Assembly: GCA_016788885.1 (NCBI GenBank)
Contig: JAEURX010000005.1
Location: 1-63,542 of the forward strand
Direction of reading: 5' to 3'
DNA length: 63,542 nucleotides
Source of the DNA: Nitrospira sp.
GTDB taxonomy: Bacteria; Nitrospirota; Nitrospiria; Nitrospirales; Nitrospiraceae
In this document: positions 1 through 63,542 of the stretch, piece after piece
Layout of the letters: each line of letters starts with the position of its first letter
How positions within the stretch are numbered: position 1 is the stretch's first letter
Notes under the pieces: generated by a model
Seen by the model: only the letters and a program-made list of their open reading frames with translations
Databases searched by the model: none
What the model was told of the DNA's origin: nothing
Translations under genes and position numbers: made by a program

Positions 1-312
1 GGGTACGACCGGTATAACGTGTCGGACAATGACGGCGTGGCGTCGCTGACGGGGAACGCGGTCTGGCTCAAGGAGAACCCGAAGGCCCTGCTCAAGATCT
101 CCGGGCACTGCGATGAACGCGGTACCCATGATTACAATCTCGTGCTCGGTGAAAAACGTGCCAAGGCGGCGAAGAGCTTCCTGGTCGACATGGGCGTCAA
201 CGCCAAGCAGGTCGCGATCATCTCCTACGGGAAGGATCGTCCCTTCTGCGCCGATCATGATGAAGTCTGCCATCAACAGAACCGGCGCGGCCACATGTTG
301 CTGCGCAAATAA
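1..312 (+). CDS. pal: Pal, peptidoglycan-associated lipoprotein (3' part)
   Basis: The frame is open from base 1 and gives the last 103 residues, so the signal peptide and lipobox lie outside the window. What is seen is an OmpA-like peptidoglycan-binding domain with the Pal core GHCDERGTHDYNLVLGEKRA, then a SYGKDRP stretch and the closing NRRGHMLL. In the Pal family this domain binds diaminopimelate in peptidoglycan and anchors the Tol-Pal system to the outer membrane. Two cysteines (FCADHDEVCHQ) flank a loop that in many Pal proteins reads ECxEDCW. Upstream tol genes would be expected but cannot be seen. Confidence 0.93.
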   Translation, partial: GYDRYNVSDNDGVASLTGNAVWLKENPKALLKISGHCDERGTHDYNLVLGEKRAKAAKSFLVDMGVNAKQVAIISYGKDRPFCADHDEVCHQQNRRGHMLLRK

Positions 313-620
313 TCGAGAGGCCCCGGCGTCTGCCCCTGAGGCGCCGGGGCCAGGTGTGAGCCGCCCTGTCCCTTTCCCTCTTCCCTATTCCGTCTCTCGC
401 CCCACTTCCGTCATCACCACCCGAGTTCCTCGATGAGCCTCGAGGGCATCGTTCCCTTCTGGCAGGGCTGTCGGTAGATTTTTGGTCCGGCCGAGACGAT
501 ACCTTCCGGTTTGACGCGTCTGCCTTCTGCGGGAGCATGGTGACAATACGCGGGAGCTTATGGTATTGAGCCTCAGCGGGGACAGACGTTCTGCCCCTCA
601 TTCGCCGAAGGAGTATGCTC
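313..620. other. Intergenic stretch after pal
   Basis: No convincing gene here. It holds a GC-rich hairpin just after pal (listed separately) and the ribosome-binding site AAGGAG at 608-613 for the next small gene. Open frames on the minus strand through this stretch are arginine-rich and look like shadows. Confidence 0.5.
319..351 (+). terminator. Hairpin after pal
   Basis: A perfect 10-bp inverted repeat, GGCCCCGGCG at 319-328 and CGCCGGGGCC at 342-351, with a 13-base loop, begins 7 bases after the pal stop. No T-run follows, so it may be a Rho-assisted end or a 3' mRNA-stabilising hairpin rather than a canonical intrinsic terminator. Confidence 0.5.
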
Positions 621-785
621 GTGAACCAGCGCTTTGGAATTACCGTGAAGTTTTTAATTTCAGCCGACTCGCCGGAAGAGGCTGAGGAGATTATCGAATC
701 TGCCTGCGAGAAAATGGCGTCATCCATCCATGAAGGGGATGTCAGCTACGAAGGCATTGAGGATATCGAAGAGGAAGATGAGTAA
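621..785 (+). CDS. Small acidic protein, 54 aa
   Basis: A 54-residue protein beginning MNQRFGITVKFLISADSPEE and ending in an acidic tail (EDIEEEDE). I do not recognise a family. The GTG at 621 was chosen because AAGGAG at 608-613 lies 7 bases upstream; an in-frame ATG at 615 is too close to that site. The alternation of a beta-like start (GITVKFLISAD) with a long acidic helix (SPEEAEEIIESACEKMA) looks like a small folded alpha/beta protein. It lies between pal and the DUF3422 gene on the same strand, but 125 bases separate it from the latter. Real-gene status rests on the ribosome site and the composition. Confidence 0.55.
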   Translation: MNQRFGITVKFLISADSPEEAEEIIESACEKMASSIHEGDVSYEGIEDIEEEDE

Positions 786-909
786 TGACGCTGTCCGTCT
801 TGGCCGCCAGTAATGCCGTGGGTCGATGCCGGCCACGCCGGGGTGCTGCATCGGGTCTGTGGGACGAGCGACCGGGGCGGTTTTCGTTTCAGTCGGAGAT
901 GCGGACGTT

Positions 910-2301
910 ATGACGGACTCAGTCGAGCCTGCCGGAGCCGATTCCCGTCCTGCGGGATTTCTGAACCGGATTCATCAGTCCAATAAGCAGTATCTCCCGC
1001 AGTGGCTCGGTGTGCCGGCGCACATTCATCACGTCGCGTACCGGATGGCCAATCCGCCGGTGGAACGACCCAACAGTCGCCGGGAGTTTCAGCATCTGCT
1101 CCAGGCATTGGAAATTAGCGAAGGCGCGATTGAGGAGCGCTTTGGCTATGGGTTCAAGGTTGCGGCCAACGGAGACCGCTTGGTGGTGGTGTGGGAAGCC
1201 CACACGGAGTACTACAGCTACCAGGTCTGGCATGTGCTCAAGGACGCGAGCGCCCCGTTGGATTTCGGCCCGATCACGTTCCCGGGGTATGTTATGCCCC
1301 TCTGTCCCCTCGGCGTTCGGGTGAACGCCCTGGACCTGCTCTTTCTGCCTCAAGATCTGCCGCTCGAGCGGGAACTGCCTGCGAGACTCCCCGGCGCCAT
1401 GGTGTACGGGAGTCGGATTCTGGGGGACGATATTGTGGCGGTCACCAGTTTCACGCCCGATGAGTTCGATCGGGAGCGATATCTGGTTTGTTCAACCTCG
1501 GAGCAGGTGCTCCGGCAACAGGTGGCGAAAGTGGTGGATACGATCGTCGCGATCGAAAACTACTATCACCTGGTCATGTTGCCGATGAAGGCCTTCTCCC
1601 GGGCGGTCGATCAAATTCATGACTATGAGCAACGGCATCTCTATCAGCGGGCCGTACTGATCGAGCAGTTGGGCGGGACCACTCCGCCGACGATGCAGAA
1701 GTGGCTGACGGTCCTCACGCAGGACCTGCTGCAAGTGAGCCGGTTGGCGGAATCGATGCGATATCGGCTGTCGGCCTCGGTGCCCTACGACCGTATCGTG
1801 CAAAGCAACCTGGCGGCGTTACAGGAGCGGCCCTATCCTCCGCTTCGGCAAATCTCGGAATATGTGAGTTGGAAGATCACCGGCGTCACAGACGGCTATC
1901 AACAGTTGCTCCGCCGCATCGATGCCATGGAGAAGGATTTCGAGGCCACCGTCGCCGTCCTTCGTACCCACATTGAACTGCGGTTGCAGGAGCAGAATAT
2001 TCAACTGCAGGATCAGAACATGAAGTTGCTGGCCAGCGTGGATTCCACAACACGCGCGCAGGCGATTCTCCAACGTACGGTTGAGAGCCTCTCCGTGATC
2101 GTCATCACCTACTATCTGACAGGCTTGGGCGGCTATGTGCTGAAGGCTTGTTACGAGATGGGGTGGATCAAGAATGCCAATGTGGCGACGGCGATTTTCG
2201 TGCCGATCGCGTTCGCGATTTCCTTCACCCTCATGACGGTGGGGAGGACAATCATCGTCAAGCGGATGGCGAATCCCGCCACGGACCCTGGGGGACACTG
2301 A
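910..2301 (+). CDS. DUF3422 family membrane protein
   Basis: 463 residues from the ATG at 910; the frame is open back to 826 but the extra residues are low-quality. The N-terminal half has the DUF3422 pattern: a VAYRMANPP segment, then VVVWEAHTEYYSYQVWHVL, close to the family's WExHTEF motif. A central helical region contains a heptad-like LRLQEQNIQLQDQNMKLL segment. Two hydrophobic helices near residues 398-418 and 430-452 close the protein, as is usual for the family, which suggests an inner-membrane anchor with a cytoplasmic body. No function is established for the family. No strong ribosome site sits at 910 (CGGAG is 12 bases upstream), so the start is uncertain. Confidence 0.78.
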   Translation: MTDSVEPAGADSRPAGFLNRIHQSNKQYLPQWLGVPAHIHHVAYRMANPPVERPNSRREFQHLLQALEISEGAIEERFGYGFKVAANGDRLVVVWEAHTEYYSYQVWHVLKDASAPLDFGPITFPGYVMPLCPLGVRVNALDLLFLPQDLPLERELPARLPGAMVYGSRILGDDIVAVTSFTPDEFDRERYLVCSTSEQVLRQQVAKVVDTIVAIENYYHLVMLPMKAFSRAVDQIHDYEQRHLYQRAVLIEQLGGTTPPTMQKWLTVLTQDLLQVSRLAESMRYRLSASVPYDRIVQSNLAALQERPYPPLRQISEYVSWKITGVTDGYQQLLRRIDAMEKDFEATVAVLRTHIELRLQEQNIQLQDQNMKLLASVDSTTRAQAILQRTVESLSVIVITYYLTGLGGYVLKACYEMGWIKNANVATAIFVPIAFAISFTLMTVGRTIIVKRMANPATDPGGH

Positions 2302-2373
2302 CGTCCCTCTTGGGCTGCTCCACTCAAGGAGCGGGTGCTCCCCGAACCCAGAGCCAGGTGGTAATGAAGCCGC

Positions 2374-2403
2374 GACCGCATTCGCCTGGCCTAGGCGGCG
2401 GTC
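2374..2403. terminator. Convergent-gene hairpin
   Basis: GACCGC at 2374-2379 pairs with GCGGTC at 2398-2403, with an inner CGCC/GGCG pairing. It sits where the rightward DUF3422 gene and the leftward PilZ gene converge and overlaps the PilZ stop. There is no strong T-run, so the terminator call is tentative. Confidence 0.35.
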
Positions 2404-2753
2404 AATTCCTTCCTGTCGGGCGTGGTTCCGACAGTCGACTCTTCCAGGACGAGCCCGATCAAGCGCTGTAGACGGCTCTGCTCGTCCTGACGCACTCGAA
2501 TGAACTCCACACCAGCCTTCTGCTCGGTTGCCCAACGAACTTTCGCGAGCCCCACGGTCAGCGGTCTGGCCTGATCCGGTGCCATGACGTGCAACTCAAG
2601 ATAGTCGCCTGGTCGAACGGGAAGAGTCGTTTCGATGGCGCAGCCGGGCGCCGAAAGATTGATGAGCGTGCCCTGGCCGAACATTGAGTCTCCGGAGAGC
2701 CGAACTGGGTAGGCGACGGTCACGCGGGCGGATGAACGAAGATCCATGTCCAT
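2391..2753 (-). CDS. PilZ-domain protein
   Basis: A single-domain protein of 120 residues. The start LRSSARVTVAYPVRLSG keeps only part of the usual RRxxR c-di-GMP arm (R-S-S-A-R), followed by LINLSAPGCAIETTLPV, the equivalent of the D/NxSxxG motif, and a C-terminal VGLAKVRWATEQKAGVEFI strand typical of PilZ. The weakened arginine arm makes c-di-GMP binding less certain. The start is well supported: AAGGAGG lies 7 bases before the ATG. A 27-residue tail after the domain carries no motif. It is related in layout to the PilZ gene at 3577, and both may read out second-messenger levels; the targets are unknown. Confidence 0.85.
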   Translation of the reverse strand: MDMDLRSSARVTVAYPVRLSGDSMFGQGTLINLSAPGCAIETTLPVRPGDYLELHVMAPDQARPLTVGLAKVRWATEQKAGVEFIRVRQDEQSRLQRLIGLVLEESTVGTTPDRKELTAA

Positions 2754-2863
2754 GGTAAGGCCTCCTTGCCTTCACCCTCGATTTCTGAGGGCCTACAGAC
2801 CTTTTCGGTAGGGGTTTTTCTGAACTTTAGCGGGGCGGCTAAGAACGCCTGCTTGTCACGGAA

Positions 2864-3055
2864 TCAAGGGGAATCCTTAGGAGTTCCTGTGGGAGGAACC
2901 GGAGGTGCCAGGGGGGCGTTCGGGAGCGGGCGATGGCTTGTCAGCCAGAGTGCCAAAGGAATACCGATAGGAAACGGGAGGAGGATGAGCAGGAGAAGGG
3001 CAAGGGGGCTCCCCTTGGGCGCTCGGGGAATTTGTAGCTGCTTCAGGGGGAACAT
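2864..3055 (-). CDS. Small proline-rich membrane protein, 63 aa
   Basis: From the ATG at 3055 the product is 63 residues: a basic start (MFPLKQLQIPRAPKGS), one hydrophobic helix (PLALLLLILLPFPIGIPLAL) and a proline-rich tail. GAGGAG with a 7-base spacing precedes the ATG, which is the main reason to believe it. It lies 11 bases downstream of the 50-residue gene at 3067-3219, so the two probably share a transcript. No family recognised. One TM with a positively charged start suggests the C-terminal tail faces the periplasm. Confidence 0.5.
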   Translation of the reverse strand: MFPLKQLQIPRAPKGSPLALLLLILLPFPIGIPLALWLTSHRPLPNAPLAPPVPPTGTPKDSP

Positions 3056-3066
3056 GGCGAGTCTCC

Positions 3067-3219
3067 TCACCCCTTCCACATTGAGTCTTCCGCGTGAGAG
3101 GCCCCATGCCCCTGCGCTGGTTCCGGAGCGAGGTTCTGCCGCAGGAGATCCGTAACCCAGTGGAGGACCAGGGTGGAAAACGCCGCCACCGCGATGAGCA
3201 TGTCCAAGCTTAGTTCCAT
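3067..3219 (-). CDS. Small membrane protein, 50 aa
   Basis: A 50-residue ORF starting MELSLDMLIAVAAFSTLVLH, with one predicted membrane helix (residues 3-20) and a hydrophilic His/Glu-containing tail (QGHGASHAEDSMWKG). AGGAGA lies about 6 bases upstream of the ATG at 3219. Its stop is 11 bases before the start of the next small membrane gene, a spacing typical of an operon, and that gene's ribosome site overlaps the end of this one. No homologous family recognised. Confidence 0.5.
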   Translation of the reverse strand: MELSLDMLIAVAAFSTLVLHWVTDLLRQNLAPEPAQGHGASHAEDSMWKG

Positions 3220-3576
3220 GATGTCTCTCCTGTGACGTGATGAAGGAGCTGCTCTATGCGTTCAATGCAGCAACCCCTATGCCAGTCTGATCTCGATTGT
3301 CTCCGGTCAATGGTCACGTTGATTCAATGGGATGCCCCATCGTGATCATTGCAGTGAACGGAATGGGTGGTCCGGAAGGGGAAAAACAGATACGGCACCG
3401 TATCCTTCCCGATACGTAGGACGAACCGCGCGTATGTATCCAGAACACCTGCAGGCGCTGTTACTCGCGAGCAGGTGATTCTGGGGGATGCTGGTTGATT
3501 TCGGAAGCTGAACAGCGTATCCATCTCAGGTGGTGCCACGGAATGACGGAACACCACGCCTTTCTGAAAGGAACTT
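3220..3576. other. Intergenic stretch between divergent genes
   Basis: 357 bases separate the leftward mini-operon from the rightward PilZ gene, so the promoters of both should be here. I see no RNA gene and no convincing ORF; a 77-codon minus-strand frame at 3324-3557 lacks a ribosome site and any recognisable composition. AAAGGA at 3567-3572 serves the downstream PilZ gene. Confidence 0.5.
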
Positions 3577-3897
3577 GTGGAGCGTCGCGATAGCCCTCGT
3601 TATGAAATTCAGGTGCCGCTCACCTTTTCCGGCCAGTCCATTGCCGGAAGCGGGTTGATGACCAGCCTCTCCAAGGAAGGCTGTCACGTCGTCAGTGAAG
3701 ACTCACTTCCTGCCAGGGCCTGTCTCTCCCTCCACGTTGAGTTTCCGGCGCCCTACGAACCCTTGACGGTGGAGGTCGCGGAGGTACGGTGGACAGATGC
3801 CACCGGGTTTGGGCTCGTCTTTGTGCATGTACACGACGAAGAGCATGCCAGACTGCAAAAGTTTATCGATTGGTTAAAGCGGACGCAGAATAACTAG
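3577..3897 (+). CDS. PilZ-domain protein
   Basis: A single-domain protein of 106 residues that is mostly PilZ. It opens with the complete c-di-GMP arm RRDSPRY (RRxxxR) and continues with MTSLSKEGCHVVSEDSLPA, the second binding-motif region, and a VEVAEVRWTDATGFGLVFVHV strand pair. It starts at a GTG with AAAGGA 4 bases upstream. Similar in layout and ending (LQKFIDWL versus LQRLIGLV) to the PilZ protein at 2391-2753, pointing to a common origin. PilZ proteins of this size act as c-di-GMP-responsive adaptors; no partner gene is adjacent. Confidence 0.88.
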   Translation: MERRDSPRYEIQVPLTFSGQSIAGSGLMTSLSKEGCHVVSEDSLPARACLSLHVEFPAPYEPLTVEVAEVRWTDATGFGLVFVHVHDEEHARLQKFIDWLKRTQNN

Positions 3898-3942
3898 TCC
3901 CTTGTCTGCCCAATGAAGGGCTACCTTGGTCAGTGGTTTTCG

Positions 3943-4863
3943 TTAATGGGCTCGAGGCGGGACTTCAACATGCACGTCCACGAAATTGTCTGATGTCCCT
4001 GCAGGAAACGGGGGAAACGGGTGGGCGTTCACTACGGCCAGCAGTGCAGCCTGGTCGAGCTTCAGGTCCCCGGAACTCCGTTCGACTTCAATGAGCTGCG
4101 CCTCTCCGTTTGCATAGAGCCGAAAGCCGATGCCCGGTCCTCGCCGTAACGCGGTGACCTGGCGACCTCCGGGGTCGTCCTGTAGCCGTTGCCGGATCAA
4201 TCCCTGCAGCATTTTCCAATAGCCATCCTGCCGTGCCAGATTCCGAGTTCCGACCAGTTCCTCTTCGTTCACCTGGCCTTCCAGGAGGGCGAGGTCTGCG
4301 GGTGCGTGCTGAAGGTGTCGCAGGCCCTCAGTCATCTGCAGCGAAAGGTCTGCCGGACCTCGGTGGTGATCCGCGTAGCCTGGAATGGCGATCGTGATGA
4401 TGACGGTGCGACTGAGCAGTGGCTCCACCTGTTCCCCGCGCGGGCGACCGATGAGAATGTGAACGGTCGTCGCTTTTGGGGGTGTCCCTATGGTGCTCGA
4501 CAGTCGGCCCAGGTCGACGGTGGTGGAATACCCATGTCGGTGGTGGTCCATGTCCATCGGCACGATGTACGGGGCTGTGTCGGGGATTTCGAACCGGGCG
4601 AGCAGCGGGATGCCTTGCCAGGCCGGTGAATCGGGGACGTGAATGAAGACCGTGAGTCGACGATTGACCGGTATGGAGCCGAACAAGCTGTCGGCGGGCA
4701 ACTCGATCTGGAGATCTTGCGGTGCGAGTTGGATGGGCGATCCGTTCGCGTATGGCGCCCCGCCAGTGAGTGCCAGCACTCCCGGGATCAGCAGGCGCAG
4801 GGACCATTGACGGAAACGGGCGCATGCCGGGGTGAACAGTCGATGAAACACATGAGATCGCAT
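3943..4863 (-). CDS. Secreted protein with TonB C-terminal-like domain
   Basis: 306 residues from the ATG at 4863 (alternative ATG at 4908). An N-terminal signal sequence (RLLIPGVLALTGGAPYANG) is followed by about 180 residues with no family I recognise, rich in beta-type sequence. The last 85 residues match the TonB/TolA C-terminal fold: a helix WKMLQGLIRQRLQ, GIGFRLYANGEAQLIEVERS, SSGDLKLDQAALLAVVNAHP, and FPPFP before the last strand. Proteins with this domain contact outer-membrane or periplasmic partners. ExbB/ExbD and a TonB-dependent receptor are not nearby. It could be a stand-alone TonB-C protein rather than an energy transducer, because the proline-rich TonB linker is missing. Confidence 0.72.
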   Translation of the reverse strand: MRSHVFHRLFTPACARFRQWSLRLLIPGVLALTGGAPYANGSPIQLAPQDLQIELPADSLFGSIPVNRRLTVFIHVPDSPAWQGIPLLARFEIPDTAPYIVPMDMDHHRHGYSTTVDLGRLSSTIGTPPKATTVHILIGRPRGEQVEPLLSRTVIITIAIPGYADHHRGPADLSLQMTEGLRHLQHAPADLALLEGQVNEEELVGTRNLARQDGYWKMLQGLIRQRLQDDPGGRQVTALRRGPGIGFRLYANGEAQLIEVERSSGDLKLDQAALLAVVNAHPFPPFPAGTSDNFVDVHVEVPPRAH

Positions 4864-5048
4864 GATCGTGCTCGCGTGGGTGGGCGACGCTGTTCGTGTC
4901 TCTCTCATGAGTATCACGAGGTGGACGGGGCACCTACTCAAAGTCGGAAACCTGCCGACACACTCGCGCAGAGGTTGCGTAGATCGCAGGGATCAGGCAG
5001 GATGTCGCCTCGCGGGTGTGCACCTCACTGATGAACCTAGGGCCTACT

Positions 5049-6560
5049 ATGGATCTTCCCCGGCTTCGTACTCCGTGCGTGATGGTCATTTTCGGGATCG
5101 ACGGCGATCTTGCGAAGCGGAAACTGCTTCCAGCCGTCTACAATCTCATGGCCGGGCAGTTCCTGCCGGAAGAATTCGCCATTGTGGGACTCGATCGGCC
5201 GGAAAGTACGACCGAGGCTTTTCGAGAAAAATTGGATCGGGTCATGGGCGAGTATTTGCCCGTGTCCGCCGACCGAGCGGTCTGGCAGGCGGTGTTGCAA
5301 CGCGTGCATTACCTGGCTGGGGATTTTCAGGAAGGAAGTACCTATCGCCGGCTCAATGATCTCCTGTCGGAAGTGGACAGGACCACCGAGACCAAGGGGA
5401 ATTACATTTTCTATCTGGCGACCATTCCGGGATTGTTCGGCAGAATCGTGACGCATCTCGGCGAGTACGGGTTGACGGTCGAACGGGAGGGAATCTGGCG
5501 TCGAGTCATCATCGAAAAGCCGTTCGGACATGACCTGGATTCCGCGCGGGCTCTCAATCATGAACTGCAACGTGTGCTGCAGGAACGTCAGATCTACCGG
5601 ATCGATCACTATCTCGGCAAGGAAACGGTGCAGAACATCCTGGTGTTCCGGTTTGCCAACGGCATCTTTGAGCCGGTGTGGAATCGGCGATATATCGATC
5701 ATGTGCAAATCACGGTGGCGGAGAGCCTCGGGGTCGAACACCGCGGCCGATACTACGAACAGGCCGGCGCCTTGCGGGACATGGTGCCGAATCACCTCCT
5801 GCAGCTGCTCTGTTTTTTGGCGATGGAGCCGCCCAACTCCTTTGCCGCGGATGCCGTGCGCGACGAGAAAGCCAAGGTCCTACGTGGCGTGATTCCACTG
5901 AGTTCCCTCGACGTCTTGCGGTTTGTCGCGTTTGGTCAGTATGGCCAGGGGGCGATCGACGGGAAGCCTATTGACGGGTATCGCGCGGAACCGCATGTAG
6001 CTCCGGAGTCGATGACAGAGACCTTCGTGGCGATGAAACTCTTTGTCGACAACTGGCGCTGGGCCGGAGTGCCGTTTTATTTGCGGACGGGAAAACGCAT
6101 GACCCGGCGTTTGACCGAAATTGTGGTCCAATTCAAGTGCGCGCCGTTTATGTTGTTTCGAAAGACTCAAGTCGATCGGTTGGCCCCGAATGTGCTCGTC
6201 ATCCGGATCCAACCGGACGAGGGTATTTCTCTGCATTTCGGCGCCAAGGTTCCGGGACCGACGGTGCGGATCGGGACCGTGGATATGGATTTTCAGTATG
6301 CCGACTATTTCGGGAATGCTCCGCATACCGGGTACGAAACGCTGCTCCACGATGCCATGGCCGGCGACGCGACGCTGTTTCAGCGCGCCGACAACATCGA
6401 ATTGGGCTGGTCGGTCGTGCAGATGATTCTGGATGTCTGGAAGTCTCTTCCCGGGCCGGCGGCCTTTCCGAACTATCAAAGCGGAAGCTGGGGCCCTCCG
6501 GAAGCCGACGCGCTCTTGCGGCGCGAGGGCCGAGAGTGGTGGAACGGCGGGCAGGCCTAG
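5049..6560 (+). CDS. zwf: Glucose-6-phosphate 1-dehydrogenase
   Basis: 503 residues from the ATG at 5049 (ATGs at 5031 and 5016-frame extensions add nothing family-like). It oxidises glucose 6-phosphate to 6-phosphogluconolactone with NAD(P)+, the entry of the oxidative pentose phosphate pathway. The Rossmann motif is [14 protein letters not shown], the substrate signature [13 protein letters not shown] is intact, and [18 protein letters not shown] follows as usual. The Asp in GIDGDL replaces a Ser/Thr more common there. Length is normal (about 490-515). No 6-phosphogluconolactonase or 6-phosphogluconate dehydrogenase gene is adjacent. msrA follows 31 bases downstream on the same strand, so the two may be cotranscribed. 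Confidence 0.95.
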
Positions 6561-6591
6561 AGGCGTGCTGGAATCGAACGCGAGGTTGGTG

Positions 6592-7137
6592 ATGACGCAG
6601 GGCGGGATGGAGATTGCCACGCTGGCGGGAGGCTGCTTTTGGTGTCTGGAAGCGGTCTATGACCAGGTCAAAGGCGTGCACTCGGTTGAATCCGGATATA
6701 TCGGCGGTCAAGTGGATGAGCCGACCTATGAGCAAGTGTGCGGCGGTCGAACCGGTCATGCGGAGGCGGTGCGGATCACCTTCGATCCTTCGGTGGTGAG
6801 CTATCGCGATCTGCTGAACGTATTTGTTGTCATTCATGATCCGACGACAGTGAATCGACAGGGGAACGATATCGGGACCCAATACCGTTCCGCAATTTTC
6901 TATCACTCCCCCGAGCAACAACGTTGCGCGCAGGAAGTGATTGCGGCTGTGACGGAAGCGGGCCTCTACCAGAATCCGGTGGTGACCGAGGTGGTCCCGG
7001 CGACGCAGTGGTTCGAAGCGGAACGCTACCATCAAGAGTACTTTGCGCGGAATCCGTTTGAAGGGTACTGCGCGTATGTGGTGGGGCCAAAGGTCGCGAA
7101 GTTCCGCCAGAAGTTTTCGTCTCTACTCCGGGGGTGA
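6592..7137 (+). CDS. msrA: Peptide methionine sulfoxide reductase A
   Basis: 181 residues from ATG 6592, where GAGG lies 6 bases upstream; ATG 6607 is the alternative. MsrA reduces methionine-S-sulfoxide in proteins. The catalytic motif GCFWCLEA is near the N-terminus, followed by VESGYIGG, CGGRTGHAEAVRITFDP and GNDIGTQYRSAIFY, all standard for the family. A C-terminal FEGYCAYVVGPKVAKFR carries one Cys that may act as the resolving residue. Located directly after zwf, an NADPH source, which fits the thioredoxin-dependent recycling of the enzyme, though that link is only inferred from proximity. Confidence 0.95.
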   Translation: MTQGGMEIATLAGGCFWCLEAVYDQVKGVHSVESGYIGGQVDEPTYEQVCGGRTGHAEAVRITFDPSVVSYRDLLNVFVVIHDPTTVNRQGNDIGTQYRSAIFYHSPEQQRCAQEVIAAVTEAGLYQNPVVTEVVPATQWFEAERYHQEYFARNPFEGYCAYVVGPKVAKFRQKFSSLLRG

Positions 7138-7158
7138 TCGAGAAACGGCAGGCCGACC

Positions 7159-7593
7159 CTAGACGCGCTTGAGCAGCCTGAACATGCCGTCGCGCAGGTC
7201 CTGAAGCACACTTGGTTGCTGGGTGACCTGATATCGTTTGATGAGAAGCTCTGCTTGAGGCGGACAGAACGGCCACTCGATGGCACTCTTGCCCTGGACC
7301 TGAGCCAGCAGGTCCTCATCCGACTCCTCTGCCGAGGCATGAAGGACGATCATGGGATCTTTGGGGTCGAGGAGGCAGGTCGAGTCATAGCCGGCTTGCC
7401 GGTGCTGCTCCGGTCGGTAGAGGGCGACCTTGTGCGCCCCCGTTGAGAAGACGGTGTCCCCTTCACGAATCGGCCCCTCCGGTGCCAGGGAGAACAGCAC
7501 CATCGGAGTGAGAATGATCACCGCTGCGGCCGCAGCAATGGACCAGAGTGGCGGCTCAGTTCCCTGTCGAGGGAGCGTAGTGGGTCGATTCAC
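7159..7593 (-). CDS. Hypothetical single-pass membrane protein
   Basis: 144 residues from a GTG at 7593; GGAGG lies 12 bases upstream, a long but usable spacing. One membrane helix (SIAAAAAVIILTPMVLFSLA, about residues 18-37) is followed by a soluble domain with two Cys (STCLLDP, WPFCPPQ). The later LHASAEESDEDLLAQVQGKSA and a final amphipathic helix QDLRDGMFRLLKRV are not from a family I know. Convergent with msrA, 21 bases away. Probably anchored in the inner membrane with the C-terminal domain outside. Confidence 0.6.
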   Translation of the reverse strand: MNRPTTLPRQGTEPPLWSIAAAAAVIILTPMVLFSLAPEGPIREGDTVFSTGAHKVALYRPEQHRQAGYDSTCLLDPKDPMIVLHASAEESDEDLLAQVQGKSAIEWPFCPPQAELLIKRYQVTQQPSVLQDLRDGMFRLLKRV

Positions 7594-7717
7594 AGTGCTG
7601 ACGGGCCTCCATCCGATGGGACTTGCGTCCCCGTCCCAACTACTTCACACTCACGTTCCCGCGCAAGTCGGTCATCTTACCCGATGCGACGGAGAAAGGC
7701 GCGCACCGACACGGAAT

Positions 7718-7861
7718 ATGGTCTATTGTCCCATGTGTTCAGGCAGTGCCAAACGCGTGGCCCGGCACGGCTGGAAGGATTTCTTTCTGCATTTGATGGG
7801 CTACTATCCATTCCGATGCACGCTCTGTCACCATCGCTTTCGCTTGCGTCGCCGTACCTGA
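7718..7861 (+). CDS. Mini zinc-ribbon protein, copy 1 (47 aa)
   Basis: A 47-residue protein with Cys pairs at 4/7 and 34/37 (YCPMC and RCTLC), which should form one zinc ribbon. Between them lies a hydrophobic WKDFFLHLMGYYPFRC stretch. By my hand count the sequence matches the next ORF (8041-8184) at 25 of 47 positions with no gap, so the two are paralogues; this shared pattern is the main evidence that both are coding. The motif RCxLCxxRFxxRR recurs in the N-terminal ribbon of the PilZ protein at 33656. No strong ribosome site precedes the ATG. The frame is open upstream, but the extra residues are unlike the paralogue. Confidence 0.6.
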   Translation: MVYCPMCSGSAKRVARHGWKDFFLHLMGYYPFRCTLCHHRFRLRRRT

Positions 7862-8040
7862 GTGCCGATTTCCATCTGTGACTTCGGATTCACACGTTCA
7901 TTATTGTGCCAGTGTGAGTCACCCCATGGCTGTTTGGCTGATCGCTTCGTCGTCCAAACTAGACTTGCATCGCCTCGGGAAGATTCAGTAGGATTCTTTT
8001 CCGAAGCGGTACCATGGTCTCAAGCGAATGAGTGGGTTAC

Positions 8041-8184
8041 ATGTCGTATTGTGGAAAATGCTCCGGGTATACCAAGCGATCTCGACGGCAGGGGCTGCTG
8101 GATTTCTTCTTCTTCCTGATCGGCTATTATCCGCATCGCTGTCTGCGATGTGGACGCCGATCCCATCTTCGTCAGCGGGTCTGA
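8041..8184 (+). CDS. Mini zinc-ribbon protein, copy 2 (47 aa)
   Basis: Exactly the same length as the copy at 7718-7861 and with the same cysteine spacing (YCGKC at 4/7, RCLRC at 34/37) and the same core LDFFFFLIGYYPHRC. The tail is strongly basic (GRRSHLRQRV), which could contact nucleic acid. The two copies are 179 bases apart and on the same strand, suggesting tandem duplication followed by divergence. It appears to be a stand-alone version of the ribbon fused to PilZ elsewhere in the window. Function unknown. The ribosome site is weak (GAGTGGG just upstream). Confidence 0.58.
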   Translation: MSYCGKCSGYTKRSRRQGLLDFFFFLIGYYPHRCLRCGRRSHLRQRV

Positions 8185-8321
8185 TTCTTCGCTCAGTTCA
8201 CATCCTCTTCGGTGGCTCGCGCGTCGGGACCCCTCCTCGTTGAGGACGGTTTCGATCGAGCCAGGCTGTGAGGCTGTCGGAATGTGCCGGACCATCCCAT
8301 GGTCAACATGCGGGTGCGTGC

Positions 8322-9197
8322 CTACAGGCTCTCATCATCGGAATCGCGTGCGGCAGGATCGTCAGGTCCATCCTCGGTTTTGAGAGACGAAAAATCAAAG
8401 AGCGTGCGATCCAGCAGTAACGAAGGGGCGATGTTGCCGAGTGCGGCGAACATGCTGTCGTTCGATCCTGGAAACCGCTGATTCCAGTCTTGCAGCATCT
8501 GCTTGACCTGTTTGCGTTTCAGGTCTTCCTGCGAGCCGCACAGATCACAAGGGATGATCGGAAATTGAAGCAGCTCGGCATAACGGGCCAGGTCGGCCTC
8601 CTTCACATACGCCAACGGGCGAATCACCACATGGCGGCCGCTCTTGGAGCGTAGCTTGGGGGGCATCGCTTTCATCTTGCCGGTAAACAGCAGATTCAAG
8701 AGGAGGGTTTCGAGAATATCATCGCGGTGGTGTCCCAGGGCAATCTTGGTGGCACGTAGTTCGGTGGCCAGCCGATAGAGGTGCCCGCGACGTAGGCGCG
8801 AGCACAGGGCGCAGGTGGTGTCGCCTTCTGGAATCAATCGCTTGACGATGGAGTATGTGTCGCGTGTTTCGATGTGAAACGGTACCCCGCGCTTGGTCAG
8901 ATAGTCAGGGAGCACGTGGGCGGGGAAGCCCGGCTGTTTCTGATCAAGATTGACGGCCACGATCTCAAATTCGATCGGTGCCCGGCTGCGAAGTGAGAGC
9001 AGAATCTCCAAGAGCCCGTAACTGTCTTTCCCGCCTGAAAGACAGACCATGACCTTGTCGCCGTCCTCGATCATCCGATAGTCGGCGACCGCCTGTCCGA
9101 CGAGGCGGCACAATCTGGTCTCCAGGCGTTCGAGTTCTTCGGGAGGTTTGGCTCGCCGTGGGGAGGGCGACGTCAGCGGAGTGATGAGGGGTTGCAT
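8322..9197 (-). CDS. ttcA: tRNA 2-thiocytidine biosynthesis protein TtcA
   Basis: 291 residues from the ATG at 9197. TtcA is an ATP-dependent PP-loop enzyme with a [4Fe-4S] cluster that thiolates cytidine 32 of some tRNAs. The PP-loop [14 protein letters not shown] is near residue 54. The TtcA CxxC motif is [10 protein letters not shown] and a second CDLC is followed by [12 protein letters not shown], as in the family. [17 protein letters not shown] is the second conserved ATP-site segment. The C-terminal 25 residues are acidic and variable. No strong ribosome site; an upstream in-frame ATG at 9260 would add 21 non-conserved residues. Confidence 0.93.
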
Positions 9198-9369
9198 GGT
9201 TCGGCATTGTAGCGCAAGCGTGGCTGGGAATGGGATAGGGGGCAGCACCGAGGGTTTCACCCTAATCAGCAGCCATCCTTCCGTCCGAGCGGCCAGCGCA
9301 ATTTCCGCGAGCTGCTATAGTTGAAACAGGACAAATTGGCGTCGGACGAGGCTTTTTGGTGGCGGGACG

Positions 9370-10431
9370 ATGGGGCGAAGCGAGAAACAGCGACCACAGC
9401 GGGGCCTTCCGGCAACTCCTGCACCGGCATGGACGGAGTGGAACGACGAGCAACTTCTCGACCTTCGCATGTGCGATTTGGATCTACGGCTCGACGGCAC
9501 GTTTTATCAAGAGCCGATCGCACAGTTGTATCGCGAATTGGCCGCACGCCGGTTGCTGTTCCGGCCATATGTGTGGATTTCAGACGAGTGGTTCACCCCG
9601 GACGGCGTGCCGGGAATTGCCGTCCCCTTCTATCTCGCCCATCCGCGGCTCGCGAAGTTGGAAGCTAGTCAGATGCTGGAAGTGGAGGGAGGCACACACG
9701 ACTGGTGTATGCGCATCTTGCGTCACGAGGCCGGCCATGCGATTGAAAATGCTTTCCTGCTCCGTCGTCGTCGGCGGCGGCAGAAATTGTTCGGACGCTC
9801 CTCTCAGCCCTATCCTGAATACTATACGCCGCGGCCCTACAGCCGGAGTTTCGTGCGTCACCTGGATGTCTGGTACGCGCAAAGTCATCCCGATGAAGAT
9901 TTTGCCGAAACGTTCGCCGTGTGGCTCGATCCGCAGTCGTGCTGGCGCGAGCGGTATCGCGGATGGCCGGTGATGAAGAAGCTGGAGTTCATGGAGCGGC
10001 TCATGGGCGAGTTGGCCGAGGTGGCGCCAAGGGTGACCGGGCGGCAATTGCTGGATCCGCTGCCTCGCATCTACAAGACCTTGCGCGACCACTATGAGGA
10101 AAAACGGAAGCACTATGGGATCGGGCGCGCGTCATCCTATGACAGCGACCTGAAAAAGCTGTTTTCGGACCAGCCCGTCCATGTCAAGAATCTCAGCGCC
10201 GCCGAGTTTCTGTCTCGCACACGCAAGGAGATCCGCCGCCGCGTCGCAGAATGGACCGGTGAATATCAGTACACCATCGATCAGGTTCTGGAGAGCATGA
10301 TCGAACGATGCCACGCGTCGAAGTTGCATCTGACGCAGCCACGCGAGCAAGCCAAGCTCGATTTCGCGATCCTGCTGACGGTGCAGACCATGAACTATCT
10401 GCACAGCGGGAGGCACAAGGTAGCGTTATGA
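9370..10431 (+). CDS. Putative zinc metallopeptidase, paired with ATP-grasp ligase
   Basis: 353 residues. The zinc motif HEAGH lies in ILRHEAGHAIENAFLL, and a probable third ligand Glu is in HPDEDFAETFAVW, 60-70 residues later, the arrangement of gluzincin-like peptidases. An Arg-rich run (RRRRRR) follows the zinc helix. The N-terminus resembles a short basic leader without a signal peptide, so it is likely cytoplasmic. Its stop overlaps the start of the ATP-grasp gene by 4 bases (ATGA at 10428), so the two proteins are translationally coupled and probably act on the same molecule. The substrate cannot be told from sequence. Some annotations call similar proteins putative zinc-binding peptidases. 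Confidence 0.75.
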   Translation: MGRSEKQRPQRGLPATPAPAWTEWNDEQLLDLRMCDLDLRLDGTFYQEPIAQLYRELAARRLLFRPYVWISDEWFTPDGVPGIAVPFYLAHPRLAKLEASQMLEVEGGTHDWCMRILRHEAGHAIENAFLLRRRRRRQKLFGRSSQPYPEYYTPRPYSRSFVRHLDVWYAQSHPDEDFAETFAVWLDPQSCWRERYRGWPVMKKLEFMERLMGELAEVAPRVTGRQLLDPLPRIYKTLRDHYEEKRKHYGIGRASSYDSDLKKLFSDQPVHVKNLSAAEFLSRTRKEIRRRVAEWTGEYQYTIDQVLESMIERCHASKLHLTQPREQAKLDFAILLTVQTMNYLHSGRHKVAL

Positions 10432-11450
10432 AGCGATTGCGCGTGCTGGTGCTCATGCACAAGGATCTGGTTCCTCCGGAGCCGCTCAACGGTCAGAATC
10501 CGGAGGGCGCGGAATGGCGGACGGAATATGATGTCGTCTCAACATTGAAAAAGCTGGGCCACGACGTGCAGGCGCTCGGCGTGAAAAGTGATCTGGAAGT
10601 CATCCGCACAGCGGTGGAGGGATGGAAGCCGCACATTGCCTTCAACCTCTTAGAGGAATTCGACGGCCTGGCCGTCTACGACCAGAATGTCGTGTCCTAT
10701 CTGGAGTTGATGCGGATCCCCTACACCGGCTGCAATCCGCGCGGGCTCATGTTGGCCAGGGACAAGGCCTTGGCCAAACAGGTGATGTCCTACCATCGCA
10801 TCCCCTATCCGGAGTTCATGGTGGTGCCGTTACATCGGATGGTGCGGCGACCCAAGTATCTGTCCTTTCCGCTGATCGTGAAATCCATCACAGAGGAAGC
10901 GTCCTTGGGGATTTCGCAGGCGTCGATCGTGGACGACGATGAGAAGCTGCGCGAACGGGTGGCCTTCATCCATGACCATATCGGGACCGGAGCCCTCGTC
11001 GAGCGATACATCGAGGGGCGCGAACTCTACGTCGGTGTGATGGGCAATGCCCATCTGCAAGTCCTTCCGGTCTGGGAATTGGTGATGGACAAGATGCCGG
11101 ACGAGGCGCGACGCATCGCGACGCAACGTGTGAAGTGGAGTCGCAAATACCAGGACAAGTACGGCATCTGCTCCTGCGAGGCGAGGAATCTTCCGGACGG
11201 GGTCGCCGATCAGATTCAGCATCTCGCCAAGCGTGTCTATCGTGCATTGGGCTTGAGCGGCTATGCGCGCATCGACATGCGGATGGACAAAGACGGCAAT
11301 GTCTACGTCCTCGAAGCCAACCCCAATCCGCAAATCGCGAGCGGTGAAGATTTTGCCGACTCAGCCGAGAAAGCCGACCTGGCCTACAAAGATCTGCTGC
11401 AGGAATTGTTGCAGGTGGGGTTGCGATGGCGCCCCGCCCAAGCCGCGTAG
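10428..11450 (+). CDS. ATP-grasp ligase, D-Ala-D-Ala ligase-like
   Basis: 340 residues starting at ATG 10428 inside the stop of the metallopeptidase gene. The N-terminal domain (HKDLVPPE, VVSTLKKLGHDVQALG) and central IPYTGCNPRGLMLARDKALA match the D-alanine-D-alanine ligase fold. The ATP-grasp lid FPLIVKSITEEASLGIS and the C-terminal metal-binding EANPNPQIASGEDFADSA are intact. D-Ala-D-Ala ligases have VKP and EVNTxPG at these places; the altered EANPNPQ suggests a different amide- or peptide-forming substrate. Pairing with a peptidase suggests a make-and-trim or salvage pathway, but this is inference. A real Ddl for cell-wall synthesis is likely elsewhere. Confidence 0.82.
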   Translation: MKRLRVLVLMHKDLVPPEPLNGQNPEGAEWRTEYDVVSTLKKLGHDVQALGVKSDLEVIRTAVEGWKPHIAFNLLEEFDGLAVYDQNVVSYLELMRIPYTGCNPRGLMLARDKALAKQVMSYHRIPYPEFMVVPLHRMVRRPKYLSFPLIVKSITEEASLGISQASIVDDDEKLRERVAFIHDHIGTGALVERYIEGRELYVGVMGNAHLQVLPVWELVMDKMPDEARRIATQRVKWSRKYQDKYGICSCEARNLPDGVADQIQHLAKRVYRALGLSGYARIDMRMDKDGNVYVLEANPNPQIASGEDFADSAEKADLAYKDLLQELLQVGLRWRPAQAA

Positions 11451-11571
11451 CGGATGTTGAAACGGGCTTGCGGCTGCGTTCTCGCTTCGTTCAGTCCCTC
11501 AACGTACTGCGCAAGTACGCTTCGGTCCTTCACTCGCTGCGGCCTTGCCGTCAGGCCCGTTTGACCATCCG
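11451..11571. repeat. Palindromic intergenic repeat, copy 1
   Basis: Outer arms at 11451-11467 and 11555-11571 pair at 15 of 17 positions (hand count). The interior carries GGCTGCGTTCTCGCTTCG, a small inner palindrome GTACTGCGCAAGTAC, and CTCGCTGCGGCCTTGC. The same inner plan, a GTAC-containing mini-palindrome followed by a GCTGCGGCCTTGC-like tail, recurs at 12894-13001. The RNA would fold into a long branched hairpin. It begins directly after the ATP-grasp stop. Confidence 0.6.
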
Positions 11572-11598
11572 CGAGAGCAGCCGCTGAAACGTCTCCCC

Positions 11599-11672
11599 AG
11601 CTGCGTTCTCGTTTCGCTCCAGTCCTCGACGTACGTCACGCAGTACGCCTCGGGCTCTCGCTCAAACCTCTG
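11599..11672. repeat. Palindromic intergenic repeat, partial copy
   Basis: AGCTGCGTTCTCGTTTCGCT and the following GTCCTCGACGTACGTCACG repeat the interior of the element at 11451-11571 with a few changes, and GTAC...GTAC again forms a small stem. It lacks clear outer arms, so it looks like a decayed second copy in tandem with the first. Confidence 0.5.
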
Positions 11673-11704
11673 AACATGATCAACGCACTATCGGGAGGGT
11701 GAGT

Positions 11705-12256
11705 CTACGGTCCCCAGCGGATGCCGAAGAGCAGCGCCACGCTGGTGTTGTCGTTCGGTACGGGCGGTGAGAGGGTGATGTGGTGCAAGTTCACCATGAG
11801 GGTCGTTGAGAACGCGATTTTGGGCCCGATCTGATATTCCAGGGACATGCCCAGCGGAATGAAATGGCTGGTGTCATTGCGATCGATCTTGGAAGGGCCG
11901 CTGCCCCGGTTCAGGTCGGCGTGCAGGATGCCCAAGCCGGCAAAGGGGACGATATTGAATCCGCCGTCGAGTCGGAGATGATATTTCGCCACGCCGGCGA
12001 CCCCGACCTGTGTCAGGTCACCCACTGGGGTGAAGAGCGCCAACCCGCCAAATGAAAAGTTCGGGTCCACGTAGTAATCGAGTCCGAAGCCAAGCGCAAA
12101 GGTCGTGTTGTTGGTCGTGCCGGTCCACAGACCCACGTCGGTCGTGAACCCCCAATGAGTTCCTTGCGATTCCGCAGATCTGGCCGGCGAGGACCAGACA
12201 CAACCAATGAACAGGAAGATGCAGAACAGAATCTGGATTCGTCGTAAAGGTGTCAT
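11705..12256 (-). CDS. Small outer-membrane beta-barrel protein
   Basis: 183 residues from the ATG at 12256. A signal peptide (ILFCIFLFIGCVWSSPARSAES) leads into alternating strands rich in Gly and aromatic residues: HWGFTTDVGLWTG, FALGFGLDYYVDP, NFSFGGLALFTPVGD, YHLRLDGGFNIVPFAGLGI, and a final SVALLFGIRWGP. This is the pattern of an 8-stranded OmpX/OmpW-like barrel. The usual terminal aromatic residue is replaced by a last GP after RW. No function known. It reads toward the palindromic repeats. Confidence 0.7.
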   Translation of the reverse strand: MTPLRRIQILFCIFLFIGCVWSSPARSAESQGTHWGFTTDVGLWTGTTNNTTFALGFGLDYYVDPNFSFGGLALFTPVGDLTQVGVAGVAKYHLRLDGGFNIVPFAGLGILHADLNRGSGPSKIDRNDTSHFIPLGMSLEYQIGPKIAFSTTLMVNLHHITLSPPVPNDNTSVALLFGIRWGP

Positions 12257-12399
12257 GGCGTCGGTCTCAATGTGAACGCGCAGGTTGTAGCATAGGCCAT
12301 TTCTGCGGACAAGCATACGTCGCGTGGTGGCGGCGCGATGTCTAGGGTTGTCAAGGTGCGCGGAGCTCCAGTATGCTGGGGCCTCTTGCGGGGGTGGGT

Positions 12400-12894
12400 A
12401 TGAAAAAAGAATCGATGACGCCGGCCGAAGCGGCAGACGCCTTGTATAAGCTGATTCCGCGTCGAATCACGGTTGAGACCTTGGGTGATTACGGGATTGA
12501 GGGCACGGAGGAGCAAGAGGATGCATTCACGCGGGAGATCCTGTCCTTCACACTTTATTGGGCGTCGGCAGCGATCAACGCGCATATTCCGCGGAAGTAT
12601 CGCGAGCTGTTGTTCCAGCGGGTGCTCGACCTGATTCGTGCGGATTGGGAGACCACGTATCGTCTGGGTGCGGTACCCTGGGACGAGTACCTTCTGGAAA
12701 TGGAAGCACGCCGCGCTCGATATGCCCCGGTGGGCGATTATGAAGGCGGGGCCATGGCAGCCTCCGAGGAAATTTCAGATGTGTTGGAGACCGAAGGGCT
12801 GATTCAAACGGAGGATCGGCCGAAGTTGCTGGTCTTGCTTCCCGACCTGGTGCCGCTGGACAAGTACCAGGAATTGCTCAGCCAGTGTGTGTAG
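12400..12894 (+). CDS. Hypothetical helical protein, 164 aa
   Basis: Starts at ATG 12400 (MKKESMTPAEAADALYKLIP) after a G-rich GGGGGTGGGT stretch; the earlier in-frame ATG at 12373 adds nine poor residues. The product is mostly helical and acidic, with a conserved-looking RREITVETL-type turn (PRRITVETLGDYG) and a tail PKLLVLLPDLVPLDKYQELL. No signal, no membrane segment, no family recognised. Its stop is the first base of the palindromic repeat at 12894. Confidence 0.6.
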   Translation: MKKESMTPAEAADALYKLIPRRITVETLGDYGIEGTEEQEDAFTREILSFTLYWASAAINAHIPRKYRELLFQRVLDLIRADWETTYRLGAVPWDEYLLEMEARRARYAPVGDYEGGAMAASEEISDVLETEGLIQTEDRPKLLVLLPDLVPLDKYQELLSQCV

Positions 12895-13001
12895 GCTGTT
12901 GAAAAAGCCCGCGCGCGGAGTTCGGAGGCTCAACGTACCCGGAGGGTACGCCTCACCTCTTCGCTGGCTGCGGCCTTGCTCGACGGCTTTTGTGAACAGC
13001 C
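12894..13001. repeat. Palindromic intergenic repeat, copy 2
   Basis: Outer arms GGCTGTTGAAAAAGCC and GGCTTTTGTGAACAGCC are nearly complementary. The interior has a perfect 6-bp mini-hairpin GTACCC-GGA-GGGTAC followed by CGCCTCACCTCTTCGCTGGC and TGCGGCCTTGC, matching the plan of the copy at 11451. Because it sits immediately after a stop codon and can fold as one long hairpin, it may also end transcription of the upstream gene. Confidence 0.6.
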
Positions 13002-13057
13002 CACGATTCATCCTAGGATGGGCTGCGGACGTCTGCGCGCGAGGGTGTCATGACCGG

Positions 13058-13663
13058 CTACAGATAGCGGTGTGACAGCACCTTGCCGCTGGTATCGAGT
13101 TCATACAAAAGCGGGGCGCCTGTCGGAATATTCAGCTCCAGGACCTGCTCTCGCGTCAGCTGTTCGAGTTGCATCACCAGCGCGCGCAGGCTGTTGCCGT
13201 GGGCGGCGATGAGGATGGTTTCTCCCTTGAGCACGAAGGGCTTGATGCGGCTGTCGTAGTAGGGGAGCACACGCTCGGCCGTATCTTTCAGGCTTTCCCC
13301 GCCGGGCGGCCGCACGTCATAACTCCGTCGCCAGATCTTCACCTGCTCATCGCCGAACTTCTTGGCCGTTTCGGCTTTGTTCAGCCCCTGCAACTCGCCG
13401 TACATCCGCTCGTTCAGGGCCTTGTCCTTTTCAATGGGGATAGCCGTCTGTCCGATGGCTTCGAGTACGAGCCGAAGCGTTTCGTTGGCACGAGCCAGCA
13501 CGGAGGAGAATGCGCGGTCGAACTTGAACTCCGCCAGTTTCTTCCCGGCCGCTTTGGCCTCTTCGATGCCCTTGGGGGAGAGTGGGACATCGACCCACCC
13601 GGTGAAGCGGTTTTCCAGATTCCACTGTGATTCGCCGTGACGGATTAGAACTAGTCTGCTCAT
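13058..13663 (-). CDS. gpmA: 2,3-bisphosphoglycerate-dependent phosphoglycerate mutase
   Basis: 201 residues from ATG 13663, with AAGGAG 10 bases upstream. It interconverts 3- and 2-phosphoglycerate in glycolysis and gluconeogenesis. The phospho-histidine motif [18 protein letters not shown] is at the start, followed by [30 protein letters not shown] and the second histidine in [15 protein letters not shown]. It is shorter than the E. coli enzyme (250 aa), lacking part of the C-terminal region, as in several other bacterial dPGMs of about 200 residues. The frame extends upstream, but those residues are not family-like. Confidence 0.92.
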
Positions 13664-13838
13664 GGTATCTCGTCTCCTTGTCCGAAGGGGGCTGAATCGA
13701 CAGGGTACGCGATTGCCCCTTGATCCTGTCAAGGTCTCCGGCTCGTTCGAGCTTGTGGCGGATGCGCCTTGTCGGTTGCATTCAGTGGTGGCAGTCAGTA
13801 CCATGCCGCCGATTTCTCCTCATGCGTGGAGCATCGCG

Positions 13839-14675
13839 ATGTCGACGGTTTCCCCCACAGACTGGTCTCAGTTGCAACAATGGTGGCAGGCGATGGGGCG
13901 TCGTCTGCAGGTCGAAGATCGCGTGGAGGCCTTTTTCCGTCGGGCGTTCGGGGTGAGCCAGGCGTTGGCTGGGGTGGTGCAGGTCGGCGGAGAGGTCGAG
14001 TACATTCTTTTCGTGTTGGTGCGGTACTGGATTCCAGTCGTACTGCCGCCGCCAGGCCGGGAACGGGCGTCCAAAGGAGATCCGGACTATTGGCTTGAGT
14101 CCGAGCAAATTCTGAAGGCAGCCGCCATCCGGTTGCGGGAACTCAAGCCGCTGATTGAACTGCTGACGGCGACGAATCCCCTGGGTGGTGGGGTGACGGA
14201 GCCCACGGTGTCCAGGCCGCCGATCGTGGAGGTTGAGTTGGCCAATATGCTGCAAGGAATTGCGGAGTCCGCCGGCAGTTATGGTGGGCCTGACTACACG
14301 TCGGTGATCAAGACCTTCGACCCGGTTCCGTTGCGGCAAACGCAGCCCTTCAAGCACAACAAGAAAAACAGTGCCGAACTGTGGGTGGTGTTCCTCCTGC
14401 GCGAACATTTCCGGAGTCTCGGGCTCGGTAAGGACCGGTACTGGCCCTTGGTGGCGGGATTATGCTCAGCGGCCGGCATTGCCAACCCCAGCGGGCAACC
14501 CTACGGGCCGGATGAGCTGAAGTCCTGGTGGCAAAAAAATTGGCCGCGCACCTATACGCAACTTGAGCAAACGCAGGCCACGCCTGATCTCAGCGGGGCG
14601 GCGTACCAACAGGATTTCGATTGGTTCGCCTCGTGGATCGAGTGGCAGCGTCGACGGCTGGTCGAGGAGGGCTAG
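13839..14675 (+). CDS. Hypothetical protein, 278 aa
   Basis: ATG 13839 is chosen because GTGGAG lies 7 bases upstream; the frame is open back to 13662, overlapping gpmA in a divergent arrangement. The protein (MSTVSPTDWSQLQQWWQAMG) is rich in Trp and helical segments, with one mildly hydrophobic stretch (VEYILFVLVRYWIPVVLPPP) that could be a buried helix. The C-terminal half (LWVVFLLREHFRSLGLGKDR and a closing WFASWIEWQRRRL) looks globular. I do not recognise a family. Confidence 0.6.
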   Translation: MSTVSPTDWSQLQQWWQAMGRRLQVEDRVEAFFRRAFGVSQALAGVVQVGGEVEYILFVLVRYWIPVVLPPPGRERASKGDPDYWLESEQILKAAAIRLRELKPLIELLTATNPLGGGVTEPTVSRPPIVEVELANMLQGIAESAGSYGGPDYTSVIKTFDPVPLRQTQPFKHNKKNSAELWVVFLLREHFRSLGLGKDRYWPLVAGLCSAAGIANPSGQPYGPDELKSWWQKNWPRTYTQLEQTQATPDLSGAAYQQDFDWFASWIEWQRRRLVEEG

Positions 14676-14703
14676 CTGGAGGCGCACCGATTCAGGGTGC
14701 GAA

Positions 14704-15348
14704 TTACACTTGGGTCAGGCTGGTCGGATGTGGTTTGGCGGGTGCCCCCTTCGGTCCGTCAGGCGGACCGTCCTTCAGCATGGTCACGACCAAGCCGATT
14801 TTCAGCACCAGCAGCCCGACTCCGACCCAGACGACGTAGGGCTGTACGCCACCCAATTCTCCCAACATCTGTTGTTTGCTCTCGTCGGCTCCGGCCCGCT
14901 GCCCTTTGATCTTGGCGAGTTGTTCCTTCGCGTGCCAGAAGTAGATGTAGTTGGCGCTGGCTCCCGCAATGATCCGCCAGACGATGTCGGCCGAGAGATC
15001 TTGCGTGATGTAGAACGCCATGGCGGGTCCGATGGCATAGATGAGCGCGTAGCCGTACATTTTCCGGTACAGGAACCAGAGAAACGGCTCGAAGACGAAG
15101 GCCGGCCAGTGCCAGGTCAGCGCGAATTGTGGACCGGAGGGGCCCGAAAACTTCTTGAACGTTTCGAGGTAGCGATCGGCGTTCGGGCCGATGAAGGCTT
15201 TCCACAGTTCCGTGTCCGTCAGGGGGCCGCTAGGCTGCTCCGGTTCAAGGACGGTCTCTCGGGGTTCGACGGTGAACGCTCCCCCGCATTGGTGACAAAA
15301 GCGGGCGTCGTCCCGGTTTTCTTGTCGGCACTGTGCGCAGGATTTCAT
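14704..15348 (-). CDS. Zinc-ribbon DUF2628-like membrane protein
   Basis: 214 residues. The N-terminus MKSCAQCRQENRDDARFCHQ has Cys at 4, 7, 18 and 21, a zinc-ribbon. Residues 55-140 match DUF2628: FALTWHWPAFVFEPFLWFLY, then a membrane segment YALIYAIGPAMAFYI, and NYIYFWHAKEQLAKIKGQ, where this family typically has a YxxHV/AxxxI motif. A second membrane helix VVWVGVGLLVLKIGLVVTML sits near the C-terminus. No function is established. It diverges from argD, whose start is 171 bases away. Confidence 0.75.
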   Translation of the reverse strand: MKSCAQCRQENRDDARFCHQCGGAFTVEPRETVLEPEQPSGPLTDTELWKAFIGPNADRYLETFKKFSGPSGPQFALTWHWPAFVFEPFLWFLYRKMYGYALIYAIGPAMAFYITQDLSADIVWRIIAGASANYIYFWHAKEQLAKIKGQRAGADESKQQMLGELGGVQPYVVWVGVGLLVLKIGLVVTMLKDGPPDGPKGAPAKPHPTSLTQV

Positions 15349-15518
15349 ACCGCCACCTTATCCCATCCGCCGTCTCTTCCCGTCAAGGGACACCTCCCGT
15401 GGAACGCCTCTGTCCAAACCGACGACCGCCGCGCCAGGAGCCGCGACAGGCGGTGGTTCGGTTGCTTTCACCTGGTTCGTATGATAGCTTCGCCGACTCA
15501 CGATGGGAGAGGTGTGCC

Positions 15519-16724
15519 ATGCCGACGGGCGAGTTGCGTCTCAATGCCGATCAGTACCTGATGAATACCTATACGCGCCAGCCGATTTCGATCGTGCGCG
15601 GGCGCGGGACGAAGGTCTATGACCTGGAGGGCCGGGAGTATATCGATTTCGTGGCCGGCATTGCGGTCAATGTGCTCGGGCATGGACATCCGGATCTCGT
15701 GTTGGCCATCCAAAAGCAGGCGCAGCACCTGATTCATACCTCGAACCTCTATTATACCGAGCCGCAAGTACGCCTGGCGCAGATGCTGGTGGAGCATTCG
15801 TTCGCGCAAAAGGTCTTTTTCTGCAACAGCGGCGCGGAAGCGAACGAAGCGGCCATCAAGCTGGCCCGCAAGTACTCCTACGACAAATACGGCGCTGATC
15901 GGTATGAGATCGTCACGATGACGAGTTCCTTTCACGGCCGCACGCTCGCCACGCTGACAGCCACAGGCCAGGACAAGGTCCACAAGGGATTTGCTCCGTT
16001 GATGCCGGGCTTTTCCTATGTGCCCTTCAATGATCTGCCGGCGGTCGAACGGGCCATCACACCCAAGACGGCTGCGGTCATGTTGGAACCGATTCAGGCT
16101 GAGGGCGGAGTCCATGTCGCCGATCGCGGCTATATGCAAGGCCTGCGGGAATTGTGTCGTGAACGGGACGTGCTGCTGATTTTCGACGAGGTGCAAACCG
16201 GCATCGGACGGACCGGGACCCTCTTCGGGTATGAACAGTTCGGGATGCAGCCCGACATCATGACGCTGGCCAAGGGGCTCGGCGGCGGCGTGCCGATCGG
16301 CGCCTGCCTGGCCACCGACAGTGTCGCTCGCGCCTTTGGCCCGGGAACGCATGCCTCGACATTCGGTGGCAACCCGCTGGCCTGTGCCGCGGCGCTGGCG
16401 GTGCTCCGCGTATTGTTGGAAGGGAAGATTCTCGATCAGGGGCGTCGGATGGGCGAGTGCCTGGCCAAGGGGCTGGCCACCTTGAAAGAGCGGCATCGCT
16501 GCGTCAAAGAGGTGCGGGGGCTCGGCTTGCTGCAAGGTATGGAGTTGGAGATTGACGGAAAAGCCGTCGTCGCCGACTGTCTGACGCGCGGGCTGCTGAT
16601 CAACTGCGTCGGCGATCGGGTCTTGCGCTTCGTGCCCTCGCTCATCATCACAGAGCGCGAAATTGATCGTCTGCTGGCCGCGCTGTCACAGATTTTTAGT
16701 CAACGAACCACCTCAACCCATTAA
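15519..16724 (+). CDS. argD: Acetylornithine aminotransferase
   Basis: 401 residues from ATG 15519, with GGGAGAGG 6 bases upstream. A class III PLP aminotransferase that makes N-acetylornithine from N-acetylglutamate 5-semialdehyde; many also serve as succinyl-DAP aminotransferase. Seen: CNSGAEANEAAIKLARKY, SSFHGRTLATLTATGQ, LLIFDEVQTGIGRTG (PLP-ring Asp) and the Schiff-base Lys in TLAKGLGGGVPIGA. First gene of the arg-lys cluster; argF starts 17 bases after its stop. With dapL present in the window, a DAP role is unlikely to be needed. Confidence 0.95.
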   Translation: MPTGELRLNADQYLMNTYTRQPISIVRGRGTKVYDLEGREYIDFVAGIAVNVLGHGHPDLVLAIQKQAQHLIHTSNLYYTEPQVRLAQMLVEHSFAQKVFFCNSGAEANEAAIKLARKYSYDKYGADRYEIVTMTSSFHGRTLATLTATGQDKVHKGFAPLMPGFSYVPFNDLPAVERAITPKTAAVMLEPIQAEGGVHVADRGYMQGLRELCRERDVLLIFDEVQTGIGRTGTLFGYEQFGMQPDIMTLAKGLGGGVPIGACLATDSVARAFGPGTHASTFGGNPLACAAALAVLRVLLEGKILDQGRRMGECLAKGLATLKERHRCVKEVRGLGLLQGMELEIDGKAVVADCLTRGLLINCVGDRVLRFVPSLIITEREIDRLLAALSQIFSQRTTSTH

Positions 16725-16740
16725 GCGAGTAGGGGCGCGT

Positions 16741-17724
16741 ATGTCGCGGCGTCCTCGTCGGTCGACTACCCGGGCTGGTCTCGGGAAAGATTTTCTGGAT
16801 TTGCTTTCGATCCCTGCGGAAGAGCTGAAGGGATTATTGCGGCTCGCTGCGCAGCTGAAAGCGAAGCAACGTCGCGGCGTCCCTCATCCCCTCTTGCCTG
16901 GGCGTATGTTGGGCCTGCTGTTCCAGAAGCCGTCGACCCGGACCCGTGTCTCGTTCGAGGCCGGAATGAATCAACTCGGCGGCCAAGCCATGGTGCTGCC
17001 GATGGGCGACATTCAGTTGTCCCGCGGGGAAACAGTGGCGGATACGGCGCATGTGTTGTCGCGCTACCTGGATGCCATCGTCCTGCGGACCTTCGACCAC
17101 GCCATCGCCGAGGAGTGGGCACGGGAGGCCAGCATTCCGATCATCAACGGCCTCACCGATCTGAATCATCCCTGCCAGGCCTTGTCCGACTTGCTGACCA
17201 TTCAGGAAAGAAAACGGCGCTTGAAGGGTATCAAGATCGCGTATGTCGGTGACGGCAACAATGTGACGAATTCGCTCATTGAGGCTGCGGCCAAGACCGG
17301 CATGACGATTGCCGTGGGCTGTCCGCCTGGGTATCAGCCGGATCGACGCATCGTGGATTTGGCTCGAGTCGAGGCGCAGCAGACCGGTGCCACAATCGAA
17401 ATCGGCGCCGACCCCTGCGTCGCGGTGAAAGACGCCGATGTGGTCTACACCGATGTCTGGATCAGTATGGGGCAGGAGCGAGAGCAAGCCAAGCGGCTGA
17501 AGATCCTGGCACCGTACCAGCTCAATGCGCGATTGCTGAAGTACGCGAAGCCGGATGCCTTGGTGATGCATTGCCTGCCAGCGCATCGTGGTGAAGAAAT
17601 CAGTGCTGAGGTGTTGGATGGGCCGCAGTCTGTCGTGTTCGATCAGGCGGAGAACCGATTGCACATGCAGAAAGCGATTCTGGTCAGGCTCCTCGGAAAG
17701 AAATCGCAGACACGTCGTCAGTAA
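16741..17724 (+). CDS. argF: Ornithine carbamoyltransferase
   Basis: 327 residues from ATG 16741. It joins ornithine and carbamoyl phosphate to give citrulline. The carbamoyl-phosphate loop [19 protein letters not shown], the ornithine-site [12 protein letters not shown], and the catalytic [12 protein letters not shown] are intact, so this is OTCase and not the N-acetylornithine type. An Arg-rich N-terminal extension of about 20 residues ([13 protein letters not shown]) precedes the conserved [11 protein letters not shown]. It is 11 bases upstream of argG. Confidence 0.95.
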
Positions 17725-17735
17725 AAAGGAGTGGT

Positions 17736-18953
17736 ATGAGCCGGTCATCGTACAAACAAGTCGTCTTGGCCTATTCGGGCGGGCTGGACACCTCGGTCAT
17801 TTTGAAGTGGCTGGAAGAGGTGTACGGCTGCGAGGTGGTGGCATTTTGCGCGGATCTCGGACAGGGCGAAGATCTCAAGGCCATCAAGAAAAAAGCGCAG
17901 TCCCTGGGCGTCAGGAAAGTCTACGTCGAAGACCTCCGCGATGTGTTTGTGAAGGACCACGTGTTCCCCATGTTGCGTGGCAACGCGCTGTATGAAGGCA
18001 GTTACTTGCTGGGGACTTCGATCGCCAGGCCCTTGATCGCACGTCGCCAAATCGAGATCGCCGCCAAGGAAGGGGCCGAGGCGGTGTGTCACGGCGCGAC
18101 CGGGAAAGGCAACGACCAGGTACGGTTCGAATTGACCTACATGGCGCTGCACCCGCAGATCAAGATTATTGCGCCCTGGCGGGAGTGGTCCATGCGTTCG
18201 CGCCGGGAGTTGATCGAATATGCGGAGAAGCATGGCATTCCGGTGACGGCAACGAAAGCGAAGCCCTACAGCATGGACATGAACTTGTTTCACACGAGTT
18301 ACGAGGGCGGCATTCTTGAAGATCCATGGCAAGCGCCGCCGGAAGAGATTTTCGTCATGTCGGTGTCGCCTGAGCGGGCCCCGGCCAAGGCGCGGGAAGT
18401 GGAGATCGACTATGTCGCCGGTGACCCGGTCGCAGTGGATGGAAAAAAGATGAAGCCGGCTGCCTTGCTGGCCCATCTCAATACTCTGGGTGGCGAGCAC
18501 GGAGTTGGCCGGGTCGATCTGGTGGAAAACCGCTACGTGGGCATGAAGTCTCGCGGCGTGTATGAGACGCCGGGTGGTACGATTCTGCATGCGGCGCATC
18601 GCGGCCTGGAGTCTCTAACGATGGACCGGGAAGTGCTGCACTTGCGGGACAGCTTGATCCCACGCTATGCGGAACTCATTTACTACGGATATTGGTACGC
18701 GCCTGAACGTGAAATGCTGCAGGTGGCGCTGGATGAAGCCCAAAAGGATGTCACCGGGACTGTGCGGGTGAAGCTCTACAAGGGGAACTGCACGGTGGTC
18801 GGACGGAAGTCTCCGCGTTCCTTGTATCGCCTGGACATGGCGACCTTCGAAGAAGACGACGTGTATCGGCAAAAAGACGCGGAAGGGTTCATTCGTCTGA
18901 ACGCGTTGCGATTGGCCATTCGCGCGCAGCGTCAGAAGAGGGCGAGCCGGTAA
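17736..18953 (+). CDS. argG: Argininosuccinate synthase
   Basis: 405 residues. The ATP pyrophosphatase loop [16 protein letters not shown], the citrulline-site segment [20 protein letters not shown] and [16 protein letters not shown] are as in type I enzymes. It condenses citrulline and aspartate with ATP. AAAAGGAG precedes the ATG. The stop overlaps the argH start by one base (TAATG), so the two last steps of arginine synthesis are coupled. Confidence 0.96.
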
Positions 18954-20407
18954 TGGCGAAATCTAAGTCTGCCGGCTCTCGGGTGCGCAAGTCCGCTCGC
19001 CCACCGTCACGCTCGGCGCGAGCGTTGCCCAAAGGCAAGGCCTGGGGTGGCCGGTTCGCCGAACAAACCGACCGGCTTGTGGAGCAGTTCACCACGTCAT
19101 TGGCTTATGATCGACGCCTCTACCCCTACGACATTCAGGGGAGCATCGCACACTGCCGGACGCTTGAACGGGCAGGGGTGTTGACGGCACGGGAGTCCGC
19201 ACAGCTTGTGCGCGGGCTGCAACTTGTCAAAGTGGAATTGGATGGCGGACGATTCCCCTTCTCTCCCCAAGACGAAGACATTCATATGGCGATCGAGCGT
19301 CGGCTGACCGAGCTGATCGGGCCGCTTGGGGGAAAGCTCCATACGGGGCGAAGCCGCAACGATCAGGTCGCCTTGGACTTGCGCCTCTTCTTACGCGATG
19401 TCTTGTCGCGCGTCATGGGACAGGTTCACGAGTTCCGGCGAGTGCTGGTGGGGCAGGCGCGGGCGCATGTCGATGTGGTAATGCCGGGGTATACGCATTT
19501 GCAGCGAGCGCAGCCCGTCTTGATGGCGCATCACTTCCTGGCTTATGCCGAAATGCTCGACCGGGATGGGGGGCGACTGCGTGATTGTCGGACCAGGTTG
19601 AATGTCATGCCGCTGGGATCCGGCGCACTTGCCGGCTCGAACTATCCCGTTGACCGTCGATACACGGCCTCGCTATTGGAATTTCCCTCGGTGACGCAAA
19701 ATAGTCTCGACGCCGTCTCGGATCGCGATGCGGTCGTTGAGGTGCTCGGTGCATTCTCTGTGATCATGATGCACCTGTCGCGGTTGAGTGAGGAGTTGAT
19801 TCTCTGGGCGTCGCAGGAGTTTCGGTATGTGGATTTGCCGGATACGTTCTGCACTGGGAGCAGCATGATGCCGCAAAAGAAGAATCCCGATGTGCCGGAG
19901 CTGGTGCGCGGCAAGACGGGGCGAGTGTACGGCCATCTCATGGGGACGCTGACACTGCTCAAGGGGTTGCCCCTCAGCTACAATCGCGATCTGCAAGAAG
20001 ACAAGGAAGCATTGTTCGATGCCGTGGACACGACGGAACAATCGTTGATGCTCTGCACGGAACTGATGCGACGGCTCGTTGTGAACACGAAGGTACTGGC
20101 CGAGGCTGCTGAGGGCGGTGGCATGCTAGCGACGGAGCTGGCCGACTATCTGGTGACCAAAGGGGTTCCCTTCCGGGAAGCCCATTCCATTACCGGACAG
20201 ATTGTGCGATTCTCACTGGAGCAGCAGCGTCCACTGCAACAACTCACCGTGCAGGACTTGCAAGGATTTTCGCCTCGCTTCGGCAAGGATGTGTTGCACT
20301 GCCTGACGGTTCGGGGTGCGATCGACCGGAAGGATCAGATCGGCGGGACGGCGCGGCGTCGGGTGGAAGCGAGGATCAAGGAGCTTGAAAAGGCGCTGAA
20401 GGGATGA
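18953..20407 (+). CDS. argH: Argininosuccinate lyase
   Basis: 484 residues, longer than the usual 455-470 because of a basic N-terminal extension rich in Lys, Arg and Ser (about 27 residues) before KAWGGRFAEQTDRLVEQFT. It cleaves argininosuccinate to arginine and fumarate. The fumarase/aspartase signature GSSMMPQKKNPDVPELVRG and the TGRSRNDQVALDLRLF region are intact. The extension is unusual and has no known role. The start overlaps the argG stop, and the downstream lipoprotein start overlaps this stop (ATGA). Confidence 0.96.
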   Translation: MAKSKSAGSRVRKSARPPSRSARALPKGKAWGGRFAEQTDRLVEQFTTSLAYDRRLYPYDIQGSIAHCRTLERAGVLTARESAQLVRGLQLVKVELDGGRFPFSPQDEDIHMAIERRLTELIGPLGGKLHTGRSRNDQVALDLRLFLRDVLSRVMGQVHEFRRVLVGQARAHVDVVMPGYTHLQRAQPVLMAHHFLAYAEMLDRDGGRLRDCRTRLNVMPLGSGALAGSNYPVDRRYTASLLEFPSVTQNSLDAVSDRDAVVEVLGAFSVIMMHLSRLSEELILWASQEFRYVDLPDTFCTGSSMMPQKKNPDVPELVRGKTGRVYGHLMGTLTLLKGLPLSYNRDLQEDKEALFDAVDTTEQSLMLCTELMRRLVVNTKVLAEAAEGGGMLATELADYLVTKGVPFREAHSITGQIVRFSLEQQRPLQQLTVQDLQGFSPRFGKDVLHCLTVRGAIDRKDQIGGTARRRVEARIKELEKALKG

Positions 20408-20706
20408 AGCCGGTCGGCGGGAGGCGCGTTCGTATGCATGCCCGTCCTGCTACGGTAGTGTTTGGTCTGCTTGGATTGGCCGGGTGCGGGGTCTTGGGTG
20501 CCCCGATTCCTCCGGAGGATGTCGGTGTCGCGCCGATTATCGAACGCCAGATGAGGCGGGAGGGGCTGTTGGCCAGCGGCGCCAATGTGTGGGGCTCGGC
20601 CTCACGGCCCACTGCGCCCACGGGGGTGACGATTGAGGAGGCGCCGATTCCTCCAGATCCCGACCCCTTGCCGACCCCTCCACTACGGACCATGGGCACG
20701 AGATAG
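20404..20706 (+). CDS. Small lipoprotein between argH and lysA, LptM-like
   Basis: 100 residues from ATG 20404, overlapping the argH stop; ATG 20434 (MHARPATVVFGLLGLAGCG) would give a more typical short leader. The lipobox is LAGC, and the mature start CGVLGAPIPPEDVGVAPIIE resembles the CGxKGPxxPP start of small lipoproteins that lie next to lysA or dapF in many proteobacteria (YifL/LptM), a family tied to LptD maturation. The Lys is replaced here by Leu. The tail is proline-rich (IPPDPDPLPTPPL). The LptM assignment rests on position and a short motif only. Confidence 0.68.
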   Translation: MKPVGGRRVRMHARPATVVFGLLGLAGCGVLGAPIPPEDVGVAPIIERQMRREGLLASGANVWGSASRPTAPTGVTIEEAPIPPDPDPLPTPPLRTMGTR

Positions 20707-20814
20707 GGTCGGTTGTTAGAATATATGACCATCCACGGGGTCCGCTCATGCGGATCCGTTCCCGATTCCGGGTATGGACAGTCGAGCTGAAATTGTTGAT
20801 CGAGGATTACGACG

Positions 20815-22077
20815 ATGCATGATTTTCACTATCGAGAAGGCGAATTGTACTGTGAAGATGTGCCGCTTTCGCGCATTGCCAAAGAAGTAGGAACGCCCTG
20901 TTATATCTATAGCCATCACACCCTGGTGAGGCATTTCCGGGTCTATGACGGAGCCTTCAAGAATATCCCGCACATTGTCGCGTTTGCCATGAAGGCCAAT
21001 TCGAACTTGGCCGTGCTGCGGCTTATGGCAAAAGAGGGCAGCGGCGTGGACATCGTTTCCGGAGGGGAGCTTTATCGCGCCTTGAAGGCAGGCGTGCCGC
21101 CTACGAAGATCGTGTTTGCCGGTGTCGGGAAAAAAGCCGAGGAAATCGCTGAGGCCTTGAAGGCCGACATCCTGATGTTCAACGTGGAGTCTCCGGCGGA
21201 ACTGCAGGCCATCAACGAGGTGGCGGCATCCTTGGGCGTAAAGGCTCGGGTGGCCTTGCGCATCAATCCCGACATCGATCCGAAGACGCATCCGTATATT
21301 TCCACCGGGCTGAAGAAGAGCAAATTCGGCATTGCGGCGGATCGAGCGATCGAGGAGTTCAAGGCTGCCACGGCGTTCAGCCACATCAAGGTGGTGGGGC
21401 TGCATGCACACATCGGATCGCAACTGACCCAGGTGACGCCTTTTGTCGAGTCACTGAAGAAGGTGCTGGCGATGGTACAGGCCCTGGCGGAACAGGGAAT
21501 TCCGTTGCGATACATCAACATCGGTGGTGGACTGGGGATTACGTATTCCGACGAAACACCCCCTGAACCGAAAGACCTGGCCGAGGCGATTTCGCCTCTC
21601 GTACGTGATTTAAAGTGTGTGCTGATTATGGAGCCCGGTCGTGTGATTGTGGGTAATGCCGGTGTGTTGCTCACCAAGGTGGTGTATGCGAAGGATGGCG
21701 AAGCTAAACGGTTTCTGATCGTGGATGCGGCGATGAATGACTTGATTCGTCCGAGTTTGTACGATGCGTACCATGACATCCGCCCCGTGTATGAAGCTGC
21801 CACGCGAGGCGAGAAGAAGACCGTGGACGTCGTTGGTCCGGTGTGCGAATCGGGCGACTTCTTGGCCAAGGATCGTGTCATGCCCGCCTTGAATGCTGGT
21901 GATCTCATGGCCGTCATGAGCGCGGGGGCGTATGGGTTTGTCATGTCCTCGAACTACAACTCAAGGCCGCGCGTCCCGGAAGTGCTGGTACATGAGGGGC
22001 AGATCCACGTCATTCGTTCGCGTGAAAGTTACGAGGATTTGGTACGGGGCGAGGAGATCCCTGAGTTTCTCGCGTAG
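20815..22077 (+). CDS. lysA: Diaminopimelate decarboxylase
   Basis: 420 residues. PLP-dependent decarboxylation of meso-DAP to lysine, the last step of lysine synthesis. The PLP Lys lies in AFAMKANSNLAVLRLM; the HAHIGSQL, NIGGGLGITY and EPGRVIVGNAG segments and the catalytic Cys in PVCESGDFLAKD are intact. It starts at the ATG at 20815 (MHDFHYREGELYCEDVPLS), 108 bases after the lipoprotein. dapA follows 34 bases downstream, so it heads a lysA-dapA-dapB unit. Confidence 0.95.
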   Translation: MHDFHYREGELYCEDVPLSRIAKEVGTPCYIYSHHTLVRHFRVYDGAFKNIPHIVAFAMKANSNLAVLRLMAKEGSGVDIVSGGELYRALKAGVPPTKIVFAGVGKKAEEIAEALKADILMFNVESPAELQAINEVAASLGVKARVALRINPDIDPKTHPYISTGLKKSKFGIAADRAIEEFKAATAFSHIKVVGLHAHIGSQLTQVTPFVESLKKVLAMVQALAEQGIPLRYINIGGGLGITYSDETPPEPKDLAEAISPLVRDLKCVLIMEPGRVIVGNAGVLLTKVVYAKDGEAKRFLIVDAAMNDLIRPSLYDAYHDIRPVYEAATRGEKKTVDVVGPVCESGDFLAKDRVMPALNAGDLMAVMSAGAYGFVMSSNYNSRPRVPEVLVHEGQIHVIRSRESYEDLVRGEEIPEFLA

Positions 22078-22111
22078 GGTGGTCTTTACTGTCTTTCAGA
22101 TGGAGAGCTGA

Positions 22112-22984
22112 ATGTTTACAGGGTCTTTAGTGGCCATTGTGACGCCGTTCAGGAACGGCAAGCTGGATGAGCGAGCCCTCGGTGACCTTATTGAATGGCA
22201 GATCAACAATGGTACCCACGGAATTGTCCCTTGTGGGACCACCGGTGAATCGGCCACGCTCACCCATGCCGAACACGATCGTGTGGTGGCCTTCACGGTT
22301 GAGGTGGTTAGGCGCCGAGTCCCTGTCGTCGCGGGCACGGGCTCCAACAGTACCGCCGAAGCGATTGCCCTCACCAAGCATGCCAAGGCAGCAGGTGTGG
22401 ATGGCGCGTTGCTGATTACGCCCTATTACAACAAGCCTACTCAGGAAGGTCTGTACCTTCACTACAAGGCGGTTGCTGAAGCAGTCGACCTTCCGCTCGT
22501 CGTATACAACATTCCAGGGCGAACCGGCGTCAATATGTTGCCGAGCACCATTGCGCGTCTGGCGGTCTGTCCGACGGTGGTAGCGGTGAAGGAAGGGAGC
22601 GGTACCGTTCAGCAGGCTTCGGAAATTATCCAGCTGTGCGGAGACCGACTCACCGTGTTAGCCGGGGATGATGCGTTGACCTTGCCCATGATGGCGGTTG
22701 GTGGCAAAGGGGTCATCACCGTGACTGCGAATCTGCTTCCCGGGAAAATGGCCCAGTTGGTCAATGCCTTTCTTGCCGGTCGGGTCGATGAGGCGCGGGA
22801 GCTGCACTATGAATTGTATCCCTTATTCACCGCGCTATTTTATGAGACCAATCCGATTCCGGTGAAGGAAGCGCTCCATGTGATGGGTAAGATCGATCGG
22901 GAGATGCGGCTGCCGCTCTGTCCGATGGGGAAAGATACCCGCGAAAAACTGCTACAAGTAATGAAGGCTGCCGGCTTGGTCTAA
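22112..22984 (+). CDS. dapA: 4-Hydroxy-tetrahydrodipicolinate synthase
   Basis: 290 residues. Condenses pyruvate with aspartate semialdehyde. The motif GTTGESATLTHAEH, the Tyr in TPYYNKPTQEG, YNIPGRTGVNM, and the Schiff-base Lys in VVAVKEGSGTVQQ are intact. Length and motifs are normal for the family. Located between lysA and dapB with short spacers (34 and 28 bases), which is consistent with coordinate lysine control; no leader or riboswitch was seen upstream. Confidence 0.96.
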   Translation: MFTGSLVAIVTPFRNGKLDERALGDLIEWQINNGTHGIVPCGTTGESATLTHAEHDRVVAFTVEVVRRRVPVVAGTGSNSTAEAIALTKHAKAAGVDGALLITPYYNKPTQEGLYLHYKAVAEAVDLPLVVYNIPGRTGVNMLPSTIARLAVCPTVVAVKEGSGTVQQASEIIQLCGDRLTVLAGDDALTLPMMAVGGKGVITVTANLLPGKMAQLVNAFLAGRVDEARELHYELYPLFTALFYETNPIPVKEALHVMGKIDREMRLPLCPMGKDTREKLLQVMKAAGLV

Positions 22985-23012
22985 CGGACCACGGGTATCG
23001 AAGGATATTGTC

Positions 23013-23816
23013 ATGATTAAGGTGGTTGTTACAGGGGCGGCCGGACGCATGGGTTCGCGTCTCGTGTCCCTAGTCAAGGATTCGGCATTTCTCACCCTGG
23101 CGGGTGCGGTGGAGAGCAAGGGACATCATGCCCTTGGTGAAGACTCCGGGGAGGTGGCCGGCTGTGGGCGTACAGGTGTGCCGATTGTAGAAGATCTGTC
23201 CAGTCTGATGGAACGGGGTGAGGTGGTGGTGGATTTTACCACTCCGCCAGCCACGCTTGGGCACTTGAGGATTGTGGCGCAGCATCGACGGGGCATTGTC
23301 GTTGGAACCACGGGGTTTTCTCCTGCTGAATTGGAGGAGCTCCGTAGCGTAAGCAAGCAGATTCCCTGCGTGTTCTCACCCAACATGAGTGTCGGGGTGA
23401 ATGTGATCTACAAGGTGATTGCCGAAATGGCCAAGACGCTGGGCGAAGACTATGACATTGAGGTCATCGAAGCGCACCATCGTCTGAAGAAAGATGCGCC
23501 CAGTGGTACTGCTTTGAAGATGGCAGAGGTCTTGGCCAGGGCCGTGAATCGAGATCTTGGCCAGGTCGGAGTCTATGCGCGCAAGGGATTGATCGGGGAG
23601 CGTAAGAAAGGCGAAATTGGGATTCAGACGATTCGCGCCGGAGACATTGTCGGCGATCACACGGTGATGTTTGGGACCATGGGTGAACGTATCGAGGTCA
23701 CCCATCGTGCGAGTAGTCGGGACACGTTTGCACGCGGGGCACTTCGCGCCGCCCGCTGGCTCGTGAAGCAGCCGCCCGGACTTTACGATATGCTGGACGT
23801 ATTGAGCCTCAAGTAA
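23013..23816 (+). CDS. dapB: 4-Hydroxy-tetrahydrodipicolinate reductase
   Basis: 267 residues. NAD(P)H-dependent reduction of the DapA product. The Rossmann start VVVTGAAGRMGSRLV, TTGFSPAELEEL, the active site EAHHRLKKDAPSGTAL, and GEIGIQTIRAGDIVGDHTV are intact. Last gene of the run that begins with argD. The next step in this organism is probably DapL (35693-36868), which converts tetrahydrodipicolinate directly to LL-DAP. Confidence 0.96.
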   Translation: MIKVVVTGAAGRMGSRLVSLVKDSAFLTLAGAVESKGHHALGEDSGEVAGCGRTGVPIVEDLSSLMERGEVVVDFTTPPATLGHLRIVAQHRRGIVVGTTGFSPAELEELRSVSKQIPCVFSPNMSVGVNVIYKVIAEMAKTLGEDYDIEVIEAHHRLKKDAPSGTALKMAEVLARAVNRDLGQVGVYARKGLIGERKKGEIGIQTIRAGDIVGDHTVMFGTMGERIEVTHRASSRDTFARGALRAARWLVKQPPGLYDMLDVLSLK

Positions 23817-23869
23817 GGAGATCCAGAAAAATAGGCGCAATGGATTGAGCCTGCGGATGAACCTACTTT

Positions 23870-24010
23870 ATGGAATGGCGATTTAGCCTGGTCGTCTGCC
23901 GGGAAAACCTGGAACGGCGAACCTGGCAGGTGGCTCCAGATCGGGCCGTGATCGGATGTGCGGAGGCTTTTCGTGCAATGTGTGAAGCCGAGGTCCTGGG
24001 TGGACGGTAA
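23870..24010 (+). CDS. Possible small protein, 46 aa
   Basis: MEWRFSLVVCRENLERRTWQ begins a 46-residue frame that stops at 24010, with two further Cys (GCAEAFRAMC). No strong ribosome site, no family recognised. It is directly followed by the hairpin at 24017. It may be a small gene at the end of the dapB transcript or chance; I lean slightly toward chance. Confidence 0.3.
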   Translation: MEWRFSLVVCRENLERRTWQVAPDRAVIGCAEAFRAMCEAEVLGGR

Positions 24011-24016
24011 GCCTGA

Positions 24017-24037
24017 GAGGTGTGCTGGGCACACCTC
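24017..24037 (+). terminator. Hairpin downstream of dapB
   Basis: GAGGTGTGC and GCACACCTC form a perfect 9-bp stem around a 3-base TGG loop. No T-run follows, so it is a candidate transcript end of the arg-lys cluster, not a canonical intrinsic terminator. Confidence 0.45.
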
Positions 24038-24087
24038 CTAACTCATCGCAAGTGAGCGCCCTGGGGTTGGATTTTCAGTGCGACGGA

Positions 24088-24276
24088 CTAATGTCGTGAC
24101 GTGATTGGTCTCGGTTCTGAATCCGCTGCTTTTCGACGGCCACAGTTCAGGCACGCCAGTACTGTGATGGCCAAACCAGCATTCAAGTCAACCGCCCGCT
24201 CCGGCAACATTGTTCCGCGGCATTTGTCACATTTATGCATGGATGGCTTATAACATTGCTCTGTAGGATAAACCAT
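24088..24276 (-). CDS. Small zinc-ribbon protein, 62 aa
   Basis: From the ATG at 24276 (or 24240, giving MHKCDKCRG...). The core CDKCRGTMLPERAVDLNAG ends in ACLNCGRRKA, giving a C-x2-C...C-x2-C zinc ribbon of about 30 residues. This CxxCxGxMxPE...CxxCG form is common among small hypothetical proteins of Nitrospira-type genomes, from memory. The two start codons have no clear ribosome site. Different in spacing from the ribbons at 7718 and 8041. Function unknown. Confidence 0.55.
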   Translation of the reverse strand: MVYPTEQCYKPSMHKCDKCRGTMLPERAVDLNAGLAITVLACLNCGRRKAADSEPRPITSRH

Positions 24277-24443
24277 CCATCTGAAGTACTGGATCGGTAG
24301 GGAAAAAAGTCCCGCATAGCCGCGAAAGCATCTGGGCCATTTGGTCCTAAGATTGGCCCGTAAGGGATTGCTCTATACCAGTAAGTTGGCGAGGTAGTCA
24401 GAGTTGCTGCAGATATTTAGTGGTCTGCGCATGGAAGCCCACA

Positions 24444-24704
24444 ATGTATAGATTGGTTCTCATCGCGGCACTCCTGGCACTGCTTTACTATCTTCTACGG
24501 CGAGCAGTGAGGAAGTTCAGTCAAGACGCTGGACTGACCCAGTCTGGGGAGCGGGAAGAATCTGGGAAACAGATGGTGCAAGACCCAGTCTGCCGAGTGT
24601 TTGTTCCGCGGGAACATGCAGTGAGTGAGACCATTGGTGGGCAAACATATTTCTTCTGCAGCCGCGGGTGTGCGACCGCATTCCAAAAGCAACTCTCCGC
24701 CTAG
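24444..24704 (+). CDS. Small membrane protein with YHS-like domain
   Basis: 86 residues from ATG 24444, with GGAAG 7 bases upstream. One N-terminal membrane helix (LVLIAALLALLYYLLRRAV) and a C-terminal domain DPVCRVFVPREHAVSETIGG then YFFCSRGCATAFQKQ, close to the YHS/TRASH pattern DPVCGM...FCSxxCxxxF, which coordinates metal through the three Cys. The Gly after the first Cys is Arg here. The layout matches PP0621-type small proteins. Its stop overlaps the stop of the convergent lipoprotein gene. Confidence 0.75.
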   Translation: MYRLVLIAALLALLYYLLRRAVRKFSQDAGLTQSGEREESGKQMVQDPVCRVFVPREHAVSETIGGQTYFFCSRGCATAFQKQLSA

Positions 24705-25003
24705 CAGCCTGAATAGCTCGAATCTGAGACCATATTCTCTTTGTCAAAGAAGAGAATCATCTGGCATTCGGTGGCCTTGAAGTTAAGCAGTGGTGGCCCT
24801 GCCTTCCCTCCAGCGATTCGATTGTAAATCCACTTCTCTCCCCCAAAAAAGCGAGACGTCTTTGCATCAGGAGGCCCCAATTCCTTCTCAATCCAGACTT
24901 GATCTTTTCCCTGGTATCGGGTCAAAGAGGCGTCAAGGTAGGGGTTGTGACTGCAGGCGGTGAGGAGGAGGCAGATAGCCGAAATTTTCAGTAATGCTCG
25001 CAT
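24701..25003 (-). CDS. Lipoprotein, BamE/SmpA-like features
   Basis: 100 residues from ATG 25003; GAGAGG lies upstream, with an alternative ATG at 25009. A signal peptide with lipobox LTAC (ICLLLTACSHNPY) is followed by TRYQGKDQVWIEKELGPPDA, reminiscent of the GxxxxxVxxxLGxP helix of BamE-type proteins. The protein ends in a cysteine (SYSGC) that may pair with ATEC earlier. The stop overlaps the convergent YHS-like gene by 4 bases. The BamE link is weak and based on one motif. Confidence 0.65.
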   Translation of the reverse strand: MRALLKISAICLLLTACSHNPYLDASLTRYQGKDQVWIEKELGPPDAKTSRFFGGEKWIYNRIAGGKAGPPLLNFKATECQMILFFDKENMVSDSSYSGC

Positions 25004-25193
25004 GTGCATGGCCCTCTCAGATTCGCGATACTGTAGCCAGGCTATCATCTAGTTGCGAAAAAGTGTAGCGGTCCCTGTTCTCAACTGCTCAACGAGTCTA
25101 TCATAGGTACGTTGACCCGTTGCCTTGTTTTCACATTACTTCTACAATGCCGGCGCGAACTCTCTGGAGAGTGCTCGACGAAAGGATCTTTTT

Positions 25194-25841
25194 ATGAAGC
25201 TTTATCTCGATACGGCGAATGTGAAGGAAATTCAGGAAGGTGCCAAACTTGGTCTGGTCGATGGGGTGACTACCAATCCCTCGCTCGTGGCCAAAGAAGG
25301 GCGTAGTTTCAAGGACATGCTGCTTGAAATCTGCAAAATGGTCGATGGCCCTATCAGCGCGGAGGTGGTCGCGATCGAAACCGAGGCGATGATTAAAGAA
25401 GGCCGGGATCTAGCCAAGGTACACAAGAACATCGTGGTGAAAGTTCCACTTATCCCCGAGGGACTCCGCGCCACCAAGCAGTTGGCGGCCGAAGGGATTC
25501 GCGTGAACGTGACCTTATGTTTTTCCCCGACTCAAGCGCTGTTGGCGGCCAAGGCAGGGGCCTGGTGCGTCTCCCCGTTCATTGGGCGCTTGGACGACGT
25601 CAGTTCAGATGGCATGGCGCTGATCAGGCAGATCGTCACGATCTATAAGAATTATGACTTCAAAACACAAGTGCTGGTGGCGAGCGTTCGGCATCCGCAG
25701 CATGTGGTCGAGGCAGCCTTGGCAGGCGGGCATATCTGTACGATGCCCTATACCGTGTTTCAGCAACTCGTGAAACATCCTTTGACCGATCTTGGGCTAA
25801 AAAAGTTTCTGGCCGATTGGGAGGCGATGCAGAAGAAGTAG
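25194..25841 (+). CDS. Fructose-6-phosphate aldolase / transaldolase, small type
   Basis: 215 residues from ATG 25194 ([20 protein letters not shown]), AAAGGA 8 bases upstream. A single TIM barrel. [14 protein letters not shown], the Schiff-base Lys in [13 protein letters not shown], and [19 protein letters not shown] are intact, as is [14 protein letters not shown]. Proteins of this length are either transaldolase (sedoheptulose 7-phosphate route) or fructose-6-phosphate aldolase; sequence alone does not settle it. With zwf in the same window, a pentose phosphate role is reasonable. Confidence 0.9.
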
Positions 25842-25855
25842 TTCTTCTCAGCTGC

Positions 25856-26554
25856 TCAGTTTGGGTTCGACGTGCCTGAGAGCGTTTGTCTGGCGTGAGA
25901 AAAGATGCGGTGGAACATCGAGCGGGTGAGTTTGCCGGTGAAGGTATTTTGCTGGCTGGGGTGGTAGGAGCTGATCAGGGTGACATCCCAAGGCAGATTG
26001 TAGATGGCGCCGTGACCAAATTTTGGTAGCGGAGTGGGGAGTCGGTGTCCCAATTCACGGCCGGCTTTGAGATAATGATCGAACGCGATTTTGCCTAAGA
26101 CCACGACCACCCGTACGGCCTTCAACAACTGGACTTCACGAACGACGAATGGCCGACAGGCGATAAACTCCTTCGGTGTCGGTTTGTTTGCCGGAGGCGC
26201 GCATCGGACGGTTGCACCAATATAACAGTCTGTGAGTGCAAGCCCGTCCCCCACATGTGTAGAGGTGGCCTGATTGGCGAACCCGAAGTGATGCAATGCC
26301 TCATAAAGCCAATCTCCGCTTCGATCTCCCGTAAACACGCGTCCGGTTCTGTTCCCTCCATGCGCGGCCGGCGCAAGACCCAAAATGTATAGCCTGGCAT
26401 TCGGATCACCGAATCCGGGAATAGGCTTGCCCCAGTATGTCCAATCCCGGAACTGCCGTCGCTTGGACTGGGCGACGGCTCCGCGGTAGGCCACCAATCT
26501 GGGGCACTGAGTGCAGGCGACAATGTCGGCATTCAGCAATGGGAGCGTAGACAT
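25856..26554 (-). CDS. Uracil-DNA glycosylase, family 5 (UDGb-type)
   Basis: 232 residues from ATG 26554 (MSTLPLLNADIVACTQCPRL); the frame is open to 26614. Removes uracil and other deaminated bases from DNA. The family 5 motif GLAPAAHGGNRTGRVFTGDR and the second motif SSYHPSQQNTFTGKLT are intact. Cys pair ACTQC and later VRCAPP and ACRPF should ligate the [4Fe-4S] cluster. The catalytic Asp/Asn of family 4 is absent, as expected for family 5. It converges with the transaldolase gene. Confidence 0.9.
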   Translation of the reverse strand: MSTLPLLNADIVACTQCPRLVAYRGAVAQSKRRQFRDWTYWGKPIPGFGDPNARLYILGLAPAAHGGNRTGRVFTGDRSGDWLYEALHHFGFANQATSTHVGDGLALTDCYIGATVRCAPPANKPTPKEFIACRPFVVREVQLLKAVRVVVVLGKIAFDHYLKAGRELGHRLPTPLPKFGHGAIYNLPWDVTLISSYHPSQQNTFTGKLTRSMFHRIFSHARQTLSGTSNPN

Positions 26555-26647
26555 CGAATCGAAGTGTATCAAAACCAGGAGTTCCTTGTCGCTCGACGAC
26601 CTTGTTGATAGCATGAGTGCTCAAGTGTGACGAAAGGACTATCTCGG

Positions 26648-27727
26648 ATGCGGAACAATGACTGGGGGCTACGGGCCTGTATCGTCGGTGTCACCATCTT
26701 ACTGGGACTGGCGCCCTTGTTCGCGGAGGTGTCGGGGGACTCGAAAACTGCCGTGCCATCAGCTTCGAAACCGCATGAGGATCATCCTTCGCCGGCGAAT
26801 GATCTCCCGCCGATTCCGTCACCCGCTGAAGCAGAGATCGCTCCCGAACTTGAGGACCGATTAGTGATCCTTCCCGAAATCAAGCGAGAAGGAGAACGGT
26901 TTTTCCTCAGTTCCTTCAAGCTGCCCGACAAGCTAAGCTTTGCCGGGCAATCGATTCCTTTGGATAATTGGCAGGTGCGGGAACGGATCGAATACGAGTT
27001 CTATCAGTTTCTCGAAGATCAGGGCGAAAGCATCATTCTCGCCAAACGAACCGGGCGATGTTTTGCACCGGCCGAGAAGCAGCTGGCTGAGTCAGGATTG
27101 CCGGACGATTTGAAATACATGCTCTTGGTAGAAAGTAAGTGCATCGCGGCGGCGTATTCCCGCGCAAAGGCCTCGGGTCCGTGGCAGTTCATCAATTCGA
27201 CCGGGCGGCGCTATAAGTTGCATAACGAACGCTGGCTTGATGAGCGCCGCAACCTTGAGATGTCCACGGAAGCCGCGATCAAGTACCTCCGGTACCTCAG
27301 GGATTTGTATCAGGGAGATTGGTTCCTCGCGATGGCTTCCTATAACGCCGGGGAAGACCGTGTACGCAAGTTGCTGAAGGAACAGAATGTCAGTGACTAC
27401 TGGCGCATGCATGGCCCGCGGGAGACCATGCGCTATGTCGCGCGTATCATCGCGGCCAAAGAAATCTATTCGCAGCCCGAAAAATATTTGGGCCTGACCA
27501 AGAAGGATCTCTATCCTCCCCTTGAAACAGAAACGGTGACGGTGACGATCAAGGAGGCGCAGCGGCGACTCACCTCGATCGCCGAGGAATACGGAACCTA
27601 CTTTCTTGAGTTGAAGATGCTCAATCCCGAGTTCACCAAGGATTACTTGCCAAAGGGGACGTATCAGGTTAAGGTGCCGCGACAAACGTGTCCCAATCGT
27701 TGTTTCAAACAGGACAAACTTCCGTAG
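26648..27727 (+). CDS. Membrane-bound lytic transglycosylase, MltD-like
   Basis: 359 residues from ATG 26648 (MRNNDWGLRACIVGVTIL), AAAGGA 10 bases upstream. A signal peptide, a Pro-rich linker, then the SLT domain: LLVESKCIAAAYSRAKASGP (catalytic Glu in VES), WQFINSTGRRYKL and MASYNAGEDRVRK, which is the classic SLT AYNxG motif. The C-terminus (TVTVTIKEAQRRLTSIAEEY) is a LysM-like module. It cleaves peptidoglycan glycan strands in the periplasm. The usual GLW is GPW here. The next gene starts 6 bases after its stop. Confidence 0.88.
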   Translation: MRNNDWGLRACIVGVTILLGLAPLFAEVSGDSKTAVPSASKPHEDHPSPANDLPPIPSPAEAEIAPELEDRLVILPEIKREGERFFLSSFKLPDKLSFAGQSIPLDNWQVRERIEYEFYQFLEDQGESIILAKRTGRCFAPAEKQLAESGLPDDLKYMLLVESKCIAAAYSRAKASGPWQFINSTGRRYKLHNERWLDERRNLEMSTEAAIKYLRYLRDLYQGDWFLAMASYNAGEDRVRKLLKEQNVSDYWRMHGPRETMRYVARIIAAKEIYSQPEKYLGLTKKDLYPPLETETVTVTIKEAQRRLTSIAEEYGTYFLELKMLNPEFTKDYLPKGTYQVKVPRQTCPNRCFKQDKLP

Positions 27728-27732
27728 CTCGC

Positions 27733-29073
27733 ATGATGCAGATCGGCGTCCGGCAGCCACGAGCCAAAGCTGTCCTCTCCAGGCTGTGTCGGGCGGGCTT
27801 GCAGGCCGTTGATCCCTACGAGGCAGTCTGCCGGCAGGTTCGGGTCCGTCACGACCAACTCACGATCGGTTCTCACCAGTACTCTCTCGCAAGGATAAGC
27901 CGCATCGTCGTCGTCGGAGCCGGTAAGGCATCCGCGCGAATGGCCCAGGCACTCGAACTCCGGTTGGGTGCGCGGATCAATACTGGCCTGGTGGTCGTGA
28001 AGTATGGGCACGGCGCTCCAACCAACACCATTCGTATCGTTGAAGCGGGACATCCGATTCCCGACGCTGCCGGTCTGCAGGCTGGTCGCATGATGATGGA
28101 CCTGGTGCGGACGTTAACGCCAGACGATCTCCTGATCGTGCTGCTGTCCGGCGGTGCGTCCAGCCTCCTCCCGGCACCCGTGCCCGGCATCAGTCTGAAA
28201 GACAAACAACAGACGACGAAATTGCTGCTCCGATCCGGGGCCACGATTCAGGAAATCAACGCGGTGCGTAAGCATCTCTCCTGTATCAAAGGCGGACAAC
28301 TTGCGGCTGCGACCAAGGCGCGCGTGGCCAGCGTGCTCTTATCGGATGTCATCGGGAATGACTTGGGGACGATCGGATCCGGGCCAACAGCCCCCGATCC
28401 GACCACGTTTCGGGATGCTTCGGAGATTGTGGCGCGATATGGCGTTGTTCGGACGATTCCTGCGTCGGTGCGCCGTTACCTGGCAGCAGGCCTGAAGAAA
28501 GATGCCCCGGAGACACCGAAGCCAGGAGCAACGCTGTTTCGTCGAGTGGATCATATCTTGATTGGAGACAATCGGGCAGCAGTTGACGCCGTGGATGAAG
28601 CGGCGAAACGCGAGGGACTACGTACGCTGGTTCTTGCCACGAGCCTTACGGGCGAGGCGCGAGAACTCGCCAAATTCTTCGGCGCGATGGCTCGTGAGAT
28701 TGCTGGACAGGGCCGTCCGATCCGCCGTCCCTGTTGCGTGATTGCCGGAGGCGAGCCGACCGTCACGGTTCGCGGCCAAGGCACGGGGGGAAGGGCACAG
28801 GAGTTTGCGCTTGCCGCCGCGGCCGAGATTGTCGGGCTGAAGCAGATCTGGGTGGTGGGATTCGCCACCGACGGAACCGACGGGCCAACGACAGTGGCTG
28901 GTGCGGTCGTCGATGGTCAGACCGTTGCTCACGCACAGCGCCGGAAGCAGAGCCTCGCACGCGCGCTCCGGGAAAACGATGCGCACGCCTTCTTTCACGC
29001 ACTCCGAGGGCATATCGTGACCGGGCCAACCGGCACCAATGTGAACGACCTTTACCTCCTCCTCGCTCTCTAG
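27733..29073 (+). CDS. Glycerate 2-kinase, GckA/TtuD (MOFRL) family
   Basis: 446 residues from ATG 27733. The N-terminal DUF4147 part has VVVGAGKASARMAQALE, VLLSGGASSLLPAPVPG and NAVRKHLSCIKGGQLA; the C-terminal MOFRL part has CCVIAGGEPTVTVRGQGTGG and AQEFALAAA, and GPTGTNVNDLYLLL at the end. It phosphorylates glycerate at C2, giving 2-phosphoglycerate. Followed 16 bases later by the phosphotransferase gene, so both probably share a transcript. The start has no visible ribosome site and lies just behind the transglycosylase. Confidence 0.9.
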   Translation: MMQIGVRQPRAKAVLSRLCRAGLQAVDPYEAVCRQVRVRHDQLTIGSHQYSLARISRIVVVGAGKASARMAQALELRLGARINTGLVVVKYGHGAPTNTIRIVEAGHPIPDAAGLQAGRMMMDLVRTLTPDDLLIVLLSGGASSLLPAPVPGISLKDKQQTTKLLLRSGATIQEINAVRKHLSCIKGGQLAAATKARVASVLLSDVIGNDLGTIGSGPTAPDPTTFRDASEIVARYGVVRTIPASVRRYLAAGLKKDAPETPKPGATLFRRVDHILIGDNRAAVDAVDEAAKREGLRTLVLATSLTGEARELAKFFGAMAREIAGQGRPIRRPCCVIAGGEPTVTVRGQGTGGRAQEFALAAAAEIVGLKQIWVVGFATDGTDGPTTVAGAVVDGQTVAHAQRRKQSLARALRENDAHAFFHALRGHIVTGPTGTNVNDLYLLLAL

Positions 29074-29088
29074 CTACTATTCCGATCC

Positions 29089-31719
29089 ATGGCCGATCCA
29101 TTTCTGCTACCGCTTGAGAGTAGCGTCGAACTACGTCTCGTCGGAGGGAAGGCTGCAGGCCTGAGAAAATTGCAGGCTGCGGGATTCTCGGTGCCGCGGG
29201 GGCTGTGCGCGACTACGTCTCTCTATGAACATTGCCTGAGTGTTGCCGGAATCGACACCGCCGTAGAGTGGAAGACCATGGTGGGCGCCACTGAGGTGCA
29301 ACGAGCAACAGAACGGGCGCGCATTCAGCAGCGCTTGATGGCGATCACCTGGCCGTCTGGCTTTCCAGACGAGTTGGAGTCGCAGCTTGTCGAACTGAGT
29401 CACAGTGCGGAGGCACGATGGGCTGTACGGTCATCCGCGACCAACGAAGATGCGGCGCATGCGAGTGCGGCAGGACTCTATGCTACGTTCTTGGGGCAGT
29501 CGTCCGCAGAGGTCCTCCAGGCGATCAGAAGTTGTTGGCTGTCGCTCTGGGAGGAGCAGGTTCTGCAGTATCTGTTGCGGGCTGAAGGAGCCTCTCCCTG
29601 TCCTGCAATGGCAGTGGTGATTCAGCCCATGGTCCGTGCTGTGGCGGCGGGTGTGGCCTACTCCATCCATCCTCTGACGGGACGAACCTCCCAAGTGCTT
29701 ATTAATGCCGTGCCCGGCCTTGCATCGGCCCTCGTTGGCGGTGAAGTGACTCCCGATCAGTACATGGTGGAGATGAATGAGGAAGAGTGCCGGCCGATCC
29801 GCATACGGCGACGCCATCTGGTTTGCAAGCAGCAGAAGTTGGTGGCTGGTGCAGAGGGGGTGCACAGTGAGACGATTCCCGAGCCACAACAACAGCAGTC
29901 CTCGCTATCCGACGGGCAACTCCATGAGCTGGCTCGACTCTCCAAGCAGGTGGAGCGCGCCTTTGGGCATCCGATCGATCTTGAATGGGTCTGGGACACC
30001 GAACGGGTGTGGGTGGTGCAGGCGCGTCCGATTACCGGCGTGCAGCCTCTCCCGACTCTGACCAATGATGAGTGCGAGTGGACGCGCGCAAACTTGAAAG
30101 AAACGATGCCGGAACTGCCGAGCCCGCTGGGACTGTCCTTCCTGGAGCGATTCATGGATGCCTACATCATCGGACCATACCGCCGACTCGGTTGTACGGT
30201 GCCGGATGGGCTGACGTCGGTTCGGGTGTTACACGGGCGTCCCTATCTCAATGTTACCCTGTTTTACACGCTGGTCTCACAGTTGCGTGGCAATCCCGCG
30301 TTCTTGACCGAACAGATGGGTGGTGAGCCACTGACCTTCATGCCACCGGTGCGGACGCTCGGAGGGTTCGCGTTGGTTCGCGCCGGATTCGCGATCATGC
30401 GCGAATGGCGCAGGGTCGTGCGGGAGGGACCGCGGATCTTCGAGGCGATGAAGGCGATGGCGGAGACCATTCGATCTGACCAGCTTCAGCAGTCGTCCGT
30501 GAGCGAGTTGAGCGAACGTCTCGATGGACTGGGGCGCTGGCTCGATGCGCACGAATTGACCTATGGGATTGCCGGCGGAGTCGCGCAAAGTCTTCAGGCC
30601 ATGGGGACGTTCCTTCCGGGGTGGCTCGGTTCGGACTGGCGGGAGTTGCTCAACGCGTCATTGCAAGGGCAGGGGACGGTGATCAGCGCCCAGCAGATCG
30701 TTCGTCTAGCCGAATTGGCGGAGGTCGCCCTTGAGGAAGGCTTGGTACGGCGGTGGTTCCTCGATGAGGCCTGGACCGCGACAGGGTTTCGTGATGCGCT
30801 CGCACGCACCAGCTTTCTGGAGCACTTTGAACGGTATCTGGCAGACTATGGCCATCGGGCGGTCGGAGAGTCAGACATCATGTCGTTGCGAATGACGGAT
30901 CAACCCGAAACAGTCTTGTCGGTCCTGCGAACCCAGTTGCGTACCGGGGAGGTGACACCAGCGCGGGATATTCTTGCCCGGCAGGCCGAGGGACGGCAGG
31001 AGGCGCTGGCGGAGATTCAGCGACGTTTCGGCTGGCGTCGGCACCGGTTGGCGGTCTTTCGGTGGTGGCATCGGCGGCTCACGAGATTTTCTGTGTTGCG
31101 GGAAGCGAACCGCCATCATCTTATGTACTATTCGTTGGCCGTGCGGCGGCTCTTGCTGCAACTCGGGGCACGCATGGTAGAACGAGGTGTGCTGACGGAG
31201 CCTGACGACGTCTTTTACCTGACCATGGACGAACAGGCAGCCCTGAGTGGGGATGACCGTCGTGATTGGCTGGCGCTTGTACGTGCGCGACGTGAGGAGC
31301 GGGCGCGGAACGGACAGCTGCACGTGCCGGATACAATTCGAGATTGGGAGGCGGTCCTTCAGGCGAGCGATCCATCCTCTGGCTTGGAAACGGAGGGGGC
31401 GTTGAGGGGTATCCCAATAAGTGCCGGCGTGGCGACCGGCCCAGTCCGTGTCGTCCATTCCACGGCAGACTGGGGGCGAGTGAGTCCGGGCGATATCCTG
31501 GTGGTTCCGGTAATCGATCCGGGGATGGCGCCGCTGTTTGGCCTGGCTGCCGGTGTGATCGCGGAAATGGGAGGGACTTTGTCGCACGGAGCGATCATTG
31601 CTCGCGAGTACGGCCTTCCGGTCCTGGTCAATGTGCCCTATGCCACCAGTCTTCTGCGCGAACATGACTGGGTCACAATCGTCAGTTCGACGGGCACAAT
31701 CAACCGAGTGATCCCTTGA
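29089..31719 (+). CDS. PEP-synthase-like phosphotransferase, rifampin phosphotransferase-type layout
   Basis: 876 residues. N-terminal PPDK-type ATP-binding region (LVGGKAAGLRKLQAAGFSVP; AVRSSATNEDAAHASAAGLY; HPIDLEWVWDTERVWVVQAR), a long helical middle (about 310-770), and a C-terminal swivel His domain with the phospho-His in EMGGTLSHGAIIAREYGLP (His833 by my count). The TIM-barrel PEP/pyruvate domain of PEP synthase is missing. This ATP domain - helical middle - His domain order and the length of about 870 match rifampin phosphotransferases, but that does not show the substrate is rifampin. Adjacent to a glycerate kinase. Function in this organism unknown. Confidence 0.82.
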   Translation: MADPFLLPLESSVELRLVGGKAAGLRKLQAAGFSVPRGLCATTSLYEHCLSVAGIDTAVEWKTMVGATEVQRATERARIQQRLMAITWPSGFPDELESQLVELSHSAEARWAVRSSATNEDAAHASAAGLYATFLGQSSAEVLQAIRSCWLSLWEEQVLQYLLRAEGASPCPAMAVVIQPMVRAVAAGVAYSIHPLTGRTSQVLINAVPGLASALVGGEVTPDQYMVEMNEEECRPIRIRRRHLVCKQQKLVAGAEGVHSETIPEPQQQQSSLSDGQLHELARLSKQVERAFGHPIDLEWVWDTERVWVVQARPITGVQPLPTLTNDECEWTRANLKETMPELPSPLGLSFLERFMDAYIIGPYRRLGCTVPDGLTSVRVLHGRPYLNVTLFYTLVSQLRGNPAFLTEQMGGEPLTFMPPVRTLGGFALVRAGFAIMREWRRVVREGPRIFEAMKAMAETIRSDQLQQSSVSELSERLDGLGRWLDAHELTYGIAGGVAQSLQAMGTFLPGWLGSDWRELLNASLQGQGTVISAQQIVRLAELAEVALEEGLVRRWFLDEAWTATGFRDALARTSFLEHFERYLADYGHRAVGESDIMSLRMTDQPETVLSVLRTQLRTGEVTPARDILARQAEGRQEALAEIQRRFGWRRHRLAVFRWWHRRLTRFSVLREANRHHLMYYSLAVRRLLLQLGARMVERGVLTEPDDVFYLTMDEQAALSGDDRRDWLALVRARREERARNGQLHVPDTIRDWEAVLQASDPSSGLETEGALRGIPISAGVATGPVRVVHSTADWGRVSPGDILVVPVIDPGMAPLFGLAAGVIAEMGGTLSHGAIIAREYGLPVLVNVPYATSLLREHDWVTIVSSTGTINRVIP

Positions 31720-31813
31720 CGTTTCGTTGTGTTTTTCGTACTCTCTACGCGATTTCCCTACAATTTGTGGTAGACGGAATTCCCGCATCGCGGTGTGCTC
31801 GTAGGGAAGCCCC

Positions 31814-33229
31814 ATGATTGATCTCGCCTCCACAACGTTTGTCGTTGGCGCCGTTGCCGGCCTTGGGGTAGGAGCCTTGACCGCCGGATGGTGGGTAACG
31901 GTCCGTATGCAATCCCGAACTCACGAACTGGTCCTCGAAAGCCGTGAGCGTGCGCAGCGGTCCGATACCTTGGCCACGACACTCCATGAGCGTGTGACTC
32001 AGCAAGTGTCGGAGTTGGGGCAACTGCGTCACGAGTTGGCAGATGCTCAGGTGGGGCGAACGCGGGCGGAAACACGGGTGGAGGCGATCTCTCGAAGCCT
32101 GGACGAACAAAAGGCATTGTTTGCACAGGCGCGTCAGGAACTCCACGACTCCTTTGAGGCCTTATCGGGGCAGGCCTTGAAACAGAATAACGAGGCGTTC
32201 CTCAAGCTTGCCCGCACGTCATTCGAGACCCTGCAGTCGGAAGCCAGGGGAGAATTGTCGCAACGTCATCAGGCCATCGGCGAATTGGTGAAACCGCTGG
32301 AGGAGTCGTTGCAACGGTACCAGGAGCAGCTGCAGCAGGCCGAGCTGGTTCGCCAGCGTGAGCATGGGGGGCTTGATCAGCAGTTGAAGTTCATGGCCGA
32401 ATCCCATCACCGGCTCCAGCAGGAAACCGGCAATCTGGTCAGAGCCTTACGTGCGCCGGCCGTACGTGGACGCTGGGGTGAAATGACGCTCCGCCGGGTG
32501 GCTGAACTGGCCGGCATGGTGATGCATTGCGATTTCGCAGAGCAGGATTCAGTCGGATCGGCGGAAGGCCTTCTTCGTCCGGACATGGTGGTCTATCTGC
32601 CTGGCGGCCGACAGATGGTCGTCGATGCGAAGACCGTGTTGGCGGCCTATCTCGATGCCTACGAAGCGCAAGATGATTCGCAGCGGCAGGCGCACTTGCG
32701 TCGTCATGCGGATCAGGTCCGCACGAGAATGGACGCCCTCAGCGTCAAAGCGTACTGGGCGCAATTCAGGCAGGCGCCGGAATTTGTCGTGTTGTTTTTG
32801 CCCGGAGAGCAGTTTCTTGGTGCCGCCTTGGAGCAGGACCCCACCTTGATCGAGGATGGGTTTGCCCGCGGGGTGGTGGTGGCGACACCGGCCACGCTGA
32901 TGGCCTTGTTGCGCGCGGTGGCCTATGGGTGGAAGCAAGCGCAATTGAGCGAACATGCTGAGCAGGCGGGCCGGCTGGGCAAGGAACTCTACGAACGGGT
33001 CTCGGTGCTGACGGACCATCTCAACGACATTGGGCAGGCCCTCAGGAATAGTGTGGGAGCCTATAACAAGGCGGTCGGATCGCTCGAATCCAGGGTCTTG
33101 CCCGCGGCTAGAAAATTCAAAGACCTCGGGATATCATCTGAGAAGGATGTTGCGTTACTGGAATCGGCCGACGTTGAACCGAGGAGCGTGTTGCCGCTGG
33201 TTGCGGAAGACATGAGGATGCGAGGATGA
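31814..33229 (+). CDS. rmuC: DNA recombination protein RmuC
   Basis: 471 residues. An N-terminal membrane segment (FVVGAVAGLGVGALTAGWWV), a long coiled coil (residues about 30-190) and the RmuC nuclease-like domain: GRWGEMTLRRVAELAGM, FAEQDSVGSAEGLLRPDMVV, VVDAKTVLAAYLDAYEAQDD and VVLFLPGEQFLGAALEQDP. RmuC is thought to limit recombination between inverted repeats; this is from studies in E. coli. The stop overlaps the start of the next gene by 4 bases. Confidence 0.92.
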   Translation: MIDLASTTFVVGAVAGLGVGALTAGWWVTVRMQSRTHELVLESRERAQRSDTLATTLHERVTQQVSELGQLRHELADAQVGRTRAETRVEAISRSLDEQKALFAQARQELHDSFEALSGQALKQNNEAFLKLARTSFETLQSEARGELSQRHQAIGELVKPLEESLQRYQEQLQQAELVRQREHGGLDQQLKFMAESHHRLQQETGNLVRALRAPAVRGRWGEMTLRRVAELAGMVMHCDFAEQDSVGSAEGLLRPDMVVYLPGGRQMVVDAKTVLAAYLDAYEAQDDSQRQAHLRRHADQVRTRMDALSVKAYWAQFRQAPEFVVLFLPGEQFLGAALEQDPTLIEDGFARGVVVATPATLMALLRAVAYGWKQAQLSEHAEQAGRLGKELYERVSVLTDHLNDIGQALRNSVGAYNKAVGSLESRVLPAARKFKDLGISSEKDVALLESADVEPRSVLPLVAEDMRMRG

Positions 33230-33654
33230 TAGATCCCCAGGCAATGGTGGCCGAGTTCCACCGCAAGTTCGATATTCCGGTCGGAGACCGGCCGGCAATT
33301 CCGGACGAAGCTGTCCGGCAGTTGCGGGTGCGGCTCATCCAAGAGGAATTCGAAGAGTTGCAGGAGGCCATGGTTGCCAAGAATCTGCCGGCTGTGGCAA
33401 AGGAACTGGCCGATCTCCTGTATGTGGTGTACGGCACAGCCGTCTCCTATGGGTTGGACATGGATCCGGTCTTTCGCGAAGTTCATCGATCAAATTTGAG
33501 CAAAGTCGGCGGCTATAAGCGGGAGGACGGTAAGTGGGTGAAGCCCCCAACGTATTCGCCGGCGGACGTGGGTCCGTTGCTTGCCAATCAGTCGTCCAGT
33601 AACGTGACGCCAGCACCGCATGCTGCAGCAGGCGTACAGGAGCCAGAAGCCTAG
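33226..33654 (+). CDS. MazG-like / PRA-PH-type nucleotide pyrophosphohydrolase
   Basis: 142 residues, ATG overlapping the rmuC stop. All-alpha NTP pyrophosphatase: RVRLIQEEFEELQEAMVAKN (the Mg-binding ExxE) and VAKELADLLYVVYGTAVSYG (the partner ExxD), then HRSNLSKVGGYKREDGKWVK, a tail seen in bacterial and phage HisE/MazG-like proteins. It probably cleaves a nucleotide triphosphate to monophosphate and pyrophosphate. The last 25 residues are low complexity. Linkage to rmuC suggests nucleotide hygiene during replication stress, an inference. Confidence 0.85.
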   Translation: MIDPQAMVAEFHRKFDIPVGDRPAIPDEAVRQLRVRLIQEEFEELQEAMVAKNLPAVAKELADLLYVVYGTAVSYGLDMDPVFREVHRSNLSKVGGYKREDGKWVKPPTYSPADVGPLLANQSSSNVTPAPHAAAGVQEPEA

Positions 33655-33655
33655 T

Positions 33656-34171
33656 ATGAAAGAGCTTCATTGTCCGGCCTGCGGCACCCCCTGTGTCAGG
33701 GTGATATCCGGAACGAGTCTCATGGAGAAGACGCTGAACCGGCTGTCCATTTTTCAGGTGCGGTGCCAGCTCTGCACTGCACGCTTTCAGGCGCGCAGGC
33801 CGGGGAACCGTGTGACGTCACAAGCGTTCGATCGTCGCGAGTATCGGCGCCTTCCGGCCAATTTTGCAGCCACGCTGATTCTCGACCAGCCGGCGGCCGG
33901 CGGCTTCATCACCGACATTTCCATGGGGGGCTGTGCCTTGCAGGCGACGACGATGCTTCCACGAGGAACGTTTGTGAAGTTCGTGTTGCATGCCCCAGAG
34001 GGCCAGCCGGATATTAAAGTGGACTCCGCGATGATTTGCTCGGTACAGCCGCAGTCGATCGGGGTGAAATTTTTAGAATTCGATCCCGAAGACAAGCAAC
34101 GCATGGGGCAGTTGATGCTGGGACTGCTCGCTCACCAACAAGCTCCTCCTCGCATCAGCTCGCGTAGCTGA
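33656..34171 (+). CDS. Zinc-ribbon PilZ-domain protein
   Basis: 171 residues from ATG 33656. Two parts: residues 1-50 with Cys at 6, 9, 37 and 40 (CPACG and VRCQLCTARFQARR), and residues 60-160 a PilZ domain with the intact c-di-GMP arm RREYRRLPANF, then ITDISMGGCALQATT and a final VKFLEFDPEDKQRMG. The head has the same cysteine plan as the 47-residue proteins at 7718 and 8041. It follows the MazG-like gene with AGGAG 13 bases before the ATG, a long spacing. Likely a cytoplasmic c-di-GMP-responsive adaptor. Confidence 0.87.
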   Translation: MKELHCPACGTPCVRVISGTSLMEKTLNRLSIFQVRCQLCTARFQARRPGNRVTSQAFDRREYRRLPANFAATLILDQPAAGGFITDISMGGCALQATTMLPRGTFVKFVLHAPEGQPDIKVDSAMICSVQPQSIGVKFLEFDPEDKQRMGQLMLGLLAHQQAPPRISSRS

Positions 34172-34239
34172 TCGCGCTCTGGTCAACGTCAGAAGCGGTT
34201 TTCGCCGTGGAGCTTCCAACGGTGCAACCTTGATCGTCG

Positions 34240-35097
34240 TCAGGATCTGTGACGGTAGGTGACGAGGAGGTTGTCGAGGAGTCGAACTGCACCGACGCGG
34301 ATCACTCCGAGCAGCACGGCGTGACGCTCGATGACCCGCAGCCGCTCAAGCGTCGTGGGGTGGCAGACTGCCAGATACTCTACCGTCGCCAGCGGCTCCC
34401 GGGCGACGGTGCGGGCCATCACACGTTGGATGGTGGCTCCTTCCCGTGTTCCTGCTCGAATGGCTGTCGCGCCGGCTTGCAGCGCGCGGTAGAGAACCGG
34501 TGCGGCCTGGCGCTGCTCCATGGTGAGGTACACGTTGCGTGAGCTGAGCGCCAACCCATCAGCTTCCCGCACGGTCGGGTGGATGATGATGCGCCCTGGC
34601 AGATGCAGATCTGCCACGAGTTGCCTGACTAAGGTCGCCTGTTGGTAGTCCTTTTGTCCGAACCACACCATGTCAGGCCGGACCAGCGACAAAAGCTTCG
34701 TGACGACCGTTGCAACGCCCTGAAAGTGGTGCGGTCGCGCCTCGCCTTCCCAACGCTGCGCGAGCGCCGGGACCGCCACGCTGGATTGAAAACCGTCTGG
34801 ATACATGGCCGTTGTATCAGGGGCAAAGACGACATCCACCCCTTCCGTGCGACAAAGTGCCTGGTCGCGTCGCAGCTGGCGGGGATATTTTGACAGATCC
34901 TCCGTCGGACCGAATTGTGTCGGATTTACGAAAATGCTCACGCACACCGCATCACACGCCAATCGGGCCGCACGAATCAATGTTCGATGACCGTCATGCA
35001 GGGCGCCCATGGTCGGGACGAATCCGATGCTGACGCCTTCCCGATGCAGGTAGCGGCTCCAGCCGGCGATGGCCTTGGTGGTGCGGACCGTGTTCAT
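34240..35097 (-). CDS. panC: Pantothenate synthetase
   Basis: 285 residues. Joins pantoate and beta-alanine with ATP. The nucleotide-binding FVPTMGALHDGHRTLIRAAR (HxGH), NPTQFGPTEDL, the GQKDYQQATLVRQLVADL loop and LSSRNVYLTMEQRQ are intact. The E in the common GEKDFQQ motif is Q here (GQKDYQQ), as in several bacteria. It is translationally coupled to folK: folK's stop and this ATG overlap by 4 bases (ATGA). Confidence 0.95.
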   Translation of the reverse strand: MNTVRTTKAIAGWSRYLHREGVSIGFVPTMGALHDGHRTLIRAARLACDAVCVSIFVNPTQFGPTEDLSKYPRQLRRDQALCRTEGVDVVFAPDTTAMYPDGFQSSVAVPALAQRWEGEARPHHFQGVATVVTKLLSLVRPDMVWFGQKDYQQATLVRQLVADLHLPGRIIIHPTVREADGLALSSRNVYLTMEQRQAAPVLYRALQAGATAIRAGTREGATIQRVMARTVAREPLATVEYLAVCHPTTLERLRVIERHAVLLGVIRVGAVRLLDNLLVTYRHRS

Positions 35098-35657
35098 CTC
35101 TGTGGCTCGGTTGTTGGGGGGGCACCACAGGTCGGCTGCGATCCATATCGAGAGTTCGGCTGGGGATCGAGCCGTCGAACCGCGGATGGATCGTCGAGTC
35201 GCGCCAATAGCTCGCGGAAGCTCTGGCCCAAGAGCGGATGCCGCCTGTCGGGGGCGAGCTCAACCAATGGAGCGAGAACGAATCGACGGAGATGAAGTCG
35301 AGGGTGCGGCACGGTCAAAGTCGGCTCGGTCAGCACGAGGTCGTCATACAGCAGGAGATCGAGATCGAGGGTCCGCGGACCCTTACGATGGTCCGGATCG
35401 CGCCCAAGTGCCCGCTCGATCTCGCGACAGACTTCCAGTAGGCTCCTGGGTGTAATATCGGTTTCGATTTGTGCGACGCCGTTCAGGAACCATTCCGGCC
35501 CCGGTGCCGCACCATCGTCGATCGGCTCGGTCTCGTACAACGATGAGACTGCATCAAGCCGTGAATGCGGCAACAGCCCGAGGAGGGTGACGGCCCGGTC
35601 GCAAAAATCCACGCGATTGCCGAGGTTGGAGCCGAAACCGATGAGCGCGGTGGCCAT
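35094..35657 (-). CDS. folK: 2-Amino-4-hydroxy-6-hydroxymethyldihydropteridine pyrophosphokinase
   Basis: 187 residues from ATG 35657 (MATALIGFGSNLGNRVDFCD). Transfers pyrophosphate to the pterin in folate synthesis. GSNLGNR, SSLYETEPI, GPEWFLNGVAQIETDI, GRDPDHRKGPRTLDLDLLLY and PHPRLHLRRFVLAPLVELAP are intact. Upstream frame to 35753 adds unrelated residues. The C-terminal 30 residues are a variable tail. It precedes panC in a two-gene vitamin operon, with dapL just upstream on the same strand (36 bases). Confidence 0.95.
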   Translation of the reverse strand: MATALIGFGSNLGNRVDFCDRAVTLLGLLPHSRLDAVSSLYETEPIDDGAAPGPEWFLNGVAQIETDITPRSLLEVCREIERALGRDPDHRKGPRTLDLDLLLYDDLVLTEPTLTVPHPRLHLRRFVLAPLVELAPDRRHPLLGQSFRELLARLDDPSAVRRLDPQPNSRYGSQPTCGAPPTTEPQR

Positions 35658-35692
35658 GGAAATCCGTTCGTCGTGAGTCGAGCGCAGGTGCG

Positions 35693-36868
35693 CTAAAAGC
35701 CGACTTTTTTGATCCGTTCCACCGCTTCTGCCAAGCGTTCCTTCGTGGTACACACCGTCATGCGGATGTATCCCTCGCCGGGTGCGCCGAACCCGTTGCC
35801 TGGGGTCGTGACAATCCCGGCCTTCTCCAGGAGATGAGCGGTGAACGACGCCGAGGTGTAGCCCTTCGGCACGGTGACCCAGATGTAAAATGCTGCAGGC
35901 GGCGGATCGACTTCCAGCCCGAGCTGTTTCAGTCCGGGGACCAGGGTATCGCGGCGCTCTTGGTAGATCTTACGCAGTTCGTCGGTGACCGAGTCCTCCA
36001 GGCCGAGCGCGGTAATGCCGGCTGCCTGGATCGCCTCGAAGACGCCCGAATCGAGCTGGCTCTTGACCTTCCCCAGTCCGGCTAAGACGTCTTTATTCCC
36101 GACCGCAAACCCGAGGCGCCAGCCGGTCATGTTGTAGGTTTTCGAGAGGGAGTGGAACTCGACGCCGACGTCTTTCGCGCCATCGATCTCGAGGAAGCTC
36201 GCGGGCCGCTTCCCGTCGTAGTAAATTTCAGAGTAGGCCGCATCATGGCACACAATGATGTGGTTTTCCTGAGCAAAATCCACTACGCGCTTGAAGTAGT
36301 CTTTGCTCATGATGACCGACGTGGGGTTATTCGGAGAGTTCAGCCACATCAGTTTGGCTTTCCTCGCCACATCGTTGGGGATCGCGTTGAGATCAGGGAG
36401 GAAACCATTGGCTTTCGTGAGCGGCATGATGTGCGAAACCCCGCCGCAGAAGCTGGTGCCGACCGGGTACACCGGATATCCGGGACTTGGCACGAGGACA
36501 ATATCACCCGGATCCACGAAGGCGAGATGGACGTGCCCGATGCCCTCTTTTGATCCGATCAGGGTGAGGACCTCGTTTGCCGGGTCGAGTGTGACGTTGA
36601 ACCGCCGTCGATACCAGTCGGCGACGGCCTTGCGAAACGACAGCATGCCTTCATAGGAGGGATATTGGTGGTGTTTCGGGTTCTTCGCGGCCTGAGCCAG
36701 GCTCTCGATGATCGGGGTCGGCGTCGGCAGGTCAGGATCCCCGATGCCAAGGTTGATGATATCGACTCCGCGCGCAAGTGCCTCTTGTTTCATTTTGTCG
36801 ATGGCGGCGAACAGGTAGGGAGGCAAGGTCTTGATGCGGGTTGCGACTTCAATCGGGAAACCGGCCAT
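35693..36868 (-). CDS. dapL: LL-diaminopimelate aminotransferase
   Basis: 391 residues, AAAGGAG 9 bases before the ATG. DapL makes LL-DAP from tetrahydrodipicolinate in one step, bypassing the acyl pathway of dapD, dapC and dapE. Class I aminotransferase: NLGIGDPDLPTPTPIIESLA, YPSYEGMLSFRKAVADWYRR, LVPSPGYPVYPVGTSFCGGV, NSPNNPTSV, and the PLP Lys in HSLSKTYNMTGWRLGFAVGN. The NPTS and SKT-N-T regions match the bacterial DapL family better than aspartate aminotransferases. It lies apart from dapA-dapB-lysA. An 18-bp palindrome lies 23 bases upstream of its start. Confidence 0.92.
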   Translation of the reverse strand: MAGFPIEVATRIKTLPPYLFAAIDKMKQEALARGVDIINLGIGDPDLPTPTPIIESLAQAAKNPKHHQYPSYEGMLSFRKAVADWYRRRFNVTLDPANEVLTLIGSKEGIGHVHLAFVDPGDIVLVPSPGYPVYPVGTSFCGGVSHIMPLTKANGFLPDLNAIPNDVARKAKLMWLNSPNNPTSVIMSKDYFKRVVDFAQENHIIVCHDAAYSEIYYDGKRPASFLEIDGAKDVGVEFHSLSKTYNMTGWRLGFAVGNKDVLAGLGKVKSQLDSGVFEAIQAAGITALGLEDSVTDELRKIYQERRDTLVPGLKQLGLEVDPPPAAFYIWVTVPKGYTSASFTAHLLEKAGIVTTPGNGFGAPGEGYIRMTVCTTKERLAEAVERIKKVGF

Positions 36869-37173
36869 GCGAGAGCACTCCTTTTGTTGACCTGAGCATG
36901 CATGCTCAGCTGTGTACGATGCGTGAGCGGCAGGGCGCCGTCATCTGGACTGGGTCTCGGCAACGGGCTAGGGTACCGCAGGATTGCTTCAGCAATCAAC
37001 GGAGTGGCCGTGGAAACCTTCTCCTGAACATCGCGTCTGTGTGAGGGGGGGGCTGGTGCGGAGAGGTGTGGGTTCGCCGGCTGGTTTGTCTGGGTTCCGC
37101 GAAAGGTTAGGCAAATTCAGGAAGCTATGGTCGCATATTTTTCACATGGATGTGACCAACTTATGGCCGGTGC
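36869..37173. other. Divergent intergenic stretch upstream of dapL
   Basis: About 305 bases separate dapL from the acyltransferase remnant. It contains the palindrome at 36892-36909. The segment 37146-37245 also reads in another frame as MDVTNLWPVLGVVLLALGTA followed by a Pro/Ser stretch, resembling a signal-type N-terminus (see the finding about a possible frameshift). I see no RNA gene. Confidence 0.45.
36892..36909. promoter_or_regulatory. 18-bp palindrome, candidate operator upstream of dapL
   Basis: CTGAGCATGCATGCTCAG is a perfect 18-bp palindrome. It ends 23 bases before the dapL ATG (reading leftward), in a position where a bound protein would overlap the promoter or leader. No other copy was found by eye. 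It could be a DNA-binding site or a chance 4-base-rich palindrome (GCATGC core). Confidence 0.4.
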
Positions 37174-38448
37174 TTGGCGTGGTGTTGCTCGCACTCGGAA
37201 CCGCCGAGGCTTCTCCCGCCCCTTCGTCCTCGCCAGGCCAGCCTGGCCCCTCGCTATTCGTCTCTCGACGGTCTTCGCGGTTATCTGGCGCTGGCCGTAT
37301 TTCTCAGCCATGCCTCCATCTGGTATTTCTATTTGCGATCGGGCACCTGGGAGGTTCCACCCGCCAATGTCTACACGCAGTTTGGGCAAGGCAGTGTCAC
37401 CCTATTTTTCATGATCACGGGGTTTCTGTTTTGGTCCAAGGTGCTTGATGGGTGCCAGCAGCCGATTGACTGGTCGCGGTTGTATCTGTCCCGTCTGTTT
37501 CGACTGGGACCTCTCTATCTGCTCACGGTCACATGCGTGATCCTGGTATCGGTTTGCCGTGCCGGTTTTGAATGGAAGGAATCGTCCTCCATCGTACTCG
37601 GGCAGGTAGCCACCTGGCTGATGTTCACCATCCCCGGGATAGCGCCGGTCAATGGGTTTGCTGAAACGGTCCCTCTGGCTGGAGCGGTGTGGTCGTTGCC
37701 CTAAGAATGGTTGTTCTATGCCTGTCTCCCTCTCGGTGCACTCTGTGTGCGGGCATCGACTCCGCTGATCTGGGTGTTGTTCAGTATGGCGGCGGTGATG
37801 ACGCTGGCTGTGGTGATGCCCGAGGTGCGGACACCGATGTTGTATGCATTCGCGGGAGGGATTGCCGCGGCATGTCTGGCACGTATTGCTGCCGTCCGGA
37901 GAACCCTCAGCCAAGGTGTCTGGGGAGGAATCGCGGTCGCGTGTCTGGCGACGATTCTGTTCTGCTTTCCGACGGCCTACACCCTGTCGGCCATCCTGCT
38001 CCTGACAGGTGCGTTTCTGATCATTGCCTGTGGGAATTCCCTCTATGGCCTGCTTGAATGGCCGGCATCTGTCGTATTGGGAGAGATGGCCTACAGTCTC
38101 TACCTGCTGCACGTCTTGGTCCTGTTTGTCACCTATCGGGTGGTGTGTGCCGAATGGGCCGCAATGGTTTCCCCGGTCGAACATTGGGCGATTGCTCTGT
38201 GCGTGGTGCCTGTCTTGATCCTCCTGTGTTTCACCACGTTTCGTCTGATTGAAAAGGCAGCCATGGATGCCGTGCCATGCGTGGCTGCTGGCCCGCTTCT
38301 CCTAAGCGTTCTATCGACCCAGGGCGTTGAGCAGCCTGTGAGACCTACTCATAGGGGGAGACGGTTGACAGCGGCGCAACCTCTCATTAGAGTCCGGTAC
38401 AGATGTGTGACAAGCTGGTTCGGCGAGCGCAACTGGAGAAGTGTATGA
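37174..38448 (+). pseudogene. Acyltransferase-3 (OafA-like) gene interrupted by in-frame TAA
   Basis: Two frames in the same phase are separated by a TAA at 37702-37704. The first part carries RYSSLDGLRGYLALAVFLSH, the hallmark of acyltransferase-3 membrane O-acyltransferases, and ends ...AVWSLP; the second resumes EWLFYACLPL. Put together the family motif WSLP[stop]EWLFY (usually WSLPYEWxFY) is complete apart from the stop. Membrane segments continue across both halves, and the end LFVTYRVV...FTTFRLIEKAAM matches the family. The last 50 residues are unusual. No frameshift is seen between the halves. Either a pseudogene, a sequence error, or a readthrough stop. It lies upstream of DUF1499. 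Confidence 0.82.
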
Positions 38449-38887
38449 CAATGGTGCCCTCGTACCAATCAGGCCCGTTGTCCCTGTCGTGCCGAGACAC
38501 CGTGTCTGGTTATTCCCGGAACATGAGGCTGTGAAACCACTCCCCCCGTGCCCCTCCAGTCCCAATTGCGTATCCACGCAGGCGACGGATCACGCGCATG
38601 GGATTGCTCCGTACCGGTTTCAGAAGAATCTCGATGCGGCGAAAACTATGTTGAAGGCCATCGTGGCCGGGTTGCCTCGCACCAAACTCGTCGAGGAAAC
38701 GGAGGTTTCGCTTCGGTATGAATTCACCAGCGCTCTCTTGCGATTCGTCGATGATGTGGAATTCGTGTTTGATGAAGACCACAGGACCATCCACTTCCGG
38801 TCGGCTTCCAGGACTGGCTATAGCGATCTCGGAGTGAATCGTCGGCGCATGGAGGACATCCGTGCGTTGAGTGAGGGCAAACTCTAG
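38441..38887 (+). CDS. DUF1499 family protein
   Basis: 148 residues with a GTG start at 38441, overlapping the acyltransferase remnant by 8 bases; the conserved part begins near residue 33 (PLPPCPSSPNCVSTQA), so a later GTG at 38531 is possible. Family marks: CPSSPNCVST, GIAPYRFQKN, RYEFTSALLRFVDDVEFVFD and IHFRSASRTGYSDLGVNRRR, which match DUF1499. No function is established; the domain is usually small and lacks a clear catalytic site. Start uncertain. Confidence 0.82.
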   Translation: MYDNGALVPIRPVVPVVPRHRVWLFPEHEAVKPLPPCPSSPNCVSTQATDHAHGIAPYRFQKNLDAAKTMLKAIVAGLPRTKLVEETEVSLRYEFTSALLRFVDDVEFVFDEDHRTIHFRSASRTGYSDLGVNRRRMEDIRALSEGKL

Positions 38888-39070
38888 CAGGCTGGCGAAG
38901 ACTTGGGGATGTGTTCTTACTGGTGGTCGGCGAGGTGGCCTCCGACACTCGGGACGTTCCGCATGATTTCCGGTTGATTTGATCCTCCTGAGCGGTCAAT
39001 ATACACTTCGGTCCTTGCAGTAGGATCATAGCCGAGCCAATCGGCACCACGCGCACCGCGAGACCTTGTT

Positions 39071-39601
39071 ATGACCAAACACGCATTGGGCCTCATGACG
39101 CTGTTCCTACTCGTACTGTCGAACGCTTGTGTGTCTGTGCAGGTCGACCCTCTGACTCGCAACACCTTCGAGCCCAGGCAGGGAGCGGACGCTGTGGCAA
39201 CGTTACAACGGGAACCCAATCACGGTCATGTGCAGATTGCTCGCATTGTCGCAACCAGCGAGTATGCCAGCGAGGACACGTTGCGGGATCGGATTCTGGA
39301 GCAGGCCAAGGAGTTGGGTGCCGATGCCGTTGTGCTCGGGGAGGCGGATGTCCGTCGTCTCTCTGATCGGGGACCAGTCTTCCAGTCCACGATGGGCAAT
39401 GCTGTATCAGGTGCGACGTCGAGCAGTTCCTACCGTAGTGGGTACGGGTATTGGAATCCATTCCGGATGGACGCATGGAGTTTTGCTCAGGGTGCCGGTG
39501 GCGGGCAGGGGTGGATGCTGCACATGTCGGGTTTGGCGATTCGATACGTCTCACAAGAAGAGTTAAAGGCTCTCCAAAAATCTCCTCCCTCCTTGCCCTA
39601 G
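39071..39601 (+). CDS. Putative lipoprotein, 176 aa
   Basis: A signal sequence (MTKHALGLMTLFLLVLSNAC) ends in an imperfect lipobox, SNAC. The mature part has VATLQREPNHGHVQIARIVA and LRDRILEQAKELGADAVVLG, which look like an alpha/beta fold, then a Ser/Gly/Tyr-rich stretch (SSSSYRSGYGYWNPFR) and SGLAIRYVSQEELKAL. I know several secreted proteins with a similar ELGADAVV core but no named family. Rightward, 183 bases after DUF1499. Confidence 0.65.
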   Translation: MTKHALGLMTLFLLVLSNACVSVQVDPLTRNTFEPRQGADAVATLQREPNHGHVQIARIVATSEYASEDTLRDRILEQAKELGADAVVLGEADVRRLSDRGPVFQSTMGNAVSGATSSSSYRSGYGYWNPFRMDAWSFAQGAGGGQGWMLHMSGLAIRYVSQEELKALQKSPPSLP

Positions 39602-40006
39602 CAGAGTTTGGTACGGCCTGAATCGGGCCATGACATTCTCTCAGATTTCTTTTGTCTGCCCTTTGGATCCGGTGGATCCGGCCTTGATGTCGCTGGTTTG
39701 GAGTGGGCTCGGCATGTTCAGGGGGATCGTTCTTCTATTTGTTTTTGGGGGATGGTGCTCCTTATTTCTCATTACTAACTAGCTGGTATGCGACGACATG
39801 TTCAGCTTCCGTTGCCGGTTTTAAGGACCGCCTTGATCCGATAATGAACTTGACCATACGTCAGAAGTTTGACATAAAAGTATTCATTCTGTTCGAGTTA
39901 GGAATAAATTCGCGATGTGCAATTGTCCAGTTACTGTTTCCCGAGCAGCCAGGTTCTGGCTCGCTTCCCAAGATCGTGTGAATCCGACCGAAATGCCCAT
40001 TCTGTC
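39602..40006. other. AT-richer intergenic stretch before the exporter genes
   Basis: 405 bases with clearly lower GC than the neighbours (for example TTTATTTGTTTTTGGGG and long AT runs near 39870-39910). A rightward 92-codon frame at 39703-39981 has no ribosome site or family and is probably chance. A candidate promoter is listed at 39850-39878. No RNA gene seen. Confidence 0.5.
39850..39878 (+). promoter_or_regulatory. Candidate sigma-70-type promoter for the exporter
   Basis: TTGACC at 39850-39855 (5 of 6 to TTGACA), 17 bases, then CATAAA at 39873-39878 (4 of 6 to TATAAT), placed in the AT-rich stretch 128 bases ahead of the permease ATG. The spacing is ideal, the -10 box is poor. Confidence 0.3.
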
Positions 40007-40864
40007 ATGTCTGTCTTGAGGATCGATCAGGCTCAGCCAGCAGCATTGCCGCACGTACGTATTCAGCCTGCCAAGGGTTTGTTGGAGCTGGATCTTGCCG
40101 GCCTCTGGGCCTATCGGGAACTCATTCACATCCTCGTCTGGCGCGATGTGATGGTGCGCTATAAGCAGACGGTTCTGGGCGTGGCATGGGCCATGTTCCA
40201 GCCGGTGGCTACGATGTTGATTTTTACCGTCGTCTTCAGCGTGATGGGGAAGATTCCTTCTGACGGTTTCCCTTACCCGGTGTTCCTTTACGCAGGCCTG
40301 TTGCCCTGGTTTTATATTTCTCAGGCCTTGAGCCGAGGCGGGACCAGTTTGGTGGGGGAAGCGCCGCTCATCAGCAAAGTGTATTTCCCGCGTCTGATTC
40401 TTCCCCTCTCGGCGACCATCGCGCCGCTGGTGGATTTGGCGCTCGCCTTTATCGCATTCCTGGGGCTGATGGCTTGGTTTGGGGTGGTCCCGAGTTGGCG
40501 CATTCTCTTGCTGCCACTATTTGCCGGTCTGGGGGCCACAATGGCCTTTGCCGCCGGACTATGGGTGTCGGCTCTCTATGTGCGGTATCGGGATGTCGGG
40601 CATATCCTGCCGATGTTCATTCAGCTGTGGATGTTTGTCTCTCCCATTCTCTATCCCGTCAGCAAAGTTCCGGAATCCTGGCGGACGATCTATGCGCTGA
40701 ATCCGGTCGTGAGCGTGGTTGAGGGGTTTCGATGGGCGCTGATTCCAGGATTTGAGGTGGACTTCTCGATGTTCCTTCCGAGCCTGATCATCGTCGCGGC
40801 TGCCCTTGTCGGTGGGTTGATCTATTTTCGTTCCATGGAACGCACCTTTGCGGATGTGATTTGA
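40007..40864 (+). CDS. Polysaccharide ABC export permease (Wzm-type)
   Basis: 285 residues from ATG 40007. About six membrane segments (for example VAWAMFQPVATMLIFTVVFS; PLFAGLGATMAFAAGLWVSA; LWMFVSPILYPVS; SLIIVAAALVGGLIYF) and the cytoplasmic entry YRELIHILVWRDVMVRYKQT, typical of ABC-2 exporters of O-antigen or capsule. It pairs with the ATPase gene that starts directly at its stop (TGA-ATG). Substrate choice would be set by the Wzt C-terminal domain. No glycosyltransferases are adjacent. Confidence 0.88.
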   Translation: MSVLRIDQAQPAALPHVRIQPAKGLLELDLAGLWAYRELIHILVWRDVMVRYKQTVLGVAWAMFQPVATMLIFTVVFSVMGKIPSDGFPYPVFLYAGLLPWFYISQALSRGGTSLVGEAPLISKVYFPRLILPLSATIAPLVDLALAFIAFLGLMAWFGVVPSWRILLLPLFAGLGATMAFAAGLWVSALYVRYRDVGHILPMFIQLWMFVSPILYPVSKVPESWRTIYALNPVVSVVEGFRWALIPGFEVDFSMFLPSLIIVAAALVGGLIYFRSMERTFADVI

Positions 40865-42163
40865 ATGGGTAGTGTTGCGATTCGAGCAGAGGGGTTGTCG
40901 AAGCATTACCGGCTGGGTGCCGGCGTGCAGCACAATACCCTCCGCGATCAGGTGATGCATCGCCTTAGATCACTGGTTCAGTGGGGAAGCGACCAATCCG
41001 AGAATGACCCCTCATTCTGGGCGCTGAAGGATATCTCCTTCGACGTTCAACACGGTGAGGTGCTCGGCATCATCGGGCATAACGGTGCCGGGAAGAGTAC
41101 CTTGCTGAAGATTCTCTCCAGAATTACGCAGCCGACCAAAGGGACAGCCGACATTTACGGACGCGTGAGCTCCTTGCTCGAAGTCGGAACGGGGTTTCAT
41201 TCCGAACTGACGGGGCGGGAGAACATTTTTCTGAATGCGGCAATGTTGGGAATGCAGCGGGACGAGGTGCGGAGAAAGTTCGATGAGATCGTGGCGTTTT
41301 CGGGCGTGGAAGATTTTATCGATACGCCGGTCAAGCGGTATTCAAGCGGCATGTATGTGCGGCTGGCCTTTGCAGTGGCGGCGCATCTCGAGCCGGAGAT
41401 CCTGATCGTGGACGAGGTGTTAGCAGTCGGCGACGCCAGTTTTCAGCAAAAGTGCCTTGGGAAGATGGAGGAAGTCAGCCGCAGCGGGCGCACCGTCCTC
41501 ATCGTCAGCCACAACATGACGATCATCGAGGGGCTCTGTGAGCGGGCGATTCTTTTGGAGAAGGGGCGGGTTGCGAGGATCGGGAAGACGCATACGGTGG
41601 TGGAAGGGTATGCGGATGCCATTCGCAGTCAGGCCAGTATGGCTATCGGGGCGCGGGAGGATCGAGTTGGTCTCGGGGAGGTTCTGCTCACCGGAATTGA
41701 ATTGCTGGATGGGCAGCGGCAATCGGTCGCCGCGTTGATTACAGGCCGGGATGCCATCATCCGGATGCATTATCGCTGCGCGGCACAGAAAGAATTCCGA
41801 AATTGCCGCGTGAGTGTTTCCGTCAATGGTCGAAAGGGGCAGGACCTGTTTGTGTTGTCGACCGACATCGTGGACCCGTCACCTCTGACCTTGTCGGGGA
41901 CCGGCTACGTGGACTTCATTGTGCCGGAGCTGCCACTGACCGGCGGGGCGTATTTTCTCCAGTCCTATATCGAATCCAACGGGCATGCACAGGATTGGAT
42001 TAAGAACGTCGCACCGTTCCCTGTATTGGACGCCGACTACTACGGAACGGGCAATCTGTGCCCACCCGGGTGGGAAGGCAACGGCGTCTTGATCGATTAT
42101 CGCTGGGAGTCCAGCGAGGGCCGCGGCGCTTCCGCAGCATCTGTACGCGCCAGAAACCGATAA
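40865..42163 (+). CDS. Polysaccharide ABC export ATPase (Wzt-type)
   Basis: 432 residues. ATPase part 1-250: Walker A GHNGAGKSTLLKILSRI, the family loop SSLLEVGTGFHSELTGRENI, signature YSSGMYVRLAFAVAAHL, Walker B EILIVDEVLAVGD, and the switch SHNMTIIE. A C-terminal beta-rich region of about 170 residues (DAIIRMHYRCAAQKEFRN; DYYGTGNLCPPGWEGNGVLI) matches the carbohydrate-recognition domain of Wzt-type ATPases, which binds the modified end of the glycan. The GNLCPPGWEG tail occurs in such domains. It is the partner of the upstream permease. Confidence 0.9.
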   Translation: MGSVAIRAEGLSKHYRLGAGVQHNTLRDQVMHRLRSLVQWGSDQSENDPSFWALKDISFDVQHGEVLGIIGHNGAGKSTLLKILSRITQPTKGTADIYGRVSSLLEVGTGFHSELTGRENIFLNAAMLGMQRDEVRRKFDEIVAFSGVEDFIDTPVKRYSSGMYVRLAFAVAAHLEPEILIVDEVLAVGDASFQQKCLGKMEEVSRSGRTVLIVSHNMTIIEGLCERAILLEKGRVARIGKTHTVVEGYADAIRSQASMAIGAREDRVGLGEVLLTGIELLDGQRQSVAALITGRDAIIRMHYRCAAQKEFRNCRVSVSVNGRKGQDLFVLSTDIVDPSPLTLSGTGYVDFIVPELPLTGGAYFLQSYIESNGHAQDWIKNVAPFPVLDADYYGTGNLCPPGWEGNGVLIDYRWESSEGRGASAASVRARNR

Positions 42164-42310
42164 GCTCTGCCGACCGTTCTGTTTCTGCTGAGAAGCCTTC
42201 GCGTATTTCGTCACTTCACCTGTCGATAAATCACTAATTGCTCTGCAACCGTTCAAGAGTGCGCTACGATTTGCCTATCACTCCCGACGGCGATCGACTG
42301 AGGCGTACGC

Positions 42311-42514
42311 ATGGGTTCTGTGCTCGAGGACGGACAGCAGGCACAGCTTGAACTGGCCGGATTGAAGCGCACGCTGAAGTGGACGAATATTCAACGTGAG
42401 CAGTTGTTGGATCGTCTCGATCTGCTTCGTCTCGACAACCAGCGGTTACAGGAGCGAGTGGAGGACCTGGAACGGCAGCTGGCAGAGGCCAGGCAACAAC
42501 AGGCCCTGTTCTAG
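42311..42514 (+). CDS. Small coiled-coil protein, 67 aa
   Basis: MGSVLEDGQQAQLELAGLKR starts a nearly all-helical protein with leucine heptads (LLDRLDLLRLDNQRLQERVE; DLERQLAEARQQQALF), so a dimeric or trimeric coiled coil is expected. It stands alone, 148 bases after the Wzt gene. No family beyond the coiled-coil pattern; similar short proteins occur next to exporters and polar-organising genes but I cannot assign this one. Confidence 0.62.
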   Translation: MGSVLEDGQQAQLELAGLKRTLKWTNIQREQLLDRLDLLRLDNQRLQERVEDLERQLAEARQQQALF

Positions 42515-42637
42515 CGCCGATTCGGTAGCTCCCCTTTTGCGCCCCCTCATTTCCTGTCTCTCATTCACCTCTGCAGCGTGATACAGTCATCTGATGTGGC
42601 AGGCGCTGCCCTGCCGGTGAATCGCTCTCGTACGAGT

Positions 42638-43456
42638 ATGACCCATTCAATTACCACTGCCGATGACCTCCGCTGGTTGTTGACGCACACGCAAGGATTT
42701 CGTGGCGGGCAGATCACGGACGTTCATGTGGCCAAGCGTCGGATGTTCGATGAGGAGTCTGGTCGGGAGGTCACGGTTGGCAGTACCGTGACGGTGTTGG
42801 TGCGGTATACCGTGCAGGGGGCCTTACGGGTAGCAAAACTTTCTATGCAGGCCGTGTCCGATGTGTCTCTGTTTGAACAGGATGGGGGGGACTGGGCGCT
42901 GTTAGGCGTAATCCAGGTGGAACTCAAGGAAGGGAAGCTGCGGTTCTGGTTTGATCCGCAGGGGAACCTCTATGTCGTGTGTGAGGAAGCCCTGTTTGAG
43001 GAAGTTTCGCTGCCGCATCCAGGCGGGGAACGCGATACGGCGATCGAGCAATGGGTATTTCAAGCCGATTCCGGCGAAGCCCCAACGATCACCTGGCTGC
43101 TCAAGGAACTGGATCAGGTCGGGATGCCTTGTATCTGGAAAGCGGGCGCACGCCGGAAGCGCCTTCAGCGCGAGATATGTTGGGAAGGTGAGTTGGTAGC
43201 CGCCGGTTCGCGAGGCGTGGGGCAGGCAGCTTCGCTGGATGTACAAACCTATGGGCCGATTGACGGGGCCGGATTTGGCGTTCGGTTGCAGTCCCACAGA
43301 ATCGCAGGCCGGTCCGGTCGCCGTTTGTTGGCGATGGTCGCCTATGTGGTCACGAGTGCCTATGTGGGAACATGTCTTGAAGGACAATCGTTGCTTCCGC
43401 CGGATGAGCGGCCGAGACGGCAATCGAAGCGGAGAACGCGCCGAGAGGTTCAGTGA
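42638..43456 (+). CDS. Hypothetical protein, 272 aa
   Basis: From ATG 42638 (MTHSITTADDLRWLLTHTQG). A beta-rich domain of about 200 residues with VAKRRMFDEESGREVTVGST and VLVRYTVQGALRVAKLSMQA, then YGPIDGAGFGVRLQSHRIAG. The C-terminus is basic (RPRRQSKRRTRREVQ), suggesting contact with nucleic acid or a membrane surface. A single weakly hydrophobic segment near the end. I do not recognise a family. Confidence 0.6.
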   Translation: MTHSITTADDLRWLLTHTQGFRGGQITDVHVAKRRMFDEESGREVTVGSTVTVLVRYTVQGALRVAKLSMQAVSDVSLFEQDGGDWALLGVIQVELKEGKLRFWFDPQGNLYVVCEEALFEEVSLPHPGGERDTAIEQWVFQADSGEAPTITWLLKELDQVGMPCIWKAGARRKRLQREICWEGELVAAGSRGVGQAASLDVQTYGPIDGAGFGVRLQSHRIAGRSGRRLLAMVAYVVTSAYVGTCLEGQSLLPPDERPRRQSKRRTRREVQ

Positions 43457-43477
43457 AGTGAGGGATAGAGCTGGCCC

Positions 43478-44146
43478 TTAGCTGACGTGGCCGTGTTTCC
43501 CGTTTCCATTCCCATTCCCATTCACGCCCCCCTTCCGGTTGACACATTCCACTAGGTGCCAGAATTTCATCGGATTGACTTTCTCTTTTCTGGTCACGTG
43601 AAGGTCGGTGCCTTCCAGCACGGTATTCAAAGAAAGGTCGGTGCGGAAGCCGATGTGCTTGCAGAGGGGAGAGATGACTTTTTCCACGGCCGCAACCAAC
43701 TTATTCCCATTACTGAAGTGATTCAGCATGATGATGCGGCCACCGGGTTTGCAGACCCGAATCATTTCATTCACAACTTTGCGGTAGTCTGGGACCGCAG
43801 TCACGACATAGGCCGCCATGACCGTGTCGAAGGTATCGTCGGCGAATTCCATTTTCCCGGCGTCCATCAGCATGAGTCGCACATGATCCAGATGATAGTG
43901 TGACTGACGCTGTCTGGCTTTGGCCAGCATGCCGGAGGAGAGGTCGATACCGGTGATGTTGCAGTTCTTCGGGTAGTATTCGAGGGCGATCCCCGTGCCA
44001 ACGCCGACTTCGAGAATGTTTTCTTCCGGCCGGATTCTCAGGTTGCGCACACAGGCTTCGCGCGACTCGTGGAAAATTTTCCCGAAAATCTGATCGTAGA
44101 CGCCGGAATAACTGGTGTACACTCGCTCGACTTTGGCGATATCCAT
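43478..44146 (-). CDS. Class I SAM-dependent methyltransferase (UbiE/PmtA-like)
   Basis: 222 residues from ATG 44146, with GGAGGG 3-4 bases upstream. Motif I LEVGVGTGIALEYYPKN, post-I TGIDLSSGMLAKARQRQ, motif II DTFDTVMAAYVVTAVPDYR and GGRIIMLNHFS are intact. The N-terminal YSGVYDQIFGKIFHESREAC resembles phosphatidylethanolamine N-methyltransferase (PmtA)-type enzymes, so a lipid or quinone substrate is plausible. The C-terminus ends in a Gly-Asn repeat (NGNGNGNGKHGHVS) coded by a hexanucleotide repeat. Diverges from the membrane-protein gene at 44401. Confidence 0.85.
   Translation of the reverse strand: MDIAKVERVYTSYSGVYDQIFGKIFHESREACVRNLRIRPEENILEVGVGTGIALEYYPKNCNITGIDLSSGMLAKARQRQSHYHLDHVRLMLMDAGKMEFADDTFDTVMAAYVVTAVPDYRKVVNEMIRVCKPGGRIIMLNHFSNGNKLVAAVEKVISPLCKHIGFRTDLSLNTVLEGTDLHVTRKEKVNPMKFWHLVECVNRKGGVNGNGNGNGKHGHVS
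43501..43524. repeat. Hexanucleotide repeat coding a Gly-Asn tail
   Basis: About three to four units of CATTCC (plus strand) run through the 3' end of the methyltransferase gene and encode NGNGNGNG. Six-base units keep the frame if copies are gained or lost, so the tail length could vary between strains. Confidence 0.6.
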
Positions 44147-44400
44147 CGTCCCTCCGCACACTCACACCCATCAGGCCGCACACTCCACAGTGCAGGAGCG
44201 ACGGAAGTGAGAGGTGTGGCCTGGAAAAATCTATGAAGGCGGGGCTGCAACCCGGATGACTCGTCCTCACCCGCCGGACAAGAACGGGCTTAATGTAGCC
44301 AAAGCGATCCTGGGGAGTCAACAGGTTCCTGAGGTTTTTCAACGTGTGCGCAGATGGTTCGGGCTTGATTCTCCGAGAAGCCCTGTGGGAAGTTTCGCGT

Positions 44401-45021
44401 ATGATTTTAGCCGGCGCGTTCGCCATAGTGTTGTTCATCGGCCTGATCGTCGGTGACTGGATGTACTATACCTGCCTCTCATCCGATGCCTGCCGGTATG
44501 GGTATGGCATCGGGCGAATGCAGGATCGGTTCAATGCACTCACCCTGCCGAAGCTCTTGCGCGCGTTCGACCAGAACGGATTTTTGAGCTTGCCGCATGG
44601 AGTGGCCCGGGTCTTTCCCGAAGTGAATCGAATGGTCATCAGGCCCACGCATCGCCTGTTCTCCATGCGCTTCCGTACGGCGTGGCCATTGAAAGGCTGC
44701 ATCGAATTGGTGTCCGAGGGGGAGGGGCTTCGGTTGGTCTGTACCAAGCGGGTGCCGTGGTCCTCGTCGATCCTCACGTTTCTCTGGTTCAGCCTTGTGG
44801 GGTTCGGCACTCTGGGCTTCGTGATGACCTATCTAATTCAGGGCGGGCTCGACTCGCTGGGGAGCATCCTGCTGGGTATCGGTGTGACGGGGGTTGGGCT
44901 CATCGTGGTGGCATTTGGCTTGTTGACGGTCACAGTGGCCTATCGCATCGAGAATACGCGCTTGATGCTCGTGTATGGGGAGCTGAAGGCGATTGCCGTC
45001 GAACATGAACGGGCCGCGTAG
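44401..45021 (+). CDS. Hypothetical membrane protein, 206 aa
   Basis: From ATG 44401 (MILAGAFAIVLFIGLIVGDW). One N-terminal membrane helix, a soluble domain with two Cys early (CLSSDAC) and LRAFDQNGFLSLPHGVARVF, then two helices (ILTFLWFSLVGFGTLGFVMT; GSILLGIGVTGVGLIVVAFG). The soluble part (VIRPTHRLFSMRFRTAWPLK) is beta-like. No family recognised. It diverges from the methyltransferase gene, with about 254 bases between. Confidence 0.62.
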   Translation: MILAGAFAIVLFIGLIVGDWMYYTCLSSDACRYGYGIGRMQDRFNALTLPKLLRAFDQNGFLSLPHGVARVFPEVNRMVIRPTHRLFSMRFRTAWPLKGCIELVSEGEGLRLVCTKRVPWSSSILTFLWFSLVGFGTLGFVMTYLIQGGLDSLGSILLGIGVTGVGLIVVAFGLLTVTVAYRIENTRLMLVYGELKAIAVEHERAA

Positions 45022-45082
45022 CCTGCAGTAGCTGCTAGGGGGCAAGGGACTGCGCGCGTAGGCGTTGCTCTCGTCAATCGGA

Positions 45083-45439
45083 TTACGAGGGGCGACGGTA
45101 GAGGTTGAGCAGGTGGTTGAACTCCTCAGGAAGGTCCAAGGAGGTTTCCGATTGGGCTAGGCCGGCAATGATGCCGCGATGCTTCAGATTCAGGCCCGAT
45201 TCGACAAACGCCACTCGAAAATGAGTCCATCGTTGTGCGGTGTCCGAGGTCAATCGGTTCAGCTCCTCGGGCGGCAACGCTTTGAGCGTCTTGGTCAGGG
45301 TTCCCAGGGCCTTTTCGACGCTGTCATAGGGGGCGGCCAGTTTGAGACGACTGTAAAACAGGGCGAGGTGTCCACGGAATTCTTCCCGAAGCGACTCAAT
45401 GGTCCCCGATCCTAGTTGGCGCCCCGTTTCCTCACCCAT
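45083..45439 (-). CDS. Hypothetical helical protein, 118 aa
   Basis: AAGGAG lies 7 bases ahead of the ATG, so the start is firm. The protein is helical, no Cys, with ESLREEFRGHLALFYSRLKL and ALPPEELNRLTSDTAQRW segments. It resembles small cytoplasmic proteins of no known function. It converges with the gene at 44401 and diverges from the Spy-like lipoprotein at 45546. Confidence 0.6.
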   Translation of the reverse strand: MGEETGRQLGSGTIESLREEFRGHLALFYSRLKLAAPYDSVEKALGTLTKTLKALPPEELNRLTSDTAQRWTHFRVAFVESGLNLKHRGIIAGLAQSETSLDLPEEFNHLLNLYRRPS

Positions 45440-45545
45440 GTCGCTTCTCCTTGTCTCAGGTCACGACTCGGGAGCTTACGGGAGGAGCGCGCCGTTGCGC
45501 AATGCGTTTTGTAGAGGGAGTCATTTTTTCTCACGGAGGTGGTTC

Positions 45546-46022
45546 ATGAAGTATCGATCCTTGTTGGTCCTCGTCGGAGTCCTTGTCGTCGGGTTGACCG
45601 GCTGTTCCCACCATCACGGGAGCTACGAGCATGGAAAAGGAGACTACTACTGGAGTAAAGCGTCTCAGGATGTCAGCGGCCTGATTGATAAGCACGTGAA
45701 AAATCCGGAGACGGTCAAGCAGGTCAATGTGGTGATGGGGGAGATGATCACGGAGATCAAGTCGGCCCGTGAGCATCACCGCCAATCTCATCGTGCACTC
45801 TACGAGTTGAATGCCAACTATTCTGCCTCGCCGGAGGAATTCACCAAAATCCTCGACGAACTCAACAATGACCGGATGCGCTCGGCTGCGAAAATTCTCG
45901 GACTCCGGTTCAAGATGAAGTCGTTGTTGACGGCTGAGGAATGGACGGCTTTGTCCGAGGAGCTGAAGCGGTACGGCAGCCGCTATTATGGGAAGGGCTC
46001 GGAGGCCACGTCCGCTCACTAA
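45546..46022 (+). CDS. Spy/CpxP-like periplasmic lipoprotein
   Basis: 158 residues from ATG 45546 with GGAGG 7 bases upstream. A signal peptide with lipobox LTGC (VVGLTGCSHHHGSYEHG) leads to a His-rich start, then helices DVSGLIDKHVKNPETVKQVN and MTEIKSAREHHRQSHRALYE-like segments and FKMKSLLTAEEWTALSEEL, reminiscent of LTxEQ helices in Spy, CpxP and related metal-resistance proteins. The His-rich N-terminus could bind metal. Probably a stress or metal-linked chaperone; this is inferred from the helical pattern. Confidence 0.68.
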   Translation: MKYRSLLVLVGVLVVGLTGCSHHHGSYEHGKGDYYWSKASQDVSGLIDKHVKNPETVKQVNVVMGEMITEIKSAREHHRQSHRALYELNANYSASPEEFTKILDELNNDRMRSAAKILGLRFKMKSLLTAEEWTALSEELKRYGSRYYGKGSEATSAH

Positions 46023-46036
46023 GAATCCGGTATCAC

Positions 46037-46645
46037 TCAGGTGAGCCTGTCGGCACCGGGGCGATGATTGAGAAACAGCAGGTGCGTCGCGGTCTCGGTC
46101 AGTTCGAGGCCGCTCACCCCCGCGTGATCGATGCGTGCATGGCGCAGGGCACGCAGGTCGAGTCGGAGGTAATGGGCGAGCAGTGCCCGAATGACGTCGC
46201 CATGTGACACCACGGCGTAGGTTGCCTCTTGCGTCGGGGGCAGCGCCTGCTCGATGGCGGCTACCGCCCGCTCCTGAACTTCCCGCAGCGTTTCACCGCC
46301 GGATGGTCTGGCCCGGTCCGGGTGGGTATACCAGTCTCGCTTAGCCGGATCCTCAGCGAAGTCCTTCCAATAGCGATTGATCCAATCGCCGACTCCGATT
46401 TCACGCAACCCGGCCAGGTGCCGTGGGCGAGTTGCATGAGCCAGGGCGAGGATGTCGGCCGTTTGCGCGGCGCGAAGCACAGGACTAGTGAAGATCTCCG
46501 TGATCGGTGTCAGCGCCAACAGCTCGGCGCAGGCACGAGCCTGCTGTTCCCCGTTGGCGTTGAGGGGAATCGGTTGATCGCCCATCACCTGCCCGGATCG
46601 ATTCCAGTCGGTTTCTCCATGGCGAATGAGCAGCAGCCTTGGCAT
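46037..46645 (-). CDS. Histidine phosphatase superfamily protein
   Basis: 202 residues. The phospho-His motif LLIRHGETDWNRSGQVMGDQ, IFTSPVLRAAQTADIL, RPSGGETLREVQERAV and the second His in YAVVSHGDVIRALLAHYL are intact. This group includes alpha-ribazole phosphatase (CobC) and broad-specificity phosphatases. There are no cobalamin genes nearby, so no narrower call is made. Convergent with the Spy-like gene and 18 bases from the propeller gene start-side. Confidence 0.9.
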   Translation of the reverse strand: MPRLLLIRHGETDWNRSGQVMGDQPIPLNANGEQQARACAELLALTPITEIFTSPVLRAAQTADILALAHATRPRHLAGLREIGVGDWINRYWKDFAEDPAKRDWYTHPDRARPSGGETLREVQERAVAAIEQALPPTQEATYAVVSHGDVIRALLAHYLRLDLRALRHARIDHAGVSGLELTETATHLLFLNHRPGADRLT

Positions 46646-46663
46646 AGGTAATCCTGTTGGATG

Positions 46664-47713
46664 TTAGGCCTTGGGCGGTGTTTGGGTGGGACTGGTCAGG
46701 GGAATCGGTGCCCAGTTCTGCCCACCATCGGTGGATCGGTAGAGTCCGCTGCCGTTGGTGCCGAGATAGAGCACCTCGGGGTTGCTCGGGCTGATACTGA
46801 TAGTGCGGATGTTCAGTGTCGTCAGCCCTTGATTCTTCGGCTGCCAGGTTTTCCCTCCGTCGACCGTCTTGCGAATGCCGTCAGGCCCCCCGATGTAGAG
46901 GATGTTCGGGTCGGTCGGATGCAGGGCCAGCGCACTGACAAACTGATTCGACAGCCCCTGTCCAATTTCCGTCCAATGCTCCGCCTGATCAGTGGACCGA
47001 AAGAGTCCTTTCGTCGTAGCGGCGTAAACGATCTCGGACTGTCGTGGATCGACGGCCAGCATATTTACCCCGAGCGCCATGGCCGCGTTCAGCACCTCCT
47101 CCGGAATGAGCCCCTGATTCTTCTTCTGCCAGAAGCTGCCGCCGTCTTCGCTGCGATAGGTTCCACCGGTCGTCCCCGCGTACAGAACGCGGGGATGTTG
47201 GTGGTCCATGGTGATGCACGTGACGATGTGGACCTCCTTCATGCCCGCCATGCGTTCTTCCCATTCCCGCCCTCCATTCTTGGAGATGAAGGCCCCGACA
47301 GTGGTTGCGAGATAGATCAGTTCGGTGTTGTCCGGATGGAAGATGATTTCATTGATGAAGGACACATGCTCTTTGAGTCCGACATTGTGCGGAAGCCAGT
47401 GTTGCCCACCGTCAGGGCTCTTGTAGATGGCGTCGCCCATGGTGCCGGCATACACCGTGGCGGGAAGTTTCGGGTCGATCGCGAGGGTCGTGACGCGCCG
47501 GGCGGTGAACGCGGGGAACTGCTCCCATGTCGCGCCGCCGTCACGCGTCTTGTGCACGGCATCGTTCGTGGCCACGTAGACGATGTTGGGGTTGGACGGA
47601 TGGAGCGCAATCGACACCACGGCCGATTCACGTGAGCCGCAGGCCAACAGGAAGAGACCGACGAGGCAGACGGATCGCCGGAGGAGGGTTGTCAGTCGAG
47701 TTCGTAAGGACAT
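46664..47713 (-). CDS. Seven-repeat beta-propeller lipoprotein (Asp-box / YCF48-like)
   Basis: 349 residues from ATG 47713. Signal peptide with lipobox LLAC (VGLFLLACGSRESAVV). The rest is seven repeats of about 43-50 residues, each with a strand such as ALHPSNPNIVYVAT and an Asp-box-like KTRDGGATWEQ; by eye these are seven, the number for a closed propeller. The fold resembles sialidase-type Asp-box propellers and YCF48-like assembly factors. It is probably surface or periplasmic. A role in photosystem assembly is excluded by context; the ligand is unknown. Confidence 0.85.
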   Translation of the reverse strand: MSLRTRLTTLLRRSVCLVGLFLLACGSRESAVVSIALHPSNPNIVYVATNDAVHKTRDGGATWEQFPAFTARRVTTLAIDPKLPATVYAGTMGDAIYKSPDGGQHWLPHNVGLKEHVSFINEIIFHPDNTELIYLATTVGAFISKNGGREWEERMAGMKEVHIVTCITMDHQHPRVLYAGTTGGTYRSEDGGSFWQKKNQGLIPEEVLNAAMALGVNMLAVDPRQSEIVYAATTKGLFRSTDQAEHWTEIGQGLSNQFVSALALHPTDPNILYIGGPDGIRKTVDGGKTWQPKNQGLTTLNIRTISISPSNPEVLYLGTNGSGLYRSTDGGQNWAPIPLTSPTQTPPKA

Positions 47714-47786
47714 CACAGTGGCCGCAGACCTAACCATAGCGTTGCGACCGAGTCAAGGAGAGACAGAGACGCATGGTGCAGGACGC

Positions 47787-48926
47787 TCACAATTTCTGAC
47801 GAAACCGTTCGGCATACCCGGTCATTTCGACATAGCCGTTGCCGGTGACAGGGGCTCCTCGTGCTTGACCGGTCGCGGACACCGCCCCTTCCCAATAGGT
47901 CACCTGTGTGCTGTGCGCGGTGTCCAATTCCTGATCGGCGAGTTGTGAGACCACATCCAAGTGTAATCCGATCGACGGCGCTGTGAGCCGCCAGCGTTGG
48001 GGGTACCGAGCCCCTGATCGTTGACTGGTCCAATGTGCGAGGGGCTCCACCGTCAGGTCTTGGAACGTCAGTGGGCGAGATTGACCGTCAGCCAGGATGA
48101 GGGTGCCGCCGGATGCCGGGTCTGGTGATCCGTCGGCATGCCGGAGGGAATACCACATCAACTCGGTTGAATCGTTCAACTGCAGGCTGAACCAGTCCCA
48201 CCCTACGATGTTGTCTGCCAGGTCGGCCGAGCCGAACTCATGATCCATCCAGCCGAGGCCGGTGACCGCAAAGGTGTCAGCCCCCAGGCGAATATGGCCG
48301 TCGGTGGTGAGGCGGGTCAGTGAGTAGTAGTGTGAGGCCTGTCCGGTGGCTGGGCCTTTGCGGCTCACCCCGTTCTGCCCATGCACGACCGGAGGTTTGG
48401 CGGGAGTCAGCGACAGATCGATCGCGAAGGCATCGGTCGCGGCCGCCAGCTTCTGCCGTAGAGGAGGATCCTCCGTGCTCGAAAGGGACCAGCGGTCGAT
48501 CCATACGTGCAGTCTGTCCGTCTCTGCTCCGGCCTTGCCGAGTCCCGCGCGACTCAGTTTGTCCGCATAGAGAAAGCGTCCGTTCTCTAGGTCGGTTAGT
48601 GCCACATGCGCCAGATACAGTTGTTGGATAGACCATTGAGAGGGCCGGGTTCGGACCTGTTCAGGGGGAATACCTCGGCGGAAAAATGTCAGTTGGAACC
48701 CGAAGCGGCGGCCGGCCGAACTGGTGAGCTGGCCGGTGTAATACCACCATTCGGTGCGAAAGCGTTCGTGTGCGGCATGGTCCTGGGGAAATTGATACTG
48801 GTACCCCGGCGCGGCGATGTCGAAGGAATCCGAGGCGCCGTCCATTGCGATTGATGCCGGGGTAAAGGCTGTCCAGCTTGCCGGTAGGAGCACCAGGGTG
48901 ATGTAGGCGAGGGAGAATTTCGTCAT
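47787..48926 (-). CDS. AttH/CrtC-like lipocalin-fold protein
   Basis: 379 residues with a signal peptide (SLAYITLVLLPASWTAFTPA). HERFRTEWWYYTGQL, RRFGFQLTFFRRGIPPEQV, GLGWMDHEFGSADLADNIVG and WDWFSLQLNDSTELMWYSLR are hallmarks of the AttH/CrtC-like family (two lipocalin-like domains), which includes hydratases of carotenoids and a protein of the AttEFGH ABC systems. No carotenoid genes are seen here, so the hydratase role is not claimed. An ABC exporter lies 868 bases away on the opposite strand. Confidence 0.85.
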   Translation of the reverse strand: MTKFSLAYITLVLLPASWTAFTPASIAMDGASDSFDIAAPGYQYQFPQDHAAHERFRTEWWYYTGQLTSSAGRRFGFQLTFFRRGIPPEQVRTRPSQWSIQQLYLAHVALTDLENGRFLYADKLSRAGLGKAGAETDRLHVWIDRWSLSSTEDPPLRQKLAAATDAFAIDLSLTPAKPPVVHGQNGVSRKGPATGQASHYYSLTRLTTDGHIRLGADTFAVTGLGWMDHEFGSADLADNIVGWDWFSLQLNDSTELMWYSLRHADGSPDPASGGTLILADGQSRPLTFQDLTVEPLAHWTSQRSGARYPQRWRLTAPSIGLHLDVVSQLADQELDTAHSTQVTYWEGAVSATGQARGAPVTGNGYVEMTGYAERFRQKL

Positions 48927-49104
48927 GGTCGGCTTACCGGTTGGAGCCGGTGTCGGTGAAGGTGTGGCTTGCGTGTCGGCACGGTCTTTTTTGATGGACA
49001 GATGATGAAACGCCAGTATTCATGATGGTTTTCTGATGCTTGCGACCGTGAAGCAGGGCGGCGGCAGCGTTGACAACATGGAAAAGCATCAGCTATCGTG
49101 AGCC

Positions 49105-49794
49105 ATGTTTCTTGAGCCTGAACGTGAGCCTTCGAGTCGGGAGTTGGCGGGAAAAGCACAGCCCTTTCCCGTTCCGGAACGCATTCCCCTCTTTCCGCTT
49201 CCCAACGTGGTCTTCTTCCCGAAAACCTATCTCCCCTTACATGTCTTCGAACCACGGTACCGCCAAATGGTAGCGGATGCAGCGGCGGGAGGGCAATGTA
49301 TCGGGATGGCCCTATTGAAGGAAGGGTGGGAGGAACAGTACGAGGGCAATCCCCCGATCTTTTCTGTCGGCTGCGTCGGGCGGTTGGCAAGTGTGCAGGC
49401 TCTGGCCGATGGTCGATCGAATATTCTCTTGCAGGGACTTGAGCGTTACGAAATCCAGGAAGAGTTTTTTGATAAAAGTTATCGCGAAGCCCGTATTACC
49501 TTAAAGCCGCGCAGTGGAGTTGTTGCGCTCGAGCCGGCGTTGCGCCGGTATCTGATGGATGTGCTTGAGGAATATCTCAATGCGGATGAGGAGGCCTCGC
49601 CGTTGCACAGCTTGATCCGCCCCGATGTGGGCGACGAAGTCTTCGTGAACTCGTTGTCGACCTACCTGGACTGCACGCCGCTTGAAAAACAGTTTCTGTT
49701 GGAGGCGGAACATGTGGCTCAGCAGGCCCGTCGTCTCAGTGATCTGATCCAATTCAAATTGGCGGAACGGCGGGGCGCCGGAGGCTGGGGCTGA
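49105..49794 (+). CDS. LON substrate-binding-domain protein
   Basis: 229 residues. The opening PFPVPERIPLFPLPNVVFFP, then LPLHVFEPRYRQMVADAAAG, and the later VGCVGRLASVQALADGRSNI and LLQGLERYEIQEEF strands match the N-terminal domain of Lon protease, without ATPase or protease domains. Stand-alone LON-domain proteins are common and may bind unfolded or specific protein ends. Its stop overlaps the ATPase start by one base (TGATG), so it is in the same transcript as the exporter. Confidence 0.88.
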   Translation: MFLEPEREPSSRELAGKAQPFPVPERIPLFPLPNVVFFPKTYLPLHVFEPRYRQMVADAAAGGQCIGMALLKEGWEEQYEGNPPIFSVGCVGRLASVQALADGRSNILLQGLERYEIQEEFFDKSYREARITLKPRSGVVALEPALRRYLMDVLEEYLNADEEASPLHSLIRPDVGDEVFVNSLSTYLDCTPLEKQFLLEAEHVAQQARRLSDLIQFKLAERRGAGGWG

Positions 49795-50765
49795 TGTCGC
49801 GGCCGGTTGCCATAGACGTGTCACATCTCGGGAAGACCTACGACAAGGTCCGGGCCGTCGAGGACCTGTCGTTTCAGGTCTATACCGGGGAAATTTTCGG
49901 CCTGCTCGGCCCGAACGGCGCCGGCAAGAGTACCACCCTTCGCATTCTGATCACCCTGCTCAATCCGACCTCCGGCTCGGCCCGCATTTTCGGGTTAGAT
50001 TCAGTCACGGATGCCGATCGCGTGCGACAAACCATCGGGTATGTTCCGCAGGAGCGGGCCATCGATCGGTTTCTCACCGGACGGGAGCATCTGGAGTTAC
50101 TGGCCGACCTCTACCACTTGTCTCCCGAGGTCGCGGCGACACGCATTCCCCAACTGCTGAAATTGGTTGAACTGGAACAACAGGCCGACCGACCCGCCAA
50201 GACCTATTCCGGCGGGATGAAGCGAAAGCTGGACATCGCCTGTGGATTGTTGCCCGATCCCAAGGTTCTGTTCCTGGACGAGCCGACATTGGGGTTGGAT
50301 GTGCAAAGCCGGTTACGCATTTGGGACCACGTGCGAGCGATGCGTGAACGAGGTATCACGGTGGTCATGACCACCAACTATCTGGATGAGGCCGATCAGT
50401 TGTGCGATCGGATCGCGATCATTGACGGGGGGAGGATTAAGGCTCTTGGGGCCCCCACCGAATTAAAGGTCGGCCTGGGCGGTGACCTGGTATCCCTGAC
50501 CGTGCGGGAGCACGAGCGAGTGGAACAATTGGCGGCGGCCGTGAAGAATCTTCCGGCCATTCGGGCGGTCACGACGACGGCCACCGGGCTGGACATTCGG
50601 GTCGATTCTCCGGAGAAGGCCTTGCCCGCAATTCTTGAAGCCGCGAACCGTCTGACCTGTCAGCTGGAGTTCATCGATTATCATCGGCCGCGGCTGGATG
50701 ACGTGTTTATCGCGCACACCGGACGGTCCATCAAAGACGACCAGCCGAAAACGGAAGACGCATAA
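49794..50765 (+). CDS. ABC exporter ATPase, DrrA-like
   Basis: 323 residues. Walker A GPNGAGKSTTLRILITLLNP, GYVPQERAIDRFLTGREHLE, signature YSGGMKRKLDIACGLL, Walker B KVLFLDEPTLGLDVQ, and the switch TTNYLDEADQLCDR are intact. The C-terminal part (about 90 residues, from EHERVEQLAA) has a DrrA-type extension. It pairs with the permease gene 29 bases downstream. These exporters move small hydrophobic molecules or drugs; no substrate is evident. Confidence 0.92.
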   Translation: MSRPVAIDVSHLGKTYDKVRAVEDLSFQVYTGEIFGLLGPNGAGKSTTLRILITLLNPTSGSARIFGLDSVTDADRVRQTIGYVPQERAIDRFLTGREHLELLADLYHLSPEVAATRIPQLLKLVELEQQADRPAKTYSGGMKRKLDIACGLLPDPKVLFLDEPTLGLDVQSRLRIWDHVRAMRERGITVVMTTNYLDEADQLCDRIAIIDGGRIKALGAPTELKVGLGGDLVSLTVREHERVEQLAAAVKNLPAIRAVTTTATGLDIRVDSPEKALPAILEAANRLTCQLEFIDYHRPRLDDVFIAHTGRSIKDDQPKTEDA

Positions 50766-50794
50766 GCGCCCGCAAGGAGCGGTCAGAATAGGGT

Positions 50795-51574
50795 ATGAAC
50801 GAATATTCACAAGAGATCCGGGCGTTGACGATGCGGTGGGTCCGGCGGCTGAGCCGGGAAAAGTTCAGCATGCTGTTCACCCTCGTCCAGCCCATGTTGT
50901 TCTGGCTCATTTTCTTCGGCAATTTGTTCCAACGAGCCGCCGACCTCCAAGTGACGCAATCCTCGAGCTATATCAGCTTCCTCACCGCTGGTGTCGTCGT
51001 CATGACGGTGCTCAACAACGGGTTAGCCGGTGGAGTCGATTTACTGTTCGATAAAGAAAATGGATTTCTCGAACGGTTGATGTCCACGCCCATTCATCGC
51101 ACCTCGGTGATTCTGAGCCGCTTCATCTTCGTGACGACCATCACCTCGTTGCAGGTGTTGGTGATCCTCGGGGTCGCCTGGTTGTTCGGGGTCCAGCCGG
51201 TCACCGGCTTGCTTGGGGTGGCGGCGATTTTGCTGATCGGCATGATGTTCGGAGTCGGCTTAACGGCCATTTCCATGGCGATGGCGTTTTCCGTGAAAAG
51301 CCACGGCGATTTCTTTTCGGTGCTTGGGTTTCTCTCCCTGCCGATGATTTTCTTGAGCTCGGCGTTGGTGCCCCTGACGGCTATGCCGGGGTGGATGGGT
51401 TTTCTGGCCCAATTTAATCCCATGACCTGGGCTATCGATGCCGTGCGGCCCTTGATCCTCCAGGGGTGGGCCGAGGCCTTGCCCCATGTCGGAATGGTCA
51501 TCGGCGTGATGGTGCTGTTCGACGCCCTGTGCCTGTATGGTGGTGCGCGTGCCTTCCGACGGGCGATCGGGTAG
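50795..51574 (+). CDS. ABC-2 exporter permease, DrrB-like
   Basis: 259 residues. N-terminal cytoplasmic helix (TMRWVRRLSREKFSMLFTLV), then six hydrophobic segments, such as LVQPMLFWLIFFGNLF, LTAGVVVMTVLNNGLAGGVD, GMMFGVGLTAISMAMAFSV and LPMIFLSSALVPL, and the DKENGFLERLMSTPIHRTSV loop typical of ABC-2 permeases. It follows the ATPase closely and should form the membrane half of the exporter. The gene for a SirB1-like protein starts 23 bases later. Confidence 0.92.
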   Translation: MNEYSQEIRALTMRWVRRLSREKFSMLFTLVQPMLFWLIFFGNLFQRAADLQVTQSSSYISFLTAGVVVMTVLNNGLAGGVDLLFDKENGFLERLMSTPIHRTSVILSRFIFVTTITSLQVLVILGVAWLFGVQPVTGLLGVAAILLIGMMFGVGLTAISMAMAFSVKSHGDFFSVLGFLSLPMIFLSSALVPLTAMPGWMGFLAQFNPMTWAIDAVRPLILQGWAEALPHVGMVIGVMVLFDALCLYGGARAFRRAIG

Positions 51575-51597
51575 ATGCTCGGCACTGTGGTGGCTCC

Positions 51598-52458
51598 ATG
51601 TTCGTGAACGAAAGTCAAATCCGCGCATTGATCCGGCTCCTCGGTGACGAGGATGAACGCATCGTGAAGACGATCAGCGGAAAGCTGATCGATTACGGTG
51701 ACTCCGCTGTGCCGCTCCTGCAGGAAGCGGAGATCGAGCAGCCGGAGATGGCCGACCGGATCGTCACTGTGTTGGAGGAGATCCGCGGCACGAAGCTGGA
51801 GGAAGACTTCCGAGATCTCATTGCCCTCCCGGACGAGCAGGTAGATCTCGAACGAGGCGCCTTTCTCCTCGCGAGGTATGCCTACCCTTCGCTGGATGTG
51901 CAGGCCTACCAGCGGCAGCTGGATCACATGGCGCAGGATGTCCGGGAGCAGATCGGCTCGCGGGTGTCGGGTGAGGAGACCGTCAAGGCGCTCAACCGGT
52001 ACCTGTTCACCGAGGCCGGGTTCAAAGGGAACACCAAGAACTATTACGAGGTCGAGAACAGTTATCTGAACTGTGTCATCGACCGGCGAACGGGCATTCC
52101 CATCAGTCTATCGACCGTCTACTTGCTGATCGGTCGACGGTTGCAACTCCCTGTCCATGGCATCGGGATGCCTGGCCACTTCCTCGTCAAGTTCGATTCA
52201 GATCGGTACAAAATCTTCATCGACTGTTTTAACGGGGGCGCGCTCCTGACGGAGAAAAATTGTGCCCGGTTTTTGACCGAAGCCGGCTATGGATTTGAAG
52301 ACCGGTTCCTGCAGAAGAGTCCTACCAGGGCCATCCTTGCCCGGATGATTAAGAATCTACTGGCGATTTACAGTAAGCTCGACGAGCCACTGAAGAAATA
52401 TCGCCTGCCGCGATTCATTGAGATCCTCGGTTGCGAACAGCGCGAAGAAGGGCTCTAG
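51598..52458 (+). CDS. SirB1/transglutaminase-like protein
   Basis: 286 residues from ATG 51598 (MFVNESQIRALIRLLGDEDE). An N-terminal HEAT-like helical part (RIVKTISGKLIDYGDSAVPL) is followed by the SirB1 (transglutaminase-like) domain: YYEVENSYLNCVIDRRTGIP, ISLSTVYLLIGRRLQLPVHG, GMPGHFLVKFDSDRYKIFID, FNGGALL. This domain keeps the Cys-His-Asp fold; the Cys in SYLNCVIDR and His in MPGHFL are candidates for it. The role is unknown. It is in the exporter operon by spacing. Confidence 0.85.
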   Translation: MFVNESQIRALIRLLGDEDERIVKTISGKLIDYGDSAVPLLQEAEIEQPEMADRIVTVLEEIRGTKLEEDFRDLIALPDEQVDLERGAFLLARYAYPSLDVQAYQRQLDHMAQDVREQIGSRVSGEETVKALNRYLFTEAGFKGNTKNYYEVENSYLNCVIDRRTGIPISLSTVYLLIGRRLQLPVHGIGMPGHFLVKFDSDRYKIFIDCFNGGALLTEKNCARFLTEAGYGFEDRFLQKSPTRAILARMIKNLLAIYSKLDEPLKKYRLPRFIEILGCEQREEGL

Positions 52459-52463
52459 GCTGC

Positions 52464-53222
52464 CTAGCCTGTGACGAGCAGCAGATCCTTCGCCATTCGA
52501 ACTCGCCCGGAGAAGTAGCTCGCGGCCTGTGCACGGACATCGTACTGCTCGGCAATTGGATAAAAATGCGACAACACCAGTCGGTCGATGCCGGCTTCCT
52601 GGGCCACTCGTCCGCATTCCCCGGCGTGGAGATGTCCGGCACCCGGTTCGTTTTCGGGAAATGAGCAGTCCAGAATAGCGATATCGGCATCGCGACAGAG
52701 CTTCACCAGGCTGTCACAGTAGAGCGAGTCGCCGGAATAGGCCACGACGTGATCCTGGTACTCAATCCGGTAGCCGACACAATGAAGCCGCGGTGCGTGC
52801 TTGACCGTGGCTGGCCTGATACGAGTGTCGCCGAGCCGAAAACTCCGGTCGGAGACTTCTCGAATCGTCACGCGGAACGGCGGGCGATCGAAGCTGGGGA
52901 ATGTCGTCATCATCGCCCGCATCAGGGTTGCGGTTCCCCGGGGCCCGATGAGGGTCAGCGGTGGTCGCTGTCCGCCCTGATATTTGCAGTAGATGACGGC
53001 ATCGAAAAAGAAGGGAATGAAGTCGGCAAAATGGTCCGCGTGGAAATGAGAAAAGAGAATGTGGGTGATCCGGTGGCGATCGACGCCGCTCTTGATCAGA
53101 TTGGTCAGTGTGCGTGGTCCGAAGTCCAGGAGAAAGGTGTGATCGGTTTGCACGAGGTATCCGGCTGCGGCGCGGGTGGGGTGGACGTTGGTGCCGGAGC
53201 CCAAGACCGTGACGCGGATCAT
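52464..53222 (-). CDS. MBL-fold metallohydrolase, RNase Z-like
   Basis: 252 residues from ATG 53222. The metal motif ILFSHFHADHFADFIPFFFD and later AYSGDSLYCDSLV and VLSHFYPIA supply the His and Asp ligands of a metallo-beta-lactamase hydrolase; the layout (MIRVTVLGSGTNVHPTRAAA) matches RNase Z-like phosphodiesterases. The start overlaps the MarR stop by 4 bases (ATGA), so the two are coupled. The exosite arm of tRNase Z is not evident, so a tRNA role is not claimed. Confidence 0.9.
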   Translation of the reverse strand: MIRVTVLGSGTNVHPTRAAAGYLVQTDHTFLLDFGPRTLTNLIKSGVDRHRITHILFSHFHADHFADFIPFFFDAVIYCKYQGGQRPPLTLIGPRGTATLMRAMMTTFPSFDRPPFRVTIREVSDRSFRLGDTRIRPATVKHAPRLHCVGYRIEYQDHVVAYSGDSLYCDSLVKLCRDADIAILDCSFPENEPGAGHLHAGECGRVAQEAGIDRLVLSHFYPIAEQYDVRAQAASYFSGRVRMAKDLLLVTG

Positions 53223-53677
53223 GTGCCGGGCGTCCCGTGCAGGCTCCGCTGCAGCCGAAGGAGGAGCGTGCGCAACTGATCGGCTTCGGCGGATGTCAGG
53301 GCACGCTGAAAGAAGGGACGAAGGAACGCGATGTGTGAGGCGAAGGTTTTCTGAAAGAGCCGGTCCCCCTTGGCGGTGAGACATATCCTGGTGCTGCGGC
53401 GATCGTCGGCCACCGGCGTGCGTCGAATCAATCCCTTGGCCTCCAGGCGGTCGAGCACGCCGGTCAGCGTTCCTTTCGTGACGAGGGTGGCAGTAGAGAG
53501 TTCTGCACAGGTCAGGCCCTTGGTGTCCCCCAGCGTGGCGATGACATCGAATTGCGAAGGGGTGAGCCGGAGCGCGCGCACATGGCGGTTATCCAGTCGT
53601 GAAAACGCGAGATACGTCTCCACCAGCGGACGGAGCACTTTGAGATGTGGATCATCTTTTAAATCGGGGAGGTCCAT
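53219..53677 (-). CDS. MarR-family transcriptional regulator
   Basis: 152 residues. Winged helix-turn-helix: LRLTPSQFDVIATLGDTKGL, TCAELSTATLVTKGTLTGVL, DRLEAKGLIRRTPVADDRRS (the DxRxxR wing is DDRRSTR) and TSAEADQLRTLLLRLQRSL. MarR proteins repress neighbouring genes until a small ligand binds. It likely controls itself and the coupled MBL hydrolase, and possibly the divergent HEAT-repeat gene 88 bases away. No inverted repeat operator was spotted in the gap. Confidence 0.9.
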   Translation of the reverse strand: MDLPDLKDDPHLKVLRPLVETYLAFSRLDNRHVRALRLTPSQFDVIATLGDTKGLTCAELSTATLVTKGTLTGVLDRLEAKGLIRRTPVADDRRSTRICLTAKGDRLFQKTFASHIAFLRPFFQRALTSAEADQLRTLLLRLQRSLHGTPGT

Positions 53678-53765
53678 CGCGGGCGAAGCCTAGTCATCCG
53701 GGAGGGGCACTGTCAAGAGTCGTCGGCCTGCGCCGCGTTGACGCCACTGGGACCAGCCCCCTATC

Positions 53766-54410
53766 ATGTCGCCTGCCATGGCTCGTCACACACAATCCGG
53801 TCAGGCCAATGTGACCACCATCTTCATCCTGCTGGGCATGGTGGTGTCCGGCGTCTGGATCTGGAAACGTCTATCCCCGGACGCGCAAGACCTCATTCTC
53901 GATCAGGCCCTGCCGCTGGCGGCCGCGATGACGATTGTGTGTGTCGTCGTTTGGGTGCTGGTCGGCAAGCTTCGCGGGCGGCGTCAGCAGAAGCGCGATC
54001 GCACAAGGCTGATCACCTTGTTCGAGAAACAGACCGTGGCAGAGAAGCGCCTCAAGGTGGCGTTCGCCCTGATCGAAGTCAACGAGTATCGCCGCGAAGG
54101 GCTTGAGGAGATTGCGCCGCAACTGCAGGAGGTCTTTCTCACCACGCTCACGCGTGCCCTGGGCGATAAGCAGCATCACGTGCGTGGCATGGCGGCCAGT
54201 CACGTGGGCGTGATCGGAGATGACACGGTCGTGCCGTATCTGTTGGCGGCATTGGAAGACGATCATGCCTACGTGCGGTCCAGCGCCGCCTTGGGGCTCG
54301 GGCGGTTACGCGCCGCTGCTGCCAAAGAGAAGTTGGCGTATGTCAGCAAGGAAGATTGGGATCAAACGGTGCGGAGCCGCGCGCGTGAGGCGCTGGAGCG
54401 CATTCGCTGA
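53766..54410 (+). CDS. Membrane-anchored HEAT-repeat protein
   Basis: 214 residues. Two membrane helices (TTIFILLGMVVSGVWIW and LPLAAAMTIVCVVVWVLVG) then a basic linker and HEAT-like repeats: HHVRGMAASHVGVIGDDTVV, PYLLAALEDDHAYVRSSAAL and GLGRLRAAAAKEKL, the pattern of PBS-lyase/HEAT proteins. The soluble part should lie in the cytoplasm as a protein-binding surface. Divergent from MarR. ATG 53778 is an alternative start. No function known. Confidence 0.72.
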   Translation: MSPAMARHTQSGQANVTTIFILLGMVVSGVWIWKRLSPDAQDLILDQALPLAAAMTIVCVVVWVLVGKLRGRRQQKRDRTRLITLFEKQTVAEKRLKVAFALIEVNEYRREGLEEIAPQLQEVFLTTLTRALGDKQHHVRGMAASHVGVIGDDTVVPYLLAALEDDHAYVRSSAALGLGRLRAAAAKEKLAYVSKEDWDQTVRSRAREALERIR

Positions 54411-54447
54411 AGGATAGTAATTGGCTCGCGTGTCGGAAGGCGATGGA

Positions 54448-55281
54448 TTAGGCCGCCCACTCGAGCAGCAGGATTTCGGGCGTGCAATTCATCCGCATCG
54501 GGATGACCGACCAGCCAAGTCCACGATTCACGTACAGGCGATGGCCATGTTTCTCGTACATGCCACTGGTGCGCCCATGGCAACCTGGCGGCAACCAGAA
54601 CGTGGGGACGTACGGAATCCGCCATTGTCCGGCGTGGCTGTGTCCGCACAGAGTGAGGTCGGCCTGGTGTTGCGGGGTGAGCTGATCGAGAATATTCGGC
54701 GCGTGCGCGAGGACCAGGGTGAACCGTCCTGGTCGCTGTGACGGAATGCAGCGGAGATCTGCCCGGTGGAGTGACGGGTCATCGAGCCCGACGATGGCCA
54801 GTTCGCCGACTTCCATCGGGAGAAACGTGACTTGGTTGAGCAGCAACGTCACCTTGCGGCGATCAAAGTGTTCGGCGAACTCATCCAAGCGAATGCCGCT
54901 GTAGTGATCATGGTTGCCGAGGGTGACGAAGACCGGCGCCAGTCTCCGCAGTTCGGTCAAAAAACGAAGCAGATGCGGCAAACCGCCGCGGACGTTGACG
55001 AGATCGCCGGTAATGAAGATCCAATCGGGCTTCAGCTCGGCCACGGTGCGGACCAGGGCGCGATGCCGGGGGCGGTAGCGGTCCAGGTGCAAGTCGCTCA
55101 AATGGACGGCGCGTCGACCGGCTAGTGGGGGATGGATCAGAGCGAGCCGGGTGACCTCCGGTGTCGAGAGACCGATCTCCAGACCGGGCATGAGATTGAA
55201 GAGATGGTGGCAGGGGCGGCTCAGCCAGTGGCCGATCCAGACGCGTGCCAGCTCCTGCCATCGCATCAGAGACGAGATCAT
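54448..55281 (-). CDS. Metallophosphoesterase, YkuE-like
   Basis: 277 residues. Calcineurin-like motifs in order: VHLSDLHLDRYRPRH, IFITGDLVNVRGG, VTLGNHDHYSG, LVLAHAPNILDQL and LCGHSHAGQWRIPYVP; this is the full metal-ligand set. The layout matches YkuE/LpxH-like and UDP-2,3-diacylglucosamine hydrolase relatives; the CGHSHAGQ tail is typical of the YkuE/TMEM62-like group. An N-terminal helix may touch the membrane. Coupled to the downstream-coded hypothetical (ATGA overlap at 55278-55281). Confidence 0.88.
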   Translation of the reverse strand: MISSLMRWQELARVWIGHWLSRPCHHLFNLMPGLEIGLSTPEVTRLALIHPPLAGRRAVHLSDLHLDRYRPRHRALVRTVAELKPDWIFITGDLVNVRGGLPHLLRFLTELRRLAPVFVTLGNHDHYSGIRLDEFAEHFDRRKVTLLLNQVTFLPMEVGELAIVGLDDPSLHRADLRCIPSQRPGRFTLVLAHAPNILDQLTPQHQADLTLCGHSHAGQWRIPYVPTFWLPPGCHGRTSGMYEKHGHRLYVNRGLGWSVIPMRMNCTPEILLLEWAA

Positions 55282-55952
55282 TCCATCACTCGGTTCAGGT
55301 GTGCTTTGTCTGCGGTGGTGACACGATACCCTTGGTCGTACAGTTTGCCCATGCCGGTCATGAGCGCTTCCATTCCTCGGGTTTCGTGCAGGGAATCGAA
55401 TTGGGATGTGAGCGATCGCAGATGGACATCCGGTCCCAGCGATGGTTCGGCGGCCAGATTGAGGGCCGCAAGGATGTCGTGCAACTCTCGTGCGCTATAG
55501 CTAGAATTGTCGTCCCCGTCCCCGACGAGGGCAAATTCGTAAAACGTCAGCGTGAGTGAGAGAAACGCCTGGGTACGTTGGAAATCGGTGCGGACGGCAT
55601 CGATGCCCCCGGGATATTTGGTGCGGCAGCCGGCGGCATCGTCCCCTTGTGATTCGGCGATGGCCTGAGGCCAACGTCCATTCCAGGCAATGTGCTGCAC
55701 GGCGGGCGGGGCCGGTTTGTGCCGCAGCTGGTGGTAGAACCAGGTCATGCATTGGCTGGCCACGGCGAAGGCCTGTTTGTCGGTATCCGCCTGGCGTTTG
55801 ATATGCTGCGTCAGTTGGGCGAAGACGTCGATGCCGTTCATTCTGGTTGCGGCCTGGGCGGAAGGTGCCAGGGCCGCCGCGATCGCGCAGCAGAGGAGCG
55901 AGGCGGCTGCGTACCGCTGGAACAACCTCCTGCAGCAGGATGTGATAGACAT
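55278..55952 (-). CDS. Hypothetical secreted protein, 224 aa
   Basis: From ATG 55952 (alternatives at 55979 and 56018). A signal peptide (AAASLLCCAIAAALAPSAQA) and a mature domain with CMTWFYHQLRHKPAPPAVQH, YPGGIDAVRTDFQRTQAFLS, TFYEFALVGDGDDNSSYSAR and ELHDILAALNLA. The VGDGDDNSSYS loop has an Asp-rich, EF-hand-like look (DGDDNSSYSARE) that could bind calcium. No family recognised. Its stop overlaps the metallophosphoesterase start, so the two are one unit. Confidence 0.66.
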   Translation of the reverse strand: MSITSCCRRLFQRYAAASLLCCAIAAALAPSAQAATRMNGIDVFAQLTQHIKRQADTDKQAFAVASQCMTWFYHQLRHKPAPPAVQHIAWNGRWPQAIAESQGDDAAGCRTKYPGGIDAVRTDFQRTQAFLSLTLTFYEFALVGDGDDNSSYSARELHDILAALNLAAEPSLGPDVHLRSLTSQFDSLHETRGMEALMTGMGKLYDQGYRVTTADKAHLNRVME

Positions 55953-56059
55953 GCCGGAAATCGGCGTCGAAGCGAACATGCGGTGAGTATAACACGGGTG
56001 GTCCTGTCGCCCACTCAAATGCCGTCAATTGTGCATAGTGTGTAACGAGAAGGAATTTC

Positions 56060-57112
56060 ATGCCGACCCCGTCATGGCTCGATCATTCCCTGCCCTATCT
56101 CACCGCGTCGGTTCCCGCCTTGGGTGGTCGGATTCGCAGCAGTCCCGAGGACTTTTGCGTCGAAGAGCGGCCGCTTTATCTGCCATGCGGGCAGGGTGAG
56201 CATCTGTACATCCGCATCAAGAAACGGGGACTCTCCACGCCAGATTTATTGTCTCGCCTATCCTCGCAACTTCACGTCAAGGCCAAATCCATCGGTGTCG
56301 CCGGATTGAAAGATGCGCAGGCGGTGACGACACAGATGTTGTCGGTGCAGGGGGTGACGGCCGAGACTGTGGCGGCCGTCCCGACTGACGATCGGTTGCT
56401 CAGCGTGGAGATTCTAGGGAGGCATCGCAATCGTCTCCGTAAGGGGCACCATGCGGGCAATCACTTCCGGTTAGTGGTGAGGGATGTGCGCGAGGGGAGC
56501 GACGCGTTGCTGCAACAGTTGTTCGATGAACTGGTTCAGCGTGGAGTCCCAAACTACTTTGGCCCTCAGCGCCAAGGGCGCTCGGGCACGAACTTTCAGT
56601 TGGGCGCCGAACTGCTCCAGGATCCGGCACGGCGCAACAAGATGCCGCGAGACAAGCGCATCTGGTTTATGAATGCCTATCAGTCGCACGTGTTCAATCA
56701 GATCGTCGCCAAGCGGATCGAGAGCATCGACCAGGTGTGGCTGGGTGATTGGGCGATGAAAACCGACAATGGTGCCTGCTTTCCGGTGGAACAGCCGGAG
56801 GTCGAACAGCCACGCGCCGATCGCTTCGAAATCAGTCCGACGGGGCCGCTCTTTGGCTCCCGCGCGCCGTGGGCAGCCGGGGTTCCCGGCGACATTGAGC
56901 GGGCCGTGATCGCTGATATGGGAACCACCCCTGAGCTGCTGTCGCAAGCCGGGGCCGAGTGCGGATTCCGTGGCGAGCGGCGGGCCTTGCGCGTGCGCCT
57001 CAACGATTTGGAATGGTCGTTGGACGGTTCCGTGCTGACCCTCTCGTTCTGGCTGCCCCCGGGGTCCTACGCCACCAGCGTCTTGCGAGAGGTAGTCAAG
57101 CAAGAAAGTTGA
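56060..57112 (+). CDS. truD: tRNA pseudouridine(13) synthase TruD
   Basis: 350 residues. Converts U13 of tRNA(Glu) to pseudouridine. The catalytic Asp lies in SIGVAGLKDAQAVTTQMLSV; SSPEDFCVEERPLY near the start, RKGHHAGNHFRLVVRDVREG, GVPNYFGPQRQGRSGTN and WFMNAYQSHVFNQIVAKRIE are standard TruD regions. Length is normal. GAAGGAA precedes the ATG. Followed by the ornithine cyclodeaminase-type gene after about 100 bases. Confidence 0.95.
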   Translation: MPTPSWLDHSLPYLTASVPALGGRIRSSPEDFCVEERPLYLPCGQGEHLYIRIKKRGLSTPDLLSRLSSQLHVKAKSIGVAGLKDAQAVTTQMLSVQGVTAETVAAVPTDDRLLSVEILGRHRNRLRKGHHAGNHFRLVVRDVREGSDALLQQLFDELVQRGVPNYFGPQRQGRSGTNFQLGAELLQDPARRNKMPRDKRIWFMNAYQSHVFNQIVAKRIESIDQVWLGDWAMKTDNGACFPVEQPEVEQPRADRFEISPTGPLFGSRAPWAAGVPGDIERAVIADMGTTPELLSQAGAECGFRGERRALRVRLNDLEWSLDGSVLTLSFWLPPGSYATSVLREVVKQES

Positions 57113-57214
57113 GATCCTGCGTCATTCCTTCCTGCAGATGGTAAAATCGACTGTGTGAGGACCTGAATCCCTCGTGTGTCCTTCCCGGGGCGCTGCGACT
57201 CAGAGAGGTCGACC

Positions 57215-58459
57215 ATGACCCCATCCGAAGAAACCGTCTTCCTGCAGGGCCACATCATCGACTCCCTGATCCTGGCCAAGGTCCTGGATACGATTGTGAT
57301 GATGGGGGGCACGTTCGATCTTCAGGACGTCAAGATCGGCGCGACTAGGGAGGCGCCGTCGCAGGCCCGCATCGTCATACGCGCCCCTTCCGGCCGTAGC
57401 CTCTCGGAAATCCTACGGGCTATCCAGCCCCACGGGGCTGCATTGGAACGTGAAGCAGATTGCCGGTTCGAATCCGCCCCCGCCGCAGGCATTCTTCCGG
57501 ACGAGTTTTATGCCACGACCCATATGCCCACGCAGATTCGCCTGGACGGCGAATGGGTGGAGGTGGAGGGCATGGAGATGGATGTCGCGATTTGTGTCGA
57601 TCCGGCGAAATCTCGAGCCTGGACCGTCCCCATGGGAGCCGTGAAGCCGGGCGACTTGATTGTTACCGGGAGAGACGGCATCAGGGTGACGCCGCTTGCT
57701 CGTCCCGCCGTGCGCGATGTGTTTGGCTTCATGGAATCCGTGGTGTCGTCGGAGCGTCCGCATCAGCCCGTTATTGCGGATATTGCGCAACGCATGCAGA
57801 CACTGCGCGAACGACACCGCCAGGGACATCCGGGGGCGAAGGTGCTCTGTGCCGGAGGGCCGGCGATCGTCCATGCCGGAGGCCGTGACGCGCTGACGTG
57901 GTTGATCGACGCCGAGTACATTCATGTGTTGTTCTGTGGCAATGCGCTGGCCGCGCACGATATGGAAGCGACGCTGTACGGGACGTCGCTCGGGTACGGA
58001 CTGACAGCGGGGCGGTCGGTGCCGCACGGGCACGAGCATCATCTCCGAACGATCAATCGTATTCGTGCCATCGGCGGGATCGAACAGGCCGTGCGTTCCG
58101 GTGTGGTGACGGAAGGCATCATGGCCGCCTGTGTGCGGCGCAACGTCAAACTGGTGTTGGCCGGAACGATTCGCGATGACGGGCCGCTGCCTGGCGTGCT
58201 GACGGACTCCATGCAAGCCCAGCAAGCCATGCGTGAGGAAGTTCAGGGCGTCGGGCTCGCGTTGCTCGTGGCCTCCACGCTGCATGCCATTGCGACCGGC
58301 AATCTGCTGCCGGCCACGGTCCCGACGGTCTGTGTCGATGTGAATCCATCGGTGCCGACGAAACTCGCCGACCGAGGTAGTTTTCAGGCCGTCGGCCTCG
58401 TCATGGACGCCGCGTCCTTTCTGAAGGAACTGGCCCGCACTCTGGGGTGGCGCCCATGA
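57215..58459 (+). CDS. TIGR00300/LOR-SDH-type protein, putative ornithine cyclodeaminase
   Basis: 414 residues from ATG 57215, GAGAGG 6 bases upstream. The N-terminal part (HIIDSLILAKVLDTIVMMGG; GATREAPSQARIVIRAP) and the C-terminal NAD-binding-like part (AGGPAIVHAGGRDALTWLID; GYGLTAGRSVPHGHEHHLRT; GNLLPATVPTVCVDVNPS) match the LOR/SDH or TIGR00300 family. The archaeal member converts ornithine to proline with NAD+; the same domain forms the C-terminal part of cyanobacterial ArgZ/AgrE. The family assignment is firm; the activity is inferred. The stop overlaps the next gene's ATG by 4 bases. Confidence 0.85.
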   Translation: MTPSEETVFLQGHIIDSLILAKVLDTIVMMGGTFDLQDVKIGATREAPSQARIVIRAPSGRSLSEILRAIQPHGAALEREADCRFESAPAAGILPDEFYATTHMPTQIRLDGEWVEVEGMEMDVAICVDPAKSRAWTVPMGAVKPGDLIVTGRDGIRVTPLARPAVRDVFGFMESVVSSERPHQPVIADIAQRMQTLRERHRQGHPGAKVLCAGGPAIVHAGGRDALTWLIDAEYIHVLFCGNALAAHDMEATLYGTSLGYGLTAGRSVPHGHEHHLRTINRIRAIGGIEQAVRSGVVTEGIMAACVRRNVKLVLAGTIRDDGPLPGVLTDSMQAQQAMREEVQGVGLALLVASTLHAIATGNLLPATVPTVCVDVNPSVPTKLADRGSFQAVGLVMDAASFLKELARTLGWRP

Positions 58460-59256
58460 GTCGGCTTCTGGTGTGTTCCCCGGAGTATTTCCAGATCGAC
58501 TACGAGATCAATCCTTGGATGCGGCGGACGAACGCGGTAGTGCCCTCACGCGCAGTCAGTCAATGGCAGGCATTGATGCACGTGCTCGAGCGGGATGTCG
58601 GCGCGGGGATTGAACGCATGCCGCCGGTTGAGGGACTGCCGGACTTGGTGTTTACGGCGAATGCCGGCGTGGTGGTCGGTCGCCGCGCCTTAGTGAGTCG
58701 GTTCCGTTTTCCGGAGCGGCAACGAGAGGAGATGTATTTCGAACGATGGTTTCGTGCGCAGGGCTTCGATGTTCTGACGTTGGACAAGACCAGTTACTTC
58801 GAAGGGGCGGGCGATCTGTTGGGATTTCCGGATACATGGTTCGGCGGGTATCGCCAGCGAACAGATATCCGTTCCTTTCCCACATTGAGTGAACTGTTCC
58901 GGCGTGAAATTATTCCGCTGGAACTCATCGACGGTCGCTTTTACCATCTCGATACCTGCTTCTGTCCACTCACCGGCGGAGAGCTGCTCTATTTCCCCGC
59001 GGCCTTCGATGCCTACGGGCTGGCCGCCATCATGGAGCGGATTCCGGAGGAGCGCCGGATTCCCGTGCCCGAGGAGGAAGCGATTCGGTTTGCCTGCAAT
59101 GCCGTGAGTGTCGGCAAGCATGTGGTCATCCCCGCCGGCTGTCCCCGTACGATGCAGATCCTTCGCGACCGTGGCTATCGTACGCATGCCGTGGAGTTGG
59201 ACGAATTTATGAAGTCGGGCGGCGCTGCCAAGTGCCTGACGCTCGCCTTGGATTGA
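58456..59256 (+). CDS. Arginine dihydrolase-like protein (ArgZ/AgrE N-domain)
   Basis: 266 residues from ATG 58456. Guanidino-group-modifying fold: DLVFTANAGVVVG (Asn69), FEGAGDLLGFPDTW (Glu116, Asp120), RFYHLDTCFCPLTGGELLYF (His164), and a C-terminal Cys260 in GGAAKCLTLALD. The position of Asn69 and Cys260 fits cyanobacterial ArgZ (Asn71 and Cys264, recalled from published work), an enzyme that converts arginine to ornithine, two ammonia and CO2. The C-terminal LOR/SDH part of ArgZ is here a separate gene upstream. Alternatives such as dimethylarginine hydrolase cannot be fully ruled out. Confidence 0.85.
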   Translation: MSRLLVCSPEYFQIDYEINPWMRRTNAVVPSRAVSQWQALMHVLERDVGAGIERMPPVEGLPDLVFTANAGVVVGRRALVSRFRFPERQREEMYFERWFRAQGFDVLTLDKTSYFEGAGDLLGFPDTWFGGYRQRTDIRSFPTLSELFRREIIPLELIDGRFYHLDTCFCPLTGGELLYFPAAFDAYGLAAIMERIPEERRIPVPEEEAIRFACNAVSVGKHVVIPAGCPRTMQILRDRGYRTHAVELDEFMKSGGAAKCLTLALD

Positions 59257-59257
59257 T

Positions 59258-59620
59258 TCACGATTTCGTGCGAAACAGGAACGACAGGTACAGCCCCGCG
59301 ATCGCCGTCGTGGTGAGCTCGATCGTGAGCAGCATCCGGCTGACAATCGCCTCCGGTCGCGGCGGAGACAGAATGAAGTGAAAGCCGAGGAAGGCTGCCG
59401 GTTGTGACGGGGGTGTTTCCCACGGCGGCATGACGAGAGACACAAGCAAGACGGTGACCATGCCGTAGAGAATCGTGAGATTGAGCTGCTCCTTTTGCGT
59501 AGGGCCGGGCGTCGCCGGTGTCGTGGTTCGCTCCGCATCGGATGTCACCCCTGCTCCGCAGTGCGTGCAGTAGCGGTTGATTTCGGGTAGGGCGCGTCCG
59601 CAGGCTGGGCAAGGTTTCAT
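59258..59620 (-). CDS. Zinc-ribbon membrane protein, 120 aa
   Basis: From ATG 59620 (MKPCPACGRALPEINRYCTH), Cys at 4, 7, 18 and 21, the same spacing as the DUF2628 protein at 14704. Two membrane segments (LTILYGMVTVLLVSLVMP and LLTIELTTTAIAGLYLSFLF) follow a short linker. Family unknown. Its stop abuts the arginine dihydrolase-like gene in a convergent way. Confidence 0.68.
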   Translation of the reverse strand: MKPCPACGRALPEINRYCTHCGAGVTSDAERTTTPATPGPTQKEQLNLTILYGMVTVLLVSLVMPPWETPPSQPAAFLGFHFILSPPRPEAIVSRMLLTIELTTTAIAGLYLSFLFRTKS

Positions 59621-59763
59621 GATGATCGTCCCCACTGGCCTGTGCAGCCTACCTTGTGTGCGGGTGGAATTCCAGTAGGGACGTGCGCATTCCCCGAGAT
59701 CAGTCTGGGTCGTGTGGCGCATTCGTTGACACCCTTCCAGACCCCTTCCTATAATCCGCCACC

Positions 59764-60789
59764 ATGAAACGCTCATCGATGATGCGGGTGACTGTGGTTG
59801 GCGCCGGAGCATGGGGCACGGCACTGGCCAAGCATCTGGCTGAAAAGCAGTTGGCGGTGAGCCTGTGGGCCCATGAGCCGGAGGTGGTGCACAGCATTGC
59901 GCAGCAGCGTGAAAACGCGCTCTATCTTCCCGGTGTGCGGCTTCCCGCCACGTTGACGGCTACCAACGGCTTGTCCGAGGCGCTGACCCAAACTGATTGT
60001 GTGCTGTTTGCCGTGCCTTCGCATGTGGCGCGACCCGTGCTGGGCCGGATCGGACCGTTGTTGCCGGAGTCCGTCCCCTTCGTCAGCGCCACCAAGGGCA
60101 TCGAGGAGATAACGTTCGACCTGATGACGCAGGTGATGCAGGACACGCTGCCGTCCCATCTGCGGGATTCCCTGATGGTCCTGTCGGGGCCGAGCTTCGC
60201 CAGCGAAGTCAGTCAGGGAAAACCAACTGCGCTCTGTTTGGCCGGCCGGGACCACGGCCTGGTGAAAACCATTCAGGCGCTCTTCATAACGCCGAGTTTT
60301 CGGGTCTATGCCGATGATGATCTGATCGGAGTCCAATTGGGCGGGGCGTTGAAGAACGTCATGGCGCTGGCCGCCGGCGTGGTCGACGGGCTTGAACTCG
60401 GACATAACGCCCGTGCCGCCTTGATTACCCGCGGACTGGCGGAAATGATTCGGCTTGGCGTGGCCATGGGCGCGGACCCGCGAACGTTTTACGGACTCTC
60501 CGGGGTCGGGGATCTCATTCTGACCTGTACGGGACCCTTGAGTCGCAACCACTCCGTCGGTGTGCGGCTGGGCAGGGGTGAACGCCTGGAGGGGATTCTC
60601 GCGAGTATGCAAGCGGTCGCCGAGGGGGTGCGAACGGCCAAGGCCGCGTTGGGATTGGCGCAGCGGTGCGGCGTGGACATGCCGATTGTGCAGGAGGTGA
60701 ATGCCGTGCTCTTTGCCGACAAGTCTTGTCGTCGGGCGGTCGGTGACCTGATGGAACGCGAGGCCAAGGGAGAGAAAACACCGTCATGA
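59764..60789 (+). CDS. gpsA: Glycerol-3-phosphate dehydrogenase [NAD(P)+]
   Basis: 341 residues. Reduces dihydroxyacetone phosphate to glycerol 3-phosphate for phospholipids. VTVVGAGAWGTALAKHLAEK, KGIEEITFDLM, VLSGPSFASEVSQGKPTALC, LGGALKNVMALAAGVVDGLE and LGHNARAALITRGLAEMIRL plus GLSGVGDLILTCTGPLSRN are intact. A likely start is at 59764, though ATG 59779 or 59782 would give a shorter leader. The stop and the larB ATG overlap (ATGA). Confidence 0.96.
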   Translation: MKRSSMMRVTVVGAGAWGTALAKHLAEKQLAVSLWAHEPEVVHSIAQQRENALYLPGVRLPATLTATNGLSEALTQTDCVLFAVPSHVARPVLGRIGPLLPESVPFVSATKGIEEITFDLMTQVMQDTLPSHLRDSLMVLSGPSFASEVSQGKPTALCLAGRDHGLVKTIQALFITPSFRVYADDDLIGVQLGGALKNVMALAAGVVDGLELGHNARAALITRGLAEMIRLGVAMGADPRTFYGLSGVGDLILTCTGPLSRNHSVGVRLGRGERLEGILASMQAVAEGVRTAKAALGLAQRCGVDMPIVQEVNAVLFADKSCRRAVGDLMEREAKGEKTPS

Positions 60790-61547
60790 ATCCAGACCAG
60801 TTACGGGCCTTGCTGACGAACGTGCAGCAAGGCACCCTTGCGGTGCCCGAGGCCCTCAAGCAATTGCGCACCCTGCCGTATGAAAATCTGGGCTTCGCCT
60901 CGCTCGATCACCATCGAGCGCTTCGTCAGGGATTTCCGGAGGTCATTTTTTGCGAGGGGAAGACGGTCGCCCAGGTCGTGGCCATTGCCAAGACTCTGCT
61001 GCGGAAGAACAAGGCCTTGCTGGCGACGCGGGTGGAGCCGTCCGTTGCCAAGGCCCTGGTGCGCCTCAGCAAGCGGGCCACCTATCACGACGATGCGCGC
61101 GTAGTGGCGATCGCGCCGCCCAAGCTGGTCCGTCGAGGCTCAGTGCTCATTGTCACCGCAGGAACGGCCGATATTCCCGTTGCCGAAGAGGCACGCGTGA
61201 CGGCCGATATCATGGGAAGCAAGACCGACACCTTGTACGATGTGGGAGTCGCCGGGTTACATCGGTTGCTCGGTCAGCAGGAACGGTTGCACGGTGCGCG
61301 GGTACTGGTTGTGGCGGCCGGCATGGACGGCGTGTTGCCGAGCGTGGTCGGCGGGTTAGTGCGGCAGCCTGTGATTGCGGTGCCGACAAGCCGTGGTTAT
61401 GGGGCGCATTTCGGGGGCTTGGCTGCGTTGTTGACGATGTTGAATTCTTGTGCGGCCGGGGTCGGGGTGATGAATATCGACAACGGCTTTGGCGCCGGGT
61501 GCCTGGCGCACCGCATCAACATGGTGGGGGAGACGGATACGAAGTAG
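60786..61547 (+). CDS. larB: LarB, pyridinium-3,5-biscarboxylate mononucleotide synthase
   Basis: 253 residues, start overlapping gpsA. LarB carboxylates nicotinic acid adenine dinucleotide and removes AMP in the first step of the nickel-pincer cofactor. The NAIR-carboxylase-like core is clear: VTAGTADIPVAEEARVTADI, DTLYDVGVAGLHRLLGQQER, VVAAGMDGVLPSVVGGLVRQ and PTSRGYGAHFGGLAALLTML, ending in NIDNGFGAGCLAHRI. An N-terminal FASLDHHRALRQGFPEVIFC is also LarB-like. A hallmark of organisms that make the Lar cofactor; a racemase LarA is not in the window. Confidence 0.93.
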   Translation: MNPDQLRALLTNVQQGTLAVPEALKQLRTLPYENLGFASLDHHRALRQGFPEVIFCEGKTVAQVVAIAKTLLRKNKALLATRVEPSVAKALVRLSKRATYHDDARVVAIAPPKLVRRGSVLIVTAGTADIPVAEEARVTADIMGSKTDTLYDVGVAGLHRLLGQQERLHGARVLVVAAGMDGVLPSVVGGLVRQPVIAVPTSRGYGAHFGGLAALLTMLNSCAAGVGVMNIDNGFGAGCLAHRINMVGETDTK

Positions 61548-61588
61548 CCGTTAGGGGCGCACCCCTGAGTTTGTGCGGTTGTGCCCGT

Positions 61589-62161
61589 CTAGTTCTTCAC
61601 CAGAATCTTGCCGCGTTTGGGCCATGACAGCATTTGGGTGCGCTGGCCCTTCTCGCCGTTACTGAGCAGCTTGACCCGCACTTCATATTCATACGATCCG
61701 ACCGGTACTTGCTGCCTGTTGTGATCCAGGCCGTCCCAAGCGAGATCGACCTGCACGTGTTTCTGGGGCGTTTCTCCGTTGGCGCTCGGCGTCGTTTGCA
61801 CGTGCTCGTTCACCGGCTGTCGGATCGAGAGAAAGCGCAGCGAGGTCATTGAGGAGGACGTGACGAGGGCGGAGACTTCCAGCATCAGTTGCTCGTCGAC
61901 CTCTTTCGGCAGTTGCACGGTGGCGATGAAGTGGAAGGCGCCATCCTGTGGCTTGTAGGGCATTGGAGCCGTGTGCAGTGACAGAATTTTCAGATCCGGC
62001 TCGGGGCGCGGTACGCTGCTTTTTGTTTTGGTCTTGGCCATGGCGTCGGGAGGCGGTCCTCCAGGCAGGAGGAGGCACCCGATGAACAACAGGAGGCCGG
62101 CTGTGACGACTTGTGACATGCGCCGTGCGATGGACGGGGGGATTGGTCTTGGATCGGTCAT
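61589..62161 (-). CDS. Putative exported protein, 190 aa
   Basis: From ATG 62161, or 62122 (MSQVVTAGLLLFIGCLLLPG). A signal-type segment, then a domain with LKILSLHTAPMPYKPQDGAF, HFIATVQLPKEVDEQLMLEV and SYEYEVRVKLLSNGEKGQRT, and a final WPKRGKILVKN. The VPVGSYEYEVRVKL stretch resembles a FlgD-like or Ig-type fold, which often appears on surface proteins. Family not recognised. Sits between larB and larC on the opposite strand. Confidence 0.6.
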   Translation of the reverse strand: MTDPRPIPPSIARRMSQVVTAGLLLFIGCLLLPGGPPPDAMAKTKTKSSVPRPEPDLKILSLHTAPMPYKPQDGAFHFIATVQLPKEVDEQLMLEVSALVTSSSMTSLRFLSIRQPVNEHVQTTPSANGETPQKHVQVDLAWDGLDHNRQQVPVGSYEYEVRVKLLSNGEKGQRTQMLSWPKRGKILVKN

Positions 62162-62323
62162 GGGCCTCGGTATCGCAGGCAATGTTCGGCGGAGTACGTC
62201 TCTTTGATTGGGGATAACACAGCATCGCAGGGCTGTCAATGAACGAGCGGAATGATTGCTGTCTGGGTGCGGCTCCGGTAAGATGCCGCTCGTTTGCGCG
62301 GCATCCAGAATCGTAGGAGTGAC

Positions 62324-63532
62324 GTGGCCAGGCATCTTCATTTCGACTGTTTTTCCGGTATCAGCGGCGACATGACGTTGGGCGCGCTGGTTGATGTGGG
62401 GTTGCCATTCAAGGATCTCGTGCGCGGACTCACCTCGTTGAGGATCGATGGCTTCCGGCTGGCGCGAAAGAGAGTCGAGCGCGGAGCCATCAGCGCGACG
62501 AAAGTCGATGTGCTGATCGACAAGGGCTTTCGCACGCCGTTAACTCTGTCACAAATTGCCAAAATTCTTCGGAAGAGCGGCCTGCCGCCAGTGGTCAAAG
62601 AACGGAGTCAGGCGGTATTCGATGTCCTAGCTGATGCCGAAGGGAAAGCTCACGGGGTCGAGCCGTCGCACGTGCATTTCCATGAAGTGGGCGTGATCGA
62701 TTCATTTGTCGATGTCGTCGGCGGGGTCCTCGGCCTGCACCTCCTCGACATTCAACGTGTGACGGCCTCCGCTGTCAATGTCGGTTCCGGCATGCTTCAG
62801 TCGGCTCATGGTGCCTTGCCTGTGCCGGGACCAGCCGTGGCGGCCTTGGCGGTCGGCGTGCCGATTTATGCCAAGGGGCCTGAGCGAGAGCTGACAACGC
62901 CGACGGGGATGGCGTTGTTGCGGACCTTGGCGACTGATTTCGAGTGTCTCCCACCCATGCAGGTTCGTCGGGTGGGCTATGGAGCAGGGACCGCCGACCC
63001 GGCGCAATGGGCCAATGTGCTGCGTGTGTTCATCGGCGACGCGCCAGCCTCGGGCGTCGCGGTGGAAACGATTGTCGAACTGCACACCAACCTCGACGAT
63101 CTCAATCCGCAAGTGTATGAGACGGTATTCGAACGTCTCTTTGCCGCCGGGGCTGTGGATGCGACATTGGCGCCGGTGACCATGAAGAAAGGACGGCCAG
63201 GGACTGTCCTGTCCGTGCTGGCTCCGCGAGAACAGGTCGAGGCGGTGTTGGCGGTGTTGTTCTCCGACACCACGGCGCTGGGCGTTCGGACGCAGGACGT
63301 CCAACGGCGGGTGCTGCCGCGACGCTTTGCGTCGGTCCAGGTTCAAGGGGGTGACGTGCGGATCAAAGTGGCGGATCATCAACCGGGGCGGAGCAAGGCG
63401 GCTCCGGAGTATGACGACTGCAAACGCATTGCCGAACAGAGCGGCAGGCCGGTAAAGGACATTTTAGAGGAGGCCATGCTGGCGTTCCGGCGCACGCAGG
63501 CCGGAACGAAACGGACGACGAAACGCGCATGA
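62324..63532 (+). CDS. larC: LarC, nickel insertion enzyme for the pincer cofactor
   Basis: 402 residues from the GTG at 62324 (AGGAG 4 bases upstream). HFDCFSGISGDMTLGALVDV, HVHFHEVGVIDSFVDVVGG, the N-terminal metal-site His cluster, LTTPTGMALLRTLATDF and ELHTNLDDLNPQVYETVFER, then TMKKGRPGTVLSVLA are LarC marks. LarC uses CTP and Ni to finish the cofactor. In Lactiplantibacillus it needs a programmed frameshift between two parts; here it is one continuous frame. The stop overlaps the ATG of a further gene at the window edge. Confidence 0.93.
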   Translation: MARHLHFDCFSGISGDMTLGALVDVGLPFKDLVRGLTSLRIDGFRLARKRVERGAISATKVDVLIDKGFRTPLTLSQIAKILRKSGLPPVVKERSQAVFDVLADAEGKAHGVEPSHVHFHEVGVIDSFVDVVGGVLGLHLLDIQRVTASAVNVGSGMLQSAHGALPVPGPAVAALAVGVPIYAKGPERELTTPTGMALLRTLATDFECLPPMQVRRVGYGAGTADPAQWANVLRVFIGDAPASGVAVETIVELHTNLDDLNPQVYETVFERLFAAGAVDATLAPVTMKKGRPGTVLSVLAPREQVEAVLAVLFSDTTALGVRTQDVQRRVLPRRFASVQVQGGDVRIKVADHQPGRSKAAPEYDDCKRIAEQSGRPVKDILEEAMLAFRRTQAGTKRTTKRA

Positions 63533-63542
63533 GTCGACGCTG
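63529..63542 (+). CDS. Start of next gene, possibly larE (5' end only)
   Basis: ATG at 63529 overlaps the larC stop (ATGA). Only MSRR is visible. In most Lar operons larE follows larC, so LarE, the sulfur-donating enzyme, is the natural guess, but nothing in these 14 bases can confirm it. Confidence 0.3.

Follow-up and report, generated by a model that had tools for sequence, protein, structure and literature searches.

A pair of overlapping genes on a Nitrospira contig raises the question of whether the arginine breakdown pathway of the cyanobacterial bifunctional protein ArgZ/AgrE also exists as two separate proteins and, if so, which cofactor serves the second of them. The window analysed here, 63,542 nucleotides long, is one entire contig of a 3.92-Mb Nitrospira genome (99.8% complete, 75-contig assembly). 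The features that the argument needs are the following:

15333..20407, + strand: argD-argF-argG-argH, arginine biosynthesis (NCBIfam matches over cut-off)
57215..58459, + strand: ornithine cyclodeaminase (OCD), TIGR00300, LOR/SDH-type, 414 aa (profile search, Pfam regions, structure model)
58456..59256, + strand: predicted stand-alone arginine dihydrolase, ArgZ N-domain type, 266 aa (profile search, conserved residues)
58456..58459, + strand: ATGA overlap, dihydrolase start codon and OCD stop codon (sequence)
59764..60789, + strand: GpsA, glycerol-3-phosphate dehydrogenase, between the pair and larB (profile search; conserved neighbour)
60786..61547, + strand: LarB, nickel-pincer nucleotide (NPN) biosynthesis (NF033503, 285 bits, cut-off 175)
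62294..63532, + strand: LarC, NPN biosynthesis (nickel insertion), TTG start uncertain (TIGR00299, 193.5 bits, cut-off 90; NF052512, 140 bits, cut-off 50; PF01969)

As the original prediction had described, two open reading frames of 414 and 266 aa have an ATGA in common, and the whole argD-F-G-H set is found in the same window. This set lies about 37 kb upstream of the pair. The OCD gene starts at ATG 57215 with a Shine-Dalgarno-like AGAGAGG just upstream, and an alternative longer GTG start exists at 57176. The gpsA and larB genes share an ATGA overlap as well; GpsA is probably outside the arginine pathway.

By family identity, the 414-aa protein is a full-length OCD of family TIGR00300. The profile search gave 458.6 bits (curated equivalog cut-off 410.8) and covered model positions 5-403 of 407, and the three Pfam regions of the C-terminal part of ArgZ (PF04455, PF21571 and PF21570) are all present. 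NCBIfam release 20 (2026) names this family 'ornithine cyclodeaminase, nickel-pincer nucleotide-dependent'. The AlphaFold2 model (pLDDT 84.5) matched the archaeal structure 3c2q at Z 42 (rmsd 2.2, 325 residues); ArgZ and AgrE were matched at Z 33-37 with a large rmsd, which indicates that the domains are placed differently. Residues 165-413 of the model match NAD+-dependent deoxyhypusine synthases (Z 17-18). As a separate observation, a 355-aa protein of the GSU2086 family (G000:C71, L191:952-2016, minus strand; 443 bits), which appears to be of deoxyhypusine synthase type and occurs widely in the phylum, has a weak local match to the Rossmann part of the OCD.

For the 266-aa protein, the best family was arginine dihydrolase (Arg_dihydro, NF052232) with 291 bits, a score far above chance, as is that of its partner against TIGR00300, but below the curated cut-off of 450. 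Each of 12 cyanobacterial genomes reached that cut-off, and no Nitrospira genome tested did so. The Mtb-type DDAH model ('ddaH', NF045659) came second with 232.6 bits (cut-off 300), and DDAH_eukar was the sole Pfam match over cut-off. These two matches would speak for a dimethylarginine hydrolase, or for an arginine deiminase yielding citrulline, unrelated to the OCD step. We regard such an identity as very improbable: the arginine dihydrolase family scores highest, the coupling to an OCD is deeply conserved (see below), and identity is 44-48% (about 46%) to ArgZ N-domains, 44% to ArgZ itself, versus 19-22% to solved DDAHs. Among solved structures Synechocystis ArgZ comes closest (E 2e-72), and the structure model (pLDDT 84.8) has a TM-score of 0.91 to ArgZ N-domains.

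The residues point the same way. The prediction that the dihydrolase part keeps Asn69, His164 and Cys260 proved correct, all three being present and aligned with the ArgZ residues N71, H168 and C264, two of which were replaced in engineered Synechocystis ArgZ variants (N71S in entry 6juz, C264S in 6jv1). All 15 conserved or active-site columns compared are identical between the 266-aa protein and ArgZ-type sequences, the same 15 residues occurring in each of the 46 split-type and 45 cyanobacterial (fused) sequences included. Asn69 lies in TANAG, and the corresponding context in E. coli AstB, also a dihydrolase, is VANAA; in contrast, an Asp occupies the ArgZ Asn71 position in Burkholderia DDAH (VED) and in DDAH/ADI-like relatives from Bacillus and Legionella (TRD, IKD). 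From these comparisons, together with published background, we infer that the Asn would decide dihydrolase chemistry. The Mtb-type ddaH proteins also have this Asn, and dihydrolase activity is possible for them too, which speaks against the DDAH reading. Clustering with dimethylarginine hydrolases, considered in the original prediction as a contrary outcome, was not found, since the Asn is kept and the arginine dihydrolase family ranks first. Family scores, residues and folds agree that the two separate proteins correspond to the dihydrolase and OCD parts of ArgZ/AgrE, and the suggested conversion of arginine into ornithine plus two ammonia, and then proline, is the likely chemistry as judged from family and residues.

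The gene arrangement is not a peculiarity of this genome. An OCD gene followed by a dihydrolase gene was found in 24 of the 24 Nitrospirota loci examined (22/22 in Nitrospiraceae and 2/2 in a second family belonging to the same order), and a four-base overlap in 18 of 22 Nitrospira-type loci of another collection (gene ends extrapolated). The reverse order and overlap are thus real and kept across Nitrospiraceae, the order also in the second family. Against three relatives, dN/dS is about 0.06-0.09 for both genes, synonymous change exceeding non-synonymous change more than tenfold. Cyanobacterial loci are fused with the dihydrolase first, and no such dihydrolase was found in the examined flanks of archaeal, Chloroflexota and Acidobacteriota OCD loci. 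An apparent OCD loss in one genome that keeps LarC (G105) was discarded, because the contig ends about 450 bases past gpsA and the gap is an assembly edge.

As a statement about history, however, the idea of a split ArgZ is probably wrong. In the OCD tree, where the closest sequence is that of a N. defluvii NOB1 MAG (92% identical), the Nitrospirota join Chloroflexota and Acidobacteriota (support 98/95), apart from cyanobacteria. Fission of a cyanobacterial ArgZ is disfavoured by this tree: forcing the Nitrospirota OCD together with cyanobacteria gave a p-AU of 0.0265, so that this grouping is rejected with moderate strength in a tree that has long branches. The tree of the dihydrolase does not separate the branching of Nitrospirota, cyanobacteria and actinobacteria and so does not decide on origin. 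The simplest reading is a separate assembly of the pair, not its excision from ArgZ.

We therefore propose, with a probability of roughly 0.75, that the pair forms a two-gene arginine-breakdown module, with an OCD that most likely uses NPN and with PutA acting next; its activities, cofactor and flux direction are predicted from the comparisons given here. Briefly, by analogy with ArgZ, Cys260 of the 266-aa protein would attack the guanidinium carbon and two hydrolyses would yield ornithine, CO2 and two NH3. The 414-aa protein would then convert ornithine into proline and one more NH3 by internal hydride transfer. Its bound cofactor would derive from nicotinate and is most likely NPN, made by LarB, LarE and LarC, with NAD+ as the alternative. 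Finally, PutA would convert proline into glutamate. The net effect would be the release of arginine nitrogen, and some ornithine may re-enter argF-G-H.

The genome encodes a bifunctional PutA (991 aa, both domains) and two full-length proC genes, neither of which figured in the original prediction; their presence fits the route from arginine through ornithine and proline to glutamate rather than proline supply; such a route via AgrE has been described for Anabaena (PMC8262935). Among 41 Nitrospiraceae genomes, OCD and PutA tended to occur together: both were present in 32, both missing in 5, most of which are incomplete, and discordant in 4 (one truncated OCD counted as present). A pair working mainly in proline synthesis, or in an ornithine-ammonia cycle back to argF-G-H instead of net arginine breakdown, is rather unlikely in view of the two proC genes and the bifunctional PutA, although argD-F-G-H is complete in the window and archaeal OCD genomes without a dihydrolase imply another job for the OCD there, for example proline making. 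An ornithine-ammonia cycle is kept as a putative, possible addition. The two proC genes rule out the OCD as sole proline source and make proline supply, one of the roles first suggested, unlikely as the main one. The other, use of stored arginine in a nitrifier, found no support: the search of 41 family genomes for a cyanophycin synthetase gave none over cut-off, only partial ligase-like matches, and cyanophycin was dropped as the arginine store.

The original prediction had overlooked LarB and LarC just downstream of the pair and LarE elsewhere in the genome (contig C25, 316 bits). This LarE (L189:4453-5322) has cysteines in CYHC and AACLSSR, a pattern presumably similar to that of the Thermotoga LarE, which is of the [4Fe-4S] type. 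LarA (PF09861), the usual NPN enzyme, had no match in this 75-contig assembly. Since 5 of 5 sampled genus-mates have it, a gap in the assembly may be the reason. Across the family Nitrospiraceae, LarC was found in 23 of 23 sampled genomes and LarA was without match in 17 of these. LarC occurs in 24/24 Nitrospirota genomes with an OCD over cut-off versus 52/94 without (Fisher p 7e-6, kinship ignored). In a set of 26 OCD-bearing genomes drawn from several phyla, LarC was present in 22, including 12/12 cyanobacteria and 6/7 archaea. Most cyanobacteria and archaea with an OCD have LarC while LarA is mostly missing. About 15% of genomes, many cyanobacteria included, have LarB/C/E without LarA, and the cofactor user was called 'yet-to-be-identified' (PMC11796402); the later NCBIfam name for TIGR00300 suggests that an answer has since come into existence. 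In the collection of papers searched, none had both OCD and NPN as terms.

The same two reactions could also be carried out by an OCD using bound NAD+, the Lar genes serving another protein and their adjacency being chance synteny. Indeed, the AgrE crystal structure 6lrg is a ternary complex with ornithine and NAD+, and the OCD fold is like that of the NAD+-dependent deoxyhypusine synthases. Moreover, many Nitrospirota (G002-G116; families f4, f5, f7, f8 and others) have LarC without TIGR00300 or LarA, so that at least one other NPN user must exist there. In the second family gpsA-larB-larC sit away from the OCD/dihydrolase pair, which also favours this alternative. In addition, minus-strand genes separate the pair block from the gpsA-larB-larC block, and unrelated neighbours are equally conserved. 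At the loci examined, no LarB, LarC or LarE gene lay within 8 kb of an OCD outside Nitrospiraceae, and a wider LarB/LarC-OCD linkage was abandoned for this reason; the larB-larC adjacency is best taken as a single lineage-specific event and is, on its own, weak evidence for a link to the OCD. Three Chloroflexota MAGs with an OCD (L102, L103 and L117; G137-G139) had no LarC match, yet have LarA-type genes; either the model misses a strongly diverged LarC, or these organisms make NPN in another way. We nevertheless think use of NAD+ unlikely, given the 2026 NCBIfam naming, the strong co-occurrence of OCD and LarC, and the presence of LarC without LarA in most OCD-bearing cyanobacteria and archaea. 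The Nitrospira cyclodeaminase is thus probably NPN-using.

Judged by sequence comparison, Nitrospira has a genuine variant of the known ArgZ/AgrE pathway, conserved and encoded by two genes, and not a new kind of system. It extends this pathway from cyanobacteria to a major nitrite-oxidising group, in a two-gene form seemingly assembled separately, and makes the OCD a candidate NPN user for organisms that make NPN without LarA, the gap stated in PMC11796402, although to judge from the 2026 naming others are already filling it. With separate proteins, each half can be assayed alone and ornithine channelling can be tested. The finding should be useful to specialists in nickel cofactors and nitrifiers. 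It is possible, although we put it forward only tentatively, that the OCD is the main NPN user in Nitrospiraceae, that the pair was assembled independently of cyanobacterial ArgZ, that a complex of the two proteins passes ornithine on and that nickel limits arginine-nitrogen turnover in nitrite oxidisers, all four together.

Several known systems share parts of this arrangement. The N-succinylarginine dihydrolase AstB of E. coli has an Asn where DDAH and ADI have an Asp, as in the 266-aa protein, and performs a double hydrolysis to CO2 and two NH3, but it is 447 aa long, acts on succinylarginine and has little overall similarity to it. The archaeal stand-alone OCD (TIGR00300; M. maripaludis 3c2q) is likewise full-length, 44-49% identical and accompanied by LarC in most genomes; it differs in that a search of seven archaeal genomes gave no dihydrolase partner. 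In the actinobacterial 'ddaH'-rocD pairs (Mtb Rv2323c; NF045659), an ArgZ-like protein with the same Asn adjoins an ornithine-using enzyme, and in M. ulcerans the two genes overlap by four bases, as in Nitrospira; there, however, ornithine goes to an aminotransferase and not to an OCD, and the first protein is annotated as dimethylargininase. Growth on arginine requires Rv2323c (PMC4569260). The 'dimethylargininase' proteins on five actinobacterial plasmid records (L069, L070, L179, L180 and L181; NF045659) have the dihydrolase Asn (AANG, SANA) and not the DDAH Asp. They may be arginine dihydrolases misnamed as DDAH. Closest is the cyanobacterial ArgZ/AgrE (Synechocystis Sll1336, Anabaena Alr4995; NF052231). 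NF052231 describes one bifunctional polypeptide, dihydrolase then OCD, and the window pair falls outside it: Nitrospira has two genes with an ATGA overlap and the OCD first, and its OCD is about 39% identical to that of ArgZ/AgrE and groups with Chloroflexota/Acidobacteriota OCDs. Both domains, the checked dihydrolase residues, the expected reactions and the PutA follow-up are common to the two systems.
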